Shown in pieces: positions 1 through 64,000 of a stretch of DNA of 64,000 nt (position 1 is the first letter of the stretch; every line of letters starts with the position of its first letter). This DNA is from Halorussus caseinilyticus (lineage in GTDB: Archaea > Halobacteriota > Halobacteria > Halobacteriales > Haladaptataceae): NCBI RefSeq assembly GCF_029338395.1, contig NZ_CP119809.1, positions 1,736,001-1,800,000 of the forward strand. The letters run 5' to 3'. The translations under genes and the position numbers were made by a program. Below the pieces are notes generated by a model. The model was given only the letters and a program-made list of their open reading frames with translations. It had not been told where the DNA came from and searched no databases.

Positions 1-1
1 C

Positions 2-862
2 GCTCAGACCGCCGAGATGATAGCCGGACTCGAAGCGCGCATCGACTCGGAGGACCCCGACGCGGTGCTGGTCTACGGCGACACCAACTCGACGCTGGCG
101 GCGGCGGTGGCCGCCTCGAAGATGGACACCCGCCTCGCCCACGTCGAGGCCGGACTCCGGAGTTACAACCGCCAGATGCCAGAGGAGGTCAACCGAGTGT
201 TGACCGACCACGCCGCGGACCTGCTGTTTGCACCCTCCCGGCGCGCGGTCGAAAATCTCCGCGAGGAGTCGGTCCCCGGCGCGGTCCACGACACCGGCGA
301 CGTGATGCACGACGCGGTGCTGTGGGCGCGCGAACGGGCCGAGGAACACTCCGAGATACTCGACGAGTTCGGCGTCGAACCCGACGAGTACGTGCTAGCG
401 ACGGTCCACCGCGCGGCCAACACCGACGACCCCGAGAGCCTCGCGGCCATCCTCGACGCGCTGGCGGGCGACTCGCGGGAAGTCGTCCTGCCCGCACACC
501 CCCGGACGATAAACCGTATGCGGGAATACGGAATGTACGAGGACGCCCGCGAGCGACTGACGCTGACCGACCCCGCGGGCTACCTCGACTTCGTGCGCTT
601 GCAGGACTGCGCCGACGTGGTGGCGACCGACTCGGGCGGCGTCCAGAAGGAGGCGTTCTTCCTCGACACCCCCTGCGTGACGATGCGCGAGGAGACCGAG
701 TGGCGCGAGACGGTCGAAGCGGGGTGGAACACGCTCGTCGGCGCGAACGAGAAAGCAATCCGGCGCGCGCTGGCAAACGCCGAACCGCCCGCCGACAAGC
801 CCCGGCCCTACGGCGACGGAGATGCCGCGGCGACGATTACCAACTTGCTAGACGATGCCTGA
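2..862 (+). CDS. wecB: UDP-N-acetylglucosamine 2-epimerase (non-hydrolysing), 5' part outside window
   Basis: Interconverts UDP-GlcNAc and UDP-ManNAc in the cytoplasm to supply a sugar for surface polymers. The reading frame is open from base 2, so the N-terminus lies outside the window; about 286 residues of a roughly 360-residue family are present. Visible family motifs are GDTNSTLAAA, HVEAGLRS followed by MPEEVNR, and near the C-terminus TDSGGVQKEAFFL and TMREETEW, which form the UDP-binding part of the second Rossmann lobe. The stop codon overlaps the next gene by 8 bases, so the two are probably co-translated. A hydrolysing epimerase is less likely because the C-terminal motifs fit the WecB type well. 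Confidence 0.93.
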   Translation, partial: AQTAEMIAGLEARIDSEDPDAVLVYGDTNSTLAAAVAASKMDTRLAHVEAGLRSYNRQMPEEVNRVLTDHAADLLFAPSRRAVENLREESVPGAVHDTGDVMHDAVLWARERAEEHSEILDEFGVEPDEYVLATVHRAANTDDPESLAAILDALAGDSREVVLPAHPRTINRMREYGMYEDARERLTLTDPAGYLDFVRLQDCADVVATDSGGVQKEAFFLDTPCVTMREETEWRETVEAGWNTLVGANEKAIRRALANAEPPADKPRPYGDGDAAATITNLLDDA

Positions 863-1916
863 GATTTCCGACCCCCGAATCGCCGGGTCACCCTCGGCAG
901 TCGCGGACGCCGAGTTCGCGCTGTTGCTGACCCACGACGTGGACCGGCCCTACAAGACGGTCCAGTCGCTCTACCACGCAATCGAGCGCCGCGACCCCCG
1001 CCAACTGAGGGCGCTGTTGCCCGGCGAGAACCCGTGGTGGCAGTTCGAGACCATCGCAAGTCTCGAAGCGTCGCTGGGCGTCCGGTCGGCGTTCTACTTC
1101 CTGCGCGAGCGACATCTGCTCGAACGCCCGCCGAGCGACTGGTTCGACCCCTTCTACTGGATAGAACACTTCGGTCGCTACGACCCCGAGACCCCCGAGA
1201 TAGCCGACCTGCTCGAACGACTCCACGAAGGCGGATGGGAAGTCGGTCTCCACGGGTCCTACGACGCCTACGACGACCGGAACCGCCTCCGGGTCGAGAA
1301 GGAGACGCTGGAGTCGGCCCTCGGCGACGAGGTGAGAGGCGGCCGACAGCACCACCTCAACCGCGGTCCCCGGACGTGGGAACACCACCGCTCGATTGGT
1401 CTCCGGTACGACGCCAGTCCGGGGTCGAGCGAGACGTTCGGCTTCGACCACGGCCACCTCCCGCTTCGACCCTTCGACGACGAGTTCGTCGTCTTCCCGC
1501 TGACCGTGATGGAGGCGGCGCTGACCGACCCCGGCGAGGACTTCGAGACGGCGTGGGCCGAGTGCGAGGGGTTGCTGGACGAGGCGGCGGCCAACGACGC
1601 GGTGATGTCGGCGCTGTGGCACCCCCGGTTGTTCACCGAGACCGACTTTCCGGGGTATCGGCGACTCTACCGGCGGCTAATCGAACGCGCGCTAGAGATG
1701 GGTGCGTGGGTCGGCTCGCCCGGCGACTACTACGACCTCATGGACCACCCCGGCGGCGAGACGGAGGCGAGCGAGGCGACCGAAACCGAAGGAACCGCCG
1801 ACGAGGCGCGAGCGAACAGAACCGCGGCCGAGAGCGACTACAGGAGTCGCCTACGCTCGCCGCAGGTGGAGGATAACAAAGTGAAAACCGGCGCGAACAC
1901 CGAGTCAACAGGATGA
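855..1916 (+). CDS. Polysaccharide deacetylase-like protein
   Basis: 353 residues. A NodB-like fold is suggested by LLLTHDVD (Asp28, Asp30) near the N-terminus and GLHGSYDAYDD (His133, Asp137) in the middle. The second site reads HGSYD rather than the canonical HxxxH, so metal binding may be altered. The C-terminal 50 residues are acidic, rich in Glu, Thr and Ala, and probably disordered. The start overlaps the end of the epimerase gene by 8 bases and the stop shares ATGA with the next gene, which indicates an operon. By context it probably trims or deacetylates a surface-glycan precursor. There is no signal peptide, so it acts inside the cell or on the inner face. The substrate is unknown. 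Confidence 0.75.
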   Translation: MPEISDPRIAGSPSAVADAEFALLLTHDVDRPYKTVQSLYHAIERRDPRQLRALLPGENPWWQFETIASLEASLGVRSAFYFLRERHLLERPPSDWFDPFYWIEHFGRYDPETPEIADLLERLHEGGWEVGLHGSYDAYDDRNRLRVEKETLESALGDEVRGGRQHHLNRGPRTWEHHRSIGLRYDASPGSSETFGFDHGHLPLRPFDDEFVVFPLTVMEAALTDPGEDFETAWAECEGLLDEAAANDAVMSALWHPRLFTETDFPGYRRLYRRLIERALEMGAWVGSPGDYYDLMDHPGGETEASEATETEGTADEARANRTAAESDYRSRLRSPQVEDNKVKTGANTESTG

Positions 1917-3001
1917 GAGTCGAGCAACTCGAACTGTCGGAGTGGGAGTCTGCACTGCCGAGCGACGGCTTCGAAGTGTTTCACCGGCCGGGGGCGCTGG
2001 AGGTGGTCGCGAACCACGCCGACGCCGAGATGAAACTGTTCGGCGGGTTCAAGGGTCAACAACCCATCGCGCTTCTGCCGGTGTTCGTCCAGCAGAAGTC
2101 GGTCGGGACCGCGGTCACGTCGCCGCCGCCGAGCATGGGTATTCCGCGTCTCGGCCCGATACTGATGCCGACGAGTCCCAAGCGCCGCAAACAGGAGAAG
2201 GTCAACAACGAGTTCACCGAGAAGGTCCTCCAGCAGGTCGGCACTGACTTGGAGTTGGACCAGCGACTCGCCGCGGCCGGGGTCGAGTCGCCGATGGCCG
2301 AGCGAATGCTGGACACCTTAGACGTTGACTCGCGGTTGACCCTCTTCCGGATGGAGTGCAACGCGGCCTACGGCGACCCCCGGCCCTACGCGTGGGGGAA
2401 CCTGCAGGTCGAACCCAACTTCACCTACTTCCTCGACGTGGCCGACCGGAGCGCCGAGGAGGTCCGAAAGTCGTTCTCCAAGAGCCTTCGCCGGGACATC
2501 AGGGACGCCGAGGACCTCGACGTGACCGTCGAGACGGAGGGACTGGAGGGTGCCCGCGACGTGTTCCGGGCGACCAGAGAGCGCTACGCCGAACAGGACG
2601 AACCCTTCCCGCTGACGTGGCCCTACGTCCGGGACCTCTTCGAGGCGCTCGCCGACGACGACCGGGCGCGGGCCTACGTCGCCCGCGATTCCTCGGGCGA
2701 GTACCTCTCGGGCATCACGGCGCTGTACTCCAACGACCACGCCTACTTCTGGCAGGGCGGCGCGAAGGCCATCTACGAGGGCACCGCGGTCAACAGCCTC
2801 ATCCACTGGCGACTCATCGAGGACCTCGTTTCGGACCCGCCGGTCGAGTCGGTCACGAACTACGACCTGATGGGCGCGAACACCGAGCGACTCTGCCGGT
2901 ACAAGGCCAAGTTCGGCGCGGACCTCGTGCCCTACTACGTCGTGGAGTCGTCGGGCGCGGCGATGAACGTCGCCAAGCGAGCGTACAAGTTGGTACAGTG
3001 A
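1913..3001 (+). CDS. FemAB/GNAT-like acyl- or aminoacyl-transferase
   Basis: 362 residues. The fold resembles the Acetyltransf_6 (BioF2-like/FemAB) group. A central segment SFSKSLRRDIRDAED begins the acceptor-binding half, and the C-terminal signature NYDLMGANTERLCRYKAKFGAD matches the family pattern in which a Gly-rich stretch is followed by KxKFG. In glycan clusters such proteins usually N-acylate an aminosugar nucleotide or add an amino acid to a sugar; the acceptor cannot be read from sequence. It overlaps the preceding deacetylase-like gene by four bases (ATGA), so it belongs to the same operon. An ATAACAAAG motif at 1873-1881 lies 31 bases before the ATG. Confidence 0.72.
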   Translation: MRVEQLELSEWESALPSDGFEVFHRPGALEVVANHADAEMKLFGGFKGQQPIALLPVFVQQKSVGTAVTSPPPSMGIPRLGPILMPTSPKRRKQEKVNNEFTEKVLQQVGTDLELDQRLAAAGVESPMAERMLDTLDVDSRLTLFRMECNAAYGDPRPYAWGNLQVEPNFTYFLDVADRSAEEVRKSFSKSLRRDIRDAEDLDVTVETEGLEGARDVFRATRERYAEQDEPFPLTWPYVRDLFEALADDDRARAYVARDSSGEYLSGITALYSNDHAYFWQGGAKAIYEGTAVNSLIHWRLIEDLVSDPPVESVTNYDLMGANTERLCRYKAKFGADLVPYYVVESSGAAMNVAKRAYKLVQ

Positions 3002-3182
3002 GCTTCCCGGCGGGGTGAGTAGTCGCGGAGCCGAACTGTTTCTCCGAGTGGAGCGGCTTACCGAATCGGCCGTCGAGCCGTTTCGTCCCACTGCTCCGTT
3101 TCGCCGGTTCAACGAGCGAATTACAAAGGTCGAACCTCGCTAACGTCGCGGGCAGAGAGGTCCGAGCGGACCACCGAGACCA

Positions 3183-4187
3183 ATGAGAGTGCTGAGCGTG
3201 ACCGCGAACGTGCCGGGGTTCTACCGGCGGGAGAGTGACGCATTGTCGGAGTTAGGTGTCGAGCGGACCACGCTCGAAGTGCCCGGAGACGCCGAGACCG
3301 GCCGGTCGGTCGTGGACTACCTCCGGTTCGTCCCGGAGGTGCTGGCCGAGTCCACGCGCGACTACGACCTCGTTCACGCGAACTACGGACTGACGGCCCC
3401 GGCCGCACTCGCGCAGATTCGGCTTCCGGTCGTCGTCTCGCTGTGGGGGTCGGACCTGCTCGGGGAGTTCGGGTGGCTTTCGCGGGCCTGCGCCCGGCGC
3501 GCCGACGAGGTGGTCGTGATGTCGGAGGGGATGGCGGCCGAACTCGACCGGGAGACCCACGTCGTGCCCCACGGCGTGAACGCAGAGCAGTTCCGGCCCG
3601 CGCCGAAAGCCGAGGCCCGCGCCGCCGTCGGGTGGACCGACGACGCCCGCCACGTCCTGTTTCCCTACGACCCCGGCCGGGCGGTCAAGGACTTCCCGCG
3701 GGCCGGGCGCGTGGTGAAGGCGGCCCGCCAGCGAGTCGGCGACCCCGTGGAACTCCATCCGCTGGGCGACGTGGACCACGGCGAGATGCCGACCTACGTG
3801 AACGCCGCGGACGCGCTCTTGTTGACATCCGAACACGAGGGGCTTCCGAACTCGGTCAAGGAGGCGCTCTGCTGTAACCTCCCGGTGGTCTCGACCGACG
3901 TGGGCGACGTGCGCGAGCGACTGCGCGGGGTCTCGCCGTCTGCGGTCGCCGACGACGACGAGGAACTCGCCGCGGCGCTGGCCGACGTTCTCACCGACCC
4001 GCGCCGGTCGAACGGCCGGGAGTCGGTCGCGGACCTGCGCGTCGAGCGAGTGGCCGCGCGTCTCGCGGGCGTCTACGAGCGTGCGGTCGCGGCCGACCGC
4101 GCGGTCGGCCGCGGTCCCGCGGGCGGCCGCGACCCGGACGTGAGCGCGCTCGACTCGCCGGACGGACGGCCGAAGACGCTCGATTAG
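3183..4187 (+). CDS. Glycosyltransferase family 4 (GT-B fold)
   Basis: 334 residues, soluble. The N-terminal half holds the acceptor-side lobe (HANYGLTAPAAL, VVVSLWGSDLLG). The C-terminal half has the donor-binding EX7E-type motif in TSEHEGLPNSVKEAL, followed by PVVSTDVGDVRERL, typical of GT4 retaining transferases. It probably adds a sugar to a lipid-linked intermediate at the inner face of the membrane. It starts 181 bases after the preceding gene, and an ATTACAAAG motif (3120-3128) lies in that spacer, so it may have its own promoter. The C-terminal 40 residues are Arg/Asp/Gly-rich and look dispensable. The sugar donor is unknown. Confidence 0.88.
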   Translation: MRVLSVTANVPGFYRRESDALSELGVERTTLEVPGDAETGRSVVDYLRFVPEVLAESTRDYDLVHANYGLTAPAALAQIRLPVVVSLWGSDLLGEFGWLSRACARRADEVVVMSEGMAAELDRETHVVPHGVNAEQFRPAPKAEARAAVGWTDDARHVLFPYDPGRAVKDFPRAGRVVKAARQRVGDPVELHPLGDVDHGEMPTYVNAADALLLTSEHEGLPNSVKEALCCNLPVVSTDVGDVRERLRGVSPSAVADDDEELAAALADVLTDPRRSNGRESVADLRVERVAARLAGVYERAVAADRAVGRGPAGGRDPDVSALDSPDGRPKTLD

Positions 4188-4199
4188 GACTGCGCTCCG

Positions 4200-4367
4200 C
4201 TACGCCATCTCGCCGACTTCGACTGCCGCGTCGGATTTGAGCCACGCGGCGGTGTTCTCGGTGTCGTAGACGCCGATTTCGCCCGCGCCGTCGCTGACGG
4301 CGGCGTAGCGGTCGGTCTCGAACTCGTCTTCGTCCCTGTTGTTCTCGTTGTCGTATTTCTCGGTCAT
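4200..4367 (-). CDS. Small haloarchaeal protein (DUF7331-like)
   Basis: 55 residues from the ATG at 4367 (MTEKYDNENNRDEDEFETDR...). A GTG 15 bases further upstream, at 4382, is also in frame but less likely. The acidic protein ends with DTENTAAWLKSDAAVEVGEMA, a pattern seen in small haloarchaeal proteins of unknown function in which an AW(I/L)xS(D/T) segment follows a short beta-rich part; I associate it tentatively with DUF7331. It is the only minus-strand gene in the first 11 kb and converges with the glycosyltransferase, leaving 12 bases. A palindrome (4408-4420) lies 41 bases upstream of its ATG. No function is known. Confidence 0.65.
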   Translation of the reverse strand: MTEKYDNENNRDEDEFETDRYAAVSDGAGEIGVYDTENTAAWLKSDAAVEVGEMA

Positions 4368-4407
4368 TGGGATGTCTCTCACTTGTATCTGGTAAGCGGG
4401 TTTCTAT

Positions 4408-4420
4408 CGGTAACTTACCG
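4408..4420. promoter_or_regulatory. Palindrome upstream of the small minus-strand gene
   Basis: CGGTAACTTACCG is a perfect inverted repeat with 6-base arms around one base. Related GGTAAG half-sites lie on either side (near 4391 and 4452). It sits about 41 bases before the ATG at 4367 and could be an operator for a small dimeric regulator. No regulator is identified. Confidence 0.35.
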
Positions 4421-4742
4421 CCGTACCCTGATAAGGCTTCGCTAACCGTTCGGTAAGTCGGCGAGTGCGAGATTCCGCGCGAGGCGTCGAGGAGTACCGC
4501 GACGCCAATTCGACCGTCTTCGGGGTCGGCGTCCGGCCGCTTTCAGACACCTCCAGATTTTCTTTAGAAACTTCTAGAATTGTTTAAGCAATATAAAAGA
4601 GTCTTTGGCGGGTCGGGCGGCCGCTCACGGCCGCCCGACCCGCCGACGGTTCTGAAGCCCCCGCAAATCGTTCTGAAGCCCGGTCGTCGTTTCGGGGGAC
4701 TCGAAACGGCGTTTTCGTCGCCTACGCCGGGACAGGAGGCCC

Positions 4743-4751
4743 ATAACAAAG
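4743..4751 (+). promoter_or_regulatory. ATAACAAAG motif
   Basis: One of six ATWACAAAG-like sites (consensus allowing one change) found in spacers of the glycan genes. This copy lies 59 bases before the ATG at 4811. It could be part of a promoter or an operator; the assignment is by recurrence only. Confidence 0.35.
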
Positions 4752-4810
4752 CCCCGACGCGGGGAGTCTGGGAAGTAACTCCGCGTCCGGTCGGACGCGA
4801 TTTGATTACC

Positions 4811-6607
4811 ATGGCTACGGACACACGTACCTCCCAGCGATGGGAGAAAGGCGCACTCATCGTCGGTTTCGTCTCGCTCGCCGCGGCGATACTGGTCGCC
4901 CACGGGTCGCCGCCGGAGGCGTACGAACTCTCGATTTACGCCGGGACGCCGGTGGCGTTTTGGGTCGGAGCGAGCGTCGCGCTACTGGTCGGAATCTTCG
5001 TCGGTCTCCGCGACGGCGGCGTCGGGCGCAGACTCGCGCTCGTCCTCTCGGGGTTGGCGATGCTCGCGGTGGCTTCGCTCCCCGTCCTGCGGTCGTACTA
5101 CTTCTTCGGTGCCGGGGACTCGCTGACTCACCTCGCGTGGGCGAAAGACATCTCGGCCGAGAAGATGTCGGTTCTGGGCTTTCTCTACCCCGGCACGCAC
5201 ACCGTCGCGGTCCTGCTGGCCGACGCGACGGGGATGGCGCTCCATCGCTCGATGCTGGTGATGGTGACGGCGTTCACCGCAATCTTCCTGCTTTTCGTCC
5301 CGCTGACGACGTGGACCATCACCCGCGACCGGACCGCGACGGCGCTGGCGGCGCTGTCGGGACTGCTCTTTCTCCCCGTCAACAACATCAGCGTCTACGA
5401 CATGCCCCACCCGACGACGCAGGCCATCCTGTTCCTGCCGCTGGTCCTCTATCTGACCGCGCGATACCTCACGCGGACCGACCGGGACGGCCGGTTCGTC
5501 GGCACGCCGACGGGCGCGTTGCTGGCGCTGACCTCGGTCGCAATCGTGCTGGTCCACCCCCAACAGGCCGCGAACGTCCTCGTCGTCTTCGGGTCGATAC
5601 TCGCGCTCCAACTGCTCGCCCGGTTCGTCGGGAGTTTCGAGACCCGACACCGGACGCTCGCGCTCCAGACGATATTCCTCGCCGGGGTGTTCGCGGTGTG
5701 GGCACCCCGCCACGAGCGAGCGTCGGGGGCCACCTCCGCGCTCGTCAACATGCTGGCCAACGGGTTCCGAGTCGGGTCCGAGACCACCCAGCGCGCCGGG
5801 TCGGTGGCGTCGGTCGGCGGGTCCATCGAAGTGCTGTTCGCAAAGCTCTTCGCCGTGAGTCTGGTGTTCTGCGCGCTCGCGGGTCTGCTGGTCCTCGGCG
5901 GGTTCCTCGGCCGGTTCGACGACCGGAACGTGGCGGCGTTCTCGCGCTATCTCGGGTTCGCGCTGGTCCCGCTCGGCGTCCTGTTCGCCGCGTTCTTCGT
6001 CGTGAGCTACGAGCAACTCCACTTTCGGCAACTGGGCTTCGTGATGGTTCCGGTGACGATACTCGGCGCGGTCGCGCTGGCCCGCGGCGTTGACGCCCTC
6101 TCGACCCGCTTGTCGCCGCGGAGCGCCCGAACCGCGGTCGGAGTCGCCATCGTCGCCATGCTCGCGCTGTCCACCCTCTCGCTCTACCAGTCGCCGTACA
6201 TGTACCAGAGTTCGAGCCACGTCTCCGAGGCCCAGATACAGGGGTACGAGACGGCGGTCGGACACGGCGCGGGACCGCTGGTCGGTGTCCGCGGAAACGG
6301 CGAGCGGTGGACCGACGCGGTTCTGGGCTACGAACGGAGCCGCGAGCGCAGTCTGTCTGCCGGTAGCCTCTACGCCGACGAGACACACCCCGCGGTCGGC
6401 GAGAACTTCACCGGGGGCTACGTCGCCCGCCACTACGGGGGGCAGTACCTCGCGTTCACGGACCGCGCGCGCCAGCAGGACTTACGGGTGTACGACGGCT
6501 TCCGGTTCGACAGGCGGGGGTTCCGGTCGCTCGACTCCGCGCCCGGACTGAACCGCGTGCAGGCCAACGGCGGCTTCCAGATGTACCGAATCAACGGAAC
6601 GAGCTAA
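4811..6607 (+). CDS. Polytopic membrane protein of the glycan locus (possible GT-C transferase or polymerase)
   Basis: 598 residues from MATDTRTSQRWEKG. The longer in-frame extension upstream lacks membrane character and crosses promoter-like DNA, so I start at the ATG. About 13 hydrophobic helices run from residue 13 to about 465, followed by a 130-residue hydrophilic C-terminal domain, probably outside the cell. The loop after the third helix reads FFGAGDSLTHLAWAKD, an acidic loop in the place where GT-C enzymes keep catalytic acids. Position next to a flippase and a GT4 suggests a role in transferring or polymerising lipid-linked sugars. A Wzy-like polymerase is an equal possibility. The stop is one base from the flippase ATG. 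Confidence 0.7.
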   Translation: MATDTRTSQRWEKGALIVGFVSLAAAILVAHGSPPEAYELSIYAGTPVAFWVGASVALLVGIFVGLRDGGVGRRLALVLSGLAMLAVASLPVLRSYYFFGAGDSLTHLAWAKDISAEKMSVLGFLYPGTHTVAVLLADATGMALHRSMLVMVTAFTAIFLLFVPLTTWTITRDRTATALAALSGLLFLPVNNISVYDMPHPTTQAILFLPLVLYLTARYLTRTDRDGRFVGTPTGALLALTSVAIVLVHPQQAANVLVVFGSILALQLLARFVGSFETRHRTLALQTIFLAGVFAVWAPRHERASGATSALVNMLANGFRVGSETTQRAGSVASVGGSIEVLFAKLFAVSLVFCALAGLLVLGGFLGRFDDRNVAAFSRYLGFALVPLGVLFAAFFVVSYEQLHFRQLGFVMVPVTILGAVALARGVDALSTRLSPRSARTAVGVAIVAMLALSTLSLYQSPYMYQSSSHVSEAQIQGYETAVGHGAGPLVGVRGNGERWTDAVLGYERSRERSLSAGSLYADETHPAVGENFTGGYVARHYGGQYLAFTDRARQQDLRVYDGFRFDRRGFRSLDSAPGLNRVQANGGFQMYRINGTS

Positions 6608-6608
6608 C

Positions 6609-8074
6609 ATGGACCTGAAACGCGTCTCGCGCGGACTGAAGGCGACGTTCGGCGCGCGCCTGCTCCACATGGTCGCCAGCGGCCTGCTGATGGTCGTCCT
6701 CGTGCGCTACCTGCTGTCGAGCAAGCAGTACGGTCTGCTCGGGTCGGCGCTGGCGGTTCTCGGAGTCGCCCAACTGCTCGGGGACCTCGGCATCGGGAAA
6801 GCGGCCGCGCGCTACGTCACGGAGTACCGCGAGACCCAACCCGACCAAGTTCCCCACGTCCTCCGGGCCGCGTTCGCCTACCGAATCGCGGCGGTCGCGG
6901 TGGTAGCTGGCGGATTCCTGCTGTTCGGCGGTCTCGTCGCCGACCTCATCGGTCAACCCGAAATCGGGCCACTGCTCGTCCTCGGCGCTGGCTACGTCGC
7001 GGTCCACTCGCTTTTCACGTTCTCCCAAGTCCTGTTTCAGGGGTTCAACCGGGTGACCTACAGCAGTGCCATCCGCGCGGTCGGCACCGTCTCGCGCCTC
7101 GGACTCGCGGTCCTCTTCGTCGCGGTCTTCGGCGGCGCGATGGGTGCGCTGACCGGCTACATCGTCGGCTACGGCGTCGGTGCCGTCCTCGGTCTCAGTC
7201 TGCTGTACGTCGTGGGCTACCGGGACGCCGAACGCGCCGAGACCCCCGAGGACGGACTGGCGCGCAAGGTCCTGCGGTACAGCGTCCCGCTGACCGTGAC
7301 CCGCGGCGCGAACGTCATCGACAAGCGCGTGGACACCATCCTCGTGGGCTACTTCATCGGCCCGGTCGCGGTCGGCTACTACTACCTCGCCAAGCAAATC
7401 GTCGGGTTCGTCCAGACACCCGCGGCGTCGCTCGGGTTCACCCTCTCGCCGACCTACGGCGAACACAAGGCCGACGGCGACTCCGAGCGCGCGGCCCGAA
7501 TCTACGAGACGACGTTGAAGTACACCCTCCTGCTCTACGTGCCCGCGGCGGCCGGAATCGTCCTCGTCGCCGAACCCACGATTACCCTGATTTTCGGCTC
7601 CGACATGGGTCCGGCCGCGCCCGTCTTGCAGGTGTTCTCGGGCTACGTCGTCCTGCAAGCCGTCGCCTTCGTGACCAGCGACGCCCTCGACTACCTCGGC
7701 CGGGCGCGTTCTCGGGCCTACGCCAAGGGAGCGACTTCGATAGGCAACTTCCTGCTCAACCTCGTCATGATTCCCCAGTTCGGCGTCGTCGGTGCCGCCG
7801 CCGCCACCGTCGTCACCTTCGGGGGCTACACCGCGGTCAACGTCGCGGTCATCCACTCGGAACTCTCGCTGTCGGTCCGGCGACTCGCACGCCACCTCGC
7901 GGCGGTGGCCGGTGTCACGGTCGCCATGTCGGTCGCGGTCTACTTCGTGATGACCGCGACCTCCGGCGCGCTCGCGGTCGCCGCCGCAATCCCGCTCGGG
8001 ATTGCGGTGTGGGCCGGACTCTCGGTCGCCGGGGTCTGCTCGACCCCAACCGGGTCGTCTCGGTTCTCTCCTGA
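6609..8074 (+). pseudogene. Oligosaccharide flippase (Wzx/MATE-like), probable 3' frameshift
   Basis: About 12-14 membrane helices, starting MDLKRVSRGLKATFGARLLHMV; the fold of polysaccharide-biosynthesis flippases that move lipid-linked oligosaccharides across the membrane. The annotated-length frame runs on to 8258 as 549 residues, but after residue 475 it becomes a Pro/Arg/Gly/Thr-rich tail that crosses the next promoter and overlaps the next gene. Just at this point (GGGG, 8031-8034) the neighbouring frame reads GLLDPNRVVSVLS then stop (8072-8074), a natural flippase ending of about 488 residues. One missing G in the homopolymer explains both. This may be a sequencing error or a real mutation; because only the last 13 residues are affected, the protein may still work. 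Confidence 0.8.
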
Positions 8075-8184
8075 CGGCGCAAGGTCGCCGGGCGGTCGGA
8101 CACCGACCGCCCGACAGCAGGTTTCGCGGCCGAACGAACCGCCTACGCGCGCACAGACGACTCGTAATCTTCGGCAGACGGGGT

Positions 8185-8193
8185 ATAACAAAG
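8185..8193 (+). promoter_or_regulatory. ATAACAAAG motif before the phosphatase-superfamily gene
   Basis: TATAACAAAGG context, 55 bases before the ATG at 8249. This copy lies inside the read-through frame of the flippase, supporting the view that the flippase really ends near 8074 and that a promoter region follows. Confidence 0.35.
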
Positions 8194-8248
8194 GTCGCTG
8201 GCGGCCTGCGAACGTTCAAGCGGCGGGGAATCTCCCGCCCGACAAACT

Positions 8249-9838
8249 ATGTCGATGAAACCAACAGACCCGAACAAGGCGGTCGTTCTCGGACTCGACG
8301 GGGTACCGTGGTATCTCCTCGAAGACTTGGTTGCGGACGGCGAACTGCCGAACTTCGCGCGCCTCGTCGAGGAGGGGTCGGCCGGGCGACTGGAGAGCAC
8401 GACGCCGCCGACCACGGCGCTGGCGTGGCCGACCATCGCTACCGGGGTCTGGCCCGACAAGCACGGCGTCTACTCCTTCCAAGAAGTCCAGTCGGACTAC
8501 ACCAACCAGATGAACACCAGCAACGACCTCGACCGCCCGGAACTCTGGGACGTACTCTCGCCCGCAGTCGTCGGCAACGTCCCGATGACCTACCCCGCCG
8601 ACGACATCGACGGCCGGATGGTCACGGGCATGATGACGCCCGGATTCGGCGAGGGGTTCACCCACCCGCCGGAGTTGGCCGACGAGGTGCTGGACCGGAT
8701 TCCGGAGTATCAGGTGGGTCTCCCGTGGGAGCAGTACCACGACGACCGGGAGGCGTTCCTCGACGACTTCGAGACGCTGGTCGCCACCCAGACGAAACTT
8801 CTCCGGATGCAGATGGAAGTCGAGGACTGGCGACTGTTCTTCTTCGTCCTCACCACGCCCGACCGACTCCAGCATCTGGTGTGGGACGAGGAGGTGCTAC
8901 GCGACCACTACCGGGAGTTAGACGACGTACTCGGCGAGGTGCTGGAGTACGTCGAGGAACGCGGTGCCAACCTCTTCGTGGTCTCGGACCACGGGTTCGG
9001 TCCCATCGACACCTACGTCCACACCAACACCTTCCTCGAACGCGAGGGCTACCTGAGTCGGAAAACCGGCTCTGGTCGCGGTGCGCTCGAACGACTCGGC
9101 CTGACGAAAGACCGGGTGGAGAACCTGCTCGGGACCGCGGGCATCACCGTCGAGGACCTCTACGACCACCTGCCCGAGACGGTCATCGAGTCGGTGGCCT
9201 CCCAAGTCCCCGGAAGCCACGAACTGTTCGACGTGGACTTCTCGGAGACGGTGGCGTTCACCCACGGCGAGGGGAACCTCTACGTCAACGACACCGAACG
9301 ATTCGAGCAGGGTGTCGTCGCGCCCGACCAGCGACCCGCGGTCAAGGCCGAACTCCGGACCGCGCTCGAAGGACTTCAAGACCCCGAGACCGGCGAGCGC
9401 GTCCTGCGGGTGTTCGACGGCGACGAGGTGTTCGAGACCGACGACCAGTCGCCGGACCTCGTGGTCCGGGGTCGGACCGACGAGGGGTATCTGAACGGAA
9501 ATTCGCTCGCGGACTCGGTGTTCACCGAGAGCAAAATGAACGCCACCCACCGGCCCGAAGGGGTGTTTCTCGCGTGGGGTCCGTCGGTCGAACCCGGAAG
9601 CGAACCCGACGAGGCGACGGTGGCCGACGTTGCGCCGACGCTCCTCCACAGCGTCGGCGAACCCGTCCCGGCCGACGCCGACGGCCGGGTCCTCTCGGAG
9701 GTGTTCGCGCCCGACTCGGCCGCCGCGAGGCGCGGCGTCGAGGAACGCGCCTACGTCGAACGCGGCACCGACGAGTCCCACGACGCCGACTTCGACGAGG
9801 TGGAGTCGCGCCTCAAGGGACTGGGCTACATGGACTGA
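8249..9838 (+). CDS. Alkaline phosphatase superfamily protein (type I phosphodiesterase-like)
   Basis: 529 residues, no signal peptide or membrane helix. Metal-binding and catalytic landmarks follow the superfamily order: LGLDGVPW (Asp17), TTPPTTALAWPT with the Thr55/56 nucleophile, TTPDRLQHLVWD (Asp and His), VVSDHGFG (Asp-His) and a late HRPEGVFLAWGP (His). Members hydrolyse or transfer phospho- or sulfo-groups. In haloarchaeal glycan clusters such enzymes are common, but their substrate is not established; nucleotide-sugar hydrolysis or transfer of a phospho-substituent are options. It follows the flippase and precedes the epimerase by 94 bases. Classical secreted alkaline phosphatase is unlikely since no export signal is visible. 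Confidence 0.83.
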   Translation: MSMKPTDPNKAVVLGLDGVPWYLLEDLVADGELPNFARLVEEGSAGRLESTTPPTTALAWPTIATGVWPDKHGVYSFQEVQSDYTNQMNTSNDLDRPELWDVLSPAVVGNVPMTYPADDIDGRMVTGMMTPGFGEGFTHPPELADEVLDRIPEYQVGLPWEQYHDDREAFLDDFETLVATQTKLLRMQMEVEDWRLFFFVLTTPDRLQHLVWDEEVLRDHYRELDDVLGEVLEYVEERGANLFVVSDHGFGPIDTYVHTNTFLEREGYLSRKTGSGRGALERLGLTKDRVENLLGTAGITVEDLYDHLPETVIESVASQVPGSHELFDVDFSETVAFTHGEGNLYVNDTERFEQGVVAPDQRPAVKAELRTALEGLQDPETGERVLRVFDGDEVFETDDQSPDLVVRGRTDEGYLNGNSLADSVFTESKMNATHRPEGVFLAWGPSVEPGSEPDEATVADVAPTLLHSVGEPVPADADGRVLSEVFAPDSAAARRGVEERAYVERGTDESHDADFDEVESRLKGLGYMD

Positions 9839-9898
9839 TGTCGGACTCCGACCCGCGGGTCCCCCGGAGTGCGCCGAAAGACTTCAAAAACTTCGTTC

Positions 9899-9912
9899 AA
9901 TTTATAAATAAG
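9899..9912 (+). promoter_or_regulatory. TATA-like element for the GalE-like gene
   Basis: AATTTATAAATAAG lies 20-34 bases upstream of the ATG at 9933, which is the spacing expected for a leaderless haloarchaeal transcript. Confidence 0.5.
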
Positions 9913-9932
9913 CGCGTAGCGAGGCTAGCGAG

Positions 9933-10928
9933 ATGACTCACGAAACCGACGCTCACGCCGAACCCACGCCTGCCGCGTCGGACGCGCTACTCGCGTCCGA
10001 CGCGAGCGCCGACCTGTCGGACCGGACCGTGCTGATAACCGGCGGCGCTGGCTTCGTCGGGAGTCACCTCGCGGAGGCGCTGGTCGCGGACAACGAGGTA
10101 CGCGTGTTAGACGACCTCTCGGGCGGCGTGCGCGAACACGTCCCCGCGGGCGCGGACCTCGTGGAGGGCGACGTGTGCGACTCCGAGACGGTGGCCGAGG
10201 CGATGGACGGCGCGGACCTCGTGTTCCACGAGGCCGCACTGGTGTCCGTCGAGAAGTCGGTCGAAAGTCCGCCCGAGAGCAACCGAATCAACGCCGCGGC
10301 GACGGTGAACCTGCTCGAACAGGCCCGCGACGAGGACGCCCGCGTGGTGCTGGCGTCGTCGGCCGCCGTCTACGGCCACCCCGAGTCGGTGCCGGTCTCG
10401 GAGGGCGACTCGAAAGACCCCACTTCGCCGTACGGCATCGACAAATTGGCGCTCGACCACTACGCGCGGCGGTATCACGACCTCTACGGACTGGAGACGG
10501 TCCCCCTGCGATACTTCAACGTCTACGGCCCGCGCCAGAATCCGGAGTACAGCGCGGTGGTGAACGTCTTCTTCCGGCAGGCCGCCGACGGAGGTCCCGT
10601 CACCGTCGAGGGCGACGGCGAACAGACCCGCGACTTCGTTCACGTCCGGGACGTGGTGCGGGCGAACCTGCTCGCGGCGACCACCGACCGCGTGGGCGAA
10701 CCGTTCAACGTCGGGACGGGCCACAGCGTCACGGTTCGGGACCTCGCCGAGACGGTAGTCGAGGTGACGGACTCCGACGCCGAAATCACCCACGTTGACC
10801 CGCGACCCGGCGACATCCGGCACAGCGAGGCCGACATCTCGAAGGCGCGGTCGGAACTCGGCTACGAACCGGCGGTGTCGCTGGAGACGGGACTCCGGGA
10901 GTTGGCCGAGGAGAAGGGACTCCGGTAG
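9933..10928 (+). CDS. NAD-dependent sugar epimerase/dehydratase (GalE-like SDR)
   Basis: 331 residues. The NAD-binding GGAGFVGS (Gly37, Gly40, Gly43) follows a 30-residue acidic N-terminal extension. SSAAVYG (about 142-148) and the catalytic YGIDK (Tyr167, Lys171) are intact, and YFNVYGPRQNP follows, as in UDP-glucose 4-epimerases of the extended SDR family. It probably acts on a UDP-hexose or UDP-N-acetylhexosamine and closes the glycan cluster. A shorter start is possible because the first 30 residues are not needed for the fold. AT-rich DNA (AATTTATAAATAAG, 9899-9912) 20-34 bases before the ATG is a plausible TATA element, so it may have its own promoter. Confidence 0.88.
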   Translation: MTHETDAHAEPTPAASDALLASDASADLSDRTVLITGGAGFVGSHLAEALVADNEVRVLDDLSGGVREHVPAGADLVEGDVCDSETVAEAMDGADLVFHEAALVSVEKSVESPPESNRINAAATVNLLEQARDEDARVVLASSAAVYGHPESVPVSEGDSKDPTSPYGIDKLALDHYARRYHDLYGLETVPLRYFNVYGPRQNPEYSAVVNVFFRQAADGGPVTVEGDGEQTRDFVHVRDVVRANLLAATTDRVGEPFNVGTGHSVTVRDLAETVVEVTDSDAEITHVDPRPGDIRHSEADISKARSELGYEPAVSLETGLRELAEEKGLR

Positions 10929-11056
10929 TCGGAAGTCCGGCGTCGGTCCGGGACTCGACGCTCTAGCTCGGCTAGACGTTCCGAAACCAATCACCCTTCC
11001 ATCATTTACGATATGGGCGATACAGCGAGAATAAACCAACATCTCCACCGGAACCA

Positions 11057-11077
11057 GTTTATATTTCAAATATAAAC
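11057..11077. promoter_or_regulatory. Perfect 21-base palindrome upstream of the protease gene
   Basis: Two 10-base arms, GTTTATATTT and AAATATAAAC, are exact reverse complements around a single C. The element ends at the base before the TATA box (11078-11086) and covers the region where archaeal activators or BRE/TFB contacts lie. Likely an operator controlling the protease gene. Confidence 0.6.
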
Positions 11078-11086
11078 ATTTATAAG
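11078..11086 (+). promoter_or_regulatory. TATA box of the protease gene
   Basis: ATTTATAAG, about 28 bases before the ATG at 11112; this spacing predicts a transcript that begins at or next to the start codon. Confidence 0.6.
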
Positions 11087-11111
11087 AAATGTGGGTGAAG
11101 TGTGGGATGTA

Positions 11112-12539
11112 ATGTCAGACCAAAGCAGGCGGACGTTCCTCAAAGCGGCGGGGAGCGCAGTCGGTAGCGCGGCACTGGTGAGCGGAACGGTCAGCGCAGG
11201 CGGAAGCGAGACCCCGAACACGCGGTTCCTCGTAGACCTGCGGGAAGTTTCCCGAAGCGAAGTGCCCGAGGACGTGGAAGTCGTCCACGACATCGCGGAA
11301 CTCGACCTGCTGGCGGCCCGCGGCGACCCCGAGGCGGTCCCCGGCACGGCGTCCACGACGCCGGACGTGACGGTCTACCGGGACAGCACCTACGAGGGCG
11401 GTCCGGTGAAAGAACGCGACGCGAAAGCGCGCGGCGGCAACGGCCCCGCGTGGGACAGCGGCGCACCCACCGCGACGGAGCTCCAGTGGGACAAGCGCGA
11501 ACAGCGCGTGGGCGACCTGACCGAGAACCCCGGCGACGGGAAGACGGTCCAAGACACGACGAAGGGCGAAGGCAGTCGGGTCGCCGTCGTGGACACGGGC
11601 GTCTACGACGGACACCCGGACCTCGCCGACGTGGTGAACGCCGAACTGTCGGAGAACTTCACGACCGACCAGTACGACTTCCGACCCAACGGCGCGGGCG
11701 ACCACGGGACTCACGTCGCGGGCACCATCGCCGGGACGAACGCCGACGGCGAGGGCATCCTCGGCACCGCGCCCGAGACCGAAATCGTCGCCCACCGCGT
11801 CTTCTCTGGCGTCCCCGGCGAGGGCGCATCGACCGGCGACACGGTTGCGGCGCTTGCGGCGGCGGCGACCAAAGGCTGTGACGCCGCGAACTTCAGCGTG
11901 GGCTACCCGCCCGCCAACCCCGAGACCGACGAGTGGGTGTCCGGCGTCAAGATGGCCTACCGGCGACTCGCCGAGTACGCCCGCTCGCAGGACATGCTCA
12001 TCGTCAACTCGGCGGGCAACGCGGGCATCGACATGACCCCCGACGACGTTATCAGCCTCCCGACGGAAGTCGAGGGCATCTTCGGCGTCTCGGCGACCGG
12101 ACCCATCGGCTACCTCTGGGACGACAAGCAGGCGAGCCGCGAGGACAAGGCGCTCGTGAAACTCGAAGACGGCACCGACTCGCCAGCCTTCTACACCAAC
12201 TACGGCGAGGGGACCGACGTGAGCGCGGCGGGCGGGGACGCCGACCTCGAAGCCGCGGCCAACGACGTGCCGGGTTGGTACTACGACCTCGTGTTCTCCA
12301 CCGTCGTCGAACAGACCGAGAACGGACCCGTGGCTGGCTACGGGTGGAAGGCGGGCACCTCGATGGCGGCACCGCAGGTGACGGGCGCGGTTGCGCTCGT
12401 GCGCTCGCTCCGACCCGACGCCAGCGTCGAGGAAGTCGAGGCGATGATTCAGGAGACCGCTCGTGACGCCCCCGGCGGCGAACTCTACCACGGCGCGGGC
12501 CACCTCGACCTCCGCCGACTCGTCAAGCGCGCCCGATAA
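11112..12539 (+). CDS. S8 family serine peptidase (halolysin/subtilisin-like), Tat-exported
   Basis: 475 residues from MSDQSRRTFLKAAGS; the 7-residue upstream extension is rejected because the TATA box spacing favours this ATG. The twin-arginine signal (SRRTFLK) is followed by an Ala/Gly/Val hydrophobic stretch to about residue 29, then an I9-like propeptide region. The catalytic triad is intact: Asp161 (VVDTGV), His198 (GDHGTHVAG) and Ser417 (GTSMAAP), with the oxyanion Asn in NSAGNAG near 303. A secreted protease degrading extracellular protein is expected. It stands alone between the glycan and motility genes. Unlike classic halolysins it ends shortly after the catalytic domain, with no long C-terminal extension. 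Confidence 0.92.
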   Translation: MSDQSRRTFLKAAGSAVGSAALVSGTVSAGGSETPNTRFLVDLREVSRSEVPEDVEVVHDIAELDLLAARGDPEAVPGTASTTPDVTVYRDSTYEGGPVKERDAKARGGNGPAWDSGAPTATELQWDKREQRVGDLTENPGDGKTVQDTTKGEGSRVAVVDTGVYDGHPDLADVVNAELSENFTTDQYDFRPNGAGDHGTHVAGTIAGTNADGEGILGTAPETEIVAHRVFSGVPGEGASTGDTVAALAAAATKGCDAANFSVGYPPANPETDEWVSGVKMAYRRLAEYARSQDMLIVNSAGNAGIDMTPDDVISLPTEVEGIFGVSATGPIGYLWDDKQASREDKALVKLEDGTDSPAFYTNYGEGTDVSAAGGDADLEAAANDVPGWYYDLVFSTVVEQTENGPVAGYGWKAGTSMAAPQVTGAVALVRSLRPDASVEEVEAMIQETARDAPGGELYHGAGHLDLRRLVKRAR

Positions 12540-12996
12540 CGGCGCGACTCTCGATTTTCACGTCCTTCCGAGTCCGTCTCGCTTCCGGAGAGGGTTCTCC
12601 GAGGGGTCCGAGTGCCGTTTTCCGGACTGCACCCGCGTCGTTCGAGACTACAGAAACCGGAGACTAGGACGGTCAGAACCGCAAGCGTACAGCACCGTGA
12701 CCGCACCGCAACTGCACGCATGGCACCGCAGAGACGGCAGGAACGAGACGACTACGACTTGAACCAATCAAAACCCAACCGCACAGCACCGCACGCGGAC
12801 GGTCAAGGATAGCGACGCCCCAGTTCGACGGACCCGCGCCGAGATAGTGAGACGCGGTTGCGGTACCGTGCGATTGCAGTGCAGTTGCGGTACCGTGCGG
12901 TCGGCACGCGCTGGCGTCGTCGGGAGCGAAGCGACCGACTGCTCGTCGGAACTCGCTTCCGACGGTGGATGAGTAGCGCAGCGAAGCGAGCAACGC

Positions 12997-13063
12997 AGTC
13001 GGTTGGGGAGGGTGTGGTCCGCGGTGGCGGTGCTGTGCGGTCTGATTGGCTCAAGCCTGTCGT
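12997..13063 (+). repeat. Dispersed intergenic repeat, copy 1
   Basis: Starts AGTCGGTTGGGGAGGG and continues through GCGGTGGCGGTGCTGTGCGG to TCTGATTGGCTCAAGCCTG. A related block lies on the opposite strand at 44802-44893 (same order of the first 45 bases with a few changes), a partial one at 24386-24417, and an inverted partial one at 12757-12797. All are outside genes. Confidence 0.5.
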
Positions 13064-13151
13064 CGGCTTTTTTCGTCCTTCTACACCGTCGCGTTCCTCG
13101 GTCGCCCGATACGCCGTCGAACCCCCCGAAACGGCCCAGACATAACTAAAC

Positions 13152-13165
13152 ATTGCTTTAGCAAT
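13152..13165. promoter_or_regulatory. 14-base palindrome ATTGCTTTAGCAAT
   Basis: Arms of six bases around TT. Similar 14-mers occur at 4579-4592, 44643-44656 and 50464-50477, always in gene-free AT-rich patches. Role unknown; this one lies past the 3' end of the minus-strand cheF gene. Confidence 0.4.
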
Positions 13166-13208
13166 TGTAAATAGACTTCATGAAATCCAGTGCAAGCCCT
13201 AAAGACAG

Positions 13209-14078
13209 CTATTTCTCGTTGATGGACTCGCTTGCGATGTTCCGGCCGCGGGTCTTCAGACTCACCTCGCGGCGTTTGCGAACCTCCTCCAGCACGTCCA
13301 CCTCGATGAGGCGCTCGAAGATGCTCTCGACTTCCTCGACATCCATGCCGAGGAAGTCCGGAATCTCGAACGACGAGACGCCCGAGTAGAGCGCCATCAG
13401 GACCTCCTTCTCGGTCTCGTCGAGTTCGACGCCGCCCTCGTTCTTGCGCTCGCCCTTCTCGAAGAGGGTTTCGAGGAGCGCACACCGCCGGGTCTGGCCC
13501 GAGACGTACGTCTGGACGCTGGTGTCGCCCTGCGTGTGTTCGACTTCGAGGACCGTCCGCTGTTCGCCCTTGACCGTCCGAGTCGCGCGCTCTACGGACC
13601 CGATGTCGTCGAGTTCGATGCCGACGAACGTCCCGCTGGCGATGGCGACGTTGACCATCCCCTCGGTAATCTTGATGCGGGCCTTCTCCCAGTCGGTGTC
13701 CTGCACCACGCCCCCCTCGACGGCGGGGTGCTTGGTCAGAATCATCTTCTGGTTCAGCAGGGCACCGTAGAGGTCGGTCTCGAACTCCTCTACGTCCATG
13801 CTGGTCCCGATGAGGACGACGTTCTTGCCGAACTCGACGCTCAGGTAGTCCGAGACCGATGCGACCGCCTGATTCACGTCGTAGCGGCCTTTCAGCCCCT
13901 TCACCTCGGAGAGCGGAATCGAGCGCTTGCCCTGATTGCCCGCCAACACGAGTCGCTTGTTCGACAGCAGAACGCGGCCGCTAGTCCATTCGGGGTCGTT
14001 GAGTTTGCGGCCGTTCTTCACGACCTGTAGGAACTTCCCCTTCGTGTCTGTTATCTTGTGCTCGCCTTCCTTGCTCAT
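13209..14078 (-). CDS. cheF1: Taxis protein CheF (DUF439 family), copy 1
   Basis: 289 residues. CheF proteins link the Che system to the archaellum by binding CheY together with a HEAT-repeat partner. The N-terminal part (TSGRVLLSNKRLVLAG, then IPLSEVKGLKGRYDV) and the central segment (VNVAIASGTFVGIELDDIGSVER) match the family. The last 90 residues form a winged-helix-like unit (DETEKEVLMALYSGVSSFEIPDFLGM), ending with basic residues. The second CheF of this window (27369-28223) shares the same order of elements. It lies 114 bases downstream of the transducer gene, with the HEAT-repeat partner gene beyond that. The nearby archaellin supports a motor-switch role. Confidence 0.88.
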   Translation of the reverse strand: MSKEGEHKITDTKGKFLQVVKNGRKLNDPEWTSGRVLLSNKRLVLAGNQGKRSIPLSEVKGLKGRYDVNQAVASVSDYLSVEFGKNVVLIGTSMDVEEFETDLYGALLNQKMILTKHPAVEGGVVQDTDWEKARIKITEGMVNVAIASGTFVGIELDDIGSVERATRTVKGEQRTVLEVEHTQGDTSVQTYVSGQTRRCALLETLFEKGERKNEGGVELDETEKEVLMALYSGVSSFEIPDFLGMDVEEVESIFERLIEVDVLEEVRKRREVSLKTRGRNIASESINEK

Positions 14079-14192
14079 GCGTGGTGTCTACGTTCTCGGC
14101 GCGGTTGCTCTGGTCGGCCGCGCTCGCCTCGTGGTTCCTCGAAGGGACGCCGTTCGTTGGTGTTCGATACGGTCATAGCAGGGACCGGGGAT

Positions 14193-16181
14193 TCAGGATT
14201 CGGTTCGCATGTCGTCGACTCGCGCCGATAGCTCGTCGATAGCGTCGGTCTGCTGGCGGGTCGCCTTCACGATGTCGTCGGTCGCGTCCTCAACCTCGCG
14301 GGTCTGGTCGCGCACGTCCTCAACCGTCGCCATCACTTGCTCGACGTTCGCGGCCTGTTCGTCGTTCGCCTGTGCGACTTCGGTCACGCCGGTCGCGGCT
14401 TCCTCTACCGCGTCGGCGATTTCTTCGAGTGCGACGAGTGCGTCCTCGATTTCGTCGCCAGCGACCTTGATTTGGTCGTTGCCCTCTTGGACCGCAGTCG
14501 CCGTCTCGTTGGCCTGCGCCTGCACGTCTTCGATGCGCTCGGCAATCTCTTCGGTGTGTTCGCGCGTCTCGTTGGCTAGCTCCTTAACCTCGTCGGCGAC
14601 GACTTCGAACCCGCTTCCGGCGTCTCCGGCGCGTGCGGCCTCGATGTTGGCGTTGAGCGCGAGCAGGTTGGTCTGGTCGGCGACTTCGGCGATGACTTCG
14701 ACGACCTCCTCGATTTCGTCCATCTGCGATTCGAGTTCCGTCACCGTCTCCACGAGTTCGTCGCTCTGCTCGATGACCTCTTTGGTGGCCTCGCGTGCGC
14801 CCTCGCTGGATTCGAGACCACTGTCGGCCGACGCCTTGGCTTGCTCGGCGGCCGACGCAACCTCGTCGGAACTCGCGGCGACTTCCTCCATGCTCGCCGA
14901 GAAGTTCTCCATCTGGGTGGCGACTTCCGAGAGCTGTCTGGTCTGTTCGTCCACTCGCTCGTCGATGATGCTGGCGGACTCGGCGGCCTGTTCGACCGAC
15001 CCTTCGAGGTCGTCGGCCTTCTCGCCGACGCGCGCGGTCAGTTGCTCGAACCGGTCGGCCATGTCGTTAACTTGGTCTACGACTTCGACCAGCGAGTCGT
15101 CCACAACGTCGTGTTCGTCCTCGAACGACGCGCGGGCCGAGAGGTCGCCCATCTCCATCGCGGTCAGGGTACCGATGAGTTCCTCGACCAGCGAGGTGAC
15201 GCCCTCCTGACGCCGGATGTCCTCGGTCCGGTCGCGGACCGTCTCGACCACGGCGATGAGTTCGTCCTCGTCGTCGTACAGCGGCATGGCCGAGAACTCT
15301 ATCTTGCGCTCCACGCCGTCGCGGTCAACCATGGTACTCTCGTCGGTGTAGAGCGTCTGAGTGGTGTCGGCCCGGTCCACGTCGAACTCGGCGTCTGCGG
15401 ACTTGGGGGCTTCCGCAACCTTGTCGGCGAGCGTCTTCACGCGCCGACCGTCGGGGTAGAACGCCTCGCTGACGGTGGTGGTTTCGAGGGCTTCCTCGGC
15501 GGAGACGCCGGTGAGTTCCTCCAGCGCGGAGTTCCACGCCGCCACCTCGTCGCGCTGGGTGTCTATCATGAACACCGGAACCCCGATGCCGTCGAGCAGT
15601 TCGTCGTCTTCGACGTTGAGTTCGTCGTCCTCGCTGTCGGCCGGTTCGTCCTCCGTCTCGACCGTGGCCAGTTCGTCCTCCGTCTCGGCGGGCGCGTCGT
15701 AGGCGTCGAGTCCGGTCTGCATGTCGGCCAACGTCGCCGAGAGCGCCGACTGGAGTTCCCCCTCCGCACGCCGAAGTTCCTCGGCGACCGCCTCGTTGTC
15801 CGCGCCCAGTCGGTGTTCGAGTCGCTCGAACGTCTCGCCGACCAGTTGCTCGACCCCCGCGGCGTAGGTCCCGGCGAACGTCGCGGCCGACACCTCCGCC
15901 TCGACGTGCCGTCGCCCGAGGTCGGTCGCGTCCTCGGCGGCGTCCGCCGGGTCCTCGATGACCTGTCCGAGGTGGACCGCTTGGGCCTGCTGGAGGTCGT
16001 CGCTCGCGTCGGTGTCTCGATACGTTTCGGACAGTTGTGACTGCGTGACGGTCCCCCCGGCCGAGACGGACACGTCCCCGGTGTGCGTCCCACCGTCGAA
16101 CGTCACGTTTCGTTGCCGGTCGGTCTGATTTTCCCCTACACGTAAGCGCGTTAGAATTTTCCTCAACCGGTCCCTAACCAT
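14193..16181 (-). CDS. Soluble methyl-accepting chemotaxis transducer with PAS domain
   Basis: 662 residues from [16 protein letters not shown]; a start 45 bases upstream (16226) is also open. No membrane helix is visible, so this is a cytoplasmic transducer. Residues to about 190 form a helical sensor-like region, followed by an acidic linker with [24 protein letters not shown] domain follows at about 200-320 ([23 protein letters not shown]...). A HAMP-like segment comes near 340-390 ([15 protein letters not shown]). The rest is the coiled-coil signalling domain, with the conserved hairpin tip [21 protein letters not shown]. Methylation-type Glu/Gln pairs flank the tip. It passes its signal to CheA through CheW. 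The ligand is unknown; an intracellular redox or metabolic cue would fit the PAS. Confidence 0.92.
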
Positions 16182-16333
16182 CTTGTTCTGGAAAGAGACA
16201 CCAACCGGATATAAAGTTTTACGCAAATTTCACGCGCGATAACCCTGCTACCGCGTGCCAATCCGGGCCGTCGTCGTGTCGGCTACGCACCAAAAAACGA
16301 CCTTCTCGGAGAGTCTTCCGAGTGTTCGTCGGT

Positions 16334-17554
16334 CTACGTTCGCCCGCCGAGTTTCGAGAGCGCGGAGAACGCCCGTTTCCGAACTTCCTCGTCGTCGGTG
16401 TTGTCGATGATGTCGTCGAGTCGGTTCTGTGCGCGTTCCCCGCCCACCTTCCCGAGCGTGAACGCCGCCTTCGCTCGGGCGTCACTGCTGGCCTCCGAGT
16501 CGTCGAGTACGTCGAGTAACGCGTCTTCGGCGACTTCGCCGCCGACCTTGGCGATGCTGGTCGCGGCGAACTGGGCGGTCATGCCGTCTTTGTCGTCCAG
16601 CACGGACGCCAGCGCCTCGATAGCCGCCTCGCGGTTCCGCTCACCGGTCACTCTGCCGAGTAGCCACGCCGCGTTCCGGCGCTGGTGGGGTTGAGTCCCT
16701 TGGTCGAGGATGTCCACCAGCGAGTCCACGACGCTCCGGTGGTCGTTGGCGCTCAGTTTCTCGACCATCCGCTCGCGCAAGTCGTGGCTCTTCTGACCCG
16801 GCGCGTTCGACAGGAGTTCGATGAGCGAGAACACCGCCGCGCGCCGGACCGTCTCGCTCTCGTCGGTCAACAGCGAGACGAGCGCGTCCAACGGCTCTTC
16901 GCTCCCGAAGTTGCCGAGCGAGTTGGCCGCGATGCGCCGAATCGTCTCGCTCTCGTCGTCGAGCAAGTCGAGGAGCGCCGCCAGCGACTCCTCGCCGCCG
17001 ATACGCCCGAGCGAGTCCGCGGCTTCCCGCCGGACTTCGACGCTCGGGTCCTTCAGTCGCTTCCGGAGCGCGGATATTGCCCGCGGGTCCTCGATGCGTC
17101 CGAGCGCCCGCGCCGCGCGCGCTCGAACCCGCTGGTCGGGGTCGCCGAGGCGCTGAATCAGTGCCTTCGTCCCCGCCTTGTTCCCGAGTCGGCCCAACGC
17201 GTTGGCCGACGCCATCCGAAGTTCGGGTTGGTCTGCCGAGAGCGTCTCGACCAACGCTTCGGCCCGCGCCCACTCCGCGCCGTCGGTGGGAATCTCCTCG
17301 CCGGTCAACGCCGCCACGAGTCGTTCGACTTCGTGACGCTGGTCGAGTGCGTCGATGGCCGCGGCGCGAACGGCTTCGCTGTCGTCGCTCTGGGCGGCCG
17401 TCACGAGCGGGTCCACTACCTCGTGGTCCTCGGCGTCTACCTCACCGAGGATGTCGGCCGAGCGCTGACGAACCGGTTCGCTGTTGCTCTGGGTCAACAG
17501 CGTGGTGAGTTTATCTACGTCGCCCGTCTTCTCCAGTTCGAACAGCGAAGTCAC
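16334..17554 (-). CDS. HEAT-repeat protein, partner of CheF
   Basis: 406 residues made almost wholly of about eleven 30-residue HEAT/PBS-lyase-type repeats, for example ASANALGRLGNKAGTKALIQ, ARAARALGRIEDPRAISALR and EAADSLGRIGGEESLAALLD. In Halobacterium a HEAT_PBS protein (OE2401F) interacts with two CheF proteins and with CheY and is needed for normal motor switching; this gene beside cheF1, a transducer and an archaellin fits that role. The name of lyase in some databases is misleading because no bilin chemistry is expected. It lies 152 bases upstream of the transducer start. Confidence 0.82.
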   Translation of the reverse strand: MTSLFELEKTGDVDKLTTLLTQSNSEPVRQRSADILGEVDAEDHEVVDPLVTAAQSDDSEAVRAAAIDALDQRHEVERLVAALTGEEIPTDGAEWARAEALVETLSADQPELRMASANALGRLGNKAGTKALIQRLGDPDQRVRARAARALGRIEDPRAISALRKRLKDPSVEVRREAADSLGRIGGEESLAALLDLLDDESETIRRIAANSLGNFGSEEPLDALVSLLTDESETVRRAAVFSLIELLSNAPGQKSHDLRERMVEKLSANDHRSVVDSLVDILDQGTQPHQRRNAAWLLGRVTGERNREAAIEALASVLDDKDGMTAQFAATSIAKVGGEVAEDALLDVLDDSEASSDARAKAAFTLGKVGGERAQNRLDDIIDNTDDEEVRKRAFSALSKLGGRT

Positions 17555-17641
17555 GACTGTTTAATCGAGTTGGTACGAGAAAAAACGTTGCGGTACTCGG
17601 TCGAAAAATCGAGAGGAAGGTCGGTTGGCGGACTGTTCGCG

Positions 17642-18226
17642 TTAGACCGTGACCGCGCTCTCTTGGGAGAGCGACTGGGGCACGTTGGCGCGGTAGAGCG
17701 TCACTGCGCCGTACTGCGTGGTGAGCTTGAGTTTGACCTCTTCGCCCTCACCGAGCGGACTCGAAATCTCCTCTGCGCTCATGTTGACTTCGAGGCGGTC
17801 GTCCTGCGTGTTGAGGACGGGCGAGGAACTGTCGGGGTCCTTGATGGTGTTGACCGTGAAGTTCGACGCGCCAGTGCCGCTCTCGTTGTAGGTCAGCGTC
17901 TTGGCCTTCTCCGGTCCAATCCACTCGATAGTGGCGGCCGAGAGGTTGATGTCGTCGGAACCGGACCCGCGCATGACCGTCAGACTGATGTCTTTCACCC
18001 GCTCGTTACCGACGTTACCGAACGCACTCACGACCTGCACGCGGTTCGACACCTGTGCGCTGGATTCCTGACCAGTCTGTTCGGACTTAGTCTGGAGGAA
18101 CCCGGCCGTGTTGATGAGGACGCCTGCGGCAATCGCGGCGACCAGCACCATCGCGATGAACACGATGAGCGTACCGATACCAACTTGACCTCTGTCAGTT
18201 AGTCGTTGTTTTATTTTGTCTCTCAT
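17642..18226 (-). CDS. arlB: Archaellin (archaellum filament subunit)
   Basis: 194 residues. The class III signal is [13 protein letters not shown] cut before QVGIGTL, leaving the hydrophobic N-terminal helix [18 protein letters not shown] that forms the filament core. The C-terminal beta domain holds N-glycosylation sequons (NLS in INLSAAT, NES, NFT, NMS), consistent with the glycan genes nearby. It is the only archaellin in the window. It could be named flgA1/flgA in older haloarchaeal nomenclature. A TATA-like element (18297-18304) and a perfect palindrome (18248-18264) lie upstream, giving a predicted 48-base leader. The next gene downstream, the HEAT protein, starts 88 bases later. Confidence 0.95.
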
Positions 18227-18247
18227 TTTTTCACGTCCTGTCCGAAT

Positions 18248-18264
18248 GTCAATGTGACATTGAC
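18248..18264. promoter_or_regulatory. Perfect palindrome in the archaellin leader
   Basis: GTCAATGTGACATTGAC has 8-base arms around one base. It begins 22 bases before the archaellin ATG and would lie inside the transcript if the TATA box at 18297-18304 is used, so it could be a repressor site or an RNA hairpin near the ribosome entry. Confidence 0.5.
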
Positions 18265-18296
18265 TACGGACTCTATCCGGAACGAAACGAACCTCC

Positions 18297-18304
18297 GTAA
18301 TAAA
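18297..18304 (-). promoter_or_regulatory. TATA box of the archaellin gene
   Basis: TTTATTAC on the minus strand, predicting a transcript start near 18274 and a leader of about 48 bases. Confidence 0.45.
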
Positions 18305-18417
18305 TCTACGGCCGCGATTATCAGACGTGATATTGGACTATACACACGACCGAAATCCGATAAATCGCCCGATGTTCGGCAGAATCCTCCGAAGAGCGAG
18401 ACGTAAGCCGAGGTGAC

Positions 18418-18699
18418 TCATTCGCCCGCAGTGATACTGTAGATGACGAACAGGTAGCCGACCGTCGTGATGAGGTAGTTGACCGACAACAGCAGTCGGG
18501 TCTGTTCGAAGCGAGTCACGAACGCGCTGACCGTCGTCGCTATGGCCGCGGCGACGATGAGCGTGAAACCTATCGAGAGGTGAAACATCGCCTGCCGAGA
18601 AGTTCGATTGTAGGCACGTACCGCAAATCCGACCATCGAGAGACCGGCGGTTGCGAGAGTGAGGCTGAACACGACGTACAGCAGTTCTATCGTTTGCAT
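18418..18699 (-). CDS. Small membrane protein (DUF7521-like)
   Basis: 93 residues with three hydrophobic helices (about 5-27, 38-60 and 69-90). The arrangement resembles the haloarchaeal DUF7521 family, which is usually encoded next to a winged-helix regulator, as here: the regulator gene ends 77 bases upstream on the same strand. No catalytic motif is visible. The pair may sense a membrane state, but this is inference from pairing only. It sits between the archaellin gene and the regulator, in the gap between two motility genes. Confidence 0.72.
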   Translation of the reverse strand: MQTIELLYVVFSLTLATAGLSMVGFAVRAYNRTSRQAMFHLSIGFTLIVAAAIATTVSAFVTRFEQTRLLLSVNYLITTVGYLFVIYSITAGE

Positions 18700-18776
18700 G
18701 GTTTTCTATGCTGAGAGGCCGTCCGTCTGGGCACGGCGTCCGAACCGGCGACGGCCGTGGTCGCCGCTTCCGGGCG

Positions 18777-19115
18777 TCACTCCGCTTTGAGGTCGCGCCA
18801 CACGTCGGCCAGCGAGTTCTCCACGTTCGGGCGGTCCTCCGCGGACACGTCGATGCTCGCGTCCTCGAACGAGATTTCGAGCGCGTCCACGTTCCGACGG
18901 TAGACTTTCGTTCGTCGTCCCTCGTCGGAGAACTCTCTGCCCGAGAGTTCGAGCAAGTCGGCTTCCGTGAGTTCCTCTATCCGGCGGTAGCTCGTCGCTA
19001 TCGGAATTTCGAGTTCGTCGCTCAACTCTTGGGCCGACTTGGGTTCGCTCGTGGCACGGAGTATCTCGGCGTTGTACTTGTTGCCGAGTACCCGGAGTAG
19101 TTCCACGGCCTCCAT
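18777..19115 (-). CDS. Winged helix-turn-helix regulator (ArsR-like)
   Basis: 112 residues from MEAVELLRVLGNKYN; a second Met one codon earlier (19118) is equally possible. The helix-turn-helix spans ILRATSEPKSAQELSDELEIPIATSYRRIEEL, and a wing region follows (GREFSDEGRRTKVYRRN). It lacks ligand cysteines, so it is not a metal-sensing ArsR. It precedes the DUF7521-like membrane gene, a common haloarchaeal pair, and is divergent from cheW with about 110 bases between them. The target genes are not known; the adjacent archaellin or the membrane protein are candidates. Confidence 0.8.
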   Translation of the reverse strand: MEAVELLRVLGNKYNAEILRATSEPKSAQELSDELEIPIATSYRRIEELTEADLLELSGREFSDEGRRTKVYRRNVDALEISFEDASIDVSAEDRPNVENSLADVWRDLKAE

Positions 19116-19226
19116 CAATTATCGCGTTTGAAAACGCGGGTTAAAAAGGTACCGTAGGCGACTCGTCACTCGACCGGATTGGTCGGCGTCGGAACAGTAA
19201 AGTGGTCGCCGCGGATTTCATCGAGT

Positions 19227-19637
19227 ATGTCAGAGACCGTCGGCGACGTTCAGGTCCTCGAATTTCGGCTCGAGGACCGGAAGTACTGCATCGACATCGC
19301 GCACGTGGACGAAATCGTGGACAAGAAGGAACTGACGCCGCTTCCGAACTCCGACCCGCGAGTCGAGGGCGTGATGGACCTCCGCGGAACCACGACTACC
19401 ATCATCAACCCCAAGAAGGTGCTGGACTTAGACGAGACCGAAACCGGCGAGCGCGTCGTCGTCCTCGAGAGCGACGGCGAGGGCAACGTCGGATGGCTCA
19501 TCGACGCGGTGACGCAGGTCGTCAGCATCGACACCGACGACGTAGACGAGAGCGTCGAGAGCGGGTCGGTCCGGGGAATCGTCCGGCAGGACGACGACTT
19601 CGTGGTGTGGGTCAAACCCGCCGAGATAAACAGTTGA
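19227..19637 (+). CDS. cheW: Chemotaxis adaptor CheW, copy 1
   Basis: 136 residues from MSETVGDVQVLEFRLEDRKY. The whole length is a CheW fold of two five-stranded beta barrels: CIDIAHVDEIVDKKELTPLPN, then GVMDLRGTTTTIINPKKVL, VVVLESDGEGNVGWLIDAV and GSVRGIVRQDDDFVVWVKP. It couples transducers to CheA. A 16-residue longer start at 19179 (GTG) is rejected because the extension has no CheW character. It is the only + strand motility gene and stands apart from the second cheW (43967-44500). Confidence 0.93.
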   Translation: MSETVGDVQVLEFRLEDRKYCIDIAHVDEIVDKKELTPLPNSDPRVEGVMDLRGTTTTIINPKKVLDLDETETGERVVVLESDGEGNVGWLIDAVTQVVSIDTDDVDESVESGSVRGIVRQDDDFVVWVKPAEINS

Positions 19638-19659
19638 GTCGGCGACCCGGTTTCCCTTC

Positions 19660-20856
19660 CTATCGGTCGCGCGTGACGGTTTCTCCCGGCGGAACTCCGA
19701 CGCCCGGCGAGAGTTTCGTGCCGACGTTCAGCGAGACGTTGATGCCGGTCTTGGCGTCGTCGCCGACGACGACGCCGAACTTCCGGCGGCCGGTCGAAAC
19801 CCGTTCGCCTTTCACGGTGAGTTTCACGGGCTCGTCGTCGTGGCGGAGGTTGGCGACGTTCGTCCCCGCGCCGAAGTTGACGTTCCGGCCCAGCACGCTG
19901 TCGCCGACGTAGCTGAGGTGGCCGACAGTCGCGCCGGGCATCAGGACGCTGTTTTTGACCTCGACGCCGTGGCCGACTTTAGCGTCCTCGCCGAGAAGGG
20001 TCGCGCCGCGGACGTACGCGTTCGGGCCGACGCTCGCGCCCGCCCGGACGAGCGCGGGACCCTCGATAACGACTCCGGCGTCCACGCTCGCGCCTTCTTC
20101 GACGACGACTGGACCGCGAAGGTCGGCCGTTTCGTGGACCTCGCCGCGTATCTCGCGGTCTAACTCGTCGATTTTCCACTCGTTGGCTTCCAGCAGTTCC
20201 CACGGTCGGCCCACGTCTAACCAGCGGTCGAGTTCGACCGCAGACACGTCGTACTCCGCGACGGTGCGGGCGAGAACGTCGGTAATCTCGCGCTCGCCAC
20301 GCTCGCTCTCCGGTACGTCGAGCCACTCGCGGGCCTCGTCGGGAAAGAGGTACGCGCCGGTGTTTGCGAGGTTCGTCGGCGGGTCGGCGGGTTTCTCCAC
20401 GATGTCGGTGACGACGCCGCCTTCCGTCGAGAGGACGCCGTAGTTCGAGGGGTCCTCGACCCGGAACGCGCCCACCGCGGGTCCCGAATCGAACAGTTCG
20501 GCGATAGCGTCGGGGTCGTAGAGGTTGTCGCCGTTGAGGACCGCGAATGGACCGTCCAACTGGTCGCGGGCCGCCCGCACCGCGTCGGCGGTCCCGGCTT
20601 GAGTCTCTTGGACCGCGTAACTGACCGGGATGCCCGCGTACTCATCGCCGAAGTACTCGCGCACCGCGTCGGCCTCGTAGCCGACGACGAGAAGTAGTTC
20701 GTCCGCGCCCGCCTGCACCGCGGCGTCGGCCGCGTGCGCGGCCAGCGGTCGGTCGGCGACCGGCAACATCGGTTTGGGGAGTGACGCCGACAGCGGCCGA
20801 ATCCGAGTACCCTCGCCCGCCGCGAGGACGACTGCCTGAACGCTCTGGGCTGTCAT
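19660..20856 (-). CDS. glmU: Bifunctional sugar-1-phosphate nucleotidylyltransferase/acetyltransferase (GlmU-like)
   Basis: 398 residues from MTAQSVQAVVLAAGEGTR. The N-terminal half is a nucleotidyltransferase with LAAGEGTRIRPLSASLPKPML (approximate 10-30), LNGDNLY and EKPADPP. From about residue 250 the repeats of a left-handed beta helix begin (VVVEEGASVDAGVVIEGPAL and so on), ending with GTKLSPGVGVPPG. It makes UDP-GlcNAc from glucosamine-1-phosphate, or acts on glucose-1-phosphate or dTDP sugars if the specificity differs. The divergent neighbour is glmS, the enzyme two steps upstream, which supports the GlcNAc pathway. A 67-residue longer frame is rejected. A GTAACAAAG site lies 25 bases before its ATG. 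Confidence 0.86.
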   Translation of the reverse strand: MTAQSVQAVVLAAGEGTRIRPLSASLPKPMLPVADRPLAAHAADAAVQAGADELLLVVGYEADAVREYFGDEYAGIPVSYAVQETQAGTADAVRAARDQLDGPFAVLNGDNLYDPDAIAELFDSGPAVGAFRVEDPSNYGVLSTEGGVVTDIVEKPADPPTNLANTGAYLFPDEAREWLDVPESERGEREITDVLARTVAEYDVSAVELDRWLDVGRPWELLEANEWKIDELDREIRGEVHETADLRGPVVVEEGASVDAGVVIEGPALVRAGASVGPNAYVRGATLLGEDAKVGHGVEVKNSVLMPGATVGHLSYVGDSVLGRNVNFGAGTNVANLRHDDEPVKLTVKGERVSTGRRKFGVVVGDDAKTGINVSLNVGTKLSPGVGVPPGETVTRDR

Positions 20857-21289
20857 CGTGGGACAGACTCGGGGCGGAGACTTTGTTACCATCTCCTTGC
20901 GCGCCGGTAAGTGGGAGGTACCGAACCGATGGCGGACGCTTCTCCCGATTAATGGAGACCCAGCGGGTCGGACCGACGCCGGTACGGGCGGGGCAAATGA
21001 CCGCGCGACTCGGGATAAGTCGGCCCTACGCGGGGCGTATTTTCTCCTACCGCCCAATCAGCGAGCGTATAACAAAGGGGTCTGGTGGCAATCTGTCGAA
21101 CAGCACCCGCTTCCGTACGTCGGGGCGGTCAGGACGGTACAATGCGCGATGGACCGAACGGCGCGAACGATAGGCGGAGGTTACGTGACGGACTGTGCGG
21201 CACCGTCCCGAACTATCGCAGTACGAGACTCTAACCATGATAGCTACCAACACGATGCTGGCGCGTGAGACGACGGGGGTGTACTGCTG
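20857..21289. promoter_or_regulatory. Divergent spacer between glmU-like gene and glmS
   Basis: 433 bases with no gene. It carries two copies of the recurrent motif, one facing each gene: GTAACAAAG on the minus strand at 20881-20889 and ATAACAAAG on the + strand at 21069-21077, the second 212 bases before the glmS ATG. The 200 bases before glmS show no clear TATA box. Confidence 0.5.
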
Positions 21290-23113
21290 ATGTGTGGAAT
21301 CATCGCCCGTATCGGCGGTGACGACGACAGCGCAGTAGACGAACTGCTCACCGGACTCGAAAATCTGGAGTACCGCGGCTACGACTCGGCCGGACTAGCC
21401 ATCAAGAACGGCGGCGGGCCGGAAGTCTTCAAGCGCGAGGGCGAAATCTCGAACCTGAAGGAAGCGCTGGCCGACGAGGTTCCCGACGGCGGACTCGGCA
21501 TCGGACACACGCGGTGGAGTACCCACGGCCCGCCGACCGACGCGAACGCCCATCCTCACACCGACTGCACCGGCGACGTGGCGGTCGTCCACAACGGCAT
21601 CATCGAGAACTACGACGAACTCAAATCGGAGTTGGTCGCCCGCGGCCACGAGTTCGAGAGCGACACCGACACCGAGGTCATCCCGCACCTCGTGGAGGAG
21701 GAACTCGCGGTGGGGGCCGACCCCGAAACCGCGTTTCGGCGGACGCTCGACCGGCTTTCGGGTAGTTACGCCGTGGCGATGATAACCGACCGCGACCACG
21801 CGGTGTACGCCACGCGGCGGGGGTCGCCGCTGGTGTTGGGCGTGGACGACGGCGAGTACTTCCTCGCCAGCGACGTGCCCGCGTTCCTCGATTTCACCGA
21901 CGACGTGATTTATCTGGACGACGGCGACGTTGTGGTCGTTGAACCCGACGGCCACCGCATCTCGGCAGAAGAGGGCGAGACCGTAGAGCGGTCGGTCCAG
22001 ACGGTCGAGTGGGACCCAGAGGACGCCGGGAAGGGCGGGTACGACCACTACATGCTCAAGGAGATTCACGAGCAACCCGCCGCGCTCCGTCAGACCCTAC
22101 GGGGCCGGGCCGACCCGAGTACGGGCGACATCGACCTCGAAGACTTCCCGGCGGGAACGTTCGAGGACGTGAGCCGCGTCCAGTTCGTCGCCTGTGGCAC
22201 CTCGTACCACGCCGGACTCGTCGGCGCGCAGTTCCTCTCGGAGGGCGGCGTGCCCGCCCAAGCGTTCCTCGCCAGCGAGTACGCCACCGCCCAACCGCCG
22301 GTGGACGACGAGACGCTGGTAATCGGCGTGACCCAGAGCGGCGAGACGGCCGACACGCTGTCGGCGCTCCGGCGGGCGAACGCCTCGGGCGCGACCACCC
22401 TCGCGGTGACGAACGTGGTGGGTTCGACCGCCGCCCGCGAGTGCGACGACGCGCTCTTCATCCGGGCCGGTCCGGAAATCGGCGTGGCCGCGACCAAGAC
22501 GTTCTCCTCGCAGGTGGTCTCGCTGGCGCTTCTGGGCGAGCGACTCGTCCGGGACGTGACCGACTCGCGGACCGACGACGCCCGCGAGCGACTCGAAGCC
22601 CTCTCGGACCTGCCGGGCCACGTCCAGCAGATTCTCGACTACACGAGCGCCCGGCGCATCGCCGAGAGCTACCGGGACAGCGACGCCTACTTCTTCATCG
22701 GCCGGGGGTCGGTCCGACCGGTGGCGCTGGAGGGCGCGCTCAAGTTCAAGGAAATCTCCTACGAACACGCCGAGGGGTTCGCCGCGGGCGAGTTGAAGCA
22801 CGGCCCGCTGGCGCTGGTCACGCCCGAGACGCCCGTCTTCGCGGTGTTCACCGGGCGCAACGACGAGAAGACCCTCGGGAACGTCAAGGAGGCCGAGGCG
22901 CGAGGTGCGCCGGTGATTGCGGTCGCCAGCGACGGACAGGAGTCGGTCCACCAGTACGCCGACGAGGTGTTGACGATTCCCGACACCCACCCGGACGTGG
23001 CGGGCGTGCTGGCGAACGTCCAGTTGCAACTGCTGTCGTACCACGCCGCCGACCTGCTCGGGCGTGCCATCGACAAGCCCAGAAACCTCGCAAAGAGCGT
23101 GACCGTCGAGTAG
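21290..23113 (+). CDS. glmS: Glutamine--fructose-6-phosphate aminotransferase (isomerising)
   Basis: 607 residues, close to the bacterial enzyme. The N-terminal nucleophile Cys2 (MCGIIARIGG) starts a class II glutaminase domain (to about 220) with LEYRGYDSAGLAI, HTRWSTHG and HNGIIENYDEL. Two SIS sugar-isomerase domains follow, with VACGTSYHAGLVGAQF near 300 and YFFIGRGSVRPVALEGALKFKEI near 465, and the C-terminus ends PRNLAKSVTVE. It makes glucosamine-6-phosphate from fructose-6-phosphate and glutamine, the entry step to UDP-GlcNAc. The divergent GlmU-like gene and the 2-epimerase at 1-862 complete the route to UDP-ManNAc. Confidence 0.97.
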   Translation: MCGIIARIGGDDDSAVDELLTGLENLEYRGYDSAGLAIKNGGGPEVFKREGEISNLKEALADEVPDGGLGIGHTRWSTHGPPTDANAHPHTDCTGDVAVVHNGIIENYDELKSELVARGHEFESDTDTEVIPHLVEEELAVGADPETAFRRTLDRLSGSYAVAMITDRDHAVYATRRGSPLVLGVDDGEYFLASDVPAFLDFTDDVIYLDDGDVVVVEPDGHRISAEEGETVERSVQTVEWDPEDAGKGGYDHYMLKEIHEQPAALRQTLRGRADPSTGDIDLEDFPAGTFEDVSRVQFVACGTSYHAGLVGAQFLSEGGVPAQAFLASEYATAQPPVDDETLVIGVTQSGETADTLSALRRANASGATTLAVTNVVGSTAARECDDALFIRAGPEIGVAATKTFSSQVVSLALLGERLVRDVTDSRTDDARERLEALSDLPGHVQQILDYTSARRIAESYRDSDAYFFIGRGSVRPVALEGALKFKEISYEHAEGFAAGELKHGPLALVTPETPVFAVFTGRNDEKTLGNVKEAEARGAPVIAVASDGQESVHQYADEVLTIPDTHPDVAGVLANVQLQLLSYHAADLLGRAIDKPRNLAKSVTVE

Positions 23114-23191
23114 AAACCCACGATTACCGTGCAGAACACTGTTGAACAGTCGGCCCGATTTACTCGCCGACCGACGCATAGTAACGATACG

Positions 23192-24142
23192 ATGGGTTCT
23201 GTCGTACTCTCCCTCGACGCCGAACTCGCGTGGGGGTTCCACGACCGCGAGGCGATGCCCGAAGACCGGGTGACTACGGCCCGCGAGTCGTGGCTTCGAC
23301 TGTTGGAACTGTTCGACGACTACGGAGTCCCGGCGACGTGGGCGGTCGTCGGCCACCTGCTCCTCGATTCGTGCGACGGCGAACACGCCGACCACCCCGC
23401 CGCCGAAGACGGTTGGTTCGACCGCGACCCCGGAACGTGGGAGGGCCGGGACGAGCAGTGGTACGGCGCGAAGCTAATCGACGCCATCGAGGACGCCGAC
23501 GCCGACCACGAGGTGGGGAGCCACACCTTCTCGCACGTCGAGATGGGCCACACCACGCGGGAAATCGCGTCGGCGGAGATGCGAACCTGCGTCGAACTCG
23601 CCGAACGCCGGGGTCTCTCGGTCGATTCGGTGGTCTACCCGCGCAACTACGTGGGCCACCGCGACGTGCTGGCGGCCTACGGCGTCAAGAGCTATCGGGG
23701 GACCCAACCCCGGCGGTGGTACGACCGGGGGGTCTTCGGGTCGGCGTCGAAACTGCTCGGGTGGCCCACGGGGGCAGTCTCGCCCACGCTGGTCACGCCG
23801 GAGGAAGACGAGTACGGACTGGTCAACGTCCCGGCCTCGCTCTATCTGTTCTGCTTCGAGGGCCGGGCGCGAAACGCCGTCGAGCGGGTGACCGAGGACC
23901 CCATCGTCAGCATGGCGAAGCGGGGCATCGACCGCGCCAGCACCGAAGACGGCGTGTTCCACATGTGGTTCCACCCGAACAACCTGACCGACGAACGGGA
24001 CTTCGAGCGGATGGAGACCATCCTCGAACACCTCGCGGAGGTCCGGGACACGACGCCGCTCCGGGTCCAGACGATGGGGTCCATCGCGTCCGAGGTCAAG
24101 GACGACGAACCGCTTCCGCGCGAACCCATCGGCCCGCGCTGA
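23192..24142 (+). CDS. Polysaccharide deacetylase (NodB-like)
   Basis: 316 residues from MGSVVLSLDAELAWG. The upstream GTG at 23129 is rejected because the extra 21 residues have no family character. Metal-binding residues are Asp9 (with Glu11), and His111 and His115 in SHTFSHVEMGH, the canonical HxxxH of carbohydrate esterase family 4. YPRNYVGHRDVLAAYGVKSYRG follows. It removes N- or O-acetyl groups from a glycan. Unlike the deacetylase-like protein at 855-1916, its active site is complete. It follows glmS by 78 bases and may be co-transcribed, tying it to GlcNAc-containing polymers. Confidence 0.85.
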   Translation: MGSVVLSLDAELAWGFHDREAMPEDRVTTARESWLRLLELFDDYGVPATWAVVGHLLLDSCDGEHADHPAAEDGWFDRDPGTWEGRDEQWYGAKLIDAIEDADADHEVGSHTFSHVEMGHTTREIASAEMRTCVELAERRGLSVDSVVYPRNYVGHRDVLAAYGVKSYRGTQPRRWYDRGVFGSASKLLGWPTGAVSPTLVTPEEDEYGLVNVPASLYLFCFEGRARNAVERVTEDPIVSMAKRGIDRASTEDGVFHMWFHPNNLTDERDFERMETILEHLAEVRDTTPLRVQTMGSIASEVKDDEPLPREPIGPR

Positions 24143-24621
24143 GCGACTTCGGACTGAGAACCGAGAACTGGGAACTGGGGGTTTCCGGACGAGGTGGGCG
24201 CTTTCTCCGTCTCTTTTCGACAACTCGACGCGACTCTACTACTCGTTCCCGCCAACCGAGACCGCTGAAGCGTCGAAATCCGCGCGACCGAGACATCGGA
24301 CCACGGGACGCGCGGAGTGTCACAGTCCACGGGACGCGCGCCGCGAGCGCCGACAGGCGCGAGCGGTGCGGGGAGGAACGGGGGAGCGGTGCGGTCTTCA
24401 TCGGTTCGAGCCTGAAGCCAGCGTCGTCGTTTTCGCTCGCAGTCGCGGTCCGAGTGGTTCACGGACAGCTAGCCGCTTCGACGGTACGGTAGCAGTCACG
24501 GTGCCGTGCAGGTCCGACAGGGAGACATCTATAGCAATCTTTTGCAAATATGTATCTATTTGAAGAATACCTATAGGTGTCTAAAAGGATTCTAGAGGTT
24601 TCCTTAACGTCCGTCGGAAAA
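24143..24621. other. Gene-free spacer after the deacetylase gene
   Basis: 479 bases, with no gene. The region 24386-24417 (GCGGTGCGGTCTTCATCGG...) is a partial copy of the dispersed repeat at 12997-13063. An AT-rich patch follows at 24527-24605 with GCAATCTTTTGCAAAT and TCTAGAGGTTTCC. Confidence 0.5.
24386..24417 (+). repeat. Dispersed intergenic repeat, partial copy
   Basis: GCGGTGCGGTCTTCATCGGT followed by TCGAGCCTGAAG matches, with substitutions, the 3' half of the repeat at 12997-13063 and the block at 44802-44893. Confidence 0.4.
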
Positions 24622-24717
24622 GCAGAAGGGCGGGAGTCGAACTCGCCGAGACGGTCCGGGCGTGCGGCGCTTCGCGCCGTTCCGGGCCTGCGACTCGTCT
24701 GCTCGACTCCCTTCTGC
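24622..24717 (-). ncRNA. Stem-closed element A copying a tRNA 3' end (putative structured RNA or att remnant)
   Basis: On the minus strand the ends GCAGAAGGG and CCCTTCTGC pair over 9 bases. Inside, AGTCGA/TCGACT, AGACG/CGTCT and CGGCGC/GCGCCG pair around a GAA loop, giving one long rod of about 96 bases. The 3' arm (TTCGACTCCCGCCCTTC) is nearly the same as the T-arm and acceptor of the tRNA-like sequence 68 bases away. It lacks a D-arm and an anticodon loop, so it is not a tRNA itself. Confidence 0.4.
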
Positions 24718-24785
24718 TCGTTCTGTGGCTCACAGTCTGGCGAGTACACGCTACGCGGTACTCGCCGATTTAGGAGCCACAGAAC
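24718..24785 (-). ncRNA. Stem-closed element B between the tRNA-like sequence and element A
   Basis: Twelve-base ends GTTCTGTGGCTC and GAGCCACAGAAC are exact reverse complements, and inside them GGCGAGTAC and GTACTCGCC form a second perfect 9-base stem. The element abuts the 3' end of the tRNA-like sequence directly. It could be a processing hairpin, a small RNA or a terminator-like structure. Confidence 0.4.
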
Positions 24786-24870
24786 GGAAGGGGCGGGAGT
24801 CGAACCACGCGAAGCCTGTAAGGCGACCACCGGGAGAGCCGGTGACGCTCTACCACTGAGCTACCCTTCC
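24786..24870 (-). tRNA. tRNA-like sequence, isotype unresolved (possible pseudo-tRNA)
   Basis: Minus strand, 85 bases. A perfect 7-base acceptor stem (GGAAGGG with CCCTTCC), TA at 8-9, a D-arm GCTC-AGTGGTA-GAGC and a T-loop TTCGACT are clear. The anticodon arm is abnormal: the best stem (CACCG/CGGTG) closes the loop GCTCTCC, which lacks the invariant U33, and the T-stem needs a bulged T to pair. A second hairpin, GCC-TTACA-GGC, sits in the variable region. It does not match a core haloarchaeal tRNA that I recognise. It may be a decayed or virus-derived tRNA. Confidence 0.45.
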
Positions 24871-24910
24871 ACGGTCGGCGTACAGCCAGAACCTCCGTCC
24901 GGGAGGCCTA

Positions 24911-27265
24911 TCAACGTTCCGCAGGTTCGCTCTCGTGGACCGTCACGCGCGAGAACTCGAAACGCGCGCCCGTCTCGTCGTCCCGGTCGTCGGCAATATC
25001 GACCGACCAGCCGTGAGCGTCGGCGATGGACTCCACGATAGCGAGTCCGAAGCCCGTTCCCTCCTCGTCGGTGGTGAATCCGTGGTCGAAGACGTTCCCG
25101 TGCAGGTCCTGCGGGATGCCCGGCCCGTCGTCGGCGACGTAGAACCCCGTGCAGTCGTCGAGGACGCCGACTTCGATTCGAGTCACCGAGTCGTCACGTT
25201 CCGCGGCGTCATCGGCCCCCGGCCGGTTGCTCGCGGGGCCGCGCTCCTCGGCGTCGTCACTCTCGGAGCGACTGCCCGGGGAACTGTGTTCCACCGCGTT
25301 CCGGAAGAGGTTCTCCAGCAGTTCCCGGAAGCGAGCGGGGTCGGCGTCCACCACCACGTTGTCCGCCAGCGACAGAGTGGCCTCCTTCGTGTCGGCAGTC
25401 TCCCACGCGGCTTCCGCGGCCGCCGACAGCGCGACCGGTTCGGTCTCGTCTACGACCTGTCCCTGCCGGGCGAGCGTGAGCAAGTCCTCGACCAGCGAGT
25501 CCATCCGGTCTAGCGACCGACCGATGGGAGCGAGGTGACTGCTGTCGCACTCGGATTCGAGCAGGTCGAACCGGCCGAGCGCGACGTTGAGCGGGTTGCG
25601 CAGGTCGTGGCTGACAACGCTGGCGAACTCTTCGAGTCGCTCGTTCTGCCGGGCTAGTTGGCGCTCGCGCTCTTTCTGTTCGGTAATATCGACGTAGATG
25701 GCGAACGCTTCGGTCTCGCCGTTGCCCGCCGGAGCGGTGTGGAGCAGGAAGTCCCGGTCGCCACAGCAGGTCCGGCGGTGGGCCTCCTCGCCCTCGATTC
25801 GGTCGCCGTGGCGCACTCGCTCGTTGAGCGACCTGCCCTCTTCGTGGCAGTCCTCGGGGAGGATGTAGTCGTCCACCGGGTCGCCGACGATAACGTCTTC
25901 GGACCACCCGAACACGTCCTCGAACGCCGGGTTCACCGACTTGCACACCGCGTCGGCACCGTCTATCTCGTAGCGCAACACGGAGTTTGGCACGTTCTCG
26001 AACAGGGCGGCGAACCGGTCGCGTTCGGCCCGGAGTTCGGTCTCGGTCCGGACGCGCGCCAGCGCCTCCGAGACGTGTGCCGAGAGGAGTTCGGTCAACT
26101 CGCGGTCGTCGGCGTCGAACCCGTCGGGTTCCTTCGTGACCGCCTGAAACACCGCGAAGTCGCCTATCGGGACGGTGAGCGCCGACCGATACTCGCTTTC
26201 GGCGGGCACCGCACCGGTCTCGCGCAGGTCTTCGACCAGCGACGACTCGCCCTCGCGGTACGCTCGGGCCGCGAGGTTGTCCTCGGCGTCTATCGGCGTC
26301 TCGTCGTAGTAGTCGTCGGTCGAGACCATCTTAGAGACCGCTCGGGTCCGGAGCGCGCCGTCCTCGTGGGCGTCCACCGTGCAGAGGTCGAACGCCAGTA
26401 TCTCTTCGGCAGTCTCGATGGCGAGGTCGTAGACCTCCTGTTCGGACTCACAGGCGACCGCTCGGGCGGCAACGTCGTGGAGCGCCTCGATTTTCTGCTT
26501 GGTCTCGCGCAGTTCCAACTGGGCGCGACGGCGCTCGGTGACGTTCCGGAAGTAGACCGACAGGCCGTCCTCGGCGGGGTAGATGCGCACTTCCAGCAAC
26601 GTCCCCGGCCGAAACTTCGACTCGGCTTCGAGCGTGACCGGTTCTTGGGTTTCGAGGGCCTCTCGGTAGGCGTCGCGGAACTGCTGGCCCATCTCCACGT
26701 CGAACGCCTCGCGGATGTCCTCGCCGAGCAGTTGCTCGGGGTCGTGACCGAAGAAGTCTGCCGCGCGCTCGTTGACGTAGCGAAACTGCCAGTCGTCGTC
26801 GAGGGCGAAGAACGCGTCGGTGATGCGCTCGAAGATGCGCCGAATCTGCTCGTCGGCTTCCTCGGCCTCGCGTTCGGCGCGGTACTGGGCCACCGCGTTC
26901 TCGACGCGGTTGGCCAACACCGCGTACTGGTCGGTGCCCGTCCCCTTCTGGAGGTAGTCGGTGACGCCCGCCGAAATCGCTTCCGAGGCGATTTCCTCGC
27001 TCCCCTTCCCCGTGAACAGGACGAAAGGGAGGTACGGAGCGGCCTCCCGAACTCGGTCGAGGAACTCCAGTCCGTCCATCTCGGGCATCTCGTAGTCGCT
27101 GACCACGCAATCGACCTCCCCGCCGACTACGTGGGCCAGTGCGTCGTCCGGGTCGGTCTCCACGACCGTCTCTATCCGGTCGTTCGCCCGCTGTAAGTAC
27201 GTAGCGGTCAAATCCGCGATGGCCGAGTCGTCGTCCACCAGCAGGACGCGGATGGCGTTCCCCAT
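24911..27265 (-). CDS. Hybrid sensor histidine kinase (REC-PAS-GAF-PAS-HisKA-HATPase)
   Basis: 784 residues from MGNAIRVLLVDDDSAI. A Met 24 bases upstream is in frame, but the TATA box at 27292-27300 predicts a leaderless start here. Order: receiver domain to about 120 (VDDD, phospho-acceptor Asp in CVVSDYEMPEMDG); PAS at about 140-255 with LDDDWQFRYVN; GAF at about 270-410; PAS with PAC at about 425-540; HisKA with the phospho-His in FASVVSHDLRNPL; HATPase with LFRNAVEHS, VADDGPGIP and GTGFGLAIV. An acidic insertion (ESDDAEERGPASNRPGADDA) interrupts the ATPase domain. An N-terminal receiver followed by PAS and GAF is the usual haloarchaeal form. There is no membrane helix, and the cue is unknown. 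Confidence 0.92.
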   Translation of the reverse strand: MGNAIRVLLVDDDSAIADLTATYLQRANDRIETVVETDPDDALAHVVGGEVDCVVSDYEMPEMDGLEFLDRVREAAPYLPFVLFTGKGSEEIASEAISAGVTDYLQKGTGTDQYAVLANRVENAVAQYRAEREAEEADEQIRRIFERITDAFFALDDDWQFRYVNERAADFFGHDPEQLLGEDIREAFDVEMGQQFRDAYREALETQEPVTLEAESKFRPGTLLEVRIYPAEDGLSVYFRNVTERRRAQLELRETKQKIEALHDVAARAVACESEQEVYDLAIETAEEILAFDLCTVDAHEDGALRTRAVSKMVSTDDYYDETPIDAEDNLAARAYREGESSLVEDLRETGAVPAESEYRSALTVPIGDFAVFQAVTKEPDGFDADDRELTELLSAHVSEALARVRTETELRAERDRFAALFENVPNSVLRYEIDGADAVCKSVNPAFEDVFGWSEDVIVGDPVDDYILPEDCHEEGRSLNERVRHGDRIEGEEAHRRTCCGDRDFLLHTAPAGNGETEAFAIYVDITEQKERERQLARQNERLEEFASVVSHDLRNPLNVALGRFDLLESECDSSHLAPIGRSLDRMDSLVEDLLTLARQGQVVDETEPVALSAAAEAAWETADTKEATLSLADNVVVDADPARFRELLENLFRNAVEHSSPGSRSESDDAEERGPASNRPGADDAAERDDSVTRIEVGVLDDCTGFYVADDGPGIPQDLHGNVFDHGFTTDEEGTGFGLAIVESIADAHGWSVDIADDRDDETGARFEFSRVTVHESEPAER

Positions 27266-27291
27266 ACTATGGTTATTGTTACCATTCATTA

Positions 27292-27300
27292 GTATAAAAA
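27292..27300 (-). promoter_or_regulatory. TATA box of the histidine kinase gene
   Basis: TTTTTATAC on the minus strand, centred about 30 bases before the ATG at 27265; used here to choose that start. Confidence 0.5.
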
Positions 27301-27368
27301 TCCATAGGAGTGTTGCAGAAATATATAGCCCGGAATAAATTGCCGAACGGCGAGACGGACGGTAAATC

Positions 27369-28223
27369 TTAGGTGTTCACCGTCTCGATGCGGTCGCTGA
27401 CCAAGAGTTGCCCCTGTGCGGTCAGCGAGAGTCCCTTCTCGCCCTCGTCTATGAGACCCTTCTCGCGCAGGTCGTTGAGGAGCATCGTGACCCGACTCGA
27501 ATCGACACCGAGCGTTCCGGCGAGGTCCCCGCTTCGCGCGCCGGAGTAGATGGCGACGAGCGCCTCCATCTCCGTCTCGGAAGTCTTCACGTCCTCCACC
27601 TCCTGAGCGAGTTCGGAGTACTCCAGTCGGAGGTAGCGCCCGAGCAAGTTGAGTTTGCGGTCGCTCCCGACGGCGAACTCGGAGGTCACGGCCTGCCCCT
27701 CGGCGGCGTGGCGCACGACGAGGACGAGTCCGATGTCGCGCTTCTCTTTCTGGAAGTAGGTGACGTTGTTGAGGTTCACCGTGACGGACTCGGAACCGAC
27801 GAACCGGACCGCGCCGGGTTCTATCTTGAGTTTCGCCGGACGGAACGACGCGCCCGTGACTCGGCCGCCGACCCGCGTTGGGTGTTTGACTTTCGCCTCC
27901 GAACCGTTGAGTTCGGCTTTGAACAGCACGGTCTTGAATCGGGAGACTTCCTCGGTTCCCGCCTCCACGACTGCCACCCGGCGACTGTCACCGTCCCGGT
28001 AGGCGATAGTGATGGTGTCCTGAAAGAACGACTCCAAGTCGCCCGGAACGTGCCCGACGTTGATGTCGAAGATGTCGGTGAGCGGCACCGTCGTCTTCGA
28101 GTCCGTAGTCGCAAGCACCAGACGCTTCTGGCTGAGGACGATTCGACCCTTGACTGGTTCGGGCGAATCGAACGTATCGAGGCTGAAGCGTGCGACGAAG
28201 TCGGCGATGACCTTTTCGGACAT
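27369..28223 (-). CDS. cheF2: Taxis protein CheF (DUF439 family), copy 2
   Basis: 284 residues from MSEKVIADFVARFSLD; the 72-residue longer frame upstream is Arg/Ala-rich and is rejected. The order matches cheF1: VKGRIVLSQKRLVLAT, VPLTDIFDINVGHVPGD, then VRFVGSESVTVNLNNVTYFQKEK and a C-terminal winged-helix unit (TEMEALVAIYSGARSGDLAGTLGVDSSRVTMLLNDL). It is the likely second link between CheY and the archaellum motor. The kinase gene follows on the same strand after about 100 bases, so coupling with it is possible. The two CheF proteins of one organism usually are distinct in sequence and both interact with the HEAT protein. Confidence 0.86.
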   Translation of the reverse strand: MSEKVIADFVARFSLDTFDSPEPVKGRIVLSQKRLVLATTDSKTTVPLTDIFDINVGHVPGDLESFFQDTITIAYRDGDSRRVAVVEAGTEEVSRFKTVLFKAELNGSEAKVKHPTRVGGRVTGASFRPAKLKIEPGAVRFVGSESVTVNLNNVTYFQKEKRDIGLVLVVRHAAEGQAVTSEFAVGSDRKLNLLGRYLRLEYSELAQEVEDVKTSETEMEALVAIYSGARSGDLAGTLGVDSSRVTMLLNDLREKGLIDEGEKGLSLTAQGQLLVSDRIETVNT

Positions 28224-28474
28224 GGTTTGTCGAGCGACGCCCGCGGTCGGCGCGTCTCTCTTTGAAGAGCAATTCTCAGTAAGGGTAAATATTTTTTCGG
28301 TCCATCGAGACGAGAGCGTCTTCTCTCGGACGCGCGCCGCGCACGAAGCGCGGCGCGCGTGCGGGCACAGGATGCGCGACCCGCCGCGCGCGGCGTGTGG
28401 CCCCAGACGCGTAGTTCTGCGCGCGACCCCCGGAGCCACGAGACCTAACTGCCTCGTCGCCGTTTCGTGTGTAG

Positions 28475-29497
28475 ATGTCCACCGAAACGTCCGGCGAGGT
28501 GTTCGACCGGCGCACGACCCTCAAGGTCGTCGTCGGATTCGGGGTGGCGGTGGTGCTTCTGTACTTCTTCGGTCGGGTCATCGGGTGGGGCGAAATCCTG
28601 CGAACGCTCCGGCGCGCCCAACCGGTCTGGCTCGGAGTGGCCTGTCTCTCGACTGTCGTCTCGCTGGTCATCTGGGCCAAGTCGTGGGACGTGATTCTCT
28701 GCGCGGTGGGTATCGACGTGCCCTTCTGGAAAATCGTCGTGACCTACTTCGCGGCCACCTTCGCCGACTACGCCACGCCGTTCGGGAAGGCCGGTGGCGG
28801 CCCGTTCATCGCCTACGTGCTGGCCGCCGACACCGAGGCCAACTATCAGGACAGTCTCGCCAGCGTCGTCACCGCCGACCTGTTGAACCTGCTCCCGTTT
28901 TTTACCTTCGCGGGACTCGGCACCGTCGCGCTCCTGATTCAGGGCGAGATTCCCCGACAGGCGGAGATGCTCGTCGCCGGACTCGGGACGCTCGCCATCG
29001 TCCTTCCGCTCGCCATCTACGGGTCGTACCGCCACCGGAACTTCGTGGAGCGTCTCGTGGTGAAGGTGCTGTCGCCCGTGGCGGCCCGCACCGACCGCAT
29101 CGACGCCGAGAGCGTCCGGGACCGAATCGGGGAGTTCTACGGTCTCGTGGACCGAATCGCGGACAGTCGGCGGCAACTCGGCTACACGCTGGTTCTGGCG
29201 TACGTCGGGTGGCTGTTTTTCGCCGCGCCGCTCTACCTCGCGGGCCGAACCCTCGGCGTCCACCTGAATCCGATGCTGGTGCTGTTCGTCGTCCCGGCGA
29301 GTTCGCTCGCGGGTATCGTCCCCACGCCGGGCGGCGTCGGCGGCGTCGAGTTCGCGCTGGTCGGCCTGTTGGTCGCGTTGGCGGCACTTCAGACCGACCT
29401 CGCCGCGAGCGTGGCGTTGGTCTACCGGGTGGCGAGTTACTGGTTCGCACTCGCGCTCGGCGGACTCGCGGCGTTCACCGTCATCCACCGGACGTGA
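28475..29497 (+). CDS. Lysylphosphatidylglycerol synthase TM-like/YbhN family flippase-type protein
   Basis: 340 residues with about eight membrane helices. The family signature is seen as YFAATFADYATPFGKAGGGPFIAYVLA in the first half and VPASSLAGIVPTPGGVGGVEFALVGLL in the second, where the glycine-rich loops mark UPF0104/LPG_synthase_TM proteins. Members move or modify lipids; no MprF catalytic domain is present, so a pure transport-like role is more likely. It is the only + strand gene between two minus-strand motility blocks. In archaeal genomes such proteins often sit near glycan or lipid genes, and none is adjacent here, so the role is open. Confidence 0.82.
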   Translation: MSTETSGEVFDRRTTLKVVVGFGVAVVLLYFFGRVIGWGEILRTLRRAQPVWLGVACLSTVVSLVIWAKSWDVILCAVGIDVPFWKIVVTYFAATFADYATPFGKAGGGPFIAYVLAADTEANYQDSLASVVTADLLNLLPFFTFAGLGTVALLIQGEIPRQAEMLVAGLGTLAIVLPLAIYGSYRHRNFVERLVVKVLSPVAARTDRIDAESVRDRIGEFYGLVDRIADSRRQLGYTLVLAYVGWLFFAAPLYLAGRTLGVHLNPMLVLFVVPASSLAGIVPTPGGVGGVEFALVGLLVALAALQTDLAASVALVYRVASYWFALALGGLAAFTVIHRT

Positions 29498-29512
29498 CGC
29501 GAAAACGGAATC

Positions 29513-31249
29513 TCAGACGTTCAGGAACGACCCGACGACGATGCGGGTGAACACCGCGATACTGCTGGAAATCCACGTCAGCAGGACGAAGTGAACGTAG
29601 GCGTTTATCTTGTGGCCGCCGTCGGCGATGCGAATCATCAGCGACGACAGCACGGAGTTGAGCAGGATGATGATGATGAGCAGGTACTCGATGGTCGGGA
29701 TGTCGTACACGTCGGTGTGGATGATGGTCCCGAAGTCGAACTGACTCGTGTTGAGACCCACCGACATGCTCGACAGCACTTCCACAATTTCCAGACCGAT
29801 GAAGAACGCGAAGGTAGAGGCCGCCGTAATCCCGTAGAGGACGCCGATGAGGGTGACGGTGGACTGGGCGCGGCGCTCGCGGAGCTGTAACACTTTGTTC
29901 ATGTTGCTGGAGATAAGTTCCCCGAGTTTCTTGGGGTCGCCACCCATCTGGCGGCCGACGAGGAACATCTCGCTGAACTTCTGGATGAGGTACGACCGCG
30001 AGTCCGACGTGAAGTGTCGCCACGCCATCGAGGGTTCGATGCGCATGTTGAGGCGCTTGTAGAGGTCGTCGACGTTGTCGGTCAGCGCGCCGAAGTCCTT
30101 CCCGCGGAGACTTTCGAGGACTTTCGTCGTCGTACTCTGCTTGGCGCTCTCGGTGGCACCCAGCGCCCGGATGAAACTCGTGAACTCGTCGTCGCGTTCC
30201 TTGATTTGCTCTTCTTCCTTGCGCGCGACGATGCCGGGTATCAGAAGCGGCGTGGACGGAATCGCGGCGTAGAACGGCAACGGAATCGAGTCGGGGTCGA
30301 TGCCGGTCCGTCCGAGCAGAATCAGCAGGCACGCGCCCATGACCAGCAGAGTCAGGACGAGACCGGCCGCGACGGAGATGCGGATGCGCCACTCGCTATC
30401 GGTGGTCTGGCCCTCGGGGTGGTACCAGAGCGGGTCGTAGGGCGCGGTGTTGCGAATCATCACGAGGAATCCGGTCTGGACGAACGCGAACATGACGACG
30501 ACGGCGCTGACGGTCATCGTCGGGTTCGTTCCCGTCAGAATCGGTAGGACGGTTGCGAACACCAGCGCGAACGTCACGGACAGCACCATCGAGAGGTAGA
30601 GGTCCTTCATCACTTCGAGGTTCTCCAGCGACCCCTCGTAGATAGTGACGTAGTTCTCGATAACCACGTCCTGTTCGCTCAGCAGGAAGTCCTGAATCTC
30701 CTGTCCGGCGTTGATAGTGTACGCGAGGCGGTCCAAGAAGTCGGCGAAGGGCTTGCTCGGGGACTTGTTCGCCCGCAGGCGCAGGGCGTCGTCTAAGCTC
30801 TGGTTCCACGTGTCCACCAGTTGGGTGATGCGGCGCATCTCCTCGGCCAGCGCGCCGTACTCCTCTTCCTCGCCGAGGGTCCGGAACACCTCCACGCGGT
30901 CGATGTTCGCCGTCGAGAGGATGGTCATGTGGGTGATGAACAGGTGGAGTCGGTCCTCTATCTCCTTGCGCTTCTGGTCGCGCAGAATCTTCGGGTAGAT
31001 GACCGCGACCACCAGCGACAGCAGACCGAGCAACGGAATCGGCGTGGCGATGAGCGGCGGGAAACTCGTGACGACGTAGACGGCCACCGTCAGCAGGAAG
31101 AACAGTATCGAGGGGGCCACGACCAGCGCGAGGTATCGGGAGACGGGCGTCTCCATGTGCTGGTAGGACTCGATGGTCGAGGACGCGAAGCTAGCGAGGA
31201 GGTCTTTGGCGTCCTTCGACGGTTCCCCGGATTGTTCGTTGGTCGCCAT
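29513..31249 (-). CDS. arlJ: Archaellum assembly membrane protein ArlJ (FlaJ)
   Basis: 578 residues from MATNEQSGEPSKDAKDLL; the 35-residue longer frame is rejected. Two T2SSF-type cytoplasmic helical domains (about 120-230 and 375-470) alternate with groups of membrane helices, for example SRYLALVVAPSILFFLLTVAVYVV and LGLEIVEVL. It is the platform protein of the archaellum motor, working with ArlI. In most haloarchaea arlI and arlJ are adjacent or overlap; here 853 bases separate them. The stop codon faces the YbhN-type gene at 15 bases. The length fits the haloarchaeal form. Confidence 0.93.
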   Translation of the reverse strand: MATNEQSGEPSKDAKDLLASFASSTIESYQHMETPVSRYLALVVAPSILFFLLTVAVYVVTSFPPLIATPIPLLGLLSLVVAVIYPKILRDQKRKEIEDRLHLFITHMTILSTANIDRVEVFRTLGEEEEYGALAEEMRRITQLVDTWNQSLDDALRLRANKSPSKPFADFLDRLAYTINAGQEIQDFLLSEQDVVIENYVTIYEGSLENLEVMKDLYLSMVLSVTFALVFATVLPILTGTNPTMTVSAVVVMFAFVQTGFLVMIRNTAPYDPLWYHPEGQTTDSEWRIRISVAAGLVLTLLVMGACLLILLGRTGIDPDSIPLPFYAAIPSTPLLIPGIVARKEEEQIKERDDEFTSFIRALGATESAKQSTTTKVLESLRGKDFGALTDNVDDLYKRLNMRIEPSMAWRHFTSDSRSYLIQKFSEMFLVGRQMGGDPKKLGELISSNMNKVLQLRERRAQSTVTLIGVLYGITAASTFAFFIGLEIVEVLSSMSVGLNTSQFDFGTIIHTDVYDIPTIEYLLIIIILLNSVLSSLMIRIADGGHKINAYVHFVLLTWISSSIAVFTRIVVGSFLNV

Positions 31250-32102
31250 GGTGGTCAGTTGGGGAGCAGGTGTTCGCGGGATTTTCGTCCCACCTTCATC
31301 TCTTTTTCCCTCGAAGTATTTGTATTGATACTTTATCGAGCGACTCGTCGGCAACCGAGTCCGGGCCGCTCGGCGTTCGACCGGCCACGGACCCGTCGTC
31401 GGGAGGTAGCGGCCCTACTACGACCGCTCGTCGCGACGCATCGCGACGAGCGGGACGGCGGCCGGGTAAACATATATTCCCTAAAGAAATAAATATCTAT
31501 GGATAATAAACACAAATATTGCTTTCCTTCGCCGGTGCCGTTCGGAGACGGTCCCGCTCACTGCGCCGCCGGGCGCGCGACTGTCGCGGCGTCGGTCGCT
31601 TCGCTCCCGACGCCGCGCGCCGGGACCGAACGGTCCACCGGCGAACGCTCGGCCCGACAGACCACCGGACGCCCCGGCCGACCACTCCACGGAAACGCGC
31701 CCGACCGACCAACCGACGGCAAACGCTCGGCCGACCACCCGCCGTCGGGCGGATAAAGGGGCCGCCCGCTCGCGTCCATTTTAGTCGTCTGAGCGACCAC
31801 TATCCGAGCGAGCGAAGCGAGCGACGGATATGTCGGTCAGCGACCGCGAGCGGGCGGGGGCTTTCTGGGCGTTCGTCACGACGGTTCCTGCGGTTGCAGT
31901 TGCTGTGTCGTCACGTAGCGAGCGGGCGGGGGCTTTCGAAACTCTCCATCTCCGGCGACAGCGACGGAGACACCGACCTCGACCGCAAAAACAGCAATTC
32001 CAACACCGACGACAGAGACGACAACAGCGACGACACCGACAACAGCACACTCCGACGACGCGAAAAAGCGACCGACCACCGGAAACAGCGACCAAAACCC
32101 GG
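31250..32102. other. 853-base gene-free insertion between arlI and arlJ
   Basis: No convincing gene: frames here are Arg/Thr/Ser- or Cys/Arg-rich and lack haloarchaeal acidity. Features are AAGTAT and ATACTT inverted around eight bases (31314-31333), an AT-rich patch at 31470-31525 that reads as a possible minus-strand promoter and contains ATTGCTTT, a GC-rich stretch of GGCCGACC-like words at 31640-31760, and a repeated GCGAGCGGGCGGGGGCTTTC at 31843-31862 and 31919-31938. If arlJ keeps its own promoter, it should lie near 31470-31520 or 31310-31335. Confidence 0.55.
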
Positions 32103-33893
32103 CTAGTCGATGGACCGGTGGATGTCGAACGGCAGTTCGTCCACGCCGCCGCGCTGGAACGCCTCGATGGTCTCGTTGACCTCGTGGTAGCCGAGGATGT
32201 TCTCGTCTATCATCCGTTCCATGAGTTCGGCGCGGAAGTCGAGTTCGTCGTAGATGTCGCGGGTGTTCTCGTACCCGAGCAGGGTCGCAATCTGCTCTTC
32301 GAGGACGTAGGAGTTGTTCATGCCTTGGAAGACGATTTCGTCCTCCACGGGGTCCCAGTAGAACGACTGGCGGGTGACGACGCCGCCCATCTCCTTGGAG
32401 TAGCCTTCGATTTCCTGCACGGAGGTCACGCGACGAAGCACGTCGTCGCCTTGCTTGACTCGGTTCTGGAACAGCGCAACGTCGGCGTTGTCCATGAACG
32501 TCTCGGGGATGTTGATGGGGTCCCCGGTGAAACGCTGAATCATCGAAACGATGTCCGAAGCGTGGAACGTCAGCATCACGGGGTGGCCGGTCTGTGCCGC
32601 CTGAAACGCCATTCGACCCTCTTCGCCACGGACCTCACCCACGATGATGTAGTCCGGGCGAGAACGGAGCGCGGCCGCCACGAGGTCGAACATGTCCACG
32701 TCCGAGGAGTCCTCGCCGCCGCCCTCGCGGGTCAGGAGTTGCTGCCACGTGTCGTGTGGCGGGAGGACCTCGGAGGTGTCCTCCGCGGTGTAAATCTTCG
32801 AGTCCCGCGGGATGAACGACATGATACAGTTCAGCGTCGTGGTCTTCCCGGACGCCGTCTCTCCGACGACGAACACCGTCTGTTCGTTCTCCAGACAGAG
32901 CCAGAGGTACGCCGCCAGTTTTGGCGAGAGCGTCCCCCACTTGGTAATCTGGGCCACCGACAGCGGCGTCCCCTCGCCCTGACGAATGGTGAGGCTCGGT
33001 CCCTTCAGACTCACGTCGTCGGAGTAGATGATGTTGATACGGGACCCGTCGGGCAGAGTGGAGTCCACGATGGGGTCGGAGTCGCTCACGGGGTCGCCGA
33101 TTCGCTCGCCCATGTTGCGTAGCCAGTTGTCGAACCGGTCGGGAGACCCGAAGTCCACGCTGGTCCCGAGCATGCCGAAGGTGCCGTGGTCCACGTACGT
33201 CTCGTGGGGACCGATGACGTGGATGTCCTCGTTGGCCGGGTCGCGCATGATGGGTTCCAGCGGGCCGAACCCCACGATGTCGCGGTTGAGGCGGTACCGG
33301 ATGTTCTCGTAGGTCTGCTCGGACACCTCGTAGGTTCCGATGTTGGTGAAGTCCTTGACGACCCGCACGATGTCGTCGGTCGAGAACGTCCGGACGCCCT
33401 GCTTGAAATCGTTGTACGAGACGTTCTTTATCCAGTTGAGAATCTGCTCGGCCGAGACGTTCTGGAGGTTCATCCGGCCGCCACCGCCGCCGTTCTCGCC
33501 GTCGTTGACCAGCACCGTGTCGTCGAGCAGTTCCTCGATTCGGTCGTCGTACTCCGCCTCGTCTTGGGGTGCGGGTTTCTTGACGCTCTTTTCGAGAATC
33601 TCGCCGCGGACCTTGCCGAACAGCTCCTGTTCGGTGCCCGAGAGTTCGGGTTCGACCGCGTAGTACTCGGTGTCTTGGCCCACGTCACCGTAGATGTGAC
33701 AGTAGATGGGACCGCCGACCGGGTAGATGACGTTGGGCTTTTCGGCCTCCCACTCGTCGTCCGGTTCGTCTATGAGTCGCGGGAACTCCCCGGTGAACTG
33801 TTTGAACCGCTTCAGATAGTCCCGCAGGTGGGGTCGCCGCATGGCGACTTCCCGAAGGTCGTCCTGAATCTGTGCGGTCCCGTGTTCTGTCAT
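32103..33893 (-). CDS. arlI: Archaellum motor ATPase ArlI (FlaI)
   Basis: 596 residues. A T2SSE/VirB11-type ATPase that powers both filament assembly and rotation. The N-terminal domain spans about 1-280. The Walker A motif is GETASGKTTTLN; Asp and His boxes follow (TAEDTSEVLPPHD), and Walker B is DYIIVGEVRGEE. A glycine run (GGGGGR, near residue 136) marks a linker after the acidic segment AEYDDRIEELLDDTVLVND. No intein is present. It lies 18 bases after arlH on the same strand; ArlJ, its membrane partner, follows only after the 853-base spacer. Confidence 0.96.
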   Translation of the reverse strand: MTEHGTAQIQDDLREVAMRRPHLRDYLKRFKQFTGEFPRLIDEPDDEWEAEKPNVIYPVGGPIYCHIYGDVGQDTEYYAVEPELSGTEQELFGKVRGEILEKSVKKPAPQDEAEYDDRIEELLDDTVLVNDGENGGGGGRMNLQNVSAEQILNWIKNVSYNDFKQGVRTFSTDDIVRVVKDFTNIGTYEVSEQTYENIRYRLNRDIVGFGPLEPIMRDPANEDIHVIGPHETYVDHGTFGMLGTSVDFGSPDRFDNWLRNMGERIGDPVSDSDPIVDSTLPDGSRINIIYSDDVSLKGPSLTIRQGEGTPLSVAQITKWGTLSPKLAAYLWLCLENEQTVFVVGETASGKTTTLNCIMSFIPRDSKIYTAEDTSEVLPPHDTWQQLLTREGGGEDSSDVDMFDLVAAALRSRPDYIIVGEVRGEEGRMAFQAAQTGHPVMLTFHASDIVSMIQRFTGDPINIPETFMDNADVALFQNRVKQGDDVLRRVTSVQEIEGYSKEMGGVVTRQSFYWDPVEDEIVFQGMNNSYVLEEQIATLLGYENTRDIYDELDFRAELMERMIDENILGYHEVNETIEAFQRGGVDELPFDIHRSID

Positions 33894-33911
33894 AGTAGAT
33901 GTAAACGGTCG

Positions 33912-34673
33912 TTAGGCGACGCTACGACTCTCGATGACGATTCCGGCGTCGGCCCGCACGGAGAACCCGATGGTGTCACCGACCTGTTCACCCATCCCGG
34001 CGAACCGCTTAACCGAAATGTTCCGGCGAACGTCGTTGCCGACTTCGACCATCTGGAGTTCCATGAACACGTCGGCGATGGCCCGGAACGGGCCGATTGC
34101 TTCCTCGTCCACCGTCGAGGGGTCCACCGTGAGGACGATGACCTGCCCTTGGGACACGAGGTCACGGAAGAACGAGATGATTTCGAGGGCGGCTTGGCGC
34201 TCCTCGTTCTGGCGAATCAGCGCCTCGAACTTGGGGTCGTTACGGAGGATTGCGTCGAACGTGTCGATGACGATAACGTCGGCGTGCCACATCGCTTCGG
34301 CGTTCATCAGTCGATTGAGCAGTTCCTTGCGGTTGCCGTCCTCGTCTTCGGTCGTGGTCAACCGCCCGCCGCCGGTGTCAACGTCGGCGTGGAGGAACAG
34401 GAGTCGCTCGTCCAGCAGGTGTTCCTCGATGTTGTACGACAGCGAGTGCATCTGGTCGATGAACCCGCTGACGGTCAGTTCGGTCGAGAGGAGCGTGACC
34501 GAGTGGCCCGTCTCGCAGAGGCCGTAACTGAACCGCTGGCTGATGGCCGACTTTCCGGCACCGTAGTCGCCCTCGATGAGGACGATGGAGCCACGGGGGA
34601 TGCCGCCGCCGAGTTCGTGGTTCAGTCGGTCGTGGTCTTCGAGGCCGAGGGAGTAGAGATTGTCTTGGCTCAT
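33912..34673 (-). CDS. arlH: Archaellum regulatory ATPase-like protein ArlH (FlaH)
   Basis: 253 residues from [20 protein letters not shown]; the longer frame to 34787 is rejected because it overlaps arlG by more than 100 bases with unrelated sequence. The RecA/KaiC-like domain has Walker [12 protein letters not shown] near residues 34-44 and an ILRN...VIDTFD strand as Walker B ([12 protein letters not shown]). It binds ATP, forms a ring with ArlI and influences motor activity. Its ATG overlaps the arlG stop by four bases, so translation is coupled. Confidence 0.94.
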
Positions 34674-35119
34674 GTTCTGAACTTCAGCACCTCCTTGTCG
34701 TTGTTGACGATAATCGCAACGCGATGGTCTTCGTTCTCGGCCAGCGTCTCGGAAAACTCGATTTTGGCGACGTTGCCGACGCGCCACGACGGGCCGTCTA
34801 GGACCGTCACCGTCGCCGTCGCCTGATACTGGCCGTCTATCAGTACGTCGATGCGGTCGCTCTCCGCGGGGAGTGAGCGTGACCCCGTGTTCTTCACGAG
34901 TACCGTCACGTTGTTTTCGGACTCGTTGTACACTGCGCCGCTACCGGGGTCGCTGATGATGGAGATGTCGGTGCGGATGTCGCCGCTCACGTCGATGCTC
35001 CGGTCGCCAAGCGCCGACGAGAGGCGCTGGACGCCCTGCGTGAACGTGCCAGCCACGCTCGCGGCGATGATGAGGCTGGCGATGAACAGGATGAGGTGTG
35101 AACTGGATACGCTCGCCAC
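34670..35119 (-). CDS. arlG: Archaellum stator protein ArlG (FlaG)
   Basis: 149 residues. One N-terminal hydrophobic helix ([18 protein letters not shown]) anchors a beta-sandwich domain outside the membrane ([19 protein letters not shown]...). With ArlF it links the motor to the S-layer as stator. The hydrophobic segment resembles a class III signal start, though no clear cleavage site is seen. The gene begins one base after arlF ends and overlaps arlH by four bases, so the group is tightly coupled. Confidence 0.9.
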
Positions 35120-35566
35120 TCACACCACCTCCGACGCCGCGACGCCCGGTCCGGTCACGACCTTCACTCGGTCGGGGTCGGCGACAGAGACGTTGAGTTG
35201 AAGCGTCTCGCCGGGGAGCCACAGGTCGGTCTCGTTGTTTCCATCGACTTCCACCGTCACCATTTTCTGACTCGTTTGAGGCGTGTAGTTTCCATCTATA
35301 AGAATGTCGGTGTCATTAACCGAGAGGGTAGTCGAACCGGTGTTGGTCGCGTTCACGTTCAGGTACGTCTCGCCACCCGCGTTTGCGACCGAGGCGTCGG
35401 CGATGCTAACGTCGGTGTTCTGGCGCACCAACTCGTGGTCGGTGTTCTCCTCGTAGGCTTCGTTCACGCGCTCGAAGCCGTCGTTCGCGGCCGAGTACGC
35501 GATTCCGAAGCTGATGAATATCCCGAGGAACAGGACCACCGTCGCGCCGCTAACGCTGAATCCCAT
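35120..35566 (-). CDS. arlF: Archaellum stator protein ArlF (FlaF)
   Basis: 148 residues from MGFSVSGATVVLFLGIF; a Met three codons earlier (35575) is the other option. One N-terminal helix precedes a beta-sandwich with repeated Thr/Asn/Ser-rich strands (NAGGETYLNVNATNTGSTTLSVNDTDILIDG). It binds the S-layer and anchors the motor. Several N-x-S/T sequons (NAT, NDT, NYT, NET, NVS) are exposed in the outer domain. It overlaps the 3' end of arlCE by 17 bases in a different frame. Confidence 0.9.
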   Translation of the reverse strand: MGFSVSGATVVLFLGIFISFGIAYSAANDGFERVNEAYEENTDHELVRQNTDVSIADASVANAGGETYLNVNATNTGSTTLSVNDTDILIDGNYTPQTSQKMVTVEVDGNNETDLWLPGETLQLNVSVADPDRVKVVTGPGVAASEVV

Positions 35567-37019
35567 CGCGCCCACCTCGAATCTGCGCGCAGTGTTCGAC
35601 GATTTTCCGCTGGACGGCGTCGCCGGTCAGCTGGCTCAGGAAGGTGAGGCTCTGGATGTGGTCGTCAACTTCGAGTGTGGCAGGACCAGTTTCCTCGGTG
35701 TCTACCGAGTCCACGTCGGCGAATCCGCTCACGAACGCCAGAAGCTCCTCCTCGACCGACTCGCTAATCCAATCTATGTCGCCGTAGTACTGTATCGTGC
35801 GAACCGCGTCCTCGGCCCCGAACTCCGTGACGAGGAACTCCAACCACTCCATCACCACGAGGTCCGAGACGTAACCGTTCGGGAGTTCCGCGAGGTAGGG
35901 TTTCCCCCCGCGTGCGGAGTTCCCCGCGGCGGGCGTAGCGGGTTCCGCGGAATCGGGCGGAGCGGGTTCGTCGTCGGAGGGTTCCTCGAACTCGAAGTCG
36001 CCGTCGGCGGGGTCGTCCGACGTAGCCTCGGCTTCGAGCGTCTGCTCGGGGTCGGGACCCCCTTCGGGCGCGCCTTCTCCTTCCTCGGCCCAGTCTGCTT
36101 CCCCCGACTCGTACTCCTCTTTGAGTTCCGCGAACGTCGAACCGCCTGCCTGTCCGCCGTCGTCTTCGTCGCCCTCGTCGGCGTCCATCGCGGGGTCGTC
36201 GTCTAAGGCCTCGTCGGGTGAGTCGAAACCGAGGTCCTCCTCGAAGTCGTCTTCGTCGTCCTCGAGGCCGTCTTCTTCGCCGAAGTCGTCTACGTCGTCG
36301 AAATCGTCGGTCTCCTCGAAATCGTCTTCTTCCTCGAAATCGTCGGTCTCCTCGAAATCTTCTTCCTCGTCGAAGTCGTCGTCGAAGAAACTCTCGGCCT
36401 CGGCGTCGGCGATGTCTTCGTTGAGGTCGCCTTCTTGCTCCTCCTCCTCCTCGTCGCCGTCGAACAGGCCGAAGCCACCGCCACCGTCGTCGCCGAACCC
36501 GTCGCCGCCGCCCATGCCGCCCTGTTGAACGTCGTCCACGAACGGGTTGACGCCGCGGGTGACCATCTCGTAGATTTCGAGGAGTTTCCGGACGTTCTCC
36601 TCGGTCTCGTCCACCTTCGAGCTAATCTGTTCGTTCTCGCTCCTGACGGTTCCGACCGTCGAGGAGATTTCCGCGACTTCGTTTTCGAGGTCGTCGATTC
36701 GGTTCTCCAGTTCTTGGGACGGCCCGGACCCGCCGTCGCCCATGTCGAACTCGTCGTCTCCCCCCCCGTCGGCCCAGTCGTCCATCTCCCCGTCCATCCC
36801 CATACCGTCGTCCATACCGCCGAAGTCGTCGTCCATCTCGCCGCCCCCGTCGTCGCCCATACCGTCGCCGAAGAGGTCGTCGTCGCCGCCGCCACCGCCG
36901 CCGCTGTCGGCTTCGACGCTCTCACCCTCCTCTTCGTCCATGAAATCCATGATTCCCATGCCGACCAAGCCCGTCCCGAGGAGGTAGACGAACTGGTCGC
37001 TGAGACCGATAAGTTTCAT
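35550..37019 (-). CDS. arlCE: Archaellum cytosolic ring protein ArlCE (FlaCE) with long acidic spacer
   Basis: 489 residues from MKLIGLSDQFVYLLGTGLVG; a TTG 9 bases upstream is rejected. The N-terminal part holds FlaC-like helices (SQELENRIDDLENEVAEISSTVGTV, about 100-165). The middle is very acidic low-complexity sequence, rich in DDFEE, DDFEET and DEEEDF blocks (about 195-265) with Asp/Gly stretches. The C-terminal domain (KPYLAELPNGYVSDLVVMEWLEFLV) is the FlaE-like interaction region. It forms the cytoplasmic ring that links CheF/CheY to the motor. The acidic spacer is long even for a haloarchaeon and is made of short tandem-like DNA units. Confidence 0.9.
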   Translation of the reverse strand: MKLIGLSDQFVYLLGTGLVGMGIMDFMDEEEGESVEADSGGGGGGDDDLFGDGMGDDGGGEMDDDFGGMDDGMGMDGEMDDWADGGGDDEFDMGDGGSGPSQELENRIDDLENEVAEISSTVGTVRSENEQISSKVDETEENVRKLLEIYEMVTRGVNPFVDDVQQGGMGGGDGFGDDGGGGFGLFDGDEEEEEQEGDLNEDIADAEAESFFDDDFDEEEDFEETDDFEEEDDFEETDDFDDVDDFGEEDGLEDDEDDFEEDLGFDSPDEALDDDPAMDADEGDEDDGGQAGGSTFAELKEEYESGEADWAEEGEGAPEGGPDPEQTLEAEATSDDPADGDFEFEEPSDDEPAPPDSAEPATPAAGNSARGGKPYLAELPNGYVSDLVVMEWLEFLVTEFGAEDAVRTIQYYGDIDWISESVEEELLAFVSGFADVDSVDTEETGPATLEVDDHIQSLTFLSQLTGDAVQRKIVEHCAQIRGGRDGIQR

Positions 37020-37138
37020 TGTCGTCAACAGCGAACTTCCAGCACATTAATCTTCCCCCTGAGTTATCAACTCTGATACTGCCAGCCCAGCCGCTCTTAA
37101 GCCGCCACAGAACGCCCCGCGGTCTCGTTTCGTAGTAG

Positions 37139-37966
37139 TTACTGCTGGATTGATATACTATCTATTTTTCGATATATACGGAGCCGTCGAGCCACTGGCT
37201 CGAACGCTGGCTTGAGCAGTTCGGGGAGGGTCTCGGTCTTACCGATGACGAGATAGCCGTCTTTCGACAGCGACTTCGAGACCGTCTCCAGAATCGGAAG
37301 TTTGTGTTCGGTGTCGATGTAGATAAAGAGGTTCCGACAGATAACGAGGTCGAAGTTCGACTTCGGGTCGCCGTTGATGAGGTCGTGGCGCTCGAACGAC
37401 ACGAGGTCTTTCACCGCGTCGGTCACGGCGAACCGGTCGCCGTCCCGTTCGACGTACTGCTCGTACTCGTCCAACGGTGCGAGTTGCTCGCCGATGTCGG
37501 TCGTGCGCGTACTCTCGTAGACGCCGCGCCGGGCGGCCGAGAGGATTTCGCGGTCGATGTCGGTCGCGGTAATCTCGATGGCCGAGTCGTCGACTTCGGG
37601 GTCGTCGAGCGCCAGCATCGACAGCGAGTAGGGTTCCCGGCCGTCCGAACAGGCCGCGCTCCAGAGTCGAACTCGGTTGCGCTCGGCCGAGAGCGTCCGG
37701 AGGACCGACCGTAGCTGTTCCCACACCTCGGGATTTCGGAAAAAGCTCGTGACGTTGACCGAGAAGGCGTCTAGCAGGGCCTCCTGTTCGCGCTCGTCGT
37801 CTTCGAGCAAGTCGAGGTAGCCGTCGTACCCCTCGGTGTCGGTCCGGCGCATCCGCGAGGAGACCCGCCGGTCTAAGTACGCGTCGTCGTAGTAACTCGT
37901 GGCGAATCCGAGGTCGGTCTCCACGTAGTCCAAGAGTCGGTCGAACGCCTCGTCGTCGGGCGTCAT
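37139..37966 (-). CDS. cheR: Chemotaxis methyltransferase CheR
   Basis: 275 residues from [18 protein letters not shown]. An N-terminal helical domain (to about 70) is followed by the SAM-binding fold, with [21 protein letters not shown] (the family has GEEPYS), [19 protein letters not shown] and [14 protein letters not shown]. It methylates glutamates on the transducers. The ATG overlaps the cheD stop by four bases. A 119-base gap separates it from arlCE, so the ring gene may have its own promoter. Confidence 0.95.
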
Positions 37967-38478
37967 AGCGTCTCGTCTCCTTGGTGGGTACTCGTCACCG
38001 TCAGGGTCCACGTCTCGGGGACCAACACGAGCGACCGGCCGTGACCGCCGCCCACGTCCTCGGCGACGACCGGAACGTCTCGGTCTTCGAGGGCCTGTCG
38101 CGTCCGCTCGACGTTTCGCTCGCCGACGCCTTCGCTGACCCCCGAGAAGTCGAACATCCGACTGCCGCCCGCGAGTTTGGCTTCCGTGAGAGCAGGGTCG
38201 GCCCCCGCGTCTTCGACCGCGGCTATCAGTCGTTCGACCGCGATGTCGGCCGACTTCGCGGGTTTGCCTCTGTCGTCCCCGGTCGCCTCGGGGAGCATGA
38301 CGTGGGCCAACCCTGCGACACCGGCGGTCGGGTCCCCGACTGCGACGCCGACGCAGGAACCGAGACCGCTGGTCGTGAGTCGAGTGTCGCCACTGGCGAC
38401 TGCGAGTTCGGCGACCCCGACTTTCACGCGGTCGGGTGCGTCGTCGGTGAGAGGTTGGCGTTCCGTCGTCATACTCAT
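37963..38478 (-). CDS. cheD: Chemotaxis receptor deamidase CheD
   Basis: 171 residues from [10 protein letters not shown]; the ATG two codons later (38472) is an alternative. Catalytic landmarks are the Cys in [12 protein letters not shown] and the His in LAHVMLPEA, with the loop [11 protein letters not shown] later. It deamidates glutamines of transducers and interacts with CheC to tune adaptation. The start shares ATGA with the cheC stop; the stop overlaps the cheR ATG. Confidence 0.93.
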
Positions 38479-39647
38479 AACGACCCTGCTTTCGTCGTTC
38501 GCTCGGCCGTCGCGTCCGGGTCGAGGTCCTCCAAGGCGGCCCGGAGTTCGCTCTCGTCGGGGATGGCGTAGATTTCGCAGTCGAACTCCCGGTCGTCGGC
38601 GCGCAGGGTCGCGTCGAACAGGAACGCGAACGCCTGTCGCTGGCCGAGGCGCGCGACCACGGACTCGGCGACTGCCCGACCCATGTCGTGGACGAACTGC
38701 GGCGGCGAGATGTCGATGGTGGTGTCCAACACGTTCGCCCACCCGTCGATGAAACTGCTGGTCATCACGTTACCGATTTCTTTCATCGCCGACTGCTCTT
38801 TGCCGTCGAACGTTTCCACCTCGTCGGTGCCGGGGACCAAGGCCGCGACGACTTCGCGGGCCGACGCCTCGTCGAACAGTATCATGACGTACCCCCCGAG
38901 CGCCGTCTCGAACTCGAGGACGACGCCGACGTACTTCTGGTCGCGCAGTTCCGCGGGCACGTCTTCGACAGGGACGAAGTTCAGTTGGGTGATGTCTACG
39001 CCCGTGTCGATGCCGGTCATCGCCGAGATGGTCTCGGAGGCCGTCTCCGCCCCGGTTTCCGCCATCTCGCGGAGGGTGGCGAACTTCTCGACCGGAATCT
39101 TCTCGTCGCCGCCCAAGAGCATCTCCTGCATGGAGTCGGGGTCGGGGAACATGTGGAACTCCACGTCCAGTGCCTCGCCGACTGCGCCGACGCGGTTCCG
39201 GAAGACGAACGCCCGGTCTCGCTCGAATCCAGTGGCGTCGAGCAGTTCCTCGCCCGACCCCTCGACGTACTCGGGCGGCGAGATGTCGATGGTCGTTTCG
39301 AGGTGGTCGGCCCAACTGTCGATGAAACCGCTGGTGACGACGTTGCCGACTTCCTTGACCGCGCTCTCTTCGAAGCCAGCACCGGGCAGGAGGGTATCTA
39401 ACAGCGTCTCGACGCCTTCCGGCGAGAAAGTCAACAGACTCTTCCCGTCGATACCGCCCTCGAAGTCGATGACGACGCCGATGCGCTCGTCCTCACGGCC
39501 GAGTTCGTCGGCGGACGCCAACGTCACTTCCGTTACGTCCACTGCGGTTTCGATACCGGTCATCCCGGTGAGGTTCTGGGCGGCGCGCTCTGCACCCGTC
39601 TGGGCTGTTCTACTGAACGTTCCCAACGACTCGATATCGACGTTCAT
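38475..39647 (-). CDS. cheC: CheY phosphatase CheC, double-domain form
   Basis: 390 residues with two CheC domains in tandem. The catalytic motif appears twice: [22 protein letters not shown] near residue 95 and [22 protein letters not shown] near 280, each with the Glu and Asn of the S/D-x3-E-x2-N pattern. This is the archaeal double form; a shorter CheC lies next to it. It removes phosphate from CheY and binds CheD. The stop is shared with the cheD start. Four bases separate it from the single-domain cheC, so the two are co-translated. Confidence 0.92.
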
Positions 39648-39651
39648 GGTA

Positions 39652-40266
39652 TCATATCTCTATCTGTTGCATCAGCGAAACGAGTTCCTCGAGTTCGGGG
39701 AACGTGTAGACCTTCACCTCCACGTCGGCCTCGCGTGCGTGTACGCGCGAGTCGAACACGAGTGCCATCTCGTCTCGGCGTGCGCCGACGAGGTTCTCGA
39801 CCATCTTCGACCCCGCGCCGTAGGTGAACTTCGGCGTCGAGATGTCGATGGTGGTGTTCAGGACGTTCGCCCATCCGTCGATGAAACCGCTGGTCATGAT
39901 GTTGCCTATCTCTTGGACCGCCGAGCGCTCCATGTCCGAAAAGCCCTTCGAGGAAGGGTCGGCGCTTCCGGGGAGCATCCCCGTGGCGAGTTTCTTCGCA
40001 CTGCTCGCACTGAACAGGAACAGGATGTAGCCGTGGGGTGGTTCTACGAGTTCGATGTGGGTACCGACCTGCTTGTTGTGACCGACGTGGGTCTTGATGT
40101 CCTCGATGTCGAGGAAGTTGATTTTGGTAATCTCCATCTCGGTCTCCATTCCAGTCATCTGGTTGAGGTGATTGGCGACCGTGTTCGCCCCCTCTTTGGC
40201 CATCTGGTTGAACAGGTTCAGCTTTCGTATGTCGATTTGCAAGTTTCTATCGTCACCTCGGCTCAT
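39652..40266 (-). CDS. cheC: CheY phosphatase CheC, single-domain form
   Basis: 204 residues. One CheC unit with [24 protein letters not shown] carrying the catalytic Glu and Asn. It starts 15 bases after cheA and ends 4 bases before the double-domain cheC gene. CheC of this type is found twice or three times in haloarchaea, and division of labour between them is not known. Confidence 0.9.
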   Translation of the reverse strand: MSRGDDRNLQIDIRKLNLFNQMAKEGANTVANHLNQMTGMETEMEITKINFLDIEDIKTHVGHNKQVGTHIELVEPPHGYILFLFSASSAKKLATGMLPGSADPSSKGFSDMERSAVQEIGNIMTSGFIDGWANVLNTTIDISTPKFTYGAGSKMVENLVGARRDEMALVFDSRVHAREADVEVKVYTFPELEELVSLMQQIEI

Positions 40267-40280
40267 ATCTCTCTCCTCTG

Positions 40281-42416
40281 TTACAGTGTTTCAACGTCCA
40301 GAATCGTCACCACGTCGCCCTCGCCGAGAACCGCGGCACCCGACAGGCCGGGAATGCCGCTGAGGATGCCCTCGAACGGTTTGACGACGACCTCTTCCTG
40401 ACGGCTCACGGCGTCGCAGTGGATTGCGACTTTCCGCTCGGACTCCTTGACCCGAACCAGCATACCGTCGCCGTTCTTCGTCTCGCCGGGGACGTTCAGC
40501 GCCTCGCCGAGTCGCACGAGGGGATACACCGTGTCGTCGTGGGTGACGACTTCCTCGCCTTCGACGGTCTGTACGTCTTCCATCCGGCGAATCTCGTCCA
40601 CGTTCTTGATGGGGATGCCGTACTCCTCGTCGCCCGACTGGACGAAGAGAACCTTCACGATGGCGACCGTGACCGGCAACGAGAGGCTGATTGTCGTCCC
40701 CTCGCCGGGTTCGCTGTCCACCCGAATCTCGCCGTCGAGTCGGGAGACGGTATCTTGAACCACGTCCATGCCGACGCCGCGTCCGCTCACGTCCGTCACC
40801 TCGTCGTTGGTCGAGAAGCCAGCGTGGAAGACGAGTTTCTGGGCCTCCTCCTTGCTCAACTTCTCGGCCTCTTCGCGGGTCAGGATGTCCTTCTGGATGG
40901 CTTTCGTCCGGATGGCGTTGGCGTCGATGCCGCCGCCGTCGTCCTCGACTTCGATGGTCACGCGGTCACGCTCGCGGAAGCCTCGGAGCCGAATCTTCCC
41001 CTCGGCCGGTTTGCCCGCCGCCTCGCGCTCCTCCGGCGGTTCGATGCCGTGGTCCACCGCGTTCCGGAGCAGATGCATCAGCGGGTCGCTAATCTCGTCC
41101 AAGATGGTGCGGTCCAACTCGATGTCGGTCCCCTCCATCCGGAAGTCTATCTCCTTCTCCTGTTCGCGGGCGAGGTCACGAACGAGGCGCGGGAACTTGT
41201 TGACCACCTTCTTCAGCGGGACTAGCCGCATGTCCATCACGGTGTCCTGTAGACTCGACGTAATCTTGTCGAGTTCGTCGAGGTGGTCCTCGGCGCTGTC
41301 GAGCTGGGACTGTTCGACCGACCGGCGAAGTTTGATTCGGCTCGTGACGAGTTGTTCGACCTGTCCGTGCAGGTCGTCCAACTGGTCCACGTCCACGCGC
41401 ACCGACTGAATCGCCTCGATTTCCTCGGCGGTGGAGTCGTCGCTGGAGGAACCCGACGACCCGTCGTCCGCATCGTCGCCGCCCGTCTCTATCACGTCGT
41501 CGGCGGTGTCGGTCGAACCGCTCGCCGATTCGTCGGTCGTCTCGCTCTCGTCTCTCGTCTCGGCGTCGGTTCCGGAAGACCCGTCGGCGCTCGCGTCGCC
41601 CGCGCTCTCCACGTCGATTGCATCCACGTCGATTGCATCCACGTCAAGGGGCGTCACCGTCCCGCCCGAGATTTTGCCGACGGACTCGATGACGGACTTC
41701 ACGTCGCTCGTGCTCTCGCCGACGACGAAGGCGTCGAAGCCGTCGTCGTACTCACCGTCGTTGAGCGAGTCCACGTCGGGGACCGCCCCGAGCAGTTCGA
41801 GGTCGTCGCTCAGACCCTCGAGGGCGAACATCGCGTCTACGCCCTTCATGTCGGGGTTGCCCATGTCCACGTCTACGTGGAACACGTCGCCGTCGGCGGT
41901 AGCGAGTGCCTCCGGGTCGTCGAGGTCCTCGACGGGAATCGAGTCGAGCGCCGTCGCCGACTCGTCGGCGTCGGCGCTCTCGTCGTCCGCGGTGTCCTCG
42001 TCGGCGGATTCGTCGGCGTCGTCACCGTCGGCCGCCGCGCCGCCGCGTTCGATGACCTCACGGATGTCCGCGATGATGTCTTCGGGGTCGATGTCGGACT
42101 CGCCGTCCTCCTCGATTTCGCCGAGCGCACGGTCGATTTCGTCCACGCCCGCGAACACGAGGTCCATGATTTCGGGCGTGACTTCCATCCGACCCTGCCG
42201 AATCTCGTCTAACAGGTCCTCGATGGCGTGTGCGAGGTCGCTCTCGTCCTGAAAGCCCATCGCGCCGAAGTTGCCCTTCAGCGTGTGGGCCGTCCGGAAT
42301 ATCGAGTCCATCGCGGCCTCGTCGCCGGGGTCGTCTTCCAGTTCGAGCAGGGAGTTGTTCAACTCCGTGACGTTCTCTTCGCTCTCACGTATGAAATCCT
42401 GTAAGTAATCTTCCAT
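40281..42416 (-). CDS. cheA: Chemotaxis histidine kinase CheA
   Basis: 711 residues. P1 (1-105) has the phosphorylated His44 in FRTAHTLKGNFGAMGF. Acidic linkers surround a P2-like domain (about 165-260). Here the linker contains an imperfect tandem duplication, VDAIDVDAIDVES, matched by a 15-base direct repeat near 41615-41650. P3 dimerisation lies at about 345-405, P4 at about 410-565 (HLLRNAVDHGIEPPEER, EVEDDGGGID, VSGRGVGMDVV) and P5, the CheW-like domain, to the end. It phosphorylates CheY and CheB. It lies 6 bases after cheB. Confidence 0.96.
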   Translation of the reverse strand: MEDYLQDFIRESEENVTELNNSLLELEDDPGDEAAMDSIFRTAHTLKGNFGAMGFQDESDLAHAIEDLLDEIRQGRMEVTPEIMDLVFAGVDEIDRALGEIEEDGESDIDPEDIIADIREVIERGGAAADGDDADESADEDTADDESADADESATALDSIPVEDLDDPEALATADGDVFHVDVDMGNPDMKGVDAMFALEGLSDDLELLGAVPDVDSLNDGEYDDGFDAFVVGESTSDVKSVIESVGKISGGTVTPLDVDAIDVDAIDVESAGDASADGSSGTDAETRDESETTDESASGSTDTADDVIETGGDDADDGSSGSSSDDSTAEEIEAIQSVRVDVDQLDDLHGQVEQLVTSRIKLRRSVEQSQLDSAEDHLDELDKITSSLQDTVMDMRLVPLKKVVNKFPRLVRDLAREQEKEIDFRMEGTDIELDRTILDEISDPLMHLLRNAVDHGIEPPEEREAAGKPAEGKIRLRGFRERDRVTIEVEDDGGGIDANAIRTKAIQKDILTREEAEKLSKEEAQKLVFHAGFSTNDEVTDVSGRGVGMDVVQDTVSRLDGEIRVDSEPGEGTTISLSLPVTVAIVKVLFVQSGDEEYGIPIKNVDEIRRMEDVQTVEGEEVVTHDDTVYPLVRLGEALNVPGETKNGDGMLVRVKESERKVAIHCDAVSRQEEVVVKPFEGILSGIPGLSGAAVLGEGDVVTILDVETL

Positions 42417-42422
42417 TTATTT

Positions 42423-43460
42423 TCACCCGTTATCACGAATCGTGTCGAGAATCGCCTTCGCCATCTCGTCGGCCGGACGCACCGAATCGACGCATCCGGT
42501 CTCGATAGCGCGGGCCGGGATGCCGAACACCGAAGAAGTGTCCTCGTCCTGCGCGAGGGTCGCCCCGCCCGCCTGCTTGATGGCTTCGATACCTGCCGCG
42601 CCGTCCGAACCCATCCCGGTGAGGACGACACCAGTCAGCGGCCCGTCGATTTTCTCGGCGGCCGTCTCCATCGTCACGTCGATGGCCGGGCGCACGCCGT
42701 GTATCGCCTCTTCCTGTTGGAGGCGGAGGCGGAGTCGGCCGTTTCCGAAACCGGCGACTTCCATGTGGTAGTCGCCTTTCGCCACGACTGCCTCGCCGCC
42801 GCCGATTCGGAGGTTGTTCGTCGCCTCGCACACGTCGTACTCGCTCCGACGGTCGAGTCGCTCCGCGAACCGACCGGTGAAACCGTCGGGCATGTGCTGG
42901 ACGACCAACACCCGGAGGTCGGCCTCCAGCGGAAGACTCGACAGGACGCGCTCGACTACGCGGGGTCCGCCGGTCGAGGCCCCGACGACGAGCGTCGGGT
43001 TCTCGACGTATCCGTGGTCTGTATCGACCGTTCCGGCGGGGTCGTCCACTTCCTCGACCGACTCGGGGTCCGCGCGAGTCGCCGACCGAACCTTCTCGAC
43101 CAGCGCGTCTCCGTGGGCCGAAATCTCGGTCGAAACCTCGCCGCCCGGTTTTGCGAGAAAATCCACCGCGCCTTTCTCCAACGCCTCGAACGTCGCTTCC
43201 GCGCCGTCCTCGGTGTGGGCCGACAGCATCAGTACGGGGGTCGGGTTCGTCGCCATTATCTCCTCGACGGCCTCGATGCCGTCCATGGAAGGCATCTCCA
43301 CGTCCATCGTCACCACGTCGGGGTCGTGTTCGACGACCGCTCGGACCCCTTCCTCGCCGTCTCCGGCCTGTGCGACGACTTCGATTCCACCCTCTTCGAG
43401 GATGTCGGAGATGACCGTCCGCATGAAGTGGGAGTCATCGACGACGACTGCCCGCGTCAT
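42423..43460 (-). CDS. cheB: Protein-glutamate methylesterase CheB
   Basis: 345 residues from MTRAVVVDDSHFMRTVIS. The receiver domain has Asp8, Asp9 and the phospho-acceptor Asp53 (VVTMDVEMPSMDG). The catalytic domain holds the serine in VVGASTGGP, the histidine in VVQHMPDGF and the aspartate in GMGSDGAAG. It removes methyl groups from transducers. Its start codon overlaps the cheY stop (ATGA). The 41-residue longer frame is rejected. Confidence 0.96.
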   Translation of the reverse strand: MTRAVVVDDSHFMRTVISDILEEGGIEVVAQAGDGEEGVRAVVEHDPDVVTMDVEMPSMDGIEAVEEIMATNPTPVLMLSAHTEDGAEATFEALEKGAVDFLAKPGGEVSTEISAHGDALVEKVRSATRADPESVEEVDDPAGTVDTDHGYVENPTLVVGASTGGPRVVERVLSSLPLEADLRVLVVQHMPDGFTGRFAERLDRRSEYDVCEATNNLRIGGGEAVVAKGDYHMEVAGFGNGRLRLRLQQEEAIHGVRPAIDVTMETAAEKIDGPLTGVVLTGMGSDGAAGIEAIKQAGGATLAQDEDTSSVFGIPARAIETGCVDSVRPADEMAKAILDTIRDNG

Positions 43461-43819
43461 GCTGAGACTACGTCCTCGATGGCGTCCATCACGCTGGGTT
43501 TCTGGAACGGTTTCGTGATGTAGCCGTCCGCACCCGCCTTGATTGCGGCTTTCATCTTCTCTTCCTGTCCGATACTCGTACACATGATGATGTTCGAATC
43601 GGGGTCCTCTTCCTTGATTTCGGAAGTGGCCTCGATGCCGTCACGAATCGGCATCACGATGTCCATCATCACGAGGTTGGGTCGGTGTTCCTCGTAGAGT
43701 TCGACCGCCTCGACGCCGTTCTCGGCCTCGCCCACGATTTCGAACTCCTCTTCGAGTATCTCCCGGAGTAGATTCCGCATAAATTCCGAATCGTCTACGA
43801 TGAGTACGTTCTTAGCCAT
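43457..43819 (-). CDS. cheY: Response regulator CheY
   Basis: 120 residues from MAKNVLIVDDSEFMRNLL. Asp9 and Asp10 bind magnesium, Asp53 (MMDIVMP) is the phosphorylation site, and Thr81 and Lys103 complete the switch; the match to bacterial CheY is full. It couples the Che system to the archaellum through CheF. A TATA-like element (43856-43863) precedes it, so cheY may start a transcript that continues through cheB and cheA. Confidence 0.96.
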   Translation of the reverse strand: MAKNVLIVDDSEFMRNLLREILEEEFEIVGEAENGVEAVELYEEHRPNLVMMDIVMPIRDGIEATSEIKEEDPDSNIIMCTSIGQEEKMKAAIKAGADGYITKPFQKPSVMDAIEDVVSA

Positions 43820-43855
43820 GCGATAGTCACCAAGCGGTTGATTTGAAACGGGGTG

Positions 43856-43863
43856 AAATAAAT
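43856..43863 (-). promoter_or_regulatory. TATA-like element before cheY
   Basis: TTTATTTC on the minus strand, about 37-44 bases before the ATG at 43819; the predicted leader is about 13 bases. Confidence 0.4.
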
Positions 43864-43966
43864 TCTCCCCTGTAGTTATCACGACTGATGCTCTCTGGAA
43901 CTCGCGGGACGACACCGCGGCATCGGTCGGCCGATACGACGCGACTCACGTCTGGACTGTTCGCGC

Positions 43967-44500
43967 TCATTTCAACTGGTCGATGATGGCGTCGATGTCT
44001 ACCCACACCACGAGGTCGAGACCGTCGCCGTTGGGTTTGCGGATGATGCCCCGAGAGACCTTCTGCTCGATGCCTCGCGTGTCGAGGTCCGAGAGGTCCT
44101 CGTCGGTGTCGATTTTGTCCTCGGGATAGGTGGCGACTTCCAACACCTCGTCCACTCGAATTCCGATTTTCTGCTTGTCGTCGGGACGGTCCAACACGAG
44201 GATGTTCTGCTCGTGTCGTTCGGGCGCGTCGCCCTCGATGCCGAGGAACGTCCGCGGGTTGATGATGGCGGTGGTCTCCCCGCGGAGGTCCATCACGCCG
44301 TCGATGGAGTCGGGCGTCCGCGGGATGCGCGTCACCTTCTTTATCTCTACGATGCTGTCCACCTCGTCTATATCGACCGCGCAGTAGTCCTCGCCGAGTC
44401 GGAACTCCACGACCTGTCTGGTCGCAACGTCCTCGACTTCGGGGGAGTCGGGCGCGTCGGTTCCGTCACCGGGTTCGGCGTCGGTCTCTTCGACCTGCAT
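43967..44500 (-). CDS. cheW: Chemotaxis adaptor CheW, copy 2
   Basis: 177 residues from MQVEETDAEPGDGTDAPD. The upstream ATG at 44521 would lie before the start site predicted from the TATA box (44531-44540). After a 35-residue acidic extension comes the CheW domain: VEFRLGEDYCAVDIDEVDSIVEIKKVTRIP, GVMDLRGETTAIINPRTFL, IRVDEVLEVATY. It links transducers to CheA. It begins the motility run, followed by cheY after 147 bases. Compared with CheW 1 (19227-19637) it has the longer acidic N-terminus. Confidence 0.92.
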   Translation of the reverse strand: MQVEETDAEPGDGTDAPDSPEVEDVATRQVVEFRLGEDYCAVDIDEVDSIVEIKKVTRIPRTPDSIDGVMDLRGETTAIINPRTFLGIEGDAPERHEQNILVLDRPDDKQKIGIRVDEVLEVATYPEDKIDTDEDLSDLDTRGIEQKVSRGIIRKPNGDGLDLVVWVDIDAIIDQLK

Positions 44501-44530
44501 GGCACTCTCTGATACAATCATCGAACCCGA

Positions 44531-44540
44531 GAATATAAAA
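44531..44540 (-). promoter_or_regulatory. TATA box of the cheW-led operon
   Basis: TTTTATATTC on the minus strand, predicting a transcript start near 44509, 9 bases before the chosen cheW start. Confidence 0.5.
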
Positions 44541-45103
44541 CCCAGCCTCGTCTCTCGGAGATGATAATTGGCCACAGAGGTTAAATGTGAAAAGTCGGGG
44601 GGTTCGTCGCGGGGGTCGAAATCAGGTTTCGGACGCGTTCCGGTTGCTTTAGCATTCGTATAGTTGTTCTTGGGCATTATTTCGGTTGCTTAGAAGTAGA
44701 GTTCCGTTTCCGAGCGGGGTCGTGGGATTCGTGGGCGAAAGCGCAGGTTCGGAGTCGAGTCGCGCCGACTGGGACAGCACCGCCGCCACACTGTCGTTGC
44801 GAACAGCACCGCCACCGCGAACGACACTATTGCCGACTCCGATGAAGACCGCTACCCCACTGCCACCGCGGGCCACGCCCTCCCCAACCGACTCCCTCAC
44901 TCGCGCCTTCGGCGCTCGTTCGGTCGTCCCTCGCACGACATGGGCGCGACCCGCTTGCGCGGTCGCGCCCGCGCGCGCCGGAGAGAGCATCGGAACGAGC
45001 GCACCCGGAGGTGGAAAGAGACCGAATCGAGACGAGAGAACAGACCGAGACGGGAGAACGCGCCGAACCGGAAAACGAGCGCGACGGCCGAGAAAAGCCG
45101 GGT
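44541..45103. other. Gene-free spacer with dispersed-repeat copy
   Basis: 563 bases with no gene. It contains GTTGCTTTAGCATT (44643-44656), related to ATTGCTTTAGCAAT elsewhere, and a minus-strand copy (44802-44893) of the repeat at 12997-13063. The part 44900-45100 is Arg/Pro-rich in all frames and shows nothing recognisable. Confidence 0.5.
44802..44893 (-). repeat. Dispersed intergenic repeat, copy 2
   Basis: Reverse complement begins AGTCGGTTGGGGAGGG and goes on through GCGTGGCCCGCGGTGGCAGT, then GCGGTCTTCATCGGAG, followed by a GCGGTGGCGGTGCTG block. The first 40 bases differ from copy 1 (12997-13063) by a few substitutions. Confidence 0.5.
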
Positions 45104-47365
45104 TCAGCGCCCGAACAGTCGGTCGGCGATGCCGCGCTTGTGGGCGCGTTCGGCCAGCAGGACCGAGCAGTCCACGCCCTCGGCCACGTCCGCGACCAGC
45201 GACCCGCTGACCAACCGCGAGACCAGACCGCGCTCGGTCGCACCGAGGATGACCATCGAGCAGTCCTCGGCGGCGCGTTCGATGGCCTGCTCCACGTCGC
45301 CGGTCTCGACCCGGAGGTTGGCGTGCGCGAGGTCGTGGTCGGTGGCCCACTCTTCGAGGAACGCCTCGCCCTCCGCGGCGTCGTCCGCGACGTGGAGGAG
45401 CGTCACCTCCGAGTCGTAGGCGTCCCGGAAGAGTCGCGCCACCTCCGCGCTGAGGTCCGAGTCGGGACCGCCCGCGGTCGGCACGAGGACGTGTTCCGGG
45501 TCGAACCCGCGGTCCTTGAGGACGAGGAAGTCGCTGGGCAGGTCCATTCCGAGGTCGTCGAGCGCACTCTCGACCCGTCCGGGCGACCCGTGGGCGTCCT
45601 CGCCCCATCCCATCACCACGAGGTCGGCGTCGTGGGACCGGGCCGTCGAGAAGACTTCCTCGAACGACCGGTGGGAGACGATGGTGTGGGTCTCCACGTC
45701 CACGCCGAACGTCTCGGCGTCTCGCTGGGCCTCGTCCAGAATCTCGTGGTAGTTATGCTCGTGTTCGTCGAGGTGGTCGGCGGCGTACTCCAGCGAGGTC
45801 TGGTCGGGCACCGTGATGATGTGGACCGCTTCGAGAATCCCGTTTCGCTGTCTGGCGAACGCGCTGGCCAGCGTGATGAGGTCCTTCTCGTGTTCGGGGT
45901 TGGCAAGCGGCACCATCACCCGGAACTGGCCGCCGTCGGGTTTCATCGAACTCGCGGCCGTGACCGCCGAGTCGGGCATCTCCTCGCTCCGCGAGAGGAT
46001 GAACTCCGAGAGGATGCCCTGCTTTTCGGTCTTCGAGCGAGCGTACGCGAAGTACCAGACGACGCCGCCCACGACGAAGACGAGCGCGAGTCCGATTTCT
46101 ATCGGTTTCATGAACGCGATGAGACCGAACGAAGTCAACGCGCCGAGGACGGGAACGATGGGGTATAGCGGGACCTCGAATTCCGGTTGGTACTCCTCAC
46201 TGTTCGACTCGCGCATAATTATCAGCGCGACGTTCAACAGACCGTAGACGATGAGGTGGAGGACGCTCCCGGCCTTCGCCAGCGTCTTCACGTCGCCGAC
46301 CACGATGAACAGCAGGATGAGACCGCCCGTGACCGCGATGCTCCGGTACGGCGTGGCGAAGTTCGGGTGGATGTCGTTGAGTTTCGGGCTGATGAGTCTG
46401 TCCCGCCCCATGGCGAAGTTGATGCGCGAGGAGGCCAGAATCGAAGCGTTCGCGCTCGACGCGGTGGCGAGCAGTCCGGCGAACGTGAGCAGTCCGACGC
46501 CGACGGCCGCGAGACCGACGGTTCCGAACGCGATTTCCGCCACGTCGAGGACCGGCGTCTTGGTGAACTCGGGGCTGAGTTGCCGCCAGTTGATGACGCC
46601 CATCAGGACGACCATGATGATGGCGTACATCGTCGTGACGATGAGGACGCTCCCGACCACGGCCAGCGGGAGGTTTCGCCCCGGATTCTTGAGTTCCTCC
46701 GCGACCGTGGTAATCTTGGCGAACCCGAGGAACGAGACGAACACTAGACCCGTCGCCGGAAGAATCGCGGTCGCACCGCCGGTCTCGGCGGGGAAGAACG
46801 GGCGGAGCGTCGAGAGGTCGGTCTGGAGGAACCCTAGCACCGAGAACAGCGTGAGGATACCGACGAGCGTGACGACGATGAAGACTTGTAGGCGACCCGT
46901 CTCCTTCGCGCCGACGTAGTTGACGGCGATGAAGACGAGACCGGCCGCGAGCGCGCCGATTTGGAACGACGAGAGCGTGACGATTCCGAGTCCGATTGCG
47001 GGAATCGGGAGGAACGTAGCGAGGTACTCGCCGAATCCGAGGGTGTAGAACGCGCTGGCGAACGCCAACCCCATCCAGTTACCCCATCCGGCGATACACC
47101 CGAACAGCGGCCCGAGCGCGTGGTTGACGTAGTAGTAGCTCCCACCGGCTTTCGGCATCGCGGTGCCGAGTTCGGACGCCGACAGCGCGGTGAAAAGTGA
47201 GATGACGCCGCCGACCACGAACGAGAGCGCAACTGCCGGACCCGCGGCCGCGGCCGCCTGCCCCGGCAGGACGAAGATGCCCGCGCCAATCATCGTCCCG
47301 ACGCCGATGGTCAGCGCCGCGAGGAGACCGAGGTCCTTGGCGAGTTCCTCGTCGTCCGAACTCAT
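45104..47365 (-). CDS. APC-family amino acid permease fused to two universal stress domains
   Basis: 753 residues. The first 440 form a 12-helix amino acid/polyamine permease with TMIGAGIFVLPG in the first helix. Two UspA domains follow, at about 470-605 and 610-745. The second has a Gly-x-Gly phosphate-binding loop of the form GATERGLVSRLVSGSLVADV, typical of ATP-binding Usp. Such fusions are common in haloarchaea; the Usp domains probably regulate transport by nucleotide. The ATG overlaps the stop of the separate UspA gene by four bases. The substrate is probably a cationic or branched amino acid, but no motif decides it. Confidence 0.88.
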   Translation of the reverse strand: MSSDDEELAKDLGLLAALTIGVGTMIGAGIFVLPGQAAAAAGPAVALSFVVGGVISLFTALSASELGTAMPKAGGSYYYVNHALGPLFGCIAGWGNWMGLAFASAFYTLGFGEYLATFLPIPAIGLGIVTLSSFQIGALAAGLVFIAVNYVGAKETGRLQVFIVVTLVGILTLFSVLGFLQTDLSTLRPFFPAETGGATAILPATGLVFVSFLGFAKITTVAEELKNPGRNLPLAVVGSVLIVTTMYAIIMVVLMGVINWRQLSPEFTKTPVLDVAEIAFGTVGLAAVGVGLLTFAGLLATASSANASILASSRINFAMGRDRLISPKLNDIHPNFATPYRSIAVTGGLILLFIVVGDVKTLAKAGSVLHLIVYGLLNVALIIMRESNSEEYQPEFEVPLYPIVPVLGALTSFGLIAFMKPIEIGLALVFVVGGVVWYFAYARSKTEKQGILSEFILSRSEEMPDSAVTAASSMKPDGGQFRVMVPLANPEHEKDLITLASAFARQRNGILEAVHIITVPDQTSLEYAADHLDEHEHNYHEILDEAQRDAETFGVDVETHTIVSHRSFEEVFSTARSHDADLVVMGWGEDAHGSPGRVESALDDLGMDLPSDFLVLKDRGFDPEHVLVPTAGGPDSDLSAEVARLFRDAYDSEVTLLHVADDAAEGEAFLEEWATDHDLAHANLRVETGDVEQAIERAAEDCSMVILGATERGLVSRLVSGSLVADVAEGVDCSVLLAERAHKRGIADRLFGR

Positions 47366-47796
47366 CCGCCCTCACCCTCCCGCGGGAGTACGACCACCGG
47401 CCGGTCGGCCTCGGTGACGATTTGGGTCGTGCGACCGCCGGAGAGGAATCGGGCGAGTCGGCCTCCCTCGCGCGGGCGGAACGCGATGGCGCTCGCGTCT
47501 ACGTCCTCGGCCACCTCGAGGATGGCCTCAACCACGTCCCGGCGGTACGCGGTGCGGTCCTCGGCGTCGGGGAACACCTGACGGACGGTCTCGAAGGCCG
47601 CTTGTGCGATGTCCTCGGACTGCTCGACCGGCGTCTTGTCCGGGACGCCTTCGCCCTTCTCAACGACGTGGAGGGTAGTCACGCGCTCGGGAGCGTACGG
47701 TTCGAGCGCGAGCGACGACGATTCGGCGTCCTCTTCGTCCGCCACGGGCAGGAGGACGTGCGATAGGAGTGATTGGTCGGAGTGTTCGGCAGTCAT
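47362..47796 (-). CDS. Universal stress protein UspA
   Basis: 144 residues. SHVLLPVADEEDAESSSLAL opens the alpha/beta fold, and the C-terminus has the ATP-loop-like stretch RFLSGGRTTQIVTEADRPVVV. It overlaps the permease-Usp fusion by four bases (ATGA) and is transcribed first, so the two probably act together on the transporter. The alternative, that it is an independent stress protein, cannot be excluded. Confidence 0.85.
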   Translation of the reverse strand: MTAEHSDQSLLSHVLLPVADEEDAESSSLALEPYAPERVTTLHVVEKGEGVPDKTPVEQSEDIAQAAFETVRQVFPDAEDRTAYRRDVVEAILEVAEDVDASAIAFRPREGGRLARFLSGGRTTQIVTEADRPVVVLPREGEGG

Positions 47797-47887
47797 GGGT
47801 AGTTCGTCGTTTTCGATGCCGACGGCAAAACAATTCCTACTCGGCGTCCGAATAGTAATTTATAATGTCATTTCTATTCGGTCCGAG

Positions 47888-48538
47888 TCAGACGTTTTCC
47901 GGCGGGAAGACCATCCCGCGGTCGTCTTGGACCTTCTCGAAGAGGTCGGCGATGGTGTCGTCGGGACCGAGGTCGTAGGCCTCGAGGATGGCCTGCAAGC
48001 ACGACGGCGAGTAGCGCACACGGACGTTCGACTCGGTGAGGAGGATGCCCAACACGTCTTCGACGGCCGTCTCGGTGGTCAACTGCTGGGCGTACCACCG
48101 CAGGAGACTGTCGAAGACGGTACCCACGTCGTCGGAGAACATCTGCTGGTGGCTAACGGCGTCCTCGGCCTTCGCGCTGACGTGGAAGCCGTACTGGGCG
48201 CTTACCCCCTGCAAGTCGTCTTCGAGCCACTGCTTGACCGCGCCCGAGTCCACCTCGCCCGCCGGAGGCGCGTCGTCGGTCGGGTCGTCGTCCGCGGCGG
48301 GGACCGCCGCGGACGACTCGCCAGTCGAACCGCCACCGCCAGCGTCGTCGGGGACACTCGGCCGGTCGTCGGTGCCGATGACGTACCGGTCGTCGTCCAG
48401 CGAGACGACTTGCTCTTCTTCTTCGATGTCGAGTTCGTCCGGTGACAGCGCCGACCCGTCGTCGCTACCTTTGGCCTCGTCAGGCCGCAGAGGGACGCGT
48501 TCGTCGGTGTCTCGGCCGCCGTCCGGCATCGGACTCAT
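47888..48538 (-). CDS. Conserved haloarchaeal protein of unknown function
   Basis: 216 residues, MSPMPDGGRDTDERVPLRP. A second Met follows at residue 4. The first 60 residues contain LSPDELDIEEEEQVVSLDDDRYVIG, a pattern I have seen at the start of other small haloarchaeal proteins. Acidic spacers come next (about 65-100). The C-terminal 110 residues form a helical unit, AVKQWLEDDLQGVSAQYGFHVSAKAED and so on. No catalytic motif is visible. It is isolated, with its own spacers on both sides. Confidence 0.7.
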   Translation of the reverse strand: MSPMPDGGRDTDERVPLRPDEAKGSDDGSALSPDELDIEEEEQVVSLDDDRYVIGTDDRPSVPDDAGGGGSTGESSAAVPAADDDPTDDAPPAGEVDSGAVKQWLEDDLQGVSAQYGFHVSAKAEDAVSHQQMFSDDVGTVFDSLLRWYAQQLTTETAVEDVLGILLTESNVRVRYSPSCLQAILEAYDLGPDDTIADLFEKVQDDRGMVFPPENV

Positions 48539-48704
48539 TGGGATACGCTACCGTTCGATTTCACATAAACCCACCGCCTGTTTTCGCGAAAGCTACGGGT
48601 CGCGCACGGGACCGGCGGCTCCGGCGCGGTCACGACCCGCCGGGTTTCGACAATCGTTGTAGACGGGATTTATTATCGTCGAAGTTCTGGCATCCAATAC
48701 CGAA

Positions 48705-48929
48705 ATGAGCGTTCAACGACCGACGACACCCGCCAGAGAACTGCCGACGGAACTGGAGTCGCCGCGCGCGAAACTAATTTACTTGTACCTTCGACCCGCG
48801 GCGGCGTCGATAGACGAGTTACAGGCGGACCTCGATGTCGAGAAAATCACGCTGTACAGTATCCTTCGGACGCTCCGCGAGCGCGGACTCGTGGAGAAAC
48901 GAGACGAACAGTTCGCAGTGGCCGAGTAG
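48705..48929 (+). CDS. Small HTH protein (TrmB/MarR-like)
   Basis: 74 residues. A winged helix covers almost all of it: SPRAKLIYLYLRPAAASIDELQADLDVEKITLYSILRTLRERGLVEK, with the wing KRDEQFAVAE at the end. It lacks an effector domain, so it probably dimerises or is bound by a partner. The stop is abutted by the stop of a 34-residue gene on the other strand (no bases between). Confidence 0.78.
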   Translation: MSVQRPTTPARELPTELESPRAKLIYLYLRPAAASIDELQADLDVEKITLYSILRTLRERGLVEKRDEQFAVAE

Positions 48930-49034
48930 CTACTCCTTTTCCTCTTCGGGACAGAGCTGGTCGGGCGTGCGCTGGTAGCGCGGTGTCGCTACGAACTGCT
49001 CGATACGCTCACGCTCGTCTTCTGAAAGGGGCAT
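48930..49034 (-). CDS. 34-residue small acidic protein
   Basis: Reads MPLSEDERERIEQFVATPRY then QRTPDQLCPEEEKE. It has high Glu content, one Cys, and no frame competition. Its stop directly abuts the stop of the HTH gene, so the two are convergent with no spacer. The MPLSEDERERIEQF start looks like a conserved haloarchaeal small protein, but I cannot assign a family. It is too short for ordinary gene finders. Confidence 0.6.
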   Translation of the reverse strand: MPLSEDERERIEQFVATPRYQRTPDQLCPEEEKE

Positions 49035-49220
49035 ACCCGTTGGGACTCACGGCAACACCAAAAAGACGGTGGCCACTCTCTCGGAATCTGACTGCTGAAC
49101 GACCCGCGGCGAACCCGAAACCGGCGAAACCCGGCAACCCTTTTGTCGCTCGACGCCGGAGTGTTACGACGGGGGAGTGTATGCTTAGTAGTAACACGAT
49201 TAGGATTCGAGGGGGGCAGT

Positions 49221-50072
49221 ATGGCTGAAGCCGACGACAAGTATCCCGAGGAATCGGGGCGACGGCGGTTCGTGAAGGGCGTCGTCGGGAGCGCCGCGCT
49301 CACGGGAGTCGGCACCGCGGCGGCGGCGAGCATCAACTCCGCCACCGCGCCGACCGGGGCAGGTGGCGGTATCATCCAGTACTTCGGCGTCGAGAACGTC
49401 GCCGGGCCTGCGCCGCGGGCGATGCCCCAGATTCCGATAGAGATAGACGACGAGGGGTTCCTCAAGGGCGTCTGGCCCGAACCCCAGACCGTGACCGAAC
49501 AGGGCCGCGAGATAATTGTCGCCGAGACGCAGTTGGGCGGCATCACCTACTCCAGCGAGTGGTTCCAGTACTGCGGCGTCCAGACGTACCCCGGCGTCGA
49601 ACCCGACGCCGACCAAGACAACTTCTTCCGGTACTCGGGGTCGGCACCGTACGAGTGGCAACAGGAGGAAGTCGAACCCGGCGACAGGGTAAACGTCGAG
49701 GACTTCAGCGACTACGAGACGTGGGGCAACGGCATCGGAGAGGACGGTCTGGGCAAACCCGCGCTGGCGACGTGGCGCTCGCAGGACGTGCCCGCCAGCG
49801 GGACGATGCCGGTCCAGATACTCCGGAGTCCCCGGATTCAGCGGATGGCGGACAAAGGCGACCAGTGGCTCTCGGCCAGCACCGAGGAGGGGTTCCTCGC
49901 TAACTTGAACAAATGCACCCACTTCTGTTGCGTGCCGGGGTTCAAGACGCTCCCGGACAGTAGCAAGTTCGGCGCGGAGAACGAAATCTACTGCCAGTGT
50001 CACCAGTCGGTGTACGACCCGTTCAGCATCGTCCAGTTGTCTTTCGTGGCGCTCCCGCGTCCCGAGGAGTAG
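49221..50072 (+). CDS. Rieske [2Fe-2S] protein with Tat signal
   Basis: 283 residues from MAEADDKYPEESGRRRFVKG; the 26-residue longer frame is rejected. The Tat signal is GRRRFVKGVVGSAALTG. Cluster ligands are in CTHFCCVPGF (Cys, His) and YCQCHQSVYDPF (Cys, His), matching C-x-H and C-x2-C-H of the fold, with a cysteine pair between for the disulfide. This is an electron-transfer subunit placed at the outer face of the membrane. No cytochrome b gene is next to it, which is unusual for a bc1 or b6f complex, so its partner is elsewhere. An ubiquinol-oxidase-like Rieske is the main alternative. Confidence 0.88.
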   Translation: MAEADDKYPEESGRRRFVKGVVGSAALTGVGTAAAASINSATAPTGAGGGIIQYFGVENVAGPAPRAMPQIPIEIDDEGFLKGVWPEPQTVTEQGREIIVAETQLGGITYSSEWFQYCGVQTYPGVEPDADQDNFFRYSGSAPYEWQQEEVEPGDRVNVEDFSDYETWGNGIGEDGLGKPALATWRSQDVPASGTMPVQILRSPRIQRMADKGDQWLSASTEEGFLANLNKCTHFCCVPGFKTLPDSSKFGAENEIYCQCHQSVYDPFSIVQLSFVALPRPEE

Positions 50073-50207
50073 TCGGTCCCCGTGGGCCGACCGGCGACCG
50101 GGGACCGTCGTCGTTCACCGATAGTCCGAACCGCGTCCGTCCCGAATAGTCGGGAATTCAGACGTATCAGAGCGCCTGAACGGTGACAAAGATTTTGTAT
50201 CCCCGGT

Positions 50208-50429
50208 ATGCATCCACCCACGTTGAAGCAACTGCTCTCCGCAGTCGCCGACCGGGTCAAGGGTCTGATGCGGTCGTCGGCTTCCGACGCTGACGAGGAC
50301 GACGCCACGCGAGACGACGGTCCCGACCTCTACGAGTGCGAAGGATGCGGGGCCGTCTTCATCTCGAAACCGAAGGAGTGTTCGACCTGCGAGGACGACG
50401 ACTTCTCGAACATCGGGAAGTTCGAGTGA
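50208..50429 (+). CDS. Small zinc-ribbon protein
   Basis: 73 residues. The C-terminal half holds YECEGCGAVF then ECSTCEDDDFS, two CxxC pairs 14-16 residues apart, a zinc-ribbon arrangement. The N-terminal part (LKQLLSAVADRVKGLM) is a short helix. A role in RNA or protein binding is possible. It follows the Rieske gene after 136 bases on the same strand. Confidence 0.7.
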   Translation: MHPPTLKQLLSAVADRVKGLMRSSASDADEDDATRDDGPDLYECEGCGAVFISKPKECSTCEDDDFSNIGKFE

Positions 50430-50898
50430 CGGAGCGTGGCGTCCGCGCATCGGCAATTCAAAGATTGCTTTTGTAATTGTAGTTCGTTCTTAGAGCTTCG
50501 AATAAGATTTCTTAACGATTTATTTCGTGTCTCTGTCGGAGGTGTCGGTCGTCCCGCTCTCGGAAGTCTAGCCCCTCCGAATCGTGGCCGCGACCGCAGG
50601 AACCGGAGAGGCGACGAACGTCCAGAAAGGGACCGCCCGCACGCGGTCCCGCGAGCGGGGGTCCCTTCGTCTCTACGGTAGTCGGTTCGCCGAGGGTTCG
50701 CCAGCGGGTTGGTCGGGTAGGCGCGCCCCGTAGACTGTTCCGCCGGGCGTGCCCCCGTGGACTGTTCCGCCGAGCGCGTCCTGTCGGATGGTCGGCCAGC
50801 CGTCACGTTCCGGAACGTCGGCCGTCGCCGAATGGAGGCGCTTATTCCAGTCGCGCCCCGACTGTCGAGGAAGTACCTGAATCGGGTGATTTCTCGTC
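50430..50898. other. Gene-free spacer
   Basis: 469 bases with no gene. It has an AT-rich patch at 50455-50530 including ATTGCTTTTGTAAT (50464-50477), related to the palindrome at 13152-13165, and later GGACTGTTCCGCCG-type repeats: GACTGTTCCGCCG occurs at about 50732 and again at about 50759. Confidence 0.5.
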
Positions 50899-52260
50899 AT
50901 GTCTACAGCGAACTCGAAGGGAGTCCTCGTCGCCGTCGCCGTCCTCGCGTCGGTCGTTCTCGTGGGAGTCGGCGTCGTCACCACGCAGAACGGCGGAACC
51001 GACGCCGAGGAGGGGGCGACGCTCACGGCCAACTGGGTCAGCGACACGGAGCGCAACGTCACCGGAAACCACCACGTCGCGGTCGGGGGCACCGTCGGCG
51101 ACCGGTCGCTCGTGTTCGCGCCCATCAGCGGCGAGGCCCACGACGACGGTCACAGCCACGACCACGGCCACGGCCACGACCACGGGAGCGCCGAATCGGG
51201 CGCGTCCGCCGGGTGCGGACTGGTCACGCTGAACGGGACCGACGGCGGCGTCCGCTGGACCTACGAGGTGCCCCCCGAAAACTGCACCATCCACTCCGTC
51301 GCGGACCCGACGCTGGCCGACGTGGACGGGGACGGCGTGCGCGAAGTTCTCGCCACCTCGACCGAGAAGACCGTCGTCGCGTTCGACGCGGCGACGAGCG
51401 AGGTGGCCTTCGAGCGCAACCTCTCGGCCTACGGCTACACCCGGCCGGTCGTAGCGAACTTCACGGGCGACTCCCGGCCGGAAGTCGTCGTGGTGGACGT
51501 TCACGGGACCGTCTTCGTCGTCCGACCCGGCGGCGAGGAATCGGCGGACGCCGAGACCGTCTGGACCCGAAAACTTCCGGCCGACTACGTGTGGGGCCAA
51601 CCCCACGTCGAGGACTTCGACGGCGACGGGTCGCCCGAACTCGCCGTCGCTCTCGGTAACGGGCGACTCACCTTACTCGACAACGACGGAAGCGTGGCGT
51701 GGAACCGGTCGGTCGGCGCGGGCGACTCCGTGACGTGGTTCACCACCGGGCAGGTCGACGACGACCGACCGGCCGAACTCGTGACCGCCACCTCCGGCGG
51801 GAACGTCTCGCTGTTCGACGGCGAGGACGGCGACCGCCTCTGGCGGAAGTCGTTCAGCGCGTACGCCGCAGTCGATGCGGTCGGCGACGGCGACGACGAC
51901 GGCACCGCCGAGGTGTACGCCACCGCGCGGGACGGGAACCTCCGGGCCATCGACGCCGAGTCGGGCGACGTGGAGTGGACGACGAGTCTCACCACGGTCA
52001 ACGCCCAGATGACGCCGCCGCCGGTTCTGGGCGACGTGGACGGCGACGGGGACGCCGAACTCGTCGCGGCGTCGAACGACGGTCGAATCGCGGTCGTCAG
52101 TCCGGCCTCCGGCGAGATACTGGCGACGTACTCGCGCGAGACGCCGCTCTGGACGAATCCGACGCTGGCCGACGTGGACGACGACCCGGCGGCCGAGATA
52201 CTGGCGACCTACGGCGACGGCCGGATTGCGGCACTGTCGTACGAAAACGAGACGGCCTGA
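50899..52260 (+). CDS. Secreted or anchored beta-propeller protein (FG-GAP/PQQ-like) with His-rich segment
   Basis: 453 residues. One N-terminal hydrophobic helix (VLVAVAVLASVVLVGVGVV) is a signal anchor. Repeated DVDGDG motifs of Ca-binding FG-GAP blades are at ADVDGDGVREV, EDFDGDGSPEL, GDVDGDGDAEL, with weaker copies at VDDDPAAEI and GDGDDDGTAEV. Before the propeller lies HDDGHSHDHGHGHDHGS (about residues 77-93), a His/Asp-rich stretch able to bind metals such as nickel, zinc or copper. The blades probably bind calcium outside the cell. Its role is not clear. Confidence 0.78.
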   Translation: MSTANSKGVLVAVAVLASVVLVGVGVVTTQNGGTDAEEGATLTANWVSDTERNVTGNHHVAVGGTVGDRSLVFAPISGEAHDDGHSHDHGHGHDHGSAESGASAGCGLVTLNGTDGGVRWTYEVPPENCTIHSVADPTLADVDGDGVREVLATSTEKTVVAFDAATSEVAFERNLSAYGYTRPVVANFTGDSRPEVVVVDVHGTVFVVRPGGEESADAETVWTRKLPADYVWGQPHVEDFDGDGSPELAVALGNGRLTLLDNDGSVAWNRSVGAGDSVTWFTTGQVDDDRPAELVTATSGGNVSLFDGEDGDRLWRKSFSAYAAVDAVGDGDDDGTAEVYATARDGNLRAIDAESGDVEWTTSLTTVNAQMTPPPVLGDVDGDGDAELVAASNDGRIAVVSPASGEILATYSRETPLWTNPTLADVDDDPAAEILATYGDGRIAALSYENETA

Positions 52261-52658
52261 GAGCGTCGTCTTCCCCTTTGTCCGGCGGACTGACGGCCGG
52301 ACACCGAGCGTCGGCGGGCCGCCGAGCGAGTAGTGTGCGCCCGGCGGAAACCCATCGTCACAGACAAAGCAGATTCGAACGGGAGTCGTTCGGTGGGTTC
52401 GCGGCGGAGTTTCGACGTAGACTCTGGCACGCGAGTCGAAGCACGTCGCGGCGGTCGATTACCGCCCACTCGTCAGAACAGGGGTGCGATATTTAAAACG
52501 CCGTCAGACTCCCGGACCGTTTCAGTTCAAGTCGGGATAGGAATTTTCGGCGAGCGGCGCGATACGAACTCGAACGGATGCAACGGCAACAGGATTGATT
52601 ACCATCGAAGCGAATGGACTAACTGCCGACACGTAAGATGCGTGTCGTCTCCTCAGTC
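52261..52658. other. Gene-free spacer before the DUF7344-type gene
   Basis: 398 bases with no gene. GC-rich to about 52480, then AT-richer (ATATTTAAAACG at about 52489-52500), which may hold a + strand promoter for the next gene. No hairpin of note. Confidence 0.45.
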
Positions 52659-53012
52659 ATGGATTTCGAAACCGCGTTCGACCTGTTGAGTAACGAACAT
52701 CGACGCCTCGTCGTCGCCGCCCTCGACGAGACTGGCCCAGTCTCCCGACGGCAACTGACGACCGAACTCCTCGCCCGCCTCGAAACCGGCGACTCCGACC
52801 GGACGACCCGGCGGCAGTTGCGCATCGCACTTCATCACAACCACTTGCCGCGCTTGGCCGACGCTGGCGTCGTGAAGTACGACGACGGAACGGTCGTTCC
52901 GTCGCCGAAGTTGAGTACAGTCCGCGACTGGCTAGAAGACGCGAACCGAGACGAAGACGCGCCGGAGACGGCCGCCAGTCTCGGCGACCACCTGACGGCG
53001 TTCTACGCGTAG
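52659..53012 (+). CDS. Winged-helix protein (DUF7344-like)
   Basis: 117 residues from MDFETAFDLLSNEHRRLVVA; an in-frame ATG 21 bases upstream is the alternative. FDLLSNEHRRLVVAALDE is the signature start of a haloarchaeal winged-helix domain, and RIALHHNHLPRLADAGVVKYDD contains the recognition helix and wing. Such genes are numerous in haloarchaea and most likely code for regulators with unknown targets. It ends 18 bases before a perfect 18-base-arm hairpin. Confidence 0.8.
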   Translation: MDFETAFDLLSNEHRRLVVAALDETGPVSRRQLTTELLARLETGDSDRTTRRQLRIALHHNHLPRLADAGVVKYDDGTVVPSPKLSTVRDWLEDANRDEDAPETAASLGDHLTAFYA

Positions 53013-53030
53013 AAGCCGTCGAGAACGGCG

Positions 53031-53068
53031 GCCGTCCGCACCTCCGGCACGCCGGAGGTGCGGACGGC
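53031..53068 (+). terminator. Near-perfect palindromic hairpin after the wHTH gene
   Basis: Arms of 18 bases (GCCGTCCGCACCTCCGGC and its exact complement) around AC, directly after the DUF7344-like gene. A T-run is not present on the + strand. The very stable, GC-rich stem would act as a transcription or RNA stability signal between the wHTH gene and the tRNA facing it. Confidence 0.55.
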
Positions 53069-53090
53069 GATTCGAGACGGAAACGAACTC

Positions 53091-53167
53091 AGGGGTAGGA
53101 TTTGACCCGAAGCCAGACATTCCTGCTCGCTACGCTCCGCGGGCCGTGACTGGCAGGGTCCAAATCC
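53091..53167 (-). ncRNA. Rod hairpin copying the 3' end of tRNA-Thr
   Basis: On the minus strand GGATTTGGACCC and GGGTCAAATCC pair with one bulge, then TGCCAG/CTGGC extends the stem. The 3' arm, GGGTCAAATCCTACCCCTG, closely resembles the T-arm and acceptor end of tRNA-Thr, GGGTTCAAATCCCACCCCTG, which lies 44 bases upstream. It mirrors element A at 24622-24717. Confidence 0.4.
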
Positions 53168-53182
53168 GACCGAACCGGTTCC

Positions 53183-53206
53183 GTCGCTGGCGACGTTGCC
53201 AGCGAC
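53183..53206 (-). terminator. Hairpin 3' of tRNA-Thr
   Basis: GTCGCTGGC and GCCAGCGAC pair perfectly (9 bases, 6-base loop) starting 4 bases after the tRNA 3' end. Likely a processing or termination structure. Confidence 0.45.
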
Positions 53207-53210
53207 AGGA

Positions 53211-53284
53211 AGCCAGGGGTGGGATTTGAACCCACGAACTCCCGATTACAAGTCGGGTGCTTGAACCGCCCAAGCTCCCCTGGC
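53211..53284 (-). tRNA. tRNA-Thr (anticodon TGT)
   Basis: Minus strand, 74 bases including the discriminator U. Acceptor GCCAGGG/CCCTGGC, D-arm GCTTGGGCGGTTCAAGC, anticodon stem CCCGA/TCGGG with loop CTTGTAA (U33, TGT, A37), and T-arm GTGGG TTCAAAT CCCAC. No CCA is encoded. Decodes ACA and probably ACG/ACU by wobble. Confidence 0.95.
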
Positions 53285-53303
53285 GCGTACCGTTCCGTTC
53301 TCG

Positions 53304-53786
53304 CTACTCCTTTGTGAGCGTATCGCTTTCGACCGATTTTTCCAGCTCTACTCGGTGGGGAGCGTAGCCGTGGCGTCGGTAGAACCGCCGGGCGTCGCGG
53401 TTGTCGGCCATCATCTCCAGCGCGAGGGTGTCGGCCCCGTCGTCGACCAGTTTCGTCTCGGCGGCCCCGAGCAGTTCCGACCCGACGCCCTCGTCGCGGC
53501 GGTCCGGGACGACGTAGATGTTCTGGACGAACCCGCGAGTCGCGTCCTGTTCGTAGTTGCTCGACTCGACGCCGAAGGTGACGAACCCGACGAGTTCGCC
53601 CGCGTCGTCGCGCGCCACCAGCAGTTCGTCGGAGACGGCGCTCCGGGCGATTGCCTCCCGAATCGTCGCCCGGTTCTCGTCGGCCAGCAGGTGCGACCCG
53701 AACCCGCGCTGGTCGGCGGCGAGTTCGACCCACCGGTCGGCCGCCGCGTCCGCGTCCTCGATACTTCCGAGTTCGACGGAGACCAT
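53304..53786 (-). CDS. GNAT family N-acetyltransferase
   Basis: 160 residues. The acetyl-CoA binding motif A is VQNIYVVPDRRDEGVGSELLGAAE, of the R/Q-x-x-G-x-G/A type (here RRDEGVGS). The C-terminus NRDARRFYRRHGY forms motif B. It acetylates a small molecule or protein N-terminus or side chain; the acceptor is not predicted. It starts one base from the pgk stop, so it is transcribed with pgk. Confidence 0.85.
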   Translation of the reverse strand: MVSVELGSIEDADAAADRWVELAADQRGFGSHLLADENRATIREAIARSAVSDELLVARDDAGELVGFVTFGVESSNYEQDATRGFVQNIYVVPDRRDEGVGSELLGAAETKLVDDGADTLALEMMADNRDARRFYRRHGYAPHRVELEKSVESDTLTKE

Positions 53787-54986
53787 TCAGTCCCTGAGCG
53801 CCTCCACCGCGGGCAGGTCCTCGCCGGTGAGCATGTTGAGCGCCGCGCCGCCGCCCGTACTCACGTGGTCGAATCCCTCGATGTCGAACTTTCGGATGGC
53901 CGCCGCCGTGTCGCCGCCGCCGACGATACTGTACTCGGCGTCCGTGGCAGTCGAGAAGAGTTGGCGGGTACCGCGAGCGAACGTCTCGTCCTCGAAGACG
54001 CCCGCCGGACCGTTGAGAACGACCGTGCCCGAGTCGCGGACGACTTCGGCGTAGGCGTCTACCGTCTCCGTGCCTACGTCCATCGCGGCCTCGCCCTCCC
54101 GCGGGGGAAGGTCGTCTACCGCGACTTCGTGGCGTTCGCCGTCGCGTTCGACCGCTACGTCCACCGGGAGTCGGATGCGGTCGCCGTACTCGGCGAGGAG
54201 GTCGGCCGCCCGGTCGATTTCGTCCCAGTAGCCCTGTTCGTAGACGAAATCGGCGCTGGCGTCGCCGAGGTCGGTCTCGTCGGCCAACAGGAACACGTTA
54301 CCGACGACGCCGGTCGTCAGCACCTCGTCGGCGAGTTCGCGTTCGAGGACGCTCTCGACCACCGCCATCGAGTCGGGAACTTTCGCGCCGCCGATGACGT
54401 AGGTCCGGGGTTCGGGCGTCCCCTCGATGTCGCCAAGAACGTCGAGTTCCCGTTCCATCACGCGGCCCGCGTAGCCCGGAATCCGGGACGGAAAGCCGAC
54501 GATGGAGGGCTGAGACCGGTGGGCCGCGGCGAAGGCGTCGTTGACGTAGGCGTCTAGCGCGGGGACGAGTTTGTCCACGAGTTCGGTCTCACCGGCGCGT
54601 TCGGCCGGGAACTCCATGTACTCCTCGCTGTAGAAGCGGGTGTTCTCCAGCACGACGGCCTCCCCGTCGCCCAAGTTCTCGACGGACCGGCGGGCGTCGG
54701 CGGAGAAGGTGGCGTCGGAGTACTCGACGGGGGCGTCGAGCAGTTCGTCGAGGCGGTTCGCGTGCGGGCGAAGGTTTCTGAACTGGTCGCCGCCGGGACG
54801 ACCTTGGTGGGCGAGGACGGCGACCCGTCCGCCGCGTCCGAGCAGTTCCGAGAGGGTGTCGACGTGGGCGCGCAAGCGGGCGTCGTCGGCGAGTTCCCCG
54901 TCGTCGGTCAGCGGGCTATTGATGTCGATACGCACTCCGAGCGTGGTCCCTTGGACGGCGAGGTCGTCCAGGGTCTCTATCGGCAT
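53787..54986 (-). CDS. pgk: Phosphoglycerate kinase
   Basis: 399 residues. The substrate loop RIDINSPL replaces the usual RVDFNVP, and RPGGDQFRNLRPHANRL gives the 3-phosphoglycerate site, followed by LENTRFYSEE. The nucleotide side has YVIGGAKVPDS and the C-terminal loop IVGGGDTAAAI (the family has GGGDT) and STGGGAALNML. It transfers phosphate between 1,3-bisphosphoglycerate and ADP. The deviation in the N-terminal loop (INSP for FNVP) is seen in several archaeal Pgk proteins. Confidence 0.95.
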   Translation of the reverse strand: MPIETLDDLAVQGTTLGVRIDINSPLTDDGELADDARLRAHVDTLSELLGRGGRVAVLAHQGRPGGDQFRNLRPHANRLDELLDAPVEYSDATFSADARRSVENLGDGEAVVLENTRFYSEEYMEFPAERAGETELVDKLVPALDAYVNDAFAAAHRSQPSIVGFPSRIPGYAGRVMERELDVLGDIEGTPEPRTYVIGGAKVPDSMAVVESVLERELADEVLTTGVVGNVFLLADETDLGDASADFVYEQGYWDEIDRAADLLAEYGDRIRLPVDVAVERDGERHEVAVDDLPPREGEAAMDVGTETVDAYAEVVRDSGTVVLNGPAGVFEDETFARGTRQLFSTATDAEYSIVGGGDTAAAIRKFDIEGFDHVSTGGGAALNMLTGEDLPAVEALRD

Positions 54987-55097
54987 GTACGTGACTCCGA
55001 CAGCCCGAGTGAAATATGTGTCGGGGCAGGCGACAAATACAAATTCGCTTCCGAGTGAACTTTCAGCGCCTCTGTGACGGGTTCACGTTTTGCAAAC

Positions 55098-55107
55098 TTT
55101 TTTATAC
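55098..55107 (+). promoter_or_regulatory. TATA box of the first binding-protein gene
   Basis: TTTTTTATAC, about 26-35 bases before the ATG at 55133, spacing of a leaderless transcript. Confidence 0.55.
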
Positions 55108-55132
55108 CCGGTGTGAGACCTTCTGATAGACT

Positions 55133-56398
55133 ATGACAGGCACGGAAAAGTCGCGGCGTGCGTATCTACAGACGACGGCGGCACTCGGTGCCGCCGGTCT
55201 CACCGGTCTCTCCGGATGTATCGGTAGCATCTCCGGTGGTAGCGGCGGGAGCGACGACCCCATCCAGATGGGTTCGATTTTGCCGATTACGGGGGCACTG
55301 AGCGCCTACGGTAACGGAATGCAGGAAGCGGTCAACCTCGCTAAAAAGCACATCAACGACGCGGGTGGTCCCCTCGGGCGCACGGTGAAAGTACACAACA
55401 AGGACAGCGAGACCAAACCGAGCAAGGCCTCCCAGAAGTACAAGTCGCTGGTCAACGAGCAAGGCATCGTCGGGTTCGTCGGGGCGGCGTCCAGTGGGGT
55501 GTCGGTCCCGCTCGCTAAGAACGTCGCGTCCGACGGCGTGATGCAGGTGAGCAACGCCAGCACCACTCCGGCGCTCGCCGAAATCGGCTACGAGGGCGAC
55601 ACGAAGTACTTCGGGCGGACCGCGCCCAACGACGGCCAACAGGGTATCGTGATGGGCCGCATCATGAACGAGGACGACTACATCGGCGCGGACAAGGCCG
55701 CGTTCCTCCACGTCGCCAACGCCTACGGCGAAGGACTGGCGAAGAAGGCGAAAGCCGCCTTCGACGGCGAGACGGTGGCGATGGTGCCCTACGACAAGAA
55801 GTCCTCGGACTACACTTCGACGCTCGACAAACTCTTCGAGAACGACCCCGACGCCGTGGGATTCGTCGGCTATCCCGGTAACGGGAAGACAATCCTCAAG
55901 CAGTGGGACAACGGCGGTTACGGCGGCGAGTGGGTTCTCAGCGAAGGTCTGAACGACAAAGGCTTCTTCGAGAATCTCAAGGAAATCACCGACGGGATGT
56001 ACCTCGCGTCCCCCAGTCCCGAGTCCACCAAGAGCGCCGATACGTTCGACGGCGAGATGGGCGACCAATCGGGGACGCTGTTCGCACCGCACGCCTACGA
56101 CGGACTCTTCTTGCAGGCGCTCGCAATCCACAAGGCCGGGGAAGCGACCGGCGAGGCCATCGCCAAGAACTTCCAGTCGGTGTCCCGCGACGGAACGAAG
56201 GTGTACGCGGGCGAGTTCCAGAAGGCCAAGGACTTGCTCGACGACGGCGAGAGCATCAACTATCAGGGCGCGTCGAGTCCGGTGGACATGAACGAGTCGC
56301 TCGAACCGCTCAACCGGTTCGCCATCATGCAGGTCCAAAGTGCCAAGCGGAAAGAACTAGAGACCATTCCGCGGACGTACTTCGAGGGGAAACTGTAA
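55133..56398 (+). CDS. ABC transporter substrate-binding protein, branched-chain amino acid/amide type (lipoprotein)
   Basis: 421 residues. The signal is twin-arginine-like (KSRRAYLQTTAALGAAGL) and ends in a lipobox LSGC, with the lipid-carrying Cys at 29. The mature fold is the periplasmic binding protein type I of LivJ, with SILPITGALSAYGNGMQEAVNLA, GFVGAASSGVSVPLAKN and NGGYGGEWVLSEGLND. It carries amino acids or amides to the permease encoded further right (58.3-63.5 kb). Its paralogue follows after 170 bases; they share most motifs. Confidence 0.9.
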   Translation: MTGTEKSRRAYLQTTAALGAAGLTGLSGCIGSISGGSGGSDDPIQMGSILPITGALSAYGNGMQEAVNLAKKHINDAGGPLGRTVKVHNKDSETKPSKASQKYKSLVNEQGIVGFVGAASSGVSVPLAKNVASDGVMQVSNASTTPALAEIGYEGDTKYFGRTAPNDGQQGIVMGRIMNEDDYIGADKAAFLHVANAYGEGLAKKAKAAFDGETVAMVPYDKKSSDYTSTLDKLFENDPDAVGFVGYPGNGKTILKQWDNGGYGGEWVLSEGLNDKGFFENLKEITDGMYLASPSPESTKSADTFDGEMGDQSGTLFAPHAYDGLFLQALAIHKAGEATGEAIAKNFQSVSRDGTKVYAGEFQKAKDLLDDGESINYQGASSPVDMNESLEPLNRFAIMQVQSAKRKELETIPRTYFEGKL

Positions 56399-56534
56399 GC
56401 TACCGACAACGAGGGTGACGCTCCCGTCGGCACTCTCACGTCGCTCGAACCACGCGCAAACGCGGCTTTCTTCCGGGTCGCCTCTCGAATTTCGTTGAAC
56501 TATCCTGTCGCCTCACGGGAATCATACACAATTG

Positions 56535-56541
56535 TTTATTA
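56535..56541 (+). promoter_or_regulatory. TATA box of the second binding-protein gene
   Basis: TTTATTA, 27-33 bases before the ATG at 56568; each of the two binding-protein genes thus has its own promoter. Confidence 0.5.
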
Positions 56542-56567
56542 CTGTCGCGTTGTGTGATACGACGGAG

Positions 56568-57896
56568 ATGTCAGAGAAATATCGAACGACGCGACGGACG
56601 TATCTGAAGGGCGCGACGGCCGCGGGGGTGGCCGGGTTGACCGGACTGTCGGCGTCCGCGGGGGCGGCGCAGGGCGGACCCATCTCGATGGGGTCGATTC
56701 TGCCAATCACGGGGAACCTGAGCGCGTACGGGAGCGGGATGCAGAGAGCGGTCAACGTCGCCGTCCAAGACGTGAACGACGCGGGCGGGCCGCTGGGTCG
56801 GCAAATCAACATGTCCAACACCGACAGCCAGACCCAACCGTCTCGGGCCATCCAGCAGTACAACTCGCTGGTCAACGAGCAGAACATCATCGGGTTCGTC
56901 GGGGCGGCGTCGAGCGGCGTCTCGGTACCGCTCGCCCAGAACGTCGCCGCCGACCGAGTGATGCAGATGAGCAACGCCAGCACGTCGCCCGCGCTGGCCG
57001 AAATCGGCTACAACGAAGACCAGAGCATCAAGTACTTCGGCCGGACCGCGCCCAACGACGCCCAACAGGGCATCGTGATGGGCCGCATCCTGAACGACGA
57101 CCAGTACATCGGCGCGGACAGGGCGGCGTTCCTCTTCGTGGACAACCCCTACGGACAGGGCTTGGCCGAGAAAGCCCGCGCGCAGTTCCAAGGCGAGACG
57201 GTCGGGATGGTGGGCTACAGCCAACGGGCCAGCGACTACACCTCGACGCTCGACTCGCTGTTCCAGAACAATCCCGACGCCATCGGATTCATCGGCTACC
57301 CCGGCAACGGTCGGACCATCCTCAACCAGTGGAACAACGGCGGCTACGGCGGCGAGTGGGTCCTCAGCGAGGGACTGAACTCTTCGGACTTCCTGAGCAG
57401 TCTGAGCAACATCACGTCGGGGATGTACCTCGCCTCGCCGAACCCCGAGCAGACGCCGGGCCGGACCGCGTTCGAGGAGAAGATGGGCGACCAAGCCGGG
57501 ACGCTGTTCGCGCCCCACGCCTACGACGGACTCTTCCTGCAAGCACTCGCTATACAGGCCGCGGGCGAGGCCACCGGGACGGCAATCGCCCAGAACATCC
57601 GGTCGGTCTCGCGGCCCGAGGAGGGCGCGAGCCAACAGACCGCGACGACCGCCGCGGACGGCGTCGATGGCGGCGGCGGTCAGCAGGCCGCCACCGTCAC
57701 GGTCGGGGAGTTCCAGAAGGCCAAGGACCTGCTGTCGAACGGCGAGGACATCAACTATCAGGGCGCGTCGAGTCCGGTCAACCTCAACGAGTCGCTGGAA
57801 CCGCTGAACCAGTTCGCCATCCTGCAGGTGGCCGACGACGGTTCGACCGAGACGCTGGAGACGATTCCGCGGAGTTTCTTCCGCGGTAAACTGTAA
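56568..57896 (+). CDS. ABC transporter substrate-binding protein, branched-chain amino acid/amide type (no lipobox)
   Basis: 442 residues from MSEKYRTTRRTYLKGATAAG. The Tat signal RRTYLKG is followed by GLTGLSASAGAAQGG; there is no Cys at the lipobox position where the paralogue has LSGC. Motifs follow the first gene closely (SILPITGNLSAYGSGMQRAV, GFVGAASSGVSVPLAQN, NGGYGGEWVLSEGLNSS). A Gly/Gln/Thr-rich insertion of about 30 residues (TATTAADGVDGGGGQQAATV) is in the C-terminal third. It may bind a different ligand; without an anchor it could be released or held by the S-layer. Confidence 0.88.
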   Translation: MSEKYRTTRRTYLKGATAAGVAGLTGLSASAGAAQGGPISMGSILPITGNLSAYGSGMQRAVNVAVQDVNDAGGPLGRQINMSNTDSQTQPSRAIQQYNSLVNEQNIIGFVGAASSGVSVPLAQNVAADRVMQMSNASTSPALAEIGYNEDQSIKYFGRTAPNDAQQGIVMGRILNDDQYIGADRAAFLFVDNPYGQGLAEKARAQFQGETVGMVGYSQRASDYTSTLDSLFQNNPDAIGFIGYPGNGRTILNQWNNGGYGGEWVLSEGLNSSDFLSSLSNITSGMYLASPNPEQTPGRTAFEEKMGDQAGTLFAPHAYDGLFLQALAIQAAGEATGTAIAQNIRSVSRPEEGASQQTATTAADGVDGGGGQQAATVTVGEFQKAKDLLSNGEDINYQGASSPVNLNESLEPLNQFAILQVADDGSTETLETIPRSFFRGKL

Positions 57897-58339
57897 GCGA
57901 GCGGCGGCGAATCCGAACCACCTTTTTGAGGGTCGCAGGCGACCACGGGAAGACGGCCGGGAGAACTATCTTTGTTTTCTTGAGCAACTTTTCGATTTCT
58001 CAAACAAAGCTAAGCATTTCTCCGGGCGCGAACGTCCGACCGGGCGCGTCGCGGGAGGACCGACGCGAGGGTTCAAGTACGAGGACGGGACGAACTCGGC
58101 GCGGACGCCTCGCGCGGTTCCGGGCGCGGGCGGCGCGCGGGCACTACCCGCGCGCCGCGGAACCGCCAGTCCGACTACCCCGAGAGGGCTGAGCCAACTC
58201 CACGGTCCGCGACCGACCGCGAGCGAGGAGCGACGCGACGAGCGAGCGGCCTTTTTGGTCCAGATTTTTCGGGGAGTGGTGTCCGCAACGACCGAGCGAA
58301 GCGAGGGCGTGAGGACGCCCGACGAGAAAAAAGTGGTCT
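57897..58339. other. Gene-free spacer between the binding-protein and permease genes
   Basis: 443 bases, with no gene. It includes the AT-rich TTTTCTTGAGCAACTTTTCG patch near 57971, and GC-rich words (GGGCGCGTCGCGGGAGGACC...). It is the region where the + and minus genes converge, so a terminator is expected; T-runs at 58253-58257 and 58265-58270 on the + strand and an A-run at 58326-58331 (T-run for the minus strand) are candidates. Confidence 0.45.
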
Positions 58340-59089
58340 CTAGTCGTCCGTCGCGGTCTCACCGGTTTCGCCGGTTTCGCCGCCGCCACCGCCGAGGTAG
58401 AGTTCCGTCACCTCGTCGTTGTCGAGCAGGGCGTCACCGGTGTCCTCGAAGCGGTTCTCGCCCATCTCCAGCACGTAGCCCCGGTCGGAGTTCCGCAGGG
58501 CCTTGCGCGCGTTCTGCTCGACCATCAGGATGGCCGTGCCCGACTCGTTGATTTCGATTATCTTCTCGAACACCTCGTCCACGAGGTCCGGCGCGAGACC
58601 CGCGCTCGGTTCGTCCACCAGCATCAGGTCCGGGTCCACCATCAGGCCCCGGCCCATGGCGAGCATCTGCTGTTGGCCGCCGGACATCGTTCCGGCCTTC
58701 TGGTTCTGGCGCTCTTCCAGAATCGGGAAGCGGTCGAACACCTCCTGTAGGGCGTCCTCGGGCATCGAGTCGAGGATGTACGCGCCCATCTCCAGATTCT
58801 CCCGGACGGTGAGGTTCGGGAAGACGTTCTCGACCTGCGGGACGTAACACATCCCCTCGCGGGTGATTTCGTCCGGGCGGAGGTCGGTGATGTCCGCGCC
58901 GTCGAAGTTCACCGACCCGTCCCAGCAGTCGATGAGACCGAACACGGCCTTCATGAACGTCGATTTCCCGGCACCGTTCGGCCCGATGATGCAGACGATT
59001 TCGTCGTCCGCCACGTCCATCGAGACGCCGTGGAGGATTTGGGCGTCGCCGTACCCCGACACGATGTCGCGGGCTTCGAGTAGCGCCAC
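58340..59089 (-). CDS. livF: ABC transporter ATPase LivF-type
   Basis: 249 residues. Walker A GPNGAGKST, the Q-loop (YVPQVENVFPNLT), the signature MSGGQQQMLAMGRGL and Walker B LMLVDEPSAGL are all intact. A low-complexity tail GGGGGETGETGETATDD ends the protein; in DNA it is a 9-base tandem (GGTTTCGCC on the minus-complement). It powers the permease with LivG. It is the last gene of the transporter operon, 2 bases after livG. Confidence 0.93.
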   Translation of the reverse strand: MALLEARDIVSGYGDAQILHGVSMDVADDEIVCIIGPNGAGKSTFMKAVFGLIDCWDGSVNFDGADITDLRPDEITREGMCYVPQVENVFPNLTVRENLEMGAYILDSMPEDALQEVFDRFPILEERQNQKAGTMSGGQQQMLAMGRGLMVDPDLMLVDEPSAGLAPDLVDEVFEKIIEINESGTAILMVEQNARKALRNSDRGYVLEMGENRFEDTGDALLDNDEVTELYLGGGGGETGETGETATDD

Positions 59090-59091
59090 GA

Positions 59092-60096
59092 TTATCCCCC
59101 CAAGTAGGCGTCCACAACTCGCTGGTCGTTCTGTACCTCTTCGGGCGTGCCTTGCATGAGTTTCTTTCCTTGGTCCATGACGATGATGGTGTCCGAGAGG
59201 TTCATGATGACCTCCATGTCGTGTTCGACGATGCAGAACGTGTAGCCCTGCTCTCGCAGACTCTCGATTCGCTCCAACAGCTTTTCGGTCAGTGCGGGGT
59301 TGACCCCGGCGACGGGTTCGTCCAGCAGGATGAGGTCCGGGTCGGTCATCAGCACGCGACCCAACTCCAGCAGTTTGCGCTGACCGCCCGAGAGATTGCC
59401 CGCGTACTCGTTGGTGAGGTGGTCGATTTCGAGGAATTCGAGCATCTCCAGCGCGCGCTCGCGGACCCCCTGCTCCTCGTCGGCGACCGCGCTACGGCGA
59501 AGCCACGCGTTGGTGAGACTCTCGCCGCGCTGGTCTTGGGGCGCGAGCATCAGGTTCTCCAGCACTGTCAGTCCCTGCAACTCGCGGGTGAGTTGGAACG
59601 TCCGGGAGAGACCTTCTTGGGAGACCCGGAACGGCCGCTTGTTCTTCACGTCGAGGTAGTCGTTCTTGACCTTCTCCTCGGCCTGATAGACGCCAGCGCC
59701 GATACCCGCGCCGACGAGCGCCGCGCCACCGGTCGCGAGCGTCGATACCCCCGCCGACGCCGCCGCCGCGAGACCGACGCCGCCGAAGGTCATCCCCGAC
59801 GCGCTCATCCAGATGCCCTGCTCGGTGTCGCTCGGGCGCATGATGTCCTGCAAGTCGGTGCCGCGATACCGGACTTCTCCGCCGTCGGGTTCGTAGAACC
59901 CGCTGATGAGGTTGAACGTCGTGGTCTTCCCGGCACCGTTCGGGCCGATGAGACCCGTGACGGTACCCTCTTCGACCTCGAACGTCGCGCCATCGACGGC
60001 CGTGATGCCGCCGAACGTCTTTCGCAGGCCGTCTACTTCGAGTATCGCTTCGCCGGTTCCGTGAGTCTCGTGTTCGGATTCGACTGTCTCGCTCAT
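59092..60096 (-). CDS. livG: ABC transporter ATPase LivG-type with hydrophobic insertion
   Basis: 334 residues from MSETVESEHETHGTGEAILE. Walker A is GPNGAGKTT (51-59), the Q-loop RTFQLTREL (165-173), the signature LSGGQRKLLELGR and Walker B LILLDEPVAGV. Between residues about 92 and 158, where LivG proteins have only a short stretch, there is an insertion of about 65 residues. It contains a glycine/alanine-rich hydrophobic span (MTFGGVGLAAAASAGVSTLATGGAALVGAGIGAG) and then a charged helix (AEEKVKNDYLDVKNKRPF). The family is usually about 255 residues. The insertion may touch the membrane. The start overlaps the livM stop by four bases. Confidence 0.9.
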   Translation of the reverse strand: MSETVESEHETHGTGEAILEVDGLRKTFGGITAVDGATFEVEEGTVTGLIGPNGAGKTTTFNLISGFYEPDGGEVRYRGTDLQDIMRPSDTEQGIWMSASGMTFGGVGLAAAASAGVSTLATGGAALVGAGIGAGVYQAEEKVKNDYLDVKNKRPFRVSQEGLSRTFQLTRELQGLTVLENLMLAPQDQRGESLTNAWLRRSAVADEEQGVRERALEMLEFLEIDHLTNEYAGNLSGGQRKLLELGRVLMTDPDLILLDEPVAGVNPALTEKLLERIESLREQGYTFCIVEHDMEVIMNLSDTIIVMDQGKKLMQGTPEEVQNDQRVVDAYLGG

Positions 60097-62018
60097 TCTT
60101 CTGCCACCTCCGCGACCGTTCGTTTCTCGCCCCACAGCCCTTCGGGGCGGTAGTAGAGGATGACGATAAGGAGCGCGCCGATGAACGCGAGGCGGAGCGC
60201 CTGCACCGACGACCGGGCCGCCGTTGGGAAGAATGCCGCGATGTCGGCAGTCGCCTTCTGGAACGCCCAGTAGATGGTCGCGCCCAGAATCATCCCCTTG
60301 TTGTTGGCGGTACCGCCGATGATGAGCGCGAGGAACGCGATGAACGTCACCCGCGGCGCGAACATCGTGTGGACCAGACTCTGGAAGTAGATGGCGGTCA
60401 GGCCACCGGCGAATCCGGCCAGCGCCGACCCGAGCATCATGCTCTGGACCTTGTAGGCGAACGTGTTCTTCCCGAGGGAAGTCGCCACGTCCTCGTCCTC
60501 TCGGATGGCCTTCAGCACCCGGCCGAACGGCGACTCGACCGTAATCTCCGAGAGGTAGTAGAGCATGCCGAGCGAGGCGAGGGTCAACACCAGCAGGAAC
60601 CGCGAGTAGTCGAACTCTGCGGTCCCGGCTTGGAACTTCATCAGCCACAGCAGGTTCTGGACGGTGTTGTTCACCGCCGCACCGACCCCGGCGCGCTGGA
60701 ACGGGACGATGTTCGCCATCACGAAGTACCGGATGACGAACAGCCAAATCGCGCCGACGCCGACGATGCGGACGAACTCCACGCCCGACCCGAACCGTCC
60801 CCAGTTCGACCCGAGGTAGTAGACGCCGTAGAGGAACGCCGCGAGCAGACCCATCGTGACGAACAGGCCGATACTGCTCATCGCGTCGCCCGACCCGCCG
60901 CCGAGGACGATGAGCGGGGCGAAACACGCGACGAACACGATTGCGAGACCGAGCGCGATGGCGAAGTCGCGCCCCGAGAGGTCGCTGTACCGGCGGGCGA
61001 CCGCGACGGCACCGAACACCCACACGAACAGCGACATCGCCGCGAGGAAGACGAACGCGACCATCGGCGAGTCGCCCGCGACGAACGCGGCTCCGAAGGC
61101 GGCGGCCGCGACGACTGCCCCGGCCATCGGCGCGTACCGACGGTTCGCGCCGTAGAATCCCGCGGTGACGCCCGCGAAGACGACGACGCCGAACAACCAA
61201 TTCAGACTCACGCCGAAGACGGTCCACCACTCGAACGCCTGCCACGCGACGGCACCGGCGGCCAGACCGAACAGCGCACCCGCACCGAGCAAGAGGCGCT
61301 GTTCGGACTCGCTGGTCTCCATGCGCGAGCGTCGAGCCGCGACGTAGCCGACGCCGAGCGTCGTCAGCGCGAGTAGGCCGTCTACGACCCACCCGCCGAT
61401 GCCGGGCGTATCCGAGATAGTTCGGCCCGCGGTGACGCCGCCGTCGGTCCGGTTCGCTTTTCCGCCGTCCGTGGCCATCTCGCCTCCGCGCTCGGTGCCC
61501 ACCTGCGCGAGCAGGTAGGTCGCCACCGTCCAGAGGACGAGGACGACGAACCCGAGGAGCGCCGCGGCCGCGAGTGTGTCACCGGGGAGCGGGAAGTGTT
61601 CGCGGAACGGTTGGCTGAACCCGCGGAGCGACCCCGGCCCGTTCGCCAGCCAGCCTTCCGACTGGACGACGCGCTTGAGGATGACCGAGATTCCCAACAC
61701 CGCGATTGCGAGGTAGTCCTCTCGGAGACGTATCGCCGGGAGCGCGACCAACATGCCGAGCAACCCGGCCACAAGCGTCCCGACGGCGATTGCCGGGAGC
61801 CACGGCCAGTTCCACCCGAGGATGTACGTGGCGAACTGCTGTTCGCTGGCGGGTGGTAAGACCAGCAACGCAGTGACGTACGCACCGACCAGATAGAACG
61901 CCACGTGACCGATGTCGAGCAGGCCGGTGTAGCCGAACTTGATGTTCAGTCCGAGCGCGAGTATCGCGTAGATACCCACGATGATGCCGAGCGATACGAG
62001 GCTGGATGATAGTGCCAT
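60093..62018 (-). CDS. livM: ABC transporter permease LivM-type, enlarged
   Basis: 641 residues from MALSSSLVSLGIIVGIYAIL; the longer frame to 62132 is rejected. The usual size is 300-430. The start (LGLNIKFGYTGLLDIGHVAFYLVGAY, GIRLREDYLAIAVLGISVILKR in the form PAIRLREDYLAIAV) and the end (SPFGRVLKAIREDEDVATSLGKNTFAYKVQ, the EAA-like loop, then FVGALLIVILYYRPEGL in the form LAFIGALLIVILYYRPEG) fit LivM. Between them, at about 175-450, lies a large insertion with a Gly/Thr-rich linker and seven or eight extra hydrophobic helices. The permease forms the channel with LivH. Confidence 0.88.
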   Translation of the reverse strand: MALSSSLVSLGIIVGIYAILALGLNIKFGYTGLLDIGHVAFYLVGAYVTALLVLPPASEQQFATYILGWNWPWLPAIAVGTLVAGLLGMLVALPAIRLREDYLAIAVLGISVILKRVVQSEGWLANGPGSLRGFSQPFREHFPLPGDTLAAAALLGFVVLVLWTVATYLLAQVGTERGGEMATDGGKANRTDGGVTAGRTISDTPGIGGWVVDGLLALTTLGVGYVAARRSRMETSESEQRLLLGAGALFGLAAGAVAWQAFEWWTVFGVSLNWLFGVVVFAGVTAGFYGANRRYAPMAGAVVAAAAFGAAFVAGDSPMVAFVFLAAMSLFVWVFGAVAVARRYSDLSGRDFAIALGLAIVFVACFAPLIVLGGGSGDAMSSIGLFVTMGLLAAFLYGVYYLGSNWGRFGSGVEFVRIVGVGAIWLFVIRYFVMANIVPFQRAGVGAAVNNTVQNLLWLMKFQAGTAEFDYSRFLLVLTLASLGMLYYLSEITVESPFGRVLKAIREDEDVATSLGKNTFAYKVQSMMLGSALAGFAGGLTAIYFQSLVHTMFAPRVTFIAFLALIIGGTANNKGMILGATIYWAFQKATADIAAFFPTAARSSVQALRLAFIGALLIVILYYRPEGLWGEKRTVAEVAEE

Positions 62019-62019
62019 G

Positions 62020-63462
62020 TTAGCTCCCTCCCGTGATGCCTTCCGGTTTGACCAGCAGGACGACGAACAGGATGGCGAACGCGATGGGGATGCGGTAGGT
62101 CGAACCGACGTTGGGAATCGCGTAGATGCCAACGTCCATCGAGAGACCCACGATGTAGCTCCCGAGAATCGCGCCGTACACCGACTGAAGTCCGCCGAGG
62201 ATGACGCCCGCGAACATCGGGAGCAGGAGGAAGAACCCCATGTTGACCGTCAGTTGACTGAACAGGACGCCGAGCATCACGCCGCCGACCGCGGCGAACG
62301 CCCCGGCGATAATCCACGTCGCCATCATCACGCGGTCGGTGTTGATGCCGGTAATCTTGGCGAGGTCGATGTTGTCGCTGGACGCCCGCATCGCCTTGCC
62401 GAGTTTGGTCTCCTGTAGCAGGAAGTGCAACGACGCCATCATCCCGACGGCGATGAAGATGACCGATGCGCGCATCACCGAGAGGCGGACCCGCGTCGAG
62501 AACGACGACGACTGCGGAATCGACCCGCCGCCAGCCAGCAGGAACAGCAACGCGACGAACGTCACGATACCCGCGACGGCCGCGCTGAGTTTCGGGCCGA
62601 CGGTGTAGCTGGTGCCGTAGCCCTCCGCGCCGCCGCTTCGCCAGCGATAGGCCGCGAGCGCCGCCCCGAGGGTCAGGACGACCAGTCCGAGGAGCGCCAG
62701 CCACGAGTAGGCCGCGGTGAACATCGCTTGGTCGGGGTTCGGTCCCGTGTCGATGACGTGCATCGTGAGACCGCTCCCGGTGACGTAGAAGTCGAAGAAC
62801 TTCGCGGCCGACAGTCCCACGTCGTAGCCGAAGACGCTACCGACCTGCGGCACGACGTAGGTCCGGACCTGTCCGCCGTAGAACGCTTGGGTCCCGAACC
62901 GGAGGACGAACGAGAGACCCAGCGTGACGATGAGCATCGTCGCCAGCGACGCGTCTTTCGCGCGGAACTTCTGGAAGACGACTTTTTCGAGGAACGGTGC
63001 AATCCACGCGAGCATCAGCGCCGACAGGAGCAGTCCGGCCCATATCGAGGGGAACCCGACCACGACGACGGCACCGAGGACACCGGCGGCGAGGGAGTGG
63101 ACCCCGAGCGCCACCGCCGGACTCGGGTCGCCCGGCCACCACGACCCCTTCAGCGCCCGCATGCCGCCGAGCAGGTACACCGCGGCTAGTACGGACCCAG
63201 TGGCGAGTGCGAATAGGACGGCCATCCCCACCGCGTCGAGCGTCCGGGAGGCCGTCACGAGTTCCTCGAACACCGGAACGGTGTCGGGTTTGTTGACGAA
63301 TAGCGCCATGTACGCCCCGAGCATGAGGAGTTCCCCGTGCGCGAAGTTCGGTACCTCTGCGATATTGTACACCAGCGCCAGTCCGATAGCGCCGAGTGCG
63401 ACGATACTGCCGGTAACTAAGCCGGTCACTATCGCATTTGCCAACCCAGTGCTAGGTGGCAC
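62020..63462 (-). CDS. livH: ABC transporter permease LivH-type, enlarged
   Basis: 480 residues from GTG (VPPSTGLANAIVTGLVTGS); an in-frame GTG 30 bases upstream (63492) is possible. The family length is about 290-310. LGAIGLALVYNIAEVPNFAHGELLMLGAYM is the LivH signature, and GKAMRASSDNIDLAKITGINTDRV is the EAA-like loop near the ATPase. Insertions appear after the first helices (WPGDPSPAVALGVHSLAAGVLG) and between about 230 and 330, with additional hydrophobic spans. A TATA-like ATATAT (63502-63507) precedes it. The gene is the first of the operon; only one base separates it from livM. Confidence 0.88.
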   Translation of the reverse strand: MPPSTGLANAIVTGLVTGSIVALGAIGLALVYNIAEVPNFAHGELLMLGAYMALFVNKPDTVPVFEELVTASRTLDAVGMAVLFALATGSVLAAVYLLGGMRALKGSWWPGDPSPAVALGVHSLAAGVLGAVVVVGFPSIWAGLLLSALMLAWIAPFLEKVVFQKFRAKDASLATMLIVTLGLSFVLRFGTQAFYGGQVRTYVVPQVGSVFGYDVGLSAAKFFDFYVTGSGLTMHVIDTGPNPDQAMFTAAYSWLALLGLVVLTLGAALAAYRWRSGGAEGYGTSYTVGPKLSAAVAGIVTFVALLFLLAGGGSIPQSSSFSTRVRLSVMRASVIFIAVGMMASLHFLLQETKLGKAMRASSDNIDLAKITGINTDRVMMATWIIAGAFAAVGGVMLGVLFSQLTVNMGFFLLLPMFAGVILGGLQSVYGAILGSYIVGLSMDVGIYAIPNVGSTYRIPIAFAILFVVLLVKPEGITGGS

Positions 63463-63501
63463 GTGCGACCACCTCGCGTGTCTGCCTGTCACAACCTACC
63501 A

Positions 63502-63507
63502 TATATC
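63502..63507 (-). promoter_or_regulatory. TATA-like element of the liv permease operon
   Basis: ATATAT within CGATATATGG, about 40 bases before the chosen GTG at 63462. The predicted start near 63476 supports that GTG over the one at 63492. Confidence 0.4.
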
Positions 63508-63618
63508 GTATCTCGCAAGCCCGACCTATTTGTGTCTTGCGCTTTTTCACACCCCGACGGCCGGAGGATACGAGGTGAGAGCGACGGCTGAGGGATTCGA
63601 GACCGAGAAATAGAGCGA

Positions 63619-64000
63619 TTACACGTCCCGGCAGTCGGCGCAGATGAGTTGGCCGTTGACGTTGGTGAGTTCCCTGCTCAGGGTGCCGCAGGTCTCGCAG
63701 ATGCTCCGGTCGGAGTAGTCGTAGCGGTCCCCGCCGTCGTCTGCGATGGTCTCGGCGGATTCGCTCGCCAATCGCTCGTTGCCCATCGATTCGCTACCCA
63801 TCGGTTCGCCGCCGAGTGGTTCCTCCCGGAGCGAGGGGACGCCGGACAGCGACGCCGACGCCGAAATCACGTCGCGTTCCGAGAGGACGCCAAGGAGTTC
63901 GCCGTCGTTCGTCACGAGCAGACGACGAATGTCCTCGCGGGACATCGTGCCCGCGGCGTCGGACAACTCGCGGTCGGCGTTCACCGAGACGACCGGTTCG
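63619..64000 (-). CDS. CBS domain/zinc-ribbon protein, 5' part outside window
   Basis: The frame is open to the window edge, so only the last 126 or so residues are seen. EPVVSVNADRELSDAAGTM followed by RRLLVTNDGELLGVLSERDV is the end of a CBS domain, after which comes a linker with repeated GGEPMGSESMGNERLASES. The C-terminus ICETCGTLSRELTNVNGQLICADCRDV is a zinc ribbon (two CxxC). Such proteins sense adenine nucleotides or bind DNA or proteins. The part that would tell the number of CBS domains lies outside. Confidence 0.82.
   Translation of the reverse strand, partial: EPVVSVNADRELSDAAGTMSREDIRRLLVTNDGELLGVLSERDVISASASLSGVPSLREEPLGGEPMGSESMGNERLASESAETIADDGGDRYDYSDRSICETCGTLSRELTNVNGQLICADCRDV

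Follow-up and report, generated by a model that had tools for sequence, protein, structure and literature searches.

Two tRNA loci share a rod that copies the tRNA end

The 3′ ends of tRNA genes are a classic doorway for mobile DNA, and a hairpin that ends in the tail of the tRNA in front of it raises the question of how the copy arose and what keeps it alike. We address this question for two such hairpins, here called rods, in a window of 64,000 nt of Halorussus caseinilyticus DNA (the whole stretch that was analysed). At the first locus the order on the minus strand is tRNA-Thr(UGU) (53284-53211), hairpin I (53210-53178) and the rod, whose extent we refined to 53090-53168. The tRNA, called by ARAGORN and matched by Rfam RF00005 at 59.5 bits, is the host gene and the source of the copied nt 53-73. 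Hairpin I, a small stem-loop immediately 3′ of the tRNA that was recognised by its fold (z -4.4) and by ortholog comparison, is probably a native trailer, since genome G013 retains it without the rod. The rod itself consists of a 5′ arm, GGATTTGGACCC (53157-53168), which sequence and a class-wide arm profile identify as roughly tRNA nt 53-64 in inverted copy; a core with a type II apex, TGCCAGTCACGGCCCG...GCAGGAATGTCTGGCTTC (53109-53156), defined by alignments and a covariance model match; and a 3′ arm (53090-53108), identified by sequence and flank scoring, in which the tRNA tail stands in direct copy with slight decay. Consistent with the original prediction that the hairpin end nearly copies the tRNA, the 3′ arm reads GGGTCAAATCCTACCCCTG (plus-strand positions 53108-53090) against GGGTTCAAATCCCACCCCTG in the tRNA, from which it differs by a single deletion and a single substitution. 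The fold energy of the rod is -36.4 kcal/mol (z -2.4 relative to dinucleotide shuffles), and the rod gave a covariance model match of 60.1 bits at 53093-53170, a score to be read with its membership of the training set in mind. It is among the more degraded rods of the family. Past the rod, a perfect 17-bp GC-rich palindrome (53005-53085; fold -49.5 kcal/mol, z -5.1) is possibly the terminator of the adjoining gene.

The same layout of gene, hairpin I and rod is found at the window's second locus, also on the minus strand. Its host is a tRNA-like gene (24785-24870; RF00005, 41.4 bits) that is kept across the genus and received no ARAGORN call in the source genome. Hairpin I (24720-24784), identified by sequence and fold, is followed by the rod, element A (24711-24625). 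The 5′ arm of element A, GGGAGTCGAGC (24701-24711), assigned by sequence, fits the unusual T-loop of the tRNA-like gene, GTTCGACTCC; the core has a type I apex (24643-24700; alignments and covariance model match); and the 3′ arm (24625-24642; sequence and flank scoring) is the tRNA-like tail in direct copy, ending in GTTCGACTCCCGCCCTTC against GTTCGACTCCCGCCCCTTC in the gene. With one base missing, this copy too is as had been proposed. Element A folds at -54.1 kcal/mol (z -3.5 relative to dinucleotide shuffles) and, as another member of the training set, matched the covariance model at 85.4 bits (24628-24714). Orthologs of the tRNA-like gene (L160-L173, L176 and L115) occur within the genus and also in a single genome from a neighbouring one. 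Their acceptor, D-arm and T-arm are near-constant and they have a long variable arm, while the anticodon loop differs in sequence and length. The gene may be a tRNA-shaped RNA without a decoding role.

Rods have sharp borders and a folded core

The rods are non-coding units of about 90-170 nt located at tRNA gene 3′ ends, in which an inverted copy of tRNA nt 53-64 is followed by a core and then by a direct copy of tRNA nt 53-73. It had been suggested that integration left an att copy that was then inverted; the tail is att-like, but it is a direct repeat, and it is a shorter copy of nt 53-64, forming the other arm, that is inverted. In 83 well-matched rods the tail copy starts at nt 53, the closing base of the T-loop, and stops at nt 73, the mature 3′ end: identity to the tRNA rises from 31% (nt 51) through 72% (nt 52) to 99% (nt 53), stays at 92-100% as far as nt 73 and drops to 64% one base further on. 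Complementarity of the 5′ arm to its own tRNA extends over nt 53-64, where the variable positions 57, 59, 62 and 64 match above shuffled pairings; from position 65 onward specificity was not above shuffled pairings.

The core common to the rods (AGTCRCA.GCCCG...GGA.CGTCT) shows compensatory changes between loci at its foot pairs and has a conserved T.T mismatch (86 of 92). On the tRNA-sense strand G.T mismatches in the arms outnumber A.C mismatches (55 vs 19), an excess that comes partly from shared descent and that suggests that this strand is the one that folds. Other cores occupy the place between the same arms at some loci. Reading by eye showed two G029 loci at which the core sits in reverse orientation between the arms; an automatic search with a strict pattern flagged none. 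Rods usually have the orientation of their tRNA. Hairpin I is also seen behind tRNAs without rods and is sometimes repeated 3′ of the tail copy, suggesting that it is probably a native trailer drawn into the unit. The type I core contains two similar bulges, a topology suggestive of a bulge-helix-bulge. We did not favour the rods as archaeal splicing substrates of this kind, as the central helix departs from the canonical 4 bp and the second bulge is missing from type II.

The rods form a class-wide family

To quantify tail copies, the last 24 nt of each of the 45 tRNA genes were scored against 700 nt of flank. Scores of at least 15 were obtained downstream of 14/45 genes, with the copy starting 94-217 nt away, and upstream scores were never above 11. 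In a control haloarchaeon without rods, tail copies were found at 0/30 tRNAs, and in a non-haloarchaeon the three matches at 30 tRNAs each lay beside an apparent complete second tRNA gene, without an inverted arm. Tail copies therefore exceed chance. About a third of the tRNA genes in the H. caseinilyticus genome have a rod unit with a near-exact copy of the last 21 nt, and tRNA-Phe has two rods in tandem. One of the 14, tRNA-Leu(gag) (L048, G000:C1:1841772-1841856), shows a longer tandem duplication; the tRNA tail lies within it, and a rod core is absent.

A covariance model trained on 11 rods of the source genome (cut-off E <= 1e-3) identified 16 rods there, all behind tRNA genes; 11 of these are the training sequences, and the other five include a newly detected rod behind tRNA-Trp. 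With the same model, relatives supplied independent matches: rods were found in 28/28 genomes of the family and in 273/294 genomes of Halobacteria (72 of the 78 genera sampled), and in none of 124 genomes from other classes of the phylum. In the distant genome G029 all 15 listed matches adjoin tRNA genes. Across the sampled genomes, rods cover 26 anticodons. The two loci in the window are thus cases of one class-wide family. The expectation that a shared arrangement implies a common process is strongly supported, as the arrangement recurs at about 15 tRNA genes of this genome and elsewhere in Halobacteria, and the idea of a family mimicking tRNA ends is right as a description. Since the pattern recurs 3′ of other tRNA genes and in relatives, it is neither absent elsewhere nor unconserved.

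Related cores also occur away from tRNA genes. A type II rod core is contained in a branched, dispersed element roughly 220 nt long whose ends are usually GGGGCCGCCCGCTCGC...GCGAGCGGGCGGGGGC (L298-L304; near G000:C1 406317, 464034, 472217, 711658, 1404370, 1878787, 1982555 and 2274144). The copies at 464034 and 472217 (L298) are near-identical and face each other in opposite orientation, 8.2 kb apart. Rfam did not recognise the element in the six loci scanned. On Haladaptatus plasmids (L306:2998-3034 and L307:2998-3034) the type I apical hairpin is found alone, without a tRNA arm, and two of the three plasmid regions read adjoin a gene for an OB-fold protein. With only the apical hairpin present, we did not count these matches as rods and regard them as a separate use of the motif.

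Rods follow their own tRNA and come and go

Tail copies match their own tRNA at 20.6 of 22 positions, compared with 14.9 (sd 0.2) for shuffled pairings, and 5′ arms at 10.1 of 12, compared with 8.8 (sd 0.08). The match persists among variants of one isoacceptor (z 7.3), and it does so too when only the 9 terminal nt of the tail copy, which lie mostly outside the rod stem, are counted (z 6.8). These z values overstate certainty, because loci were picked by rod matches and related sequences were counted as independent; the direction is clear. Where the T-loop of a tRNA deviates from that of relatives, as in tRNA-Leu of G019 and tRNA-Arg of G011, both rods behind it follow, including their arms. 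Tandem arrays reach five units behind tRNA-Arg of G022, in the order A B B A A′ and with exact tails. The rod behind tRNA-Thr is present in 4/18 genomes of the genus and absent from the other 14, and the tRNA itself is identical over 73 nt in most of them.

Recombination at the T-loop as a possible origin

The layout, boundaries, tRNA-specificity, arrays, presence or absence, and covariation described above come from comparison; as the process driving them, recombination rather than selection on RNA appears most likely. We put a probability of about one half on the rods being small non-coding repeat units that were accreted and homogenised via DNA recombination at the tRNA T-loop. A unit would join the tRNA gene at the T-loop, with one junction at base 53, leaving the tRNA intact and a tail copy downstream. 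From then on the tail copies would be where units are gained, lost or reshuffled, and exchange there would keep the copies equal to the tRNA. Joining of this kind would account for copies that begin abruptly at nt 53, for the tRNA staying intact, for direct tails and arrays, and for gain and loss, and also for core inversion between inverted arms and for tails that match the tRNA. Given the matching inverted arm and a core that folds and covaries, joining may take place at a folded strand, as it does in integron attC sites. It is unlikely that the likeness extends to a haloarchaeal folded-strand recombination akin to that of integron cassettes, with entry at the T-loop, rods as the folded sites, gene-less units stacked, shuffled and lost, and arms kept matched.

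Counting against recombination, we found neither a recombinase nor an excised circle or a fresh insertion. Nor is a complete tyrosine-recombinase core site apparent, as the sequence left of nt 53 does not match the T-stem. The exact tails could also be maintained by conversion or selection, and foot-pair compensation and the G.T excess suggest that it is the folded sense strand that counts, and an RNA role would explain this too. The rods would then be functional RNAs, co-transcribed with the tRNA and acting in its maturation or regulation, with selection on the RNA keeping arms and tails. The compensatory foot pairs with their conserved T.T mismatch, the sense-strand excess of G.T over A.C and the usual orientation along the tRNA are in line with such a role, but the rod is absent behind the same tRNA in most relatives and from some haloarchaea entirely, the last 9 nt of the tail copy track the tRNA while mostly off the stem, and the core is inverted at two loci and swapped for other cores elsewhere. 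We therefore consider functional RNA unlikely as the main explanation.

Tandem arrays, inverted and direct copies of one T-arm, and the occasional repetition of hairpin I are also what replication slippage or template switching at the T-arm palindrome might produce, creating and amplifying hairpins with neither a dedicated enzyme nor a function. This seems improbable given that many tRNA loci and genera have one conserved core in common, that the borders at nt 53 and 73 are sharp, and that 124 non-haloarchaeal genomes of the phylum had no rods despite the same T-arms. Very unlikely, in our estimate, is the explanation offered by the original prediction, that ordinary viruses or integrative elements targeting tRNA genes left the rods as att scars. 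Integration at tRNA genes typically leaves the tRNA 3′ end as a direct repeat (PMC8371274), and haloarchaeal proviruses leave truncated tRNA copies (PMC3119063), but the copies here are about 100-200 nt and not kilobases apart, one core serves many isoacceptors, and arrays reach five units. Searches for the core gave no exact match in IMG/VR and, with blastn, none in phage records. That different tRNA loci have a core in common, that units stand in tandem and that they are too short to hold a gene all speak against rods being simple prophage att remnants. Reverse transcription of mature tRNA was disfavoured, as the copies read are not followed by CCA, and target-site duplication by an ordinary transposon would produce the tail copy yet leaves the tRNA-specific inverted arm unaccounted for.

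Whatever the driving process, class-wide copying of exactly nt 53-73 together with a matching inverted arm provides hundreds of natural replicates in which to study it. The tail copies could also mislead haloarchaeal tRNA annotation and att-site detection.

Comparison with known systems

We found no published description of the rod family in openly licensed papers, and no Rfam family was assigned to the rods in the window, in eight loci or in the Thr region. In tRNA-targeted integrative elements with archaeal tyrosine recombinases, the att site repeats the 3′ part of the tRNA in direct orientation, with the intact tRNA on one side and a partial copy on the other (PMC8371274). The rods share this direct repeat, but they are units of about 90-170 nt that occur in tandem and have an extra inverted arm and a common folded core. 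Their repeats usually lie too close together, at about 100-200 nt, for an integrase and cargo genes between them.

Integron attC sites are imperfect hairpins with a variable apex, conserved mismatches, inverted end arms and a GTTRRRY core site, and form tandem arrays; IntI recombines them as a folded strand. The rods resemble them as imperfect folded hairpins with conserved mismatches and inverted ends; unlike attC, no cargo was seen in the rods, and the 3′ arm, GTTCRAN, has C as its fourth base and so departs from the R′ core GTTRRRY. REP/BIME-type repeats and MITEs are short imperfect palindromes in many copies. The rods are likewise short, multicopy palindromes, with a related core also in the dispersed element, but their tRNA-specific arms set them apart from REP.

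The closest layout is that of E. coli rtT (rttR, RF00391), of which K-12 has three tandem units behind tRNA-Tyr (tyrT-tyrV). RF00391 gave three matches in E. coli as a positive control, and none in the window at the gathering threshold or when the eight loci and the Thr region were scanned with permissive E-values. As in the rods, tandem units behind a tRNA gene combine an inverted pairing arm (GGGGAAGGAT), a core and a direct tail copy (AATCCTTCCCCCACCACCA... / AATCCTTCCCC...). The E. coli copy runs from about nt 58 past the 3′ end into the trailer, whereas the haloarchaeal copy covers nt 53-73, and the haloarchaeal family has a different core sequence, occurs on 26 anticodons and is class-wide in Archaea. 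With a shared layout and no sequence match, rods and rtT look as if they were made the same way and are apparently unrelated. Overall this comparison suggests that the E. coli rtT repeats are one instance of a wider phenomenon with multiple origins.
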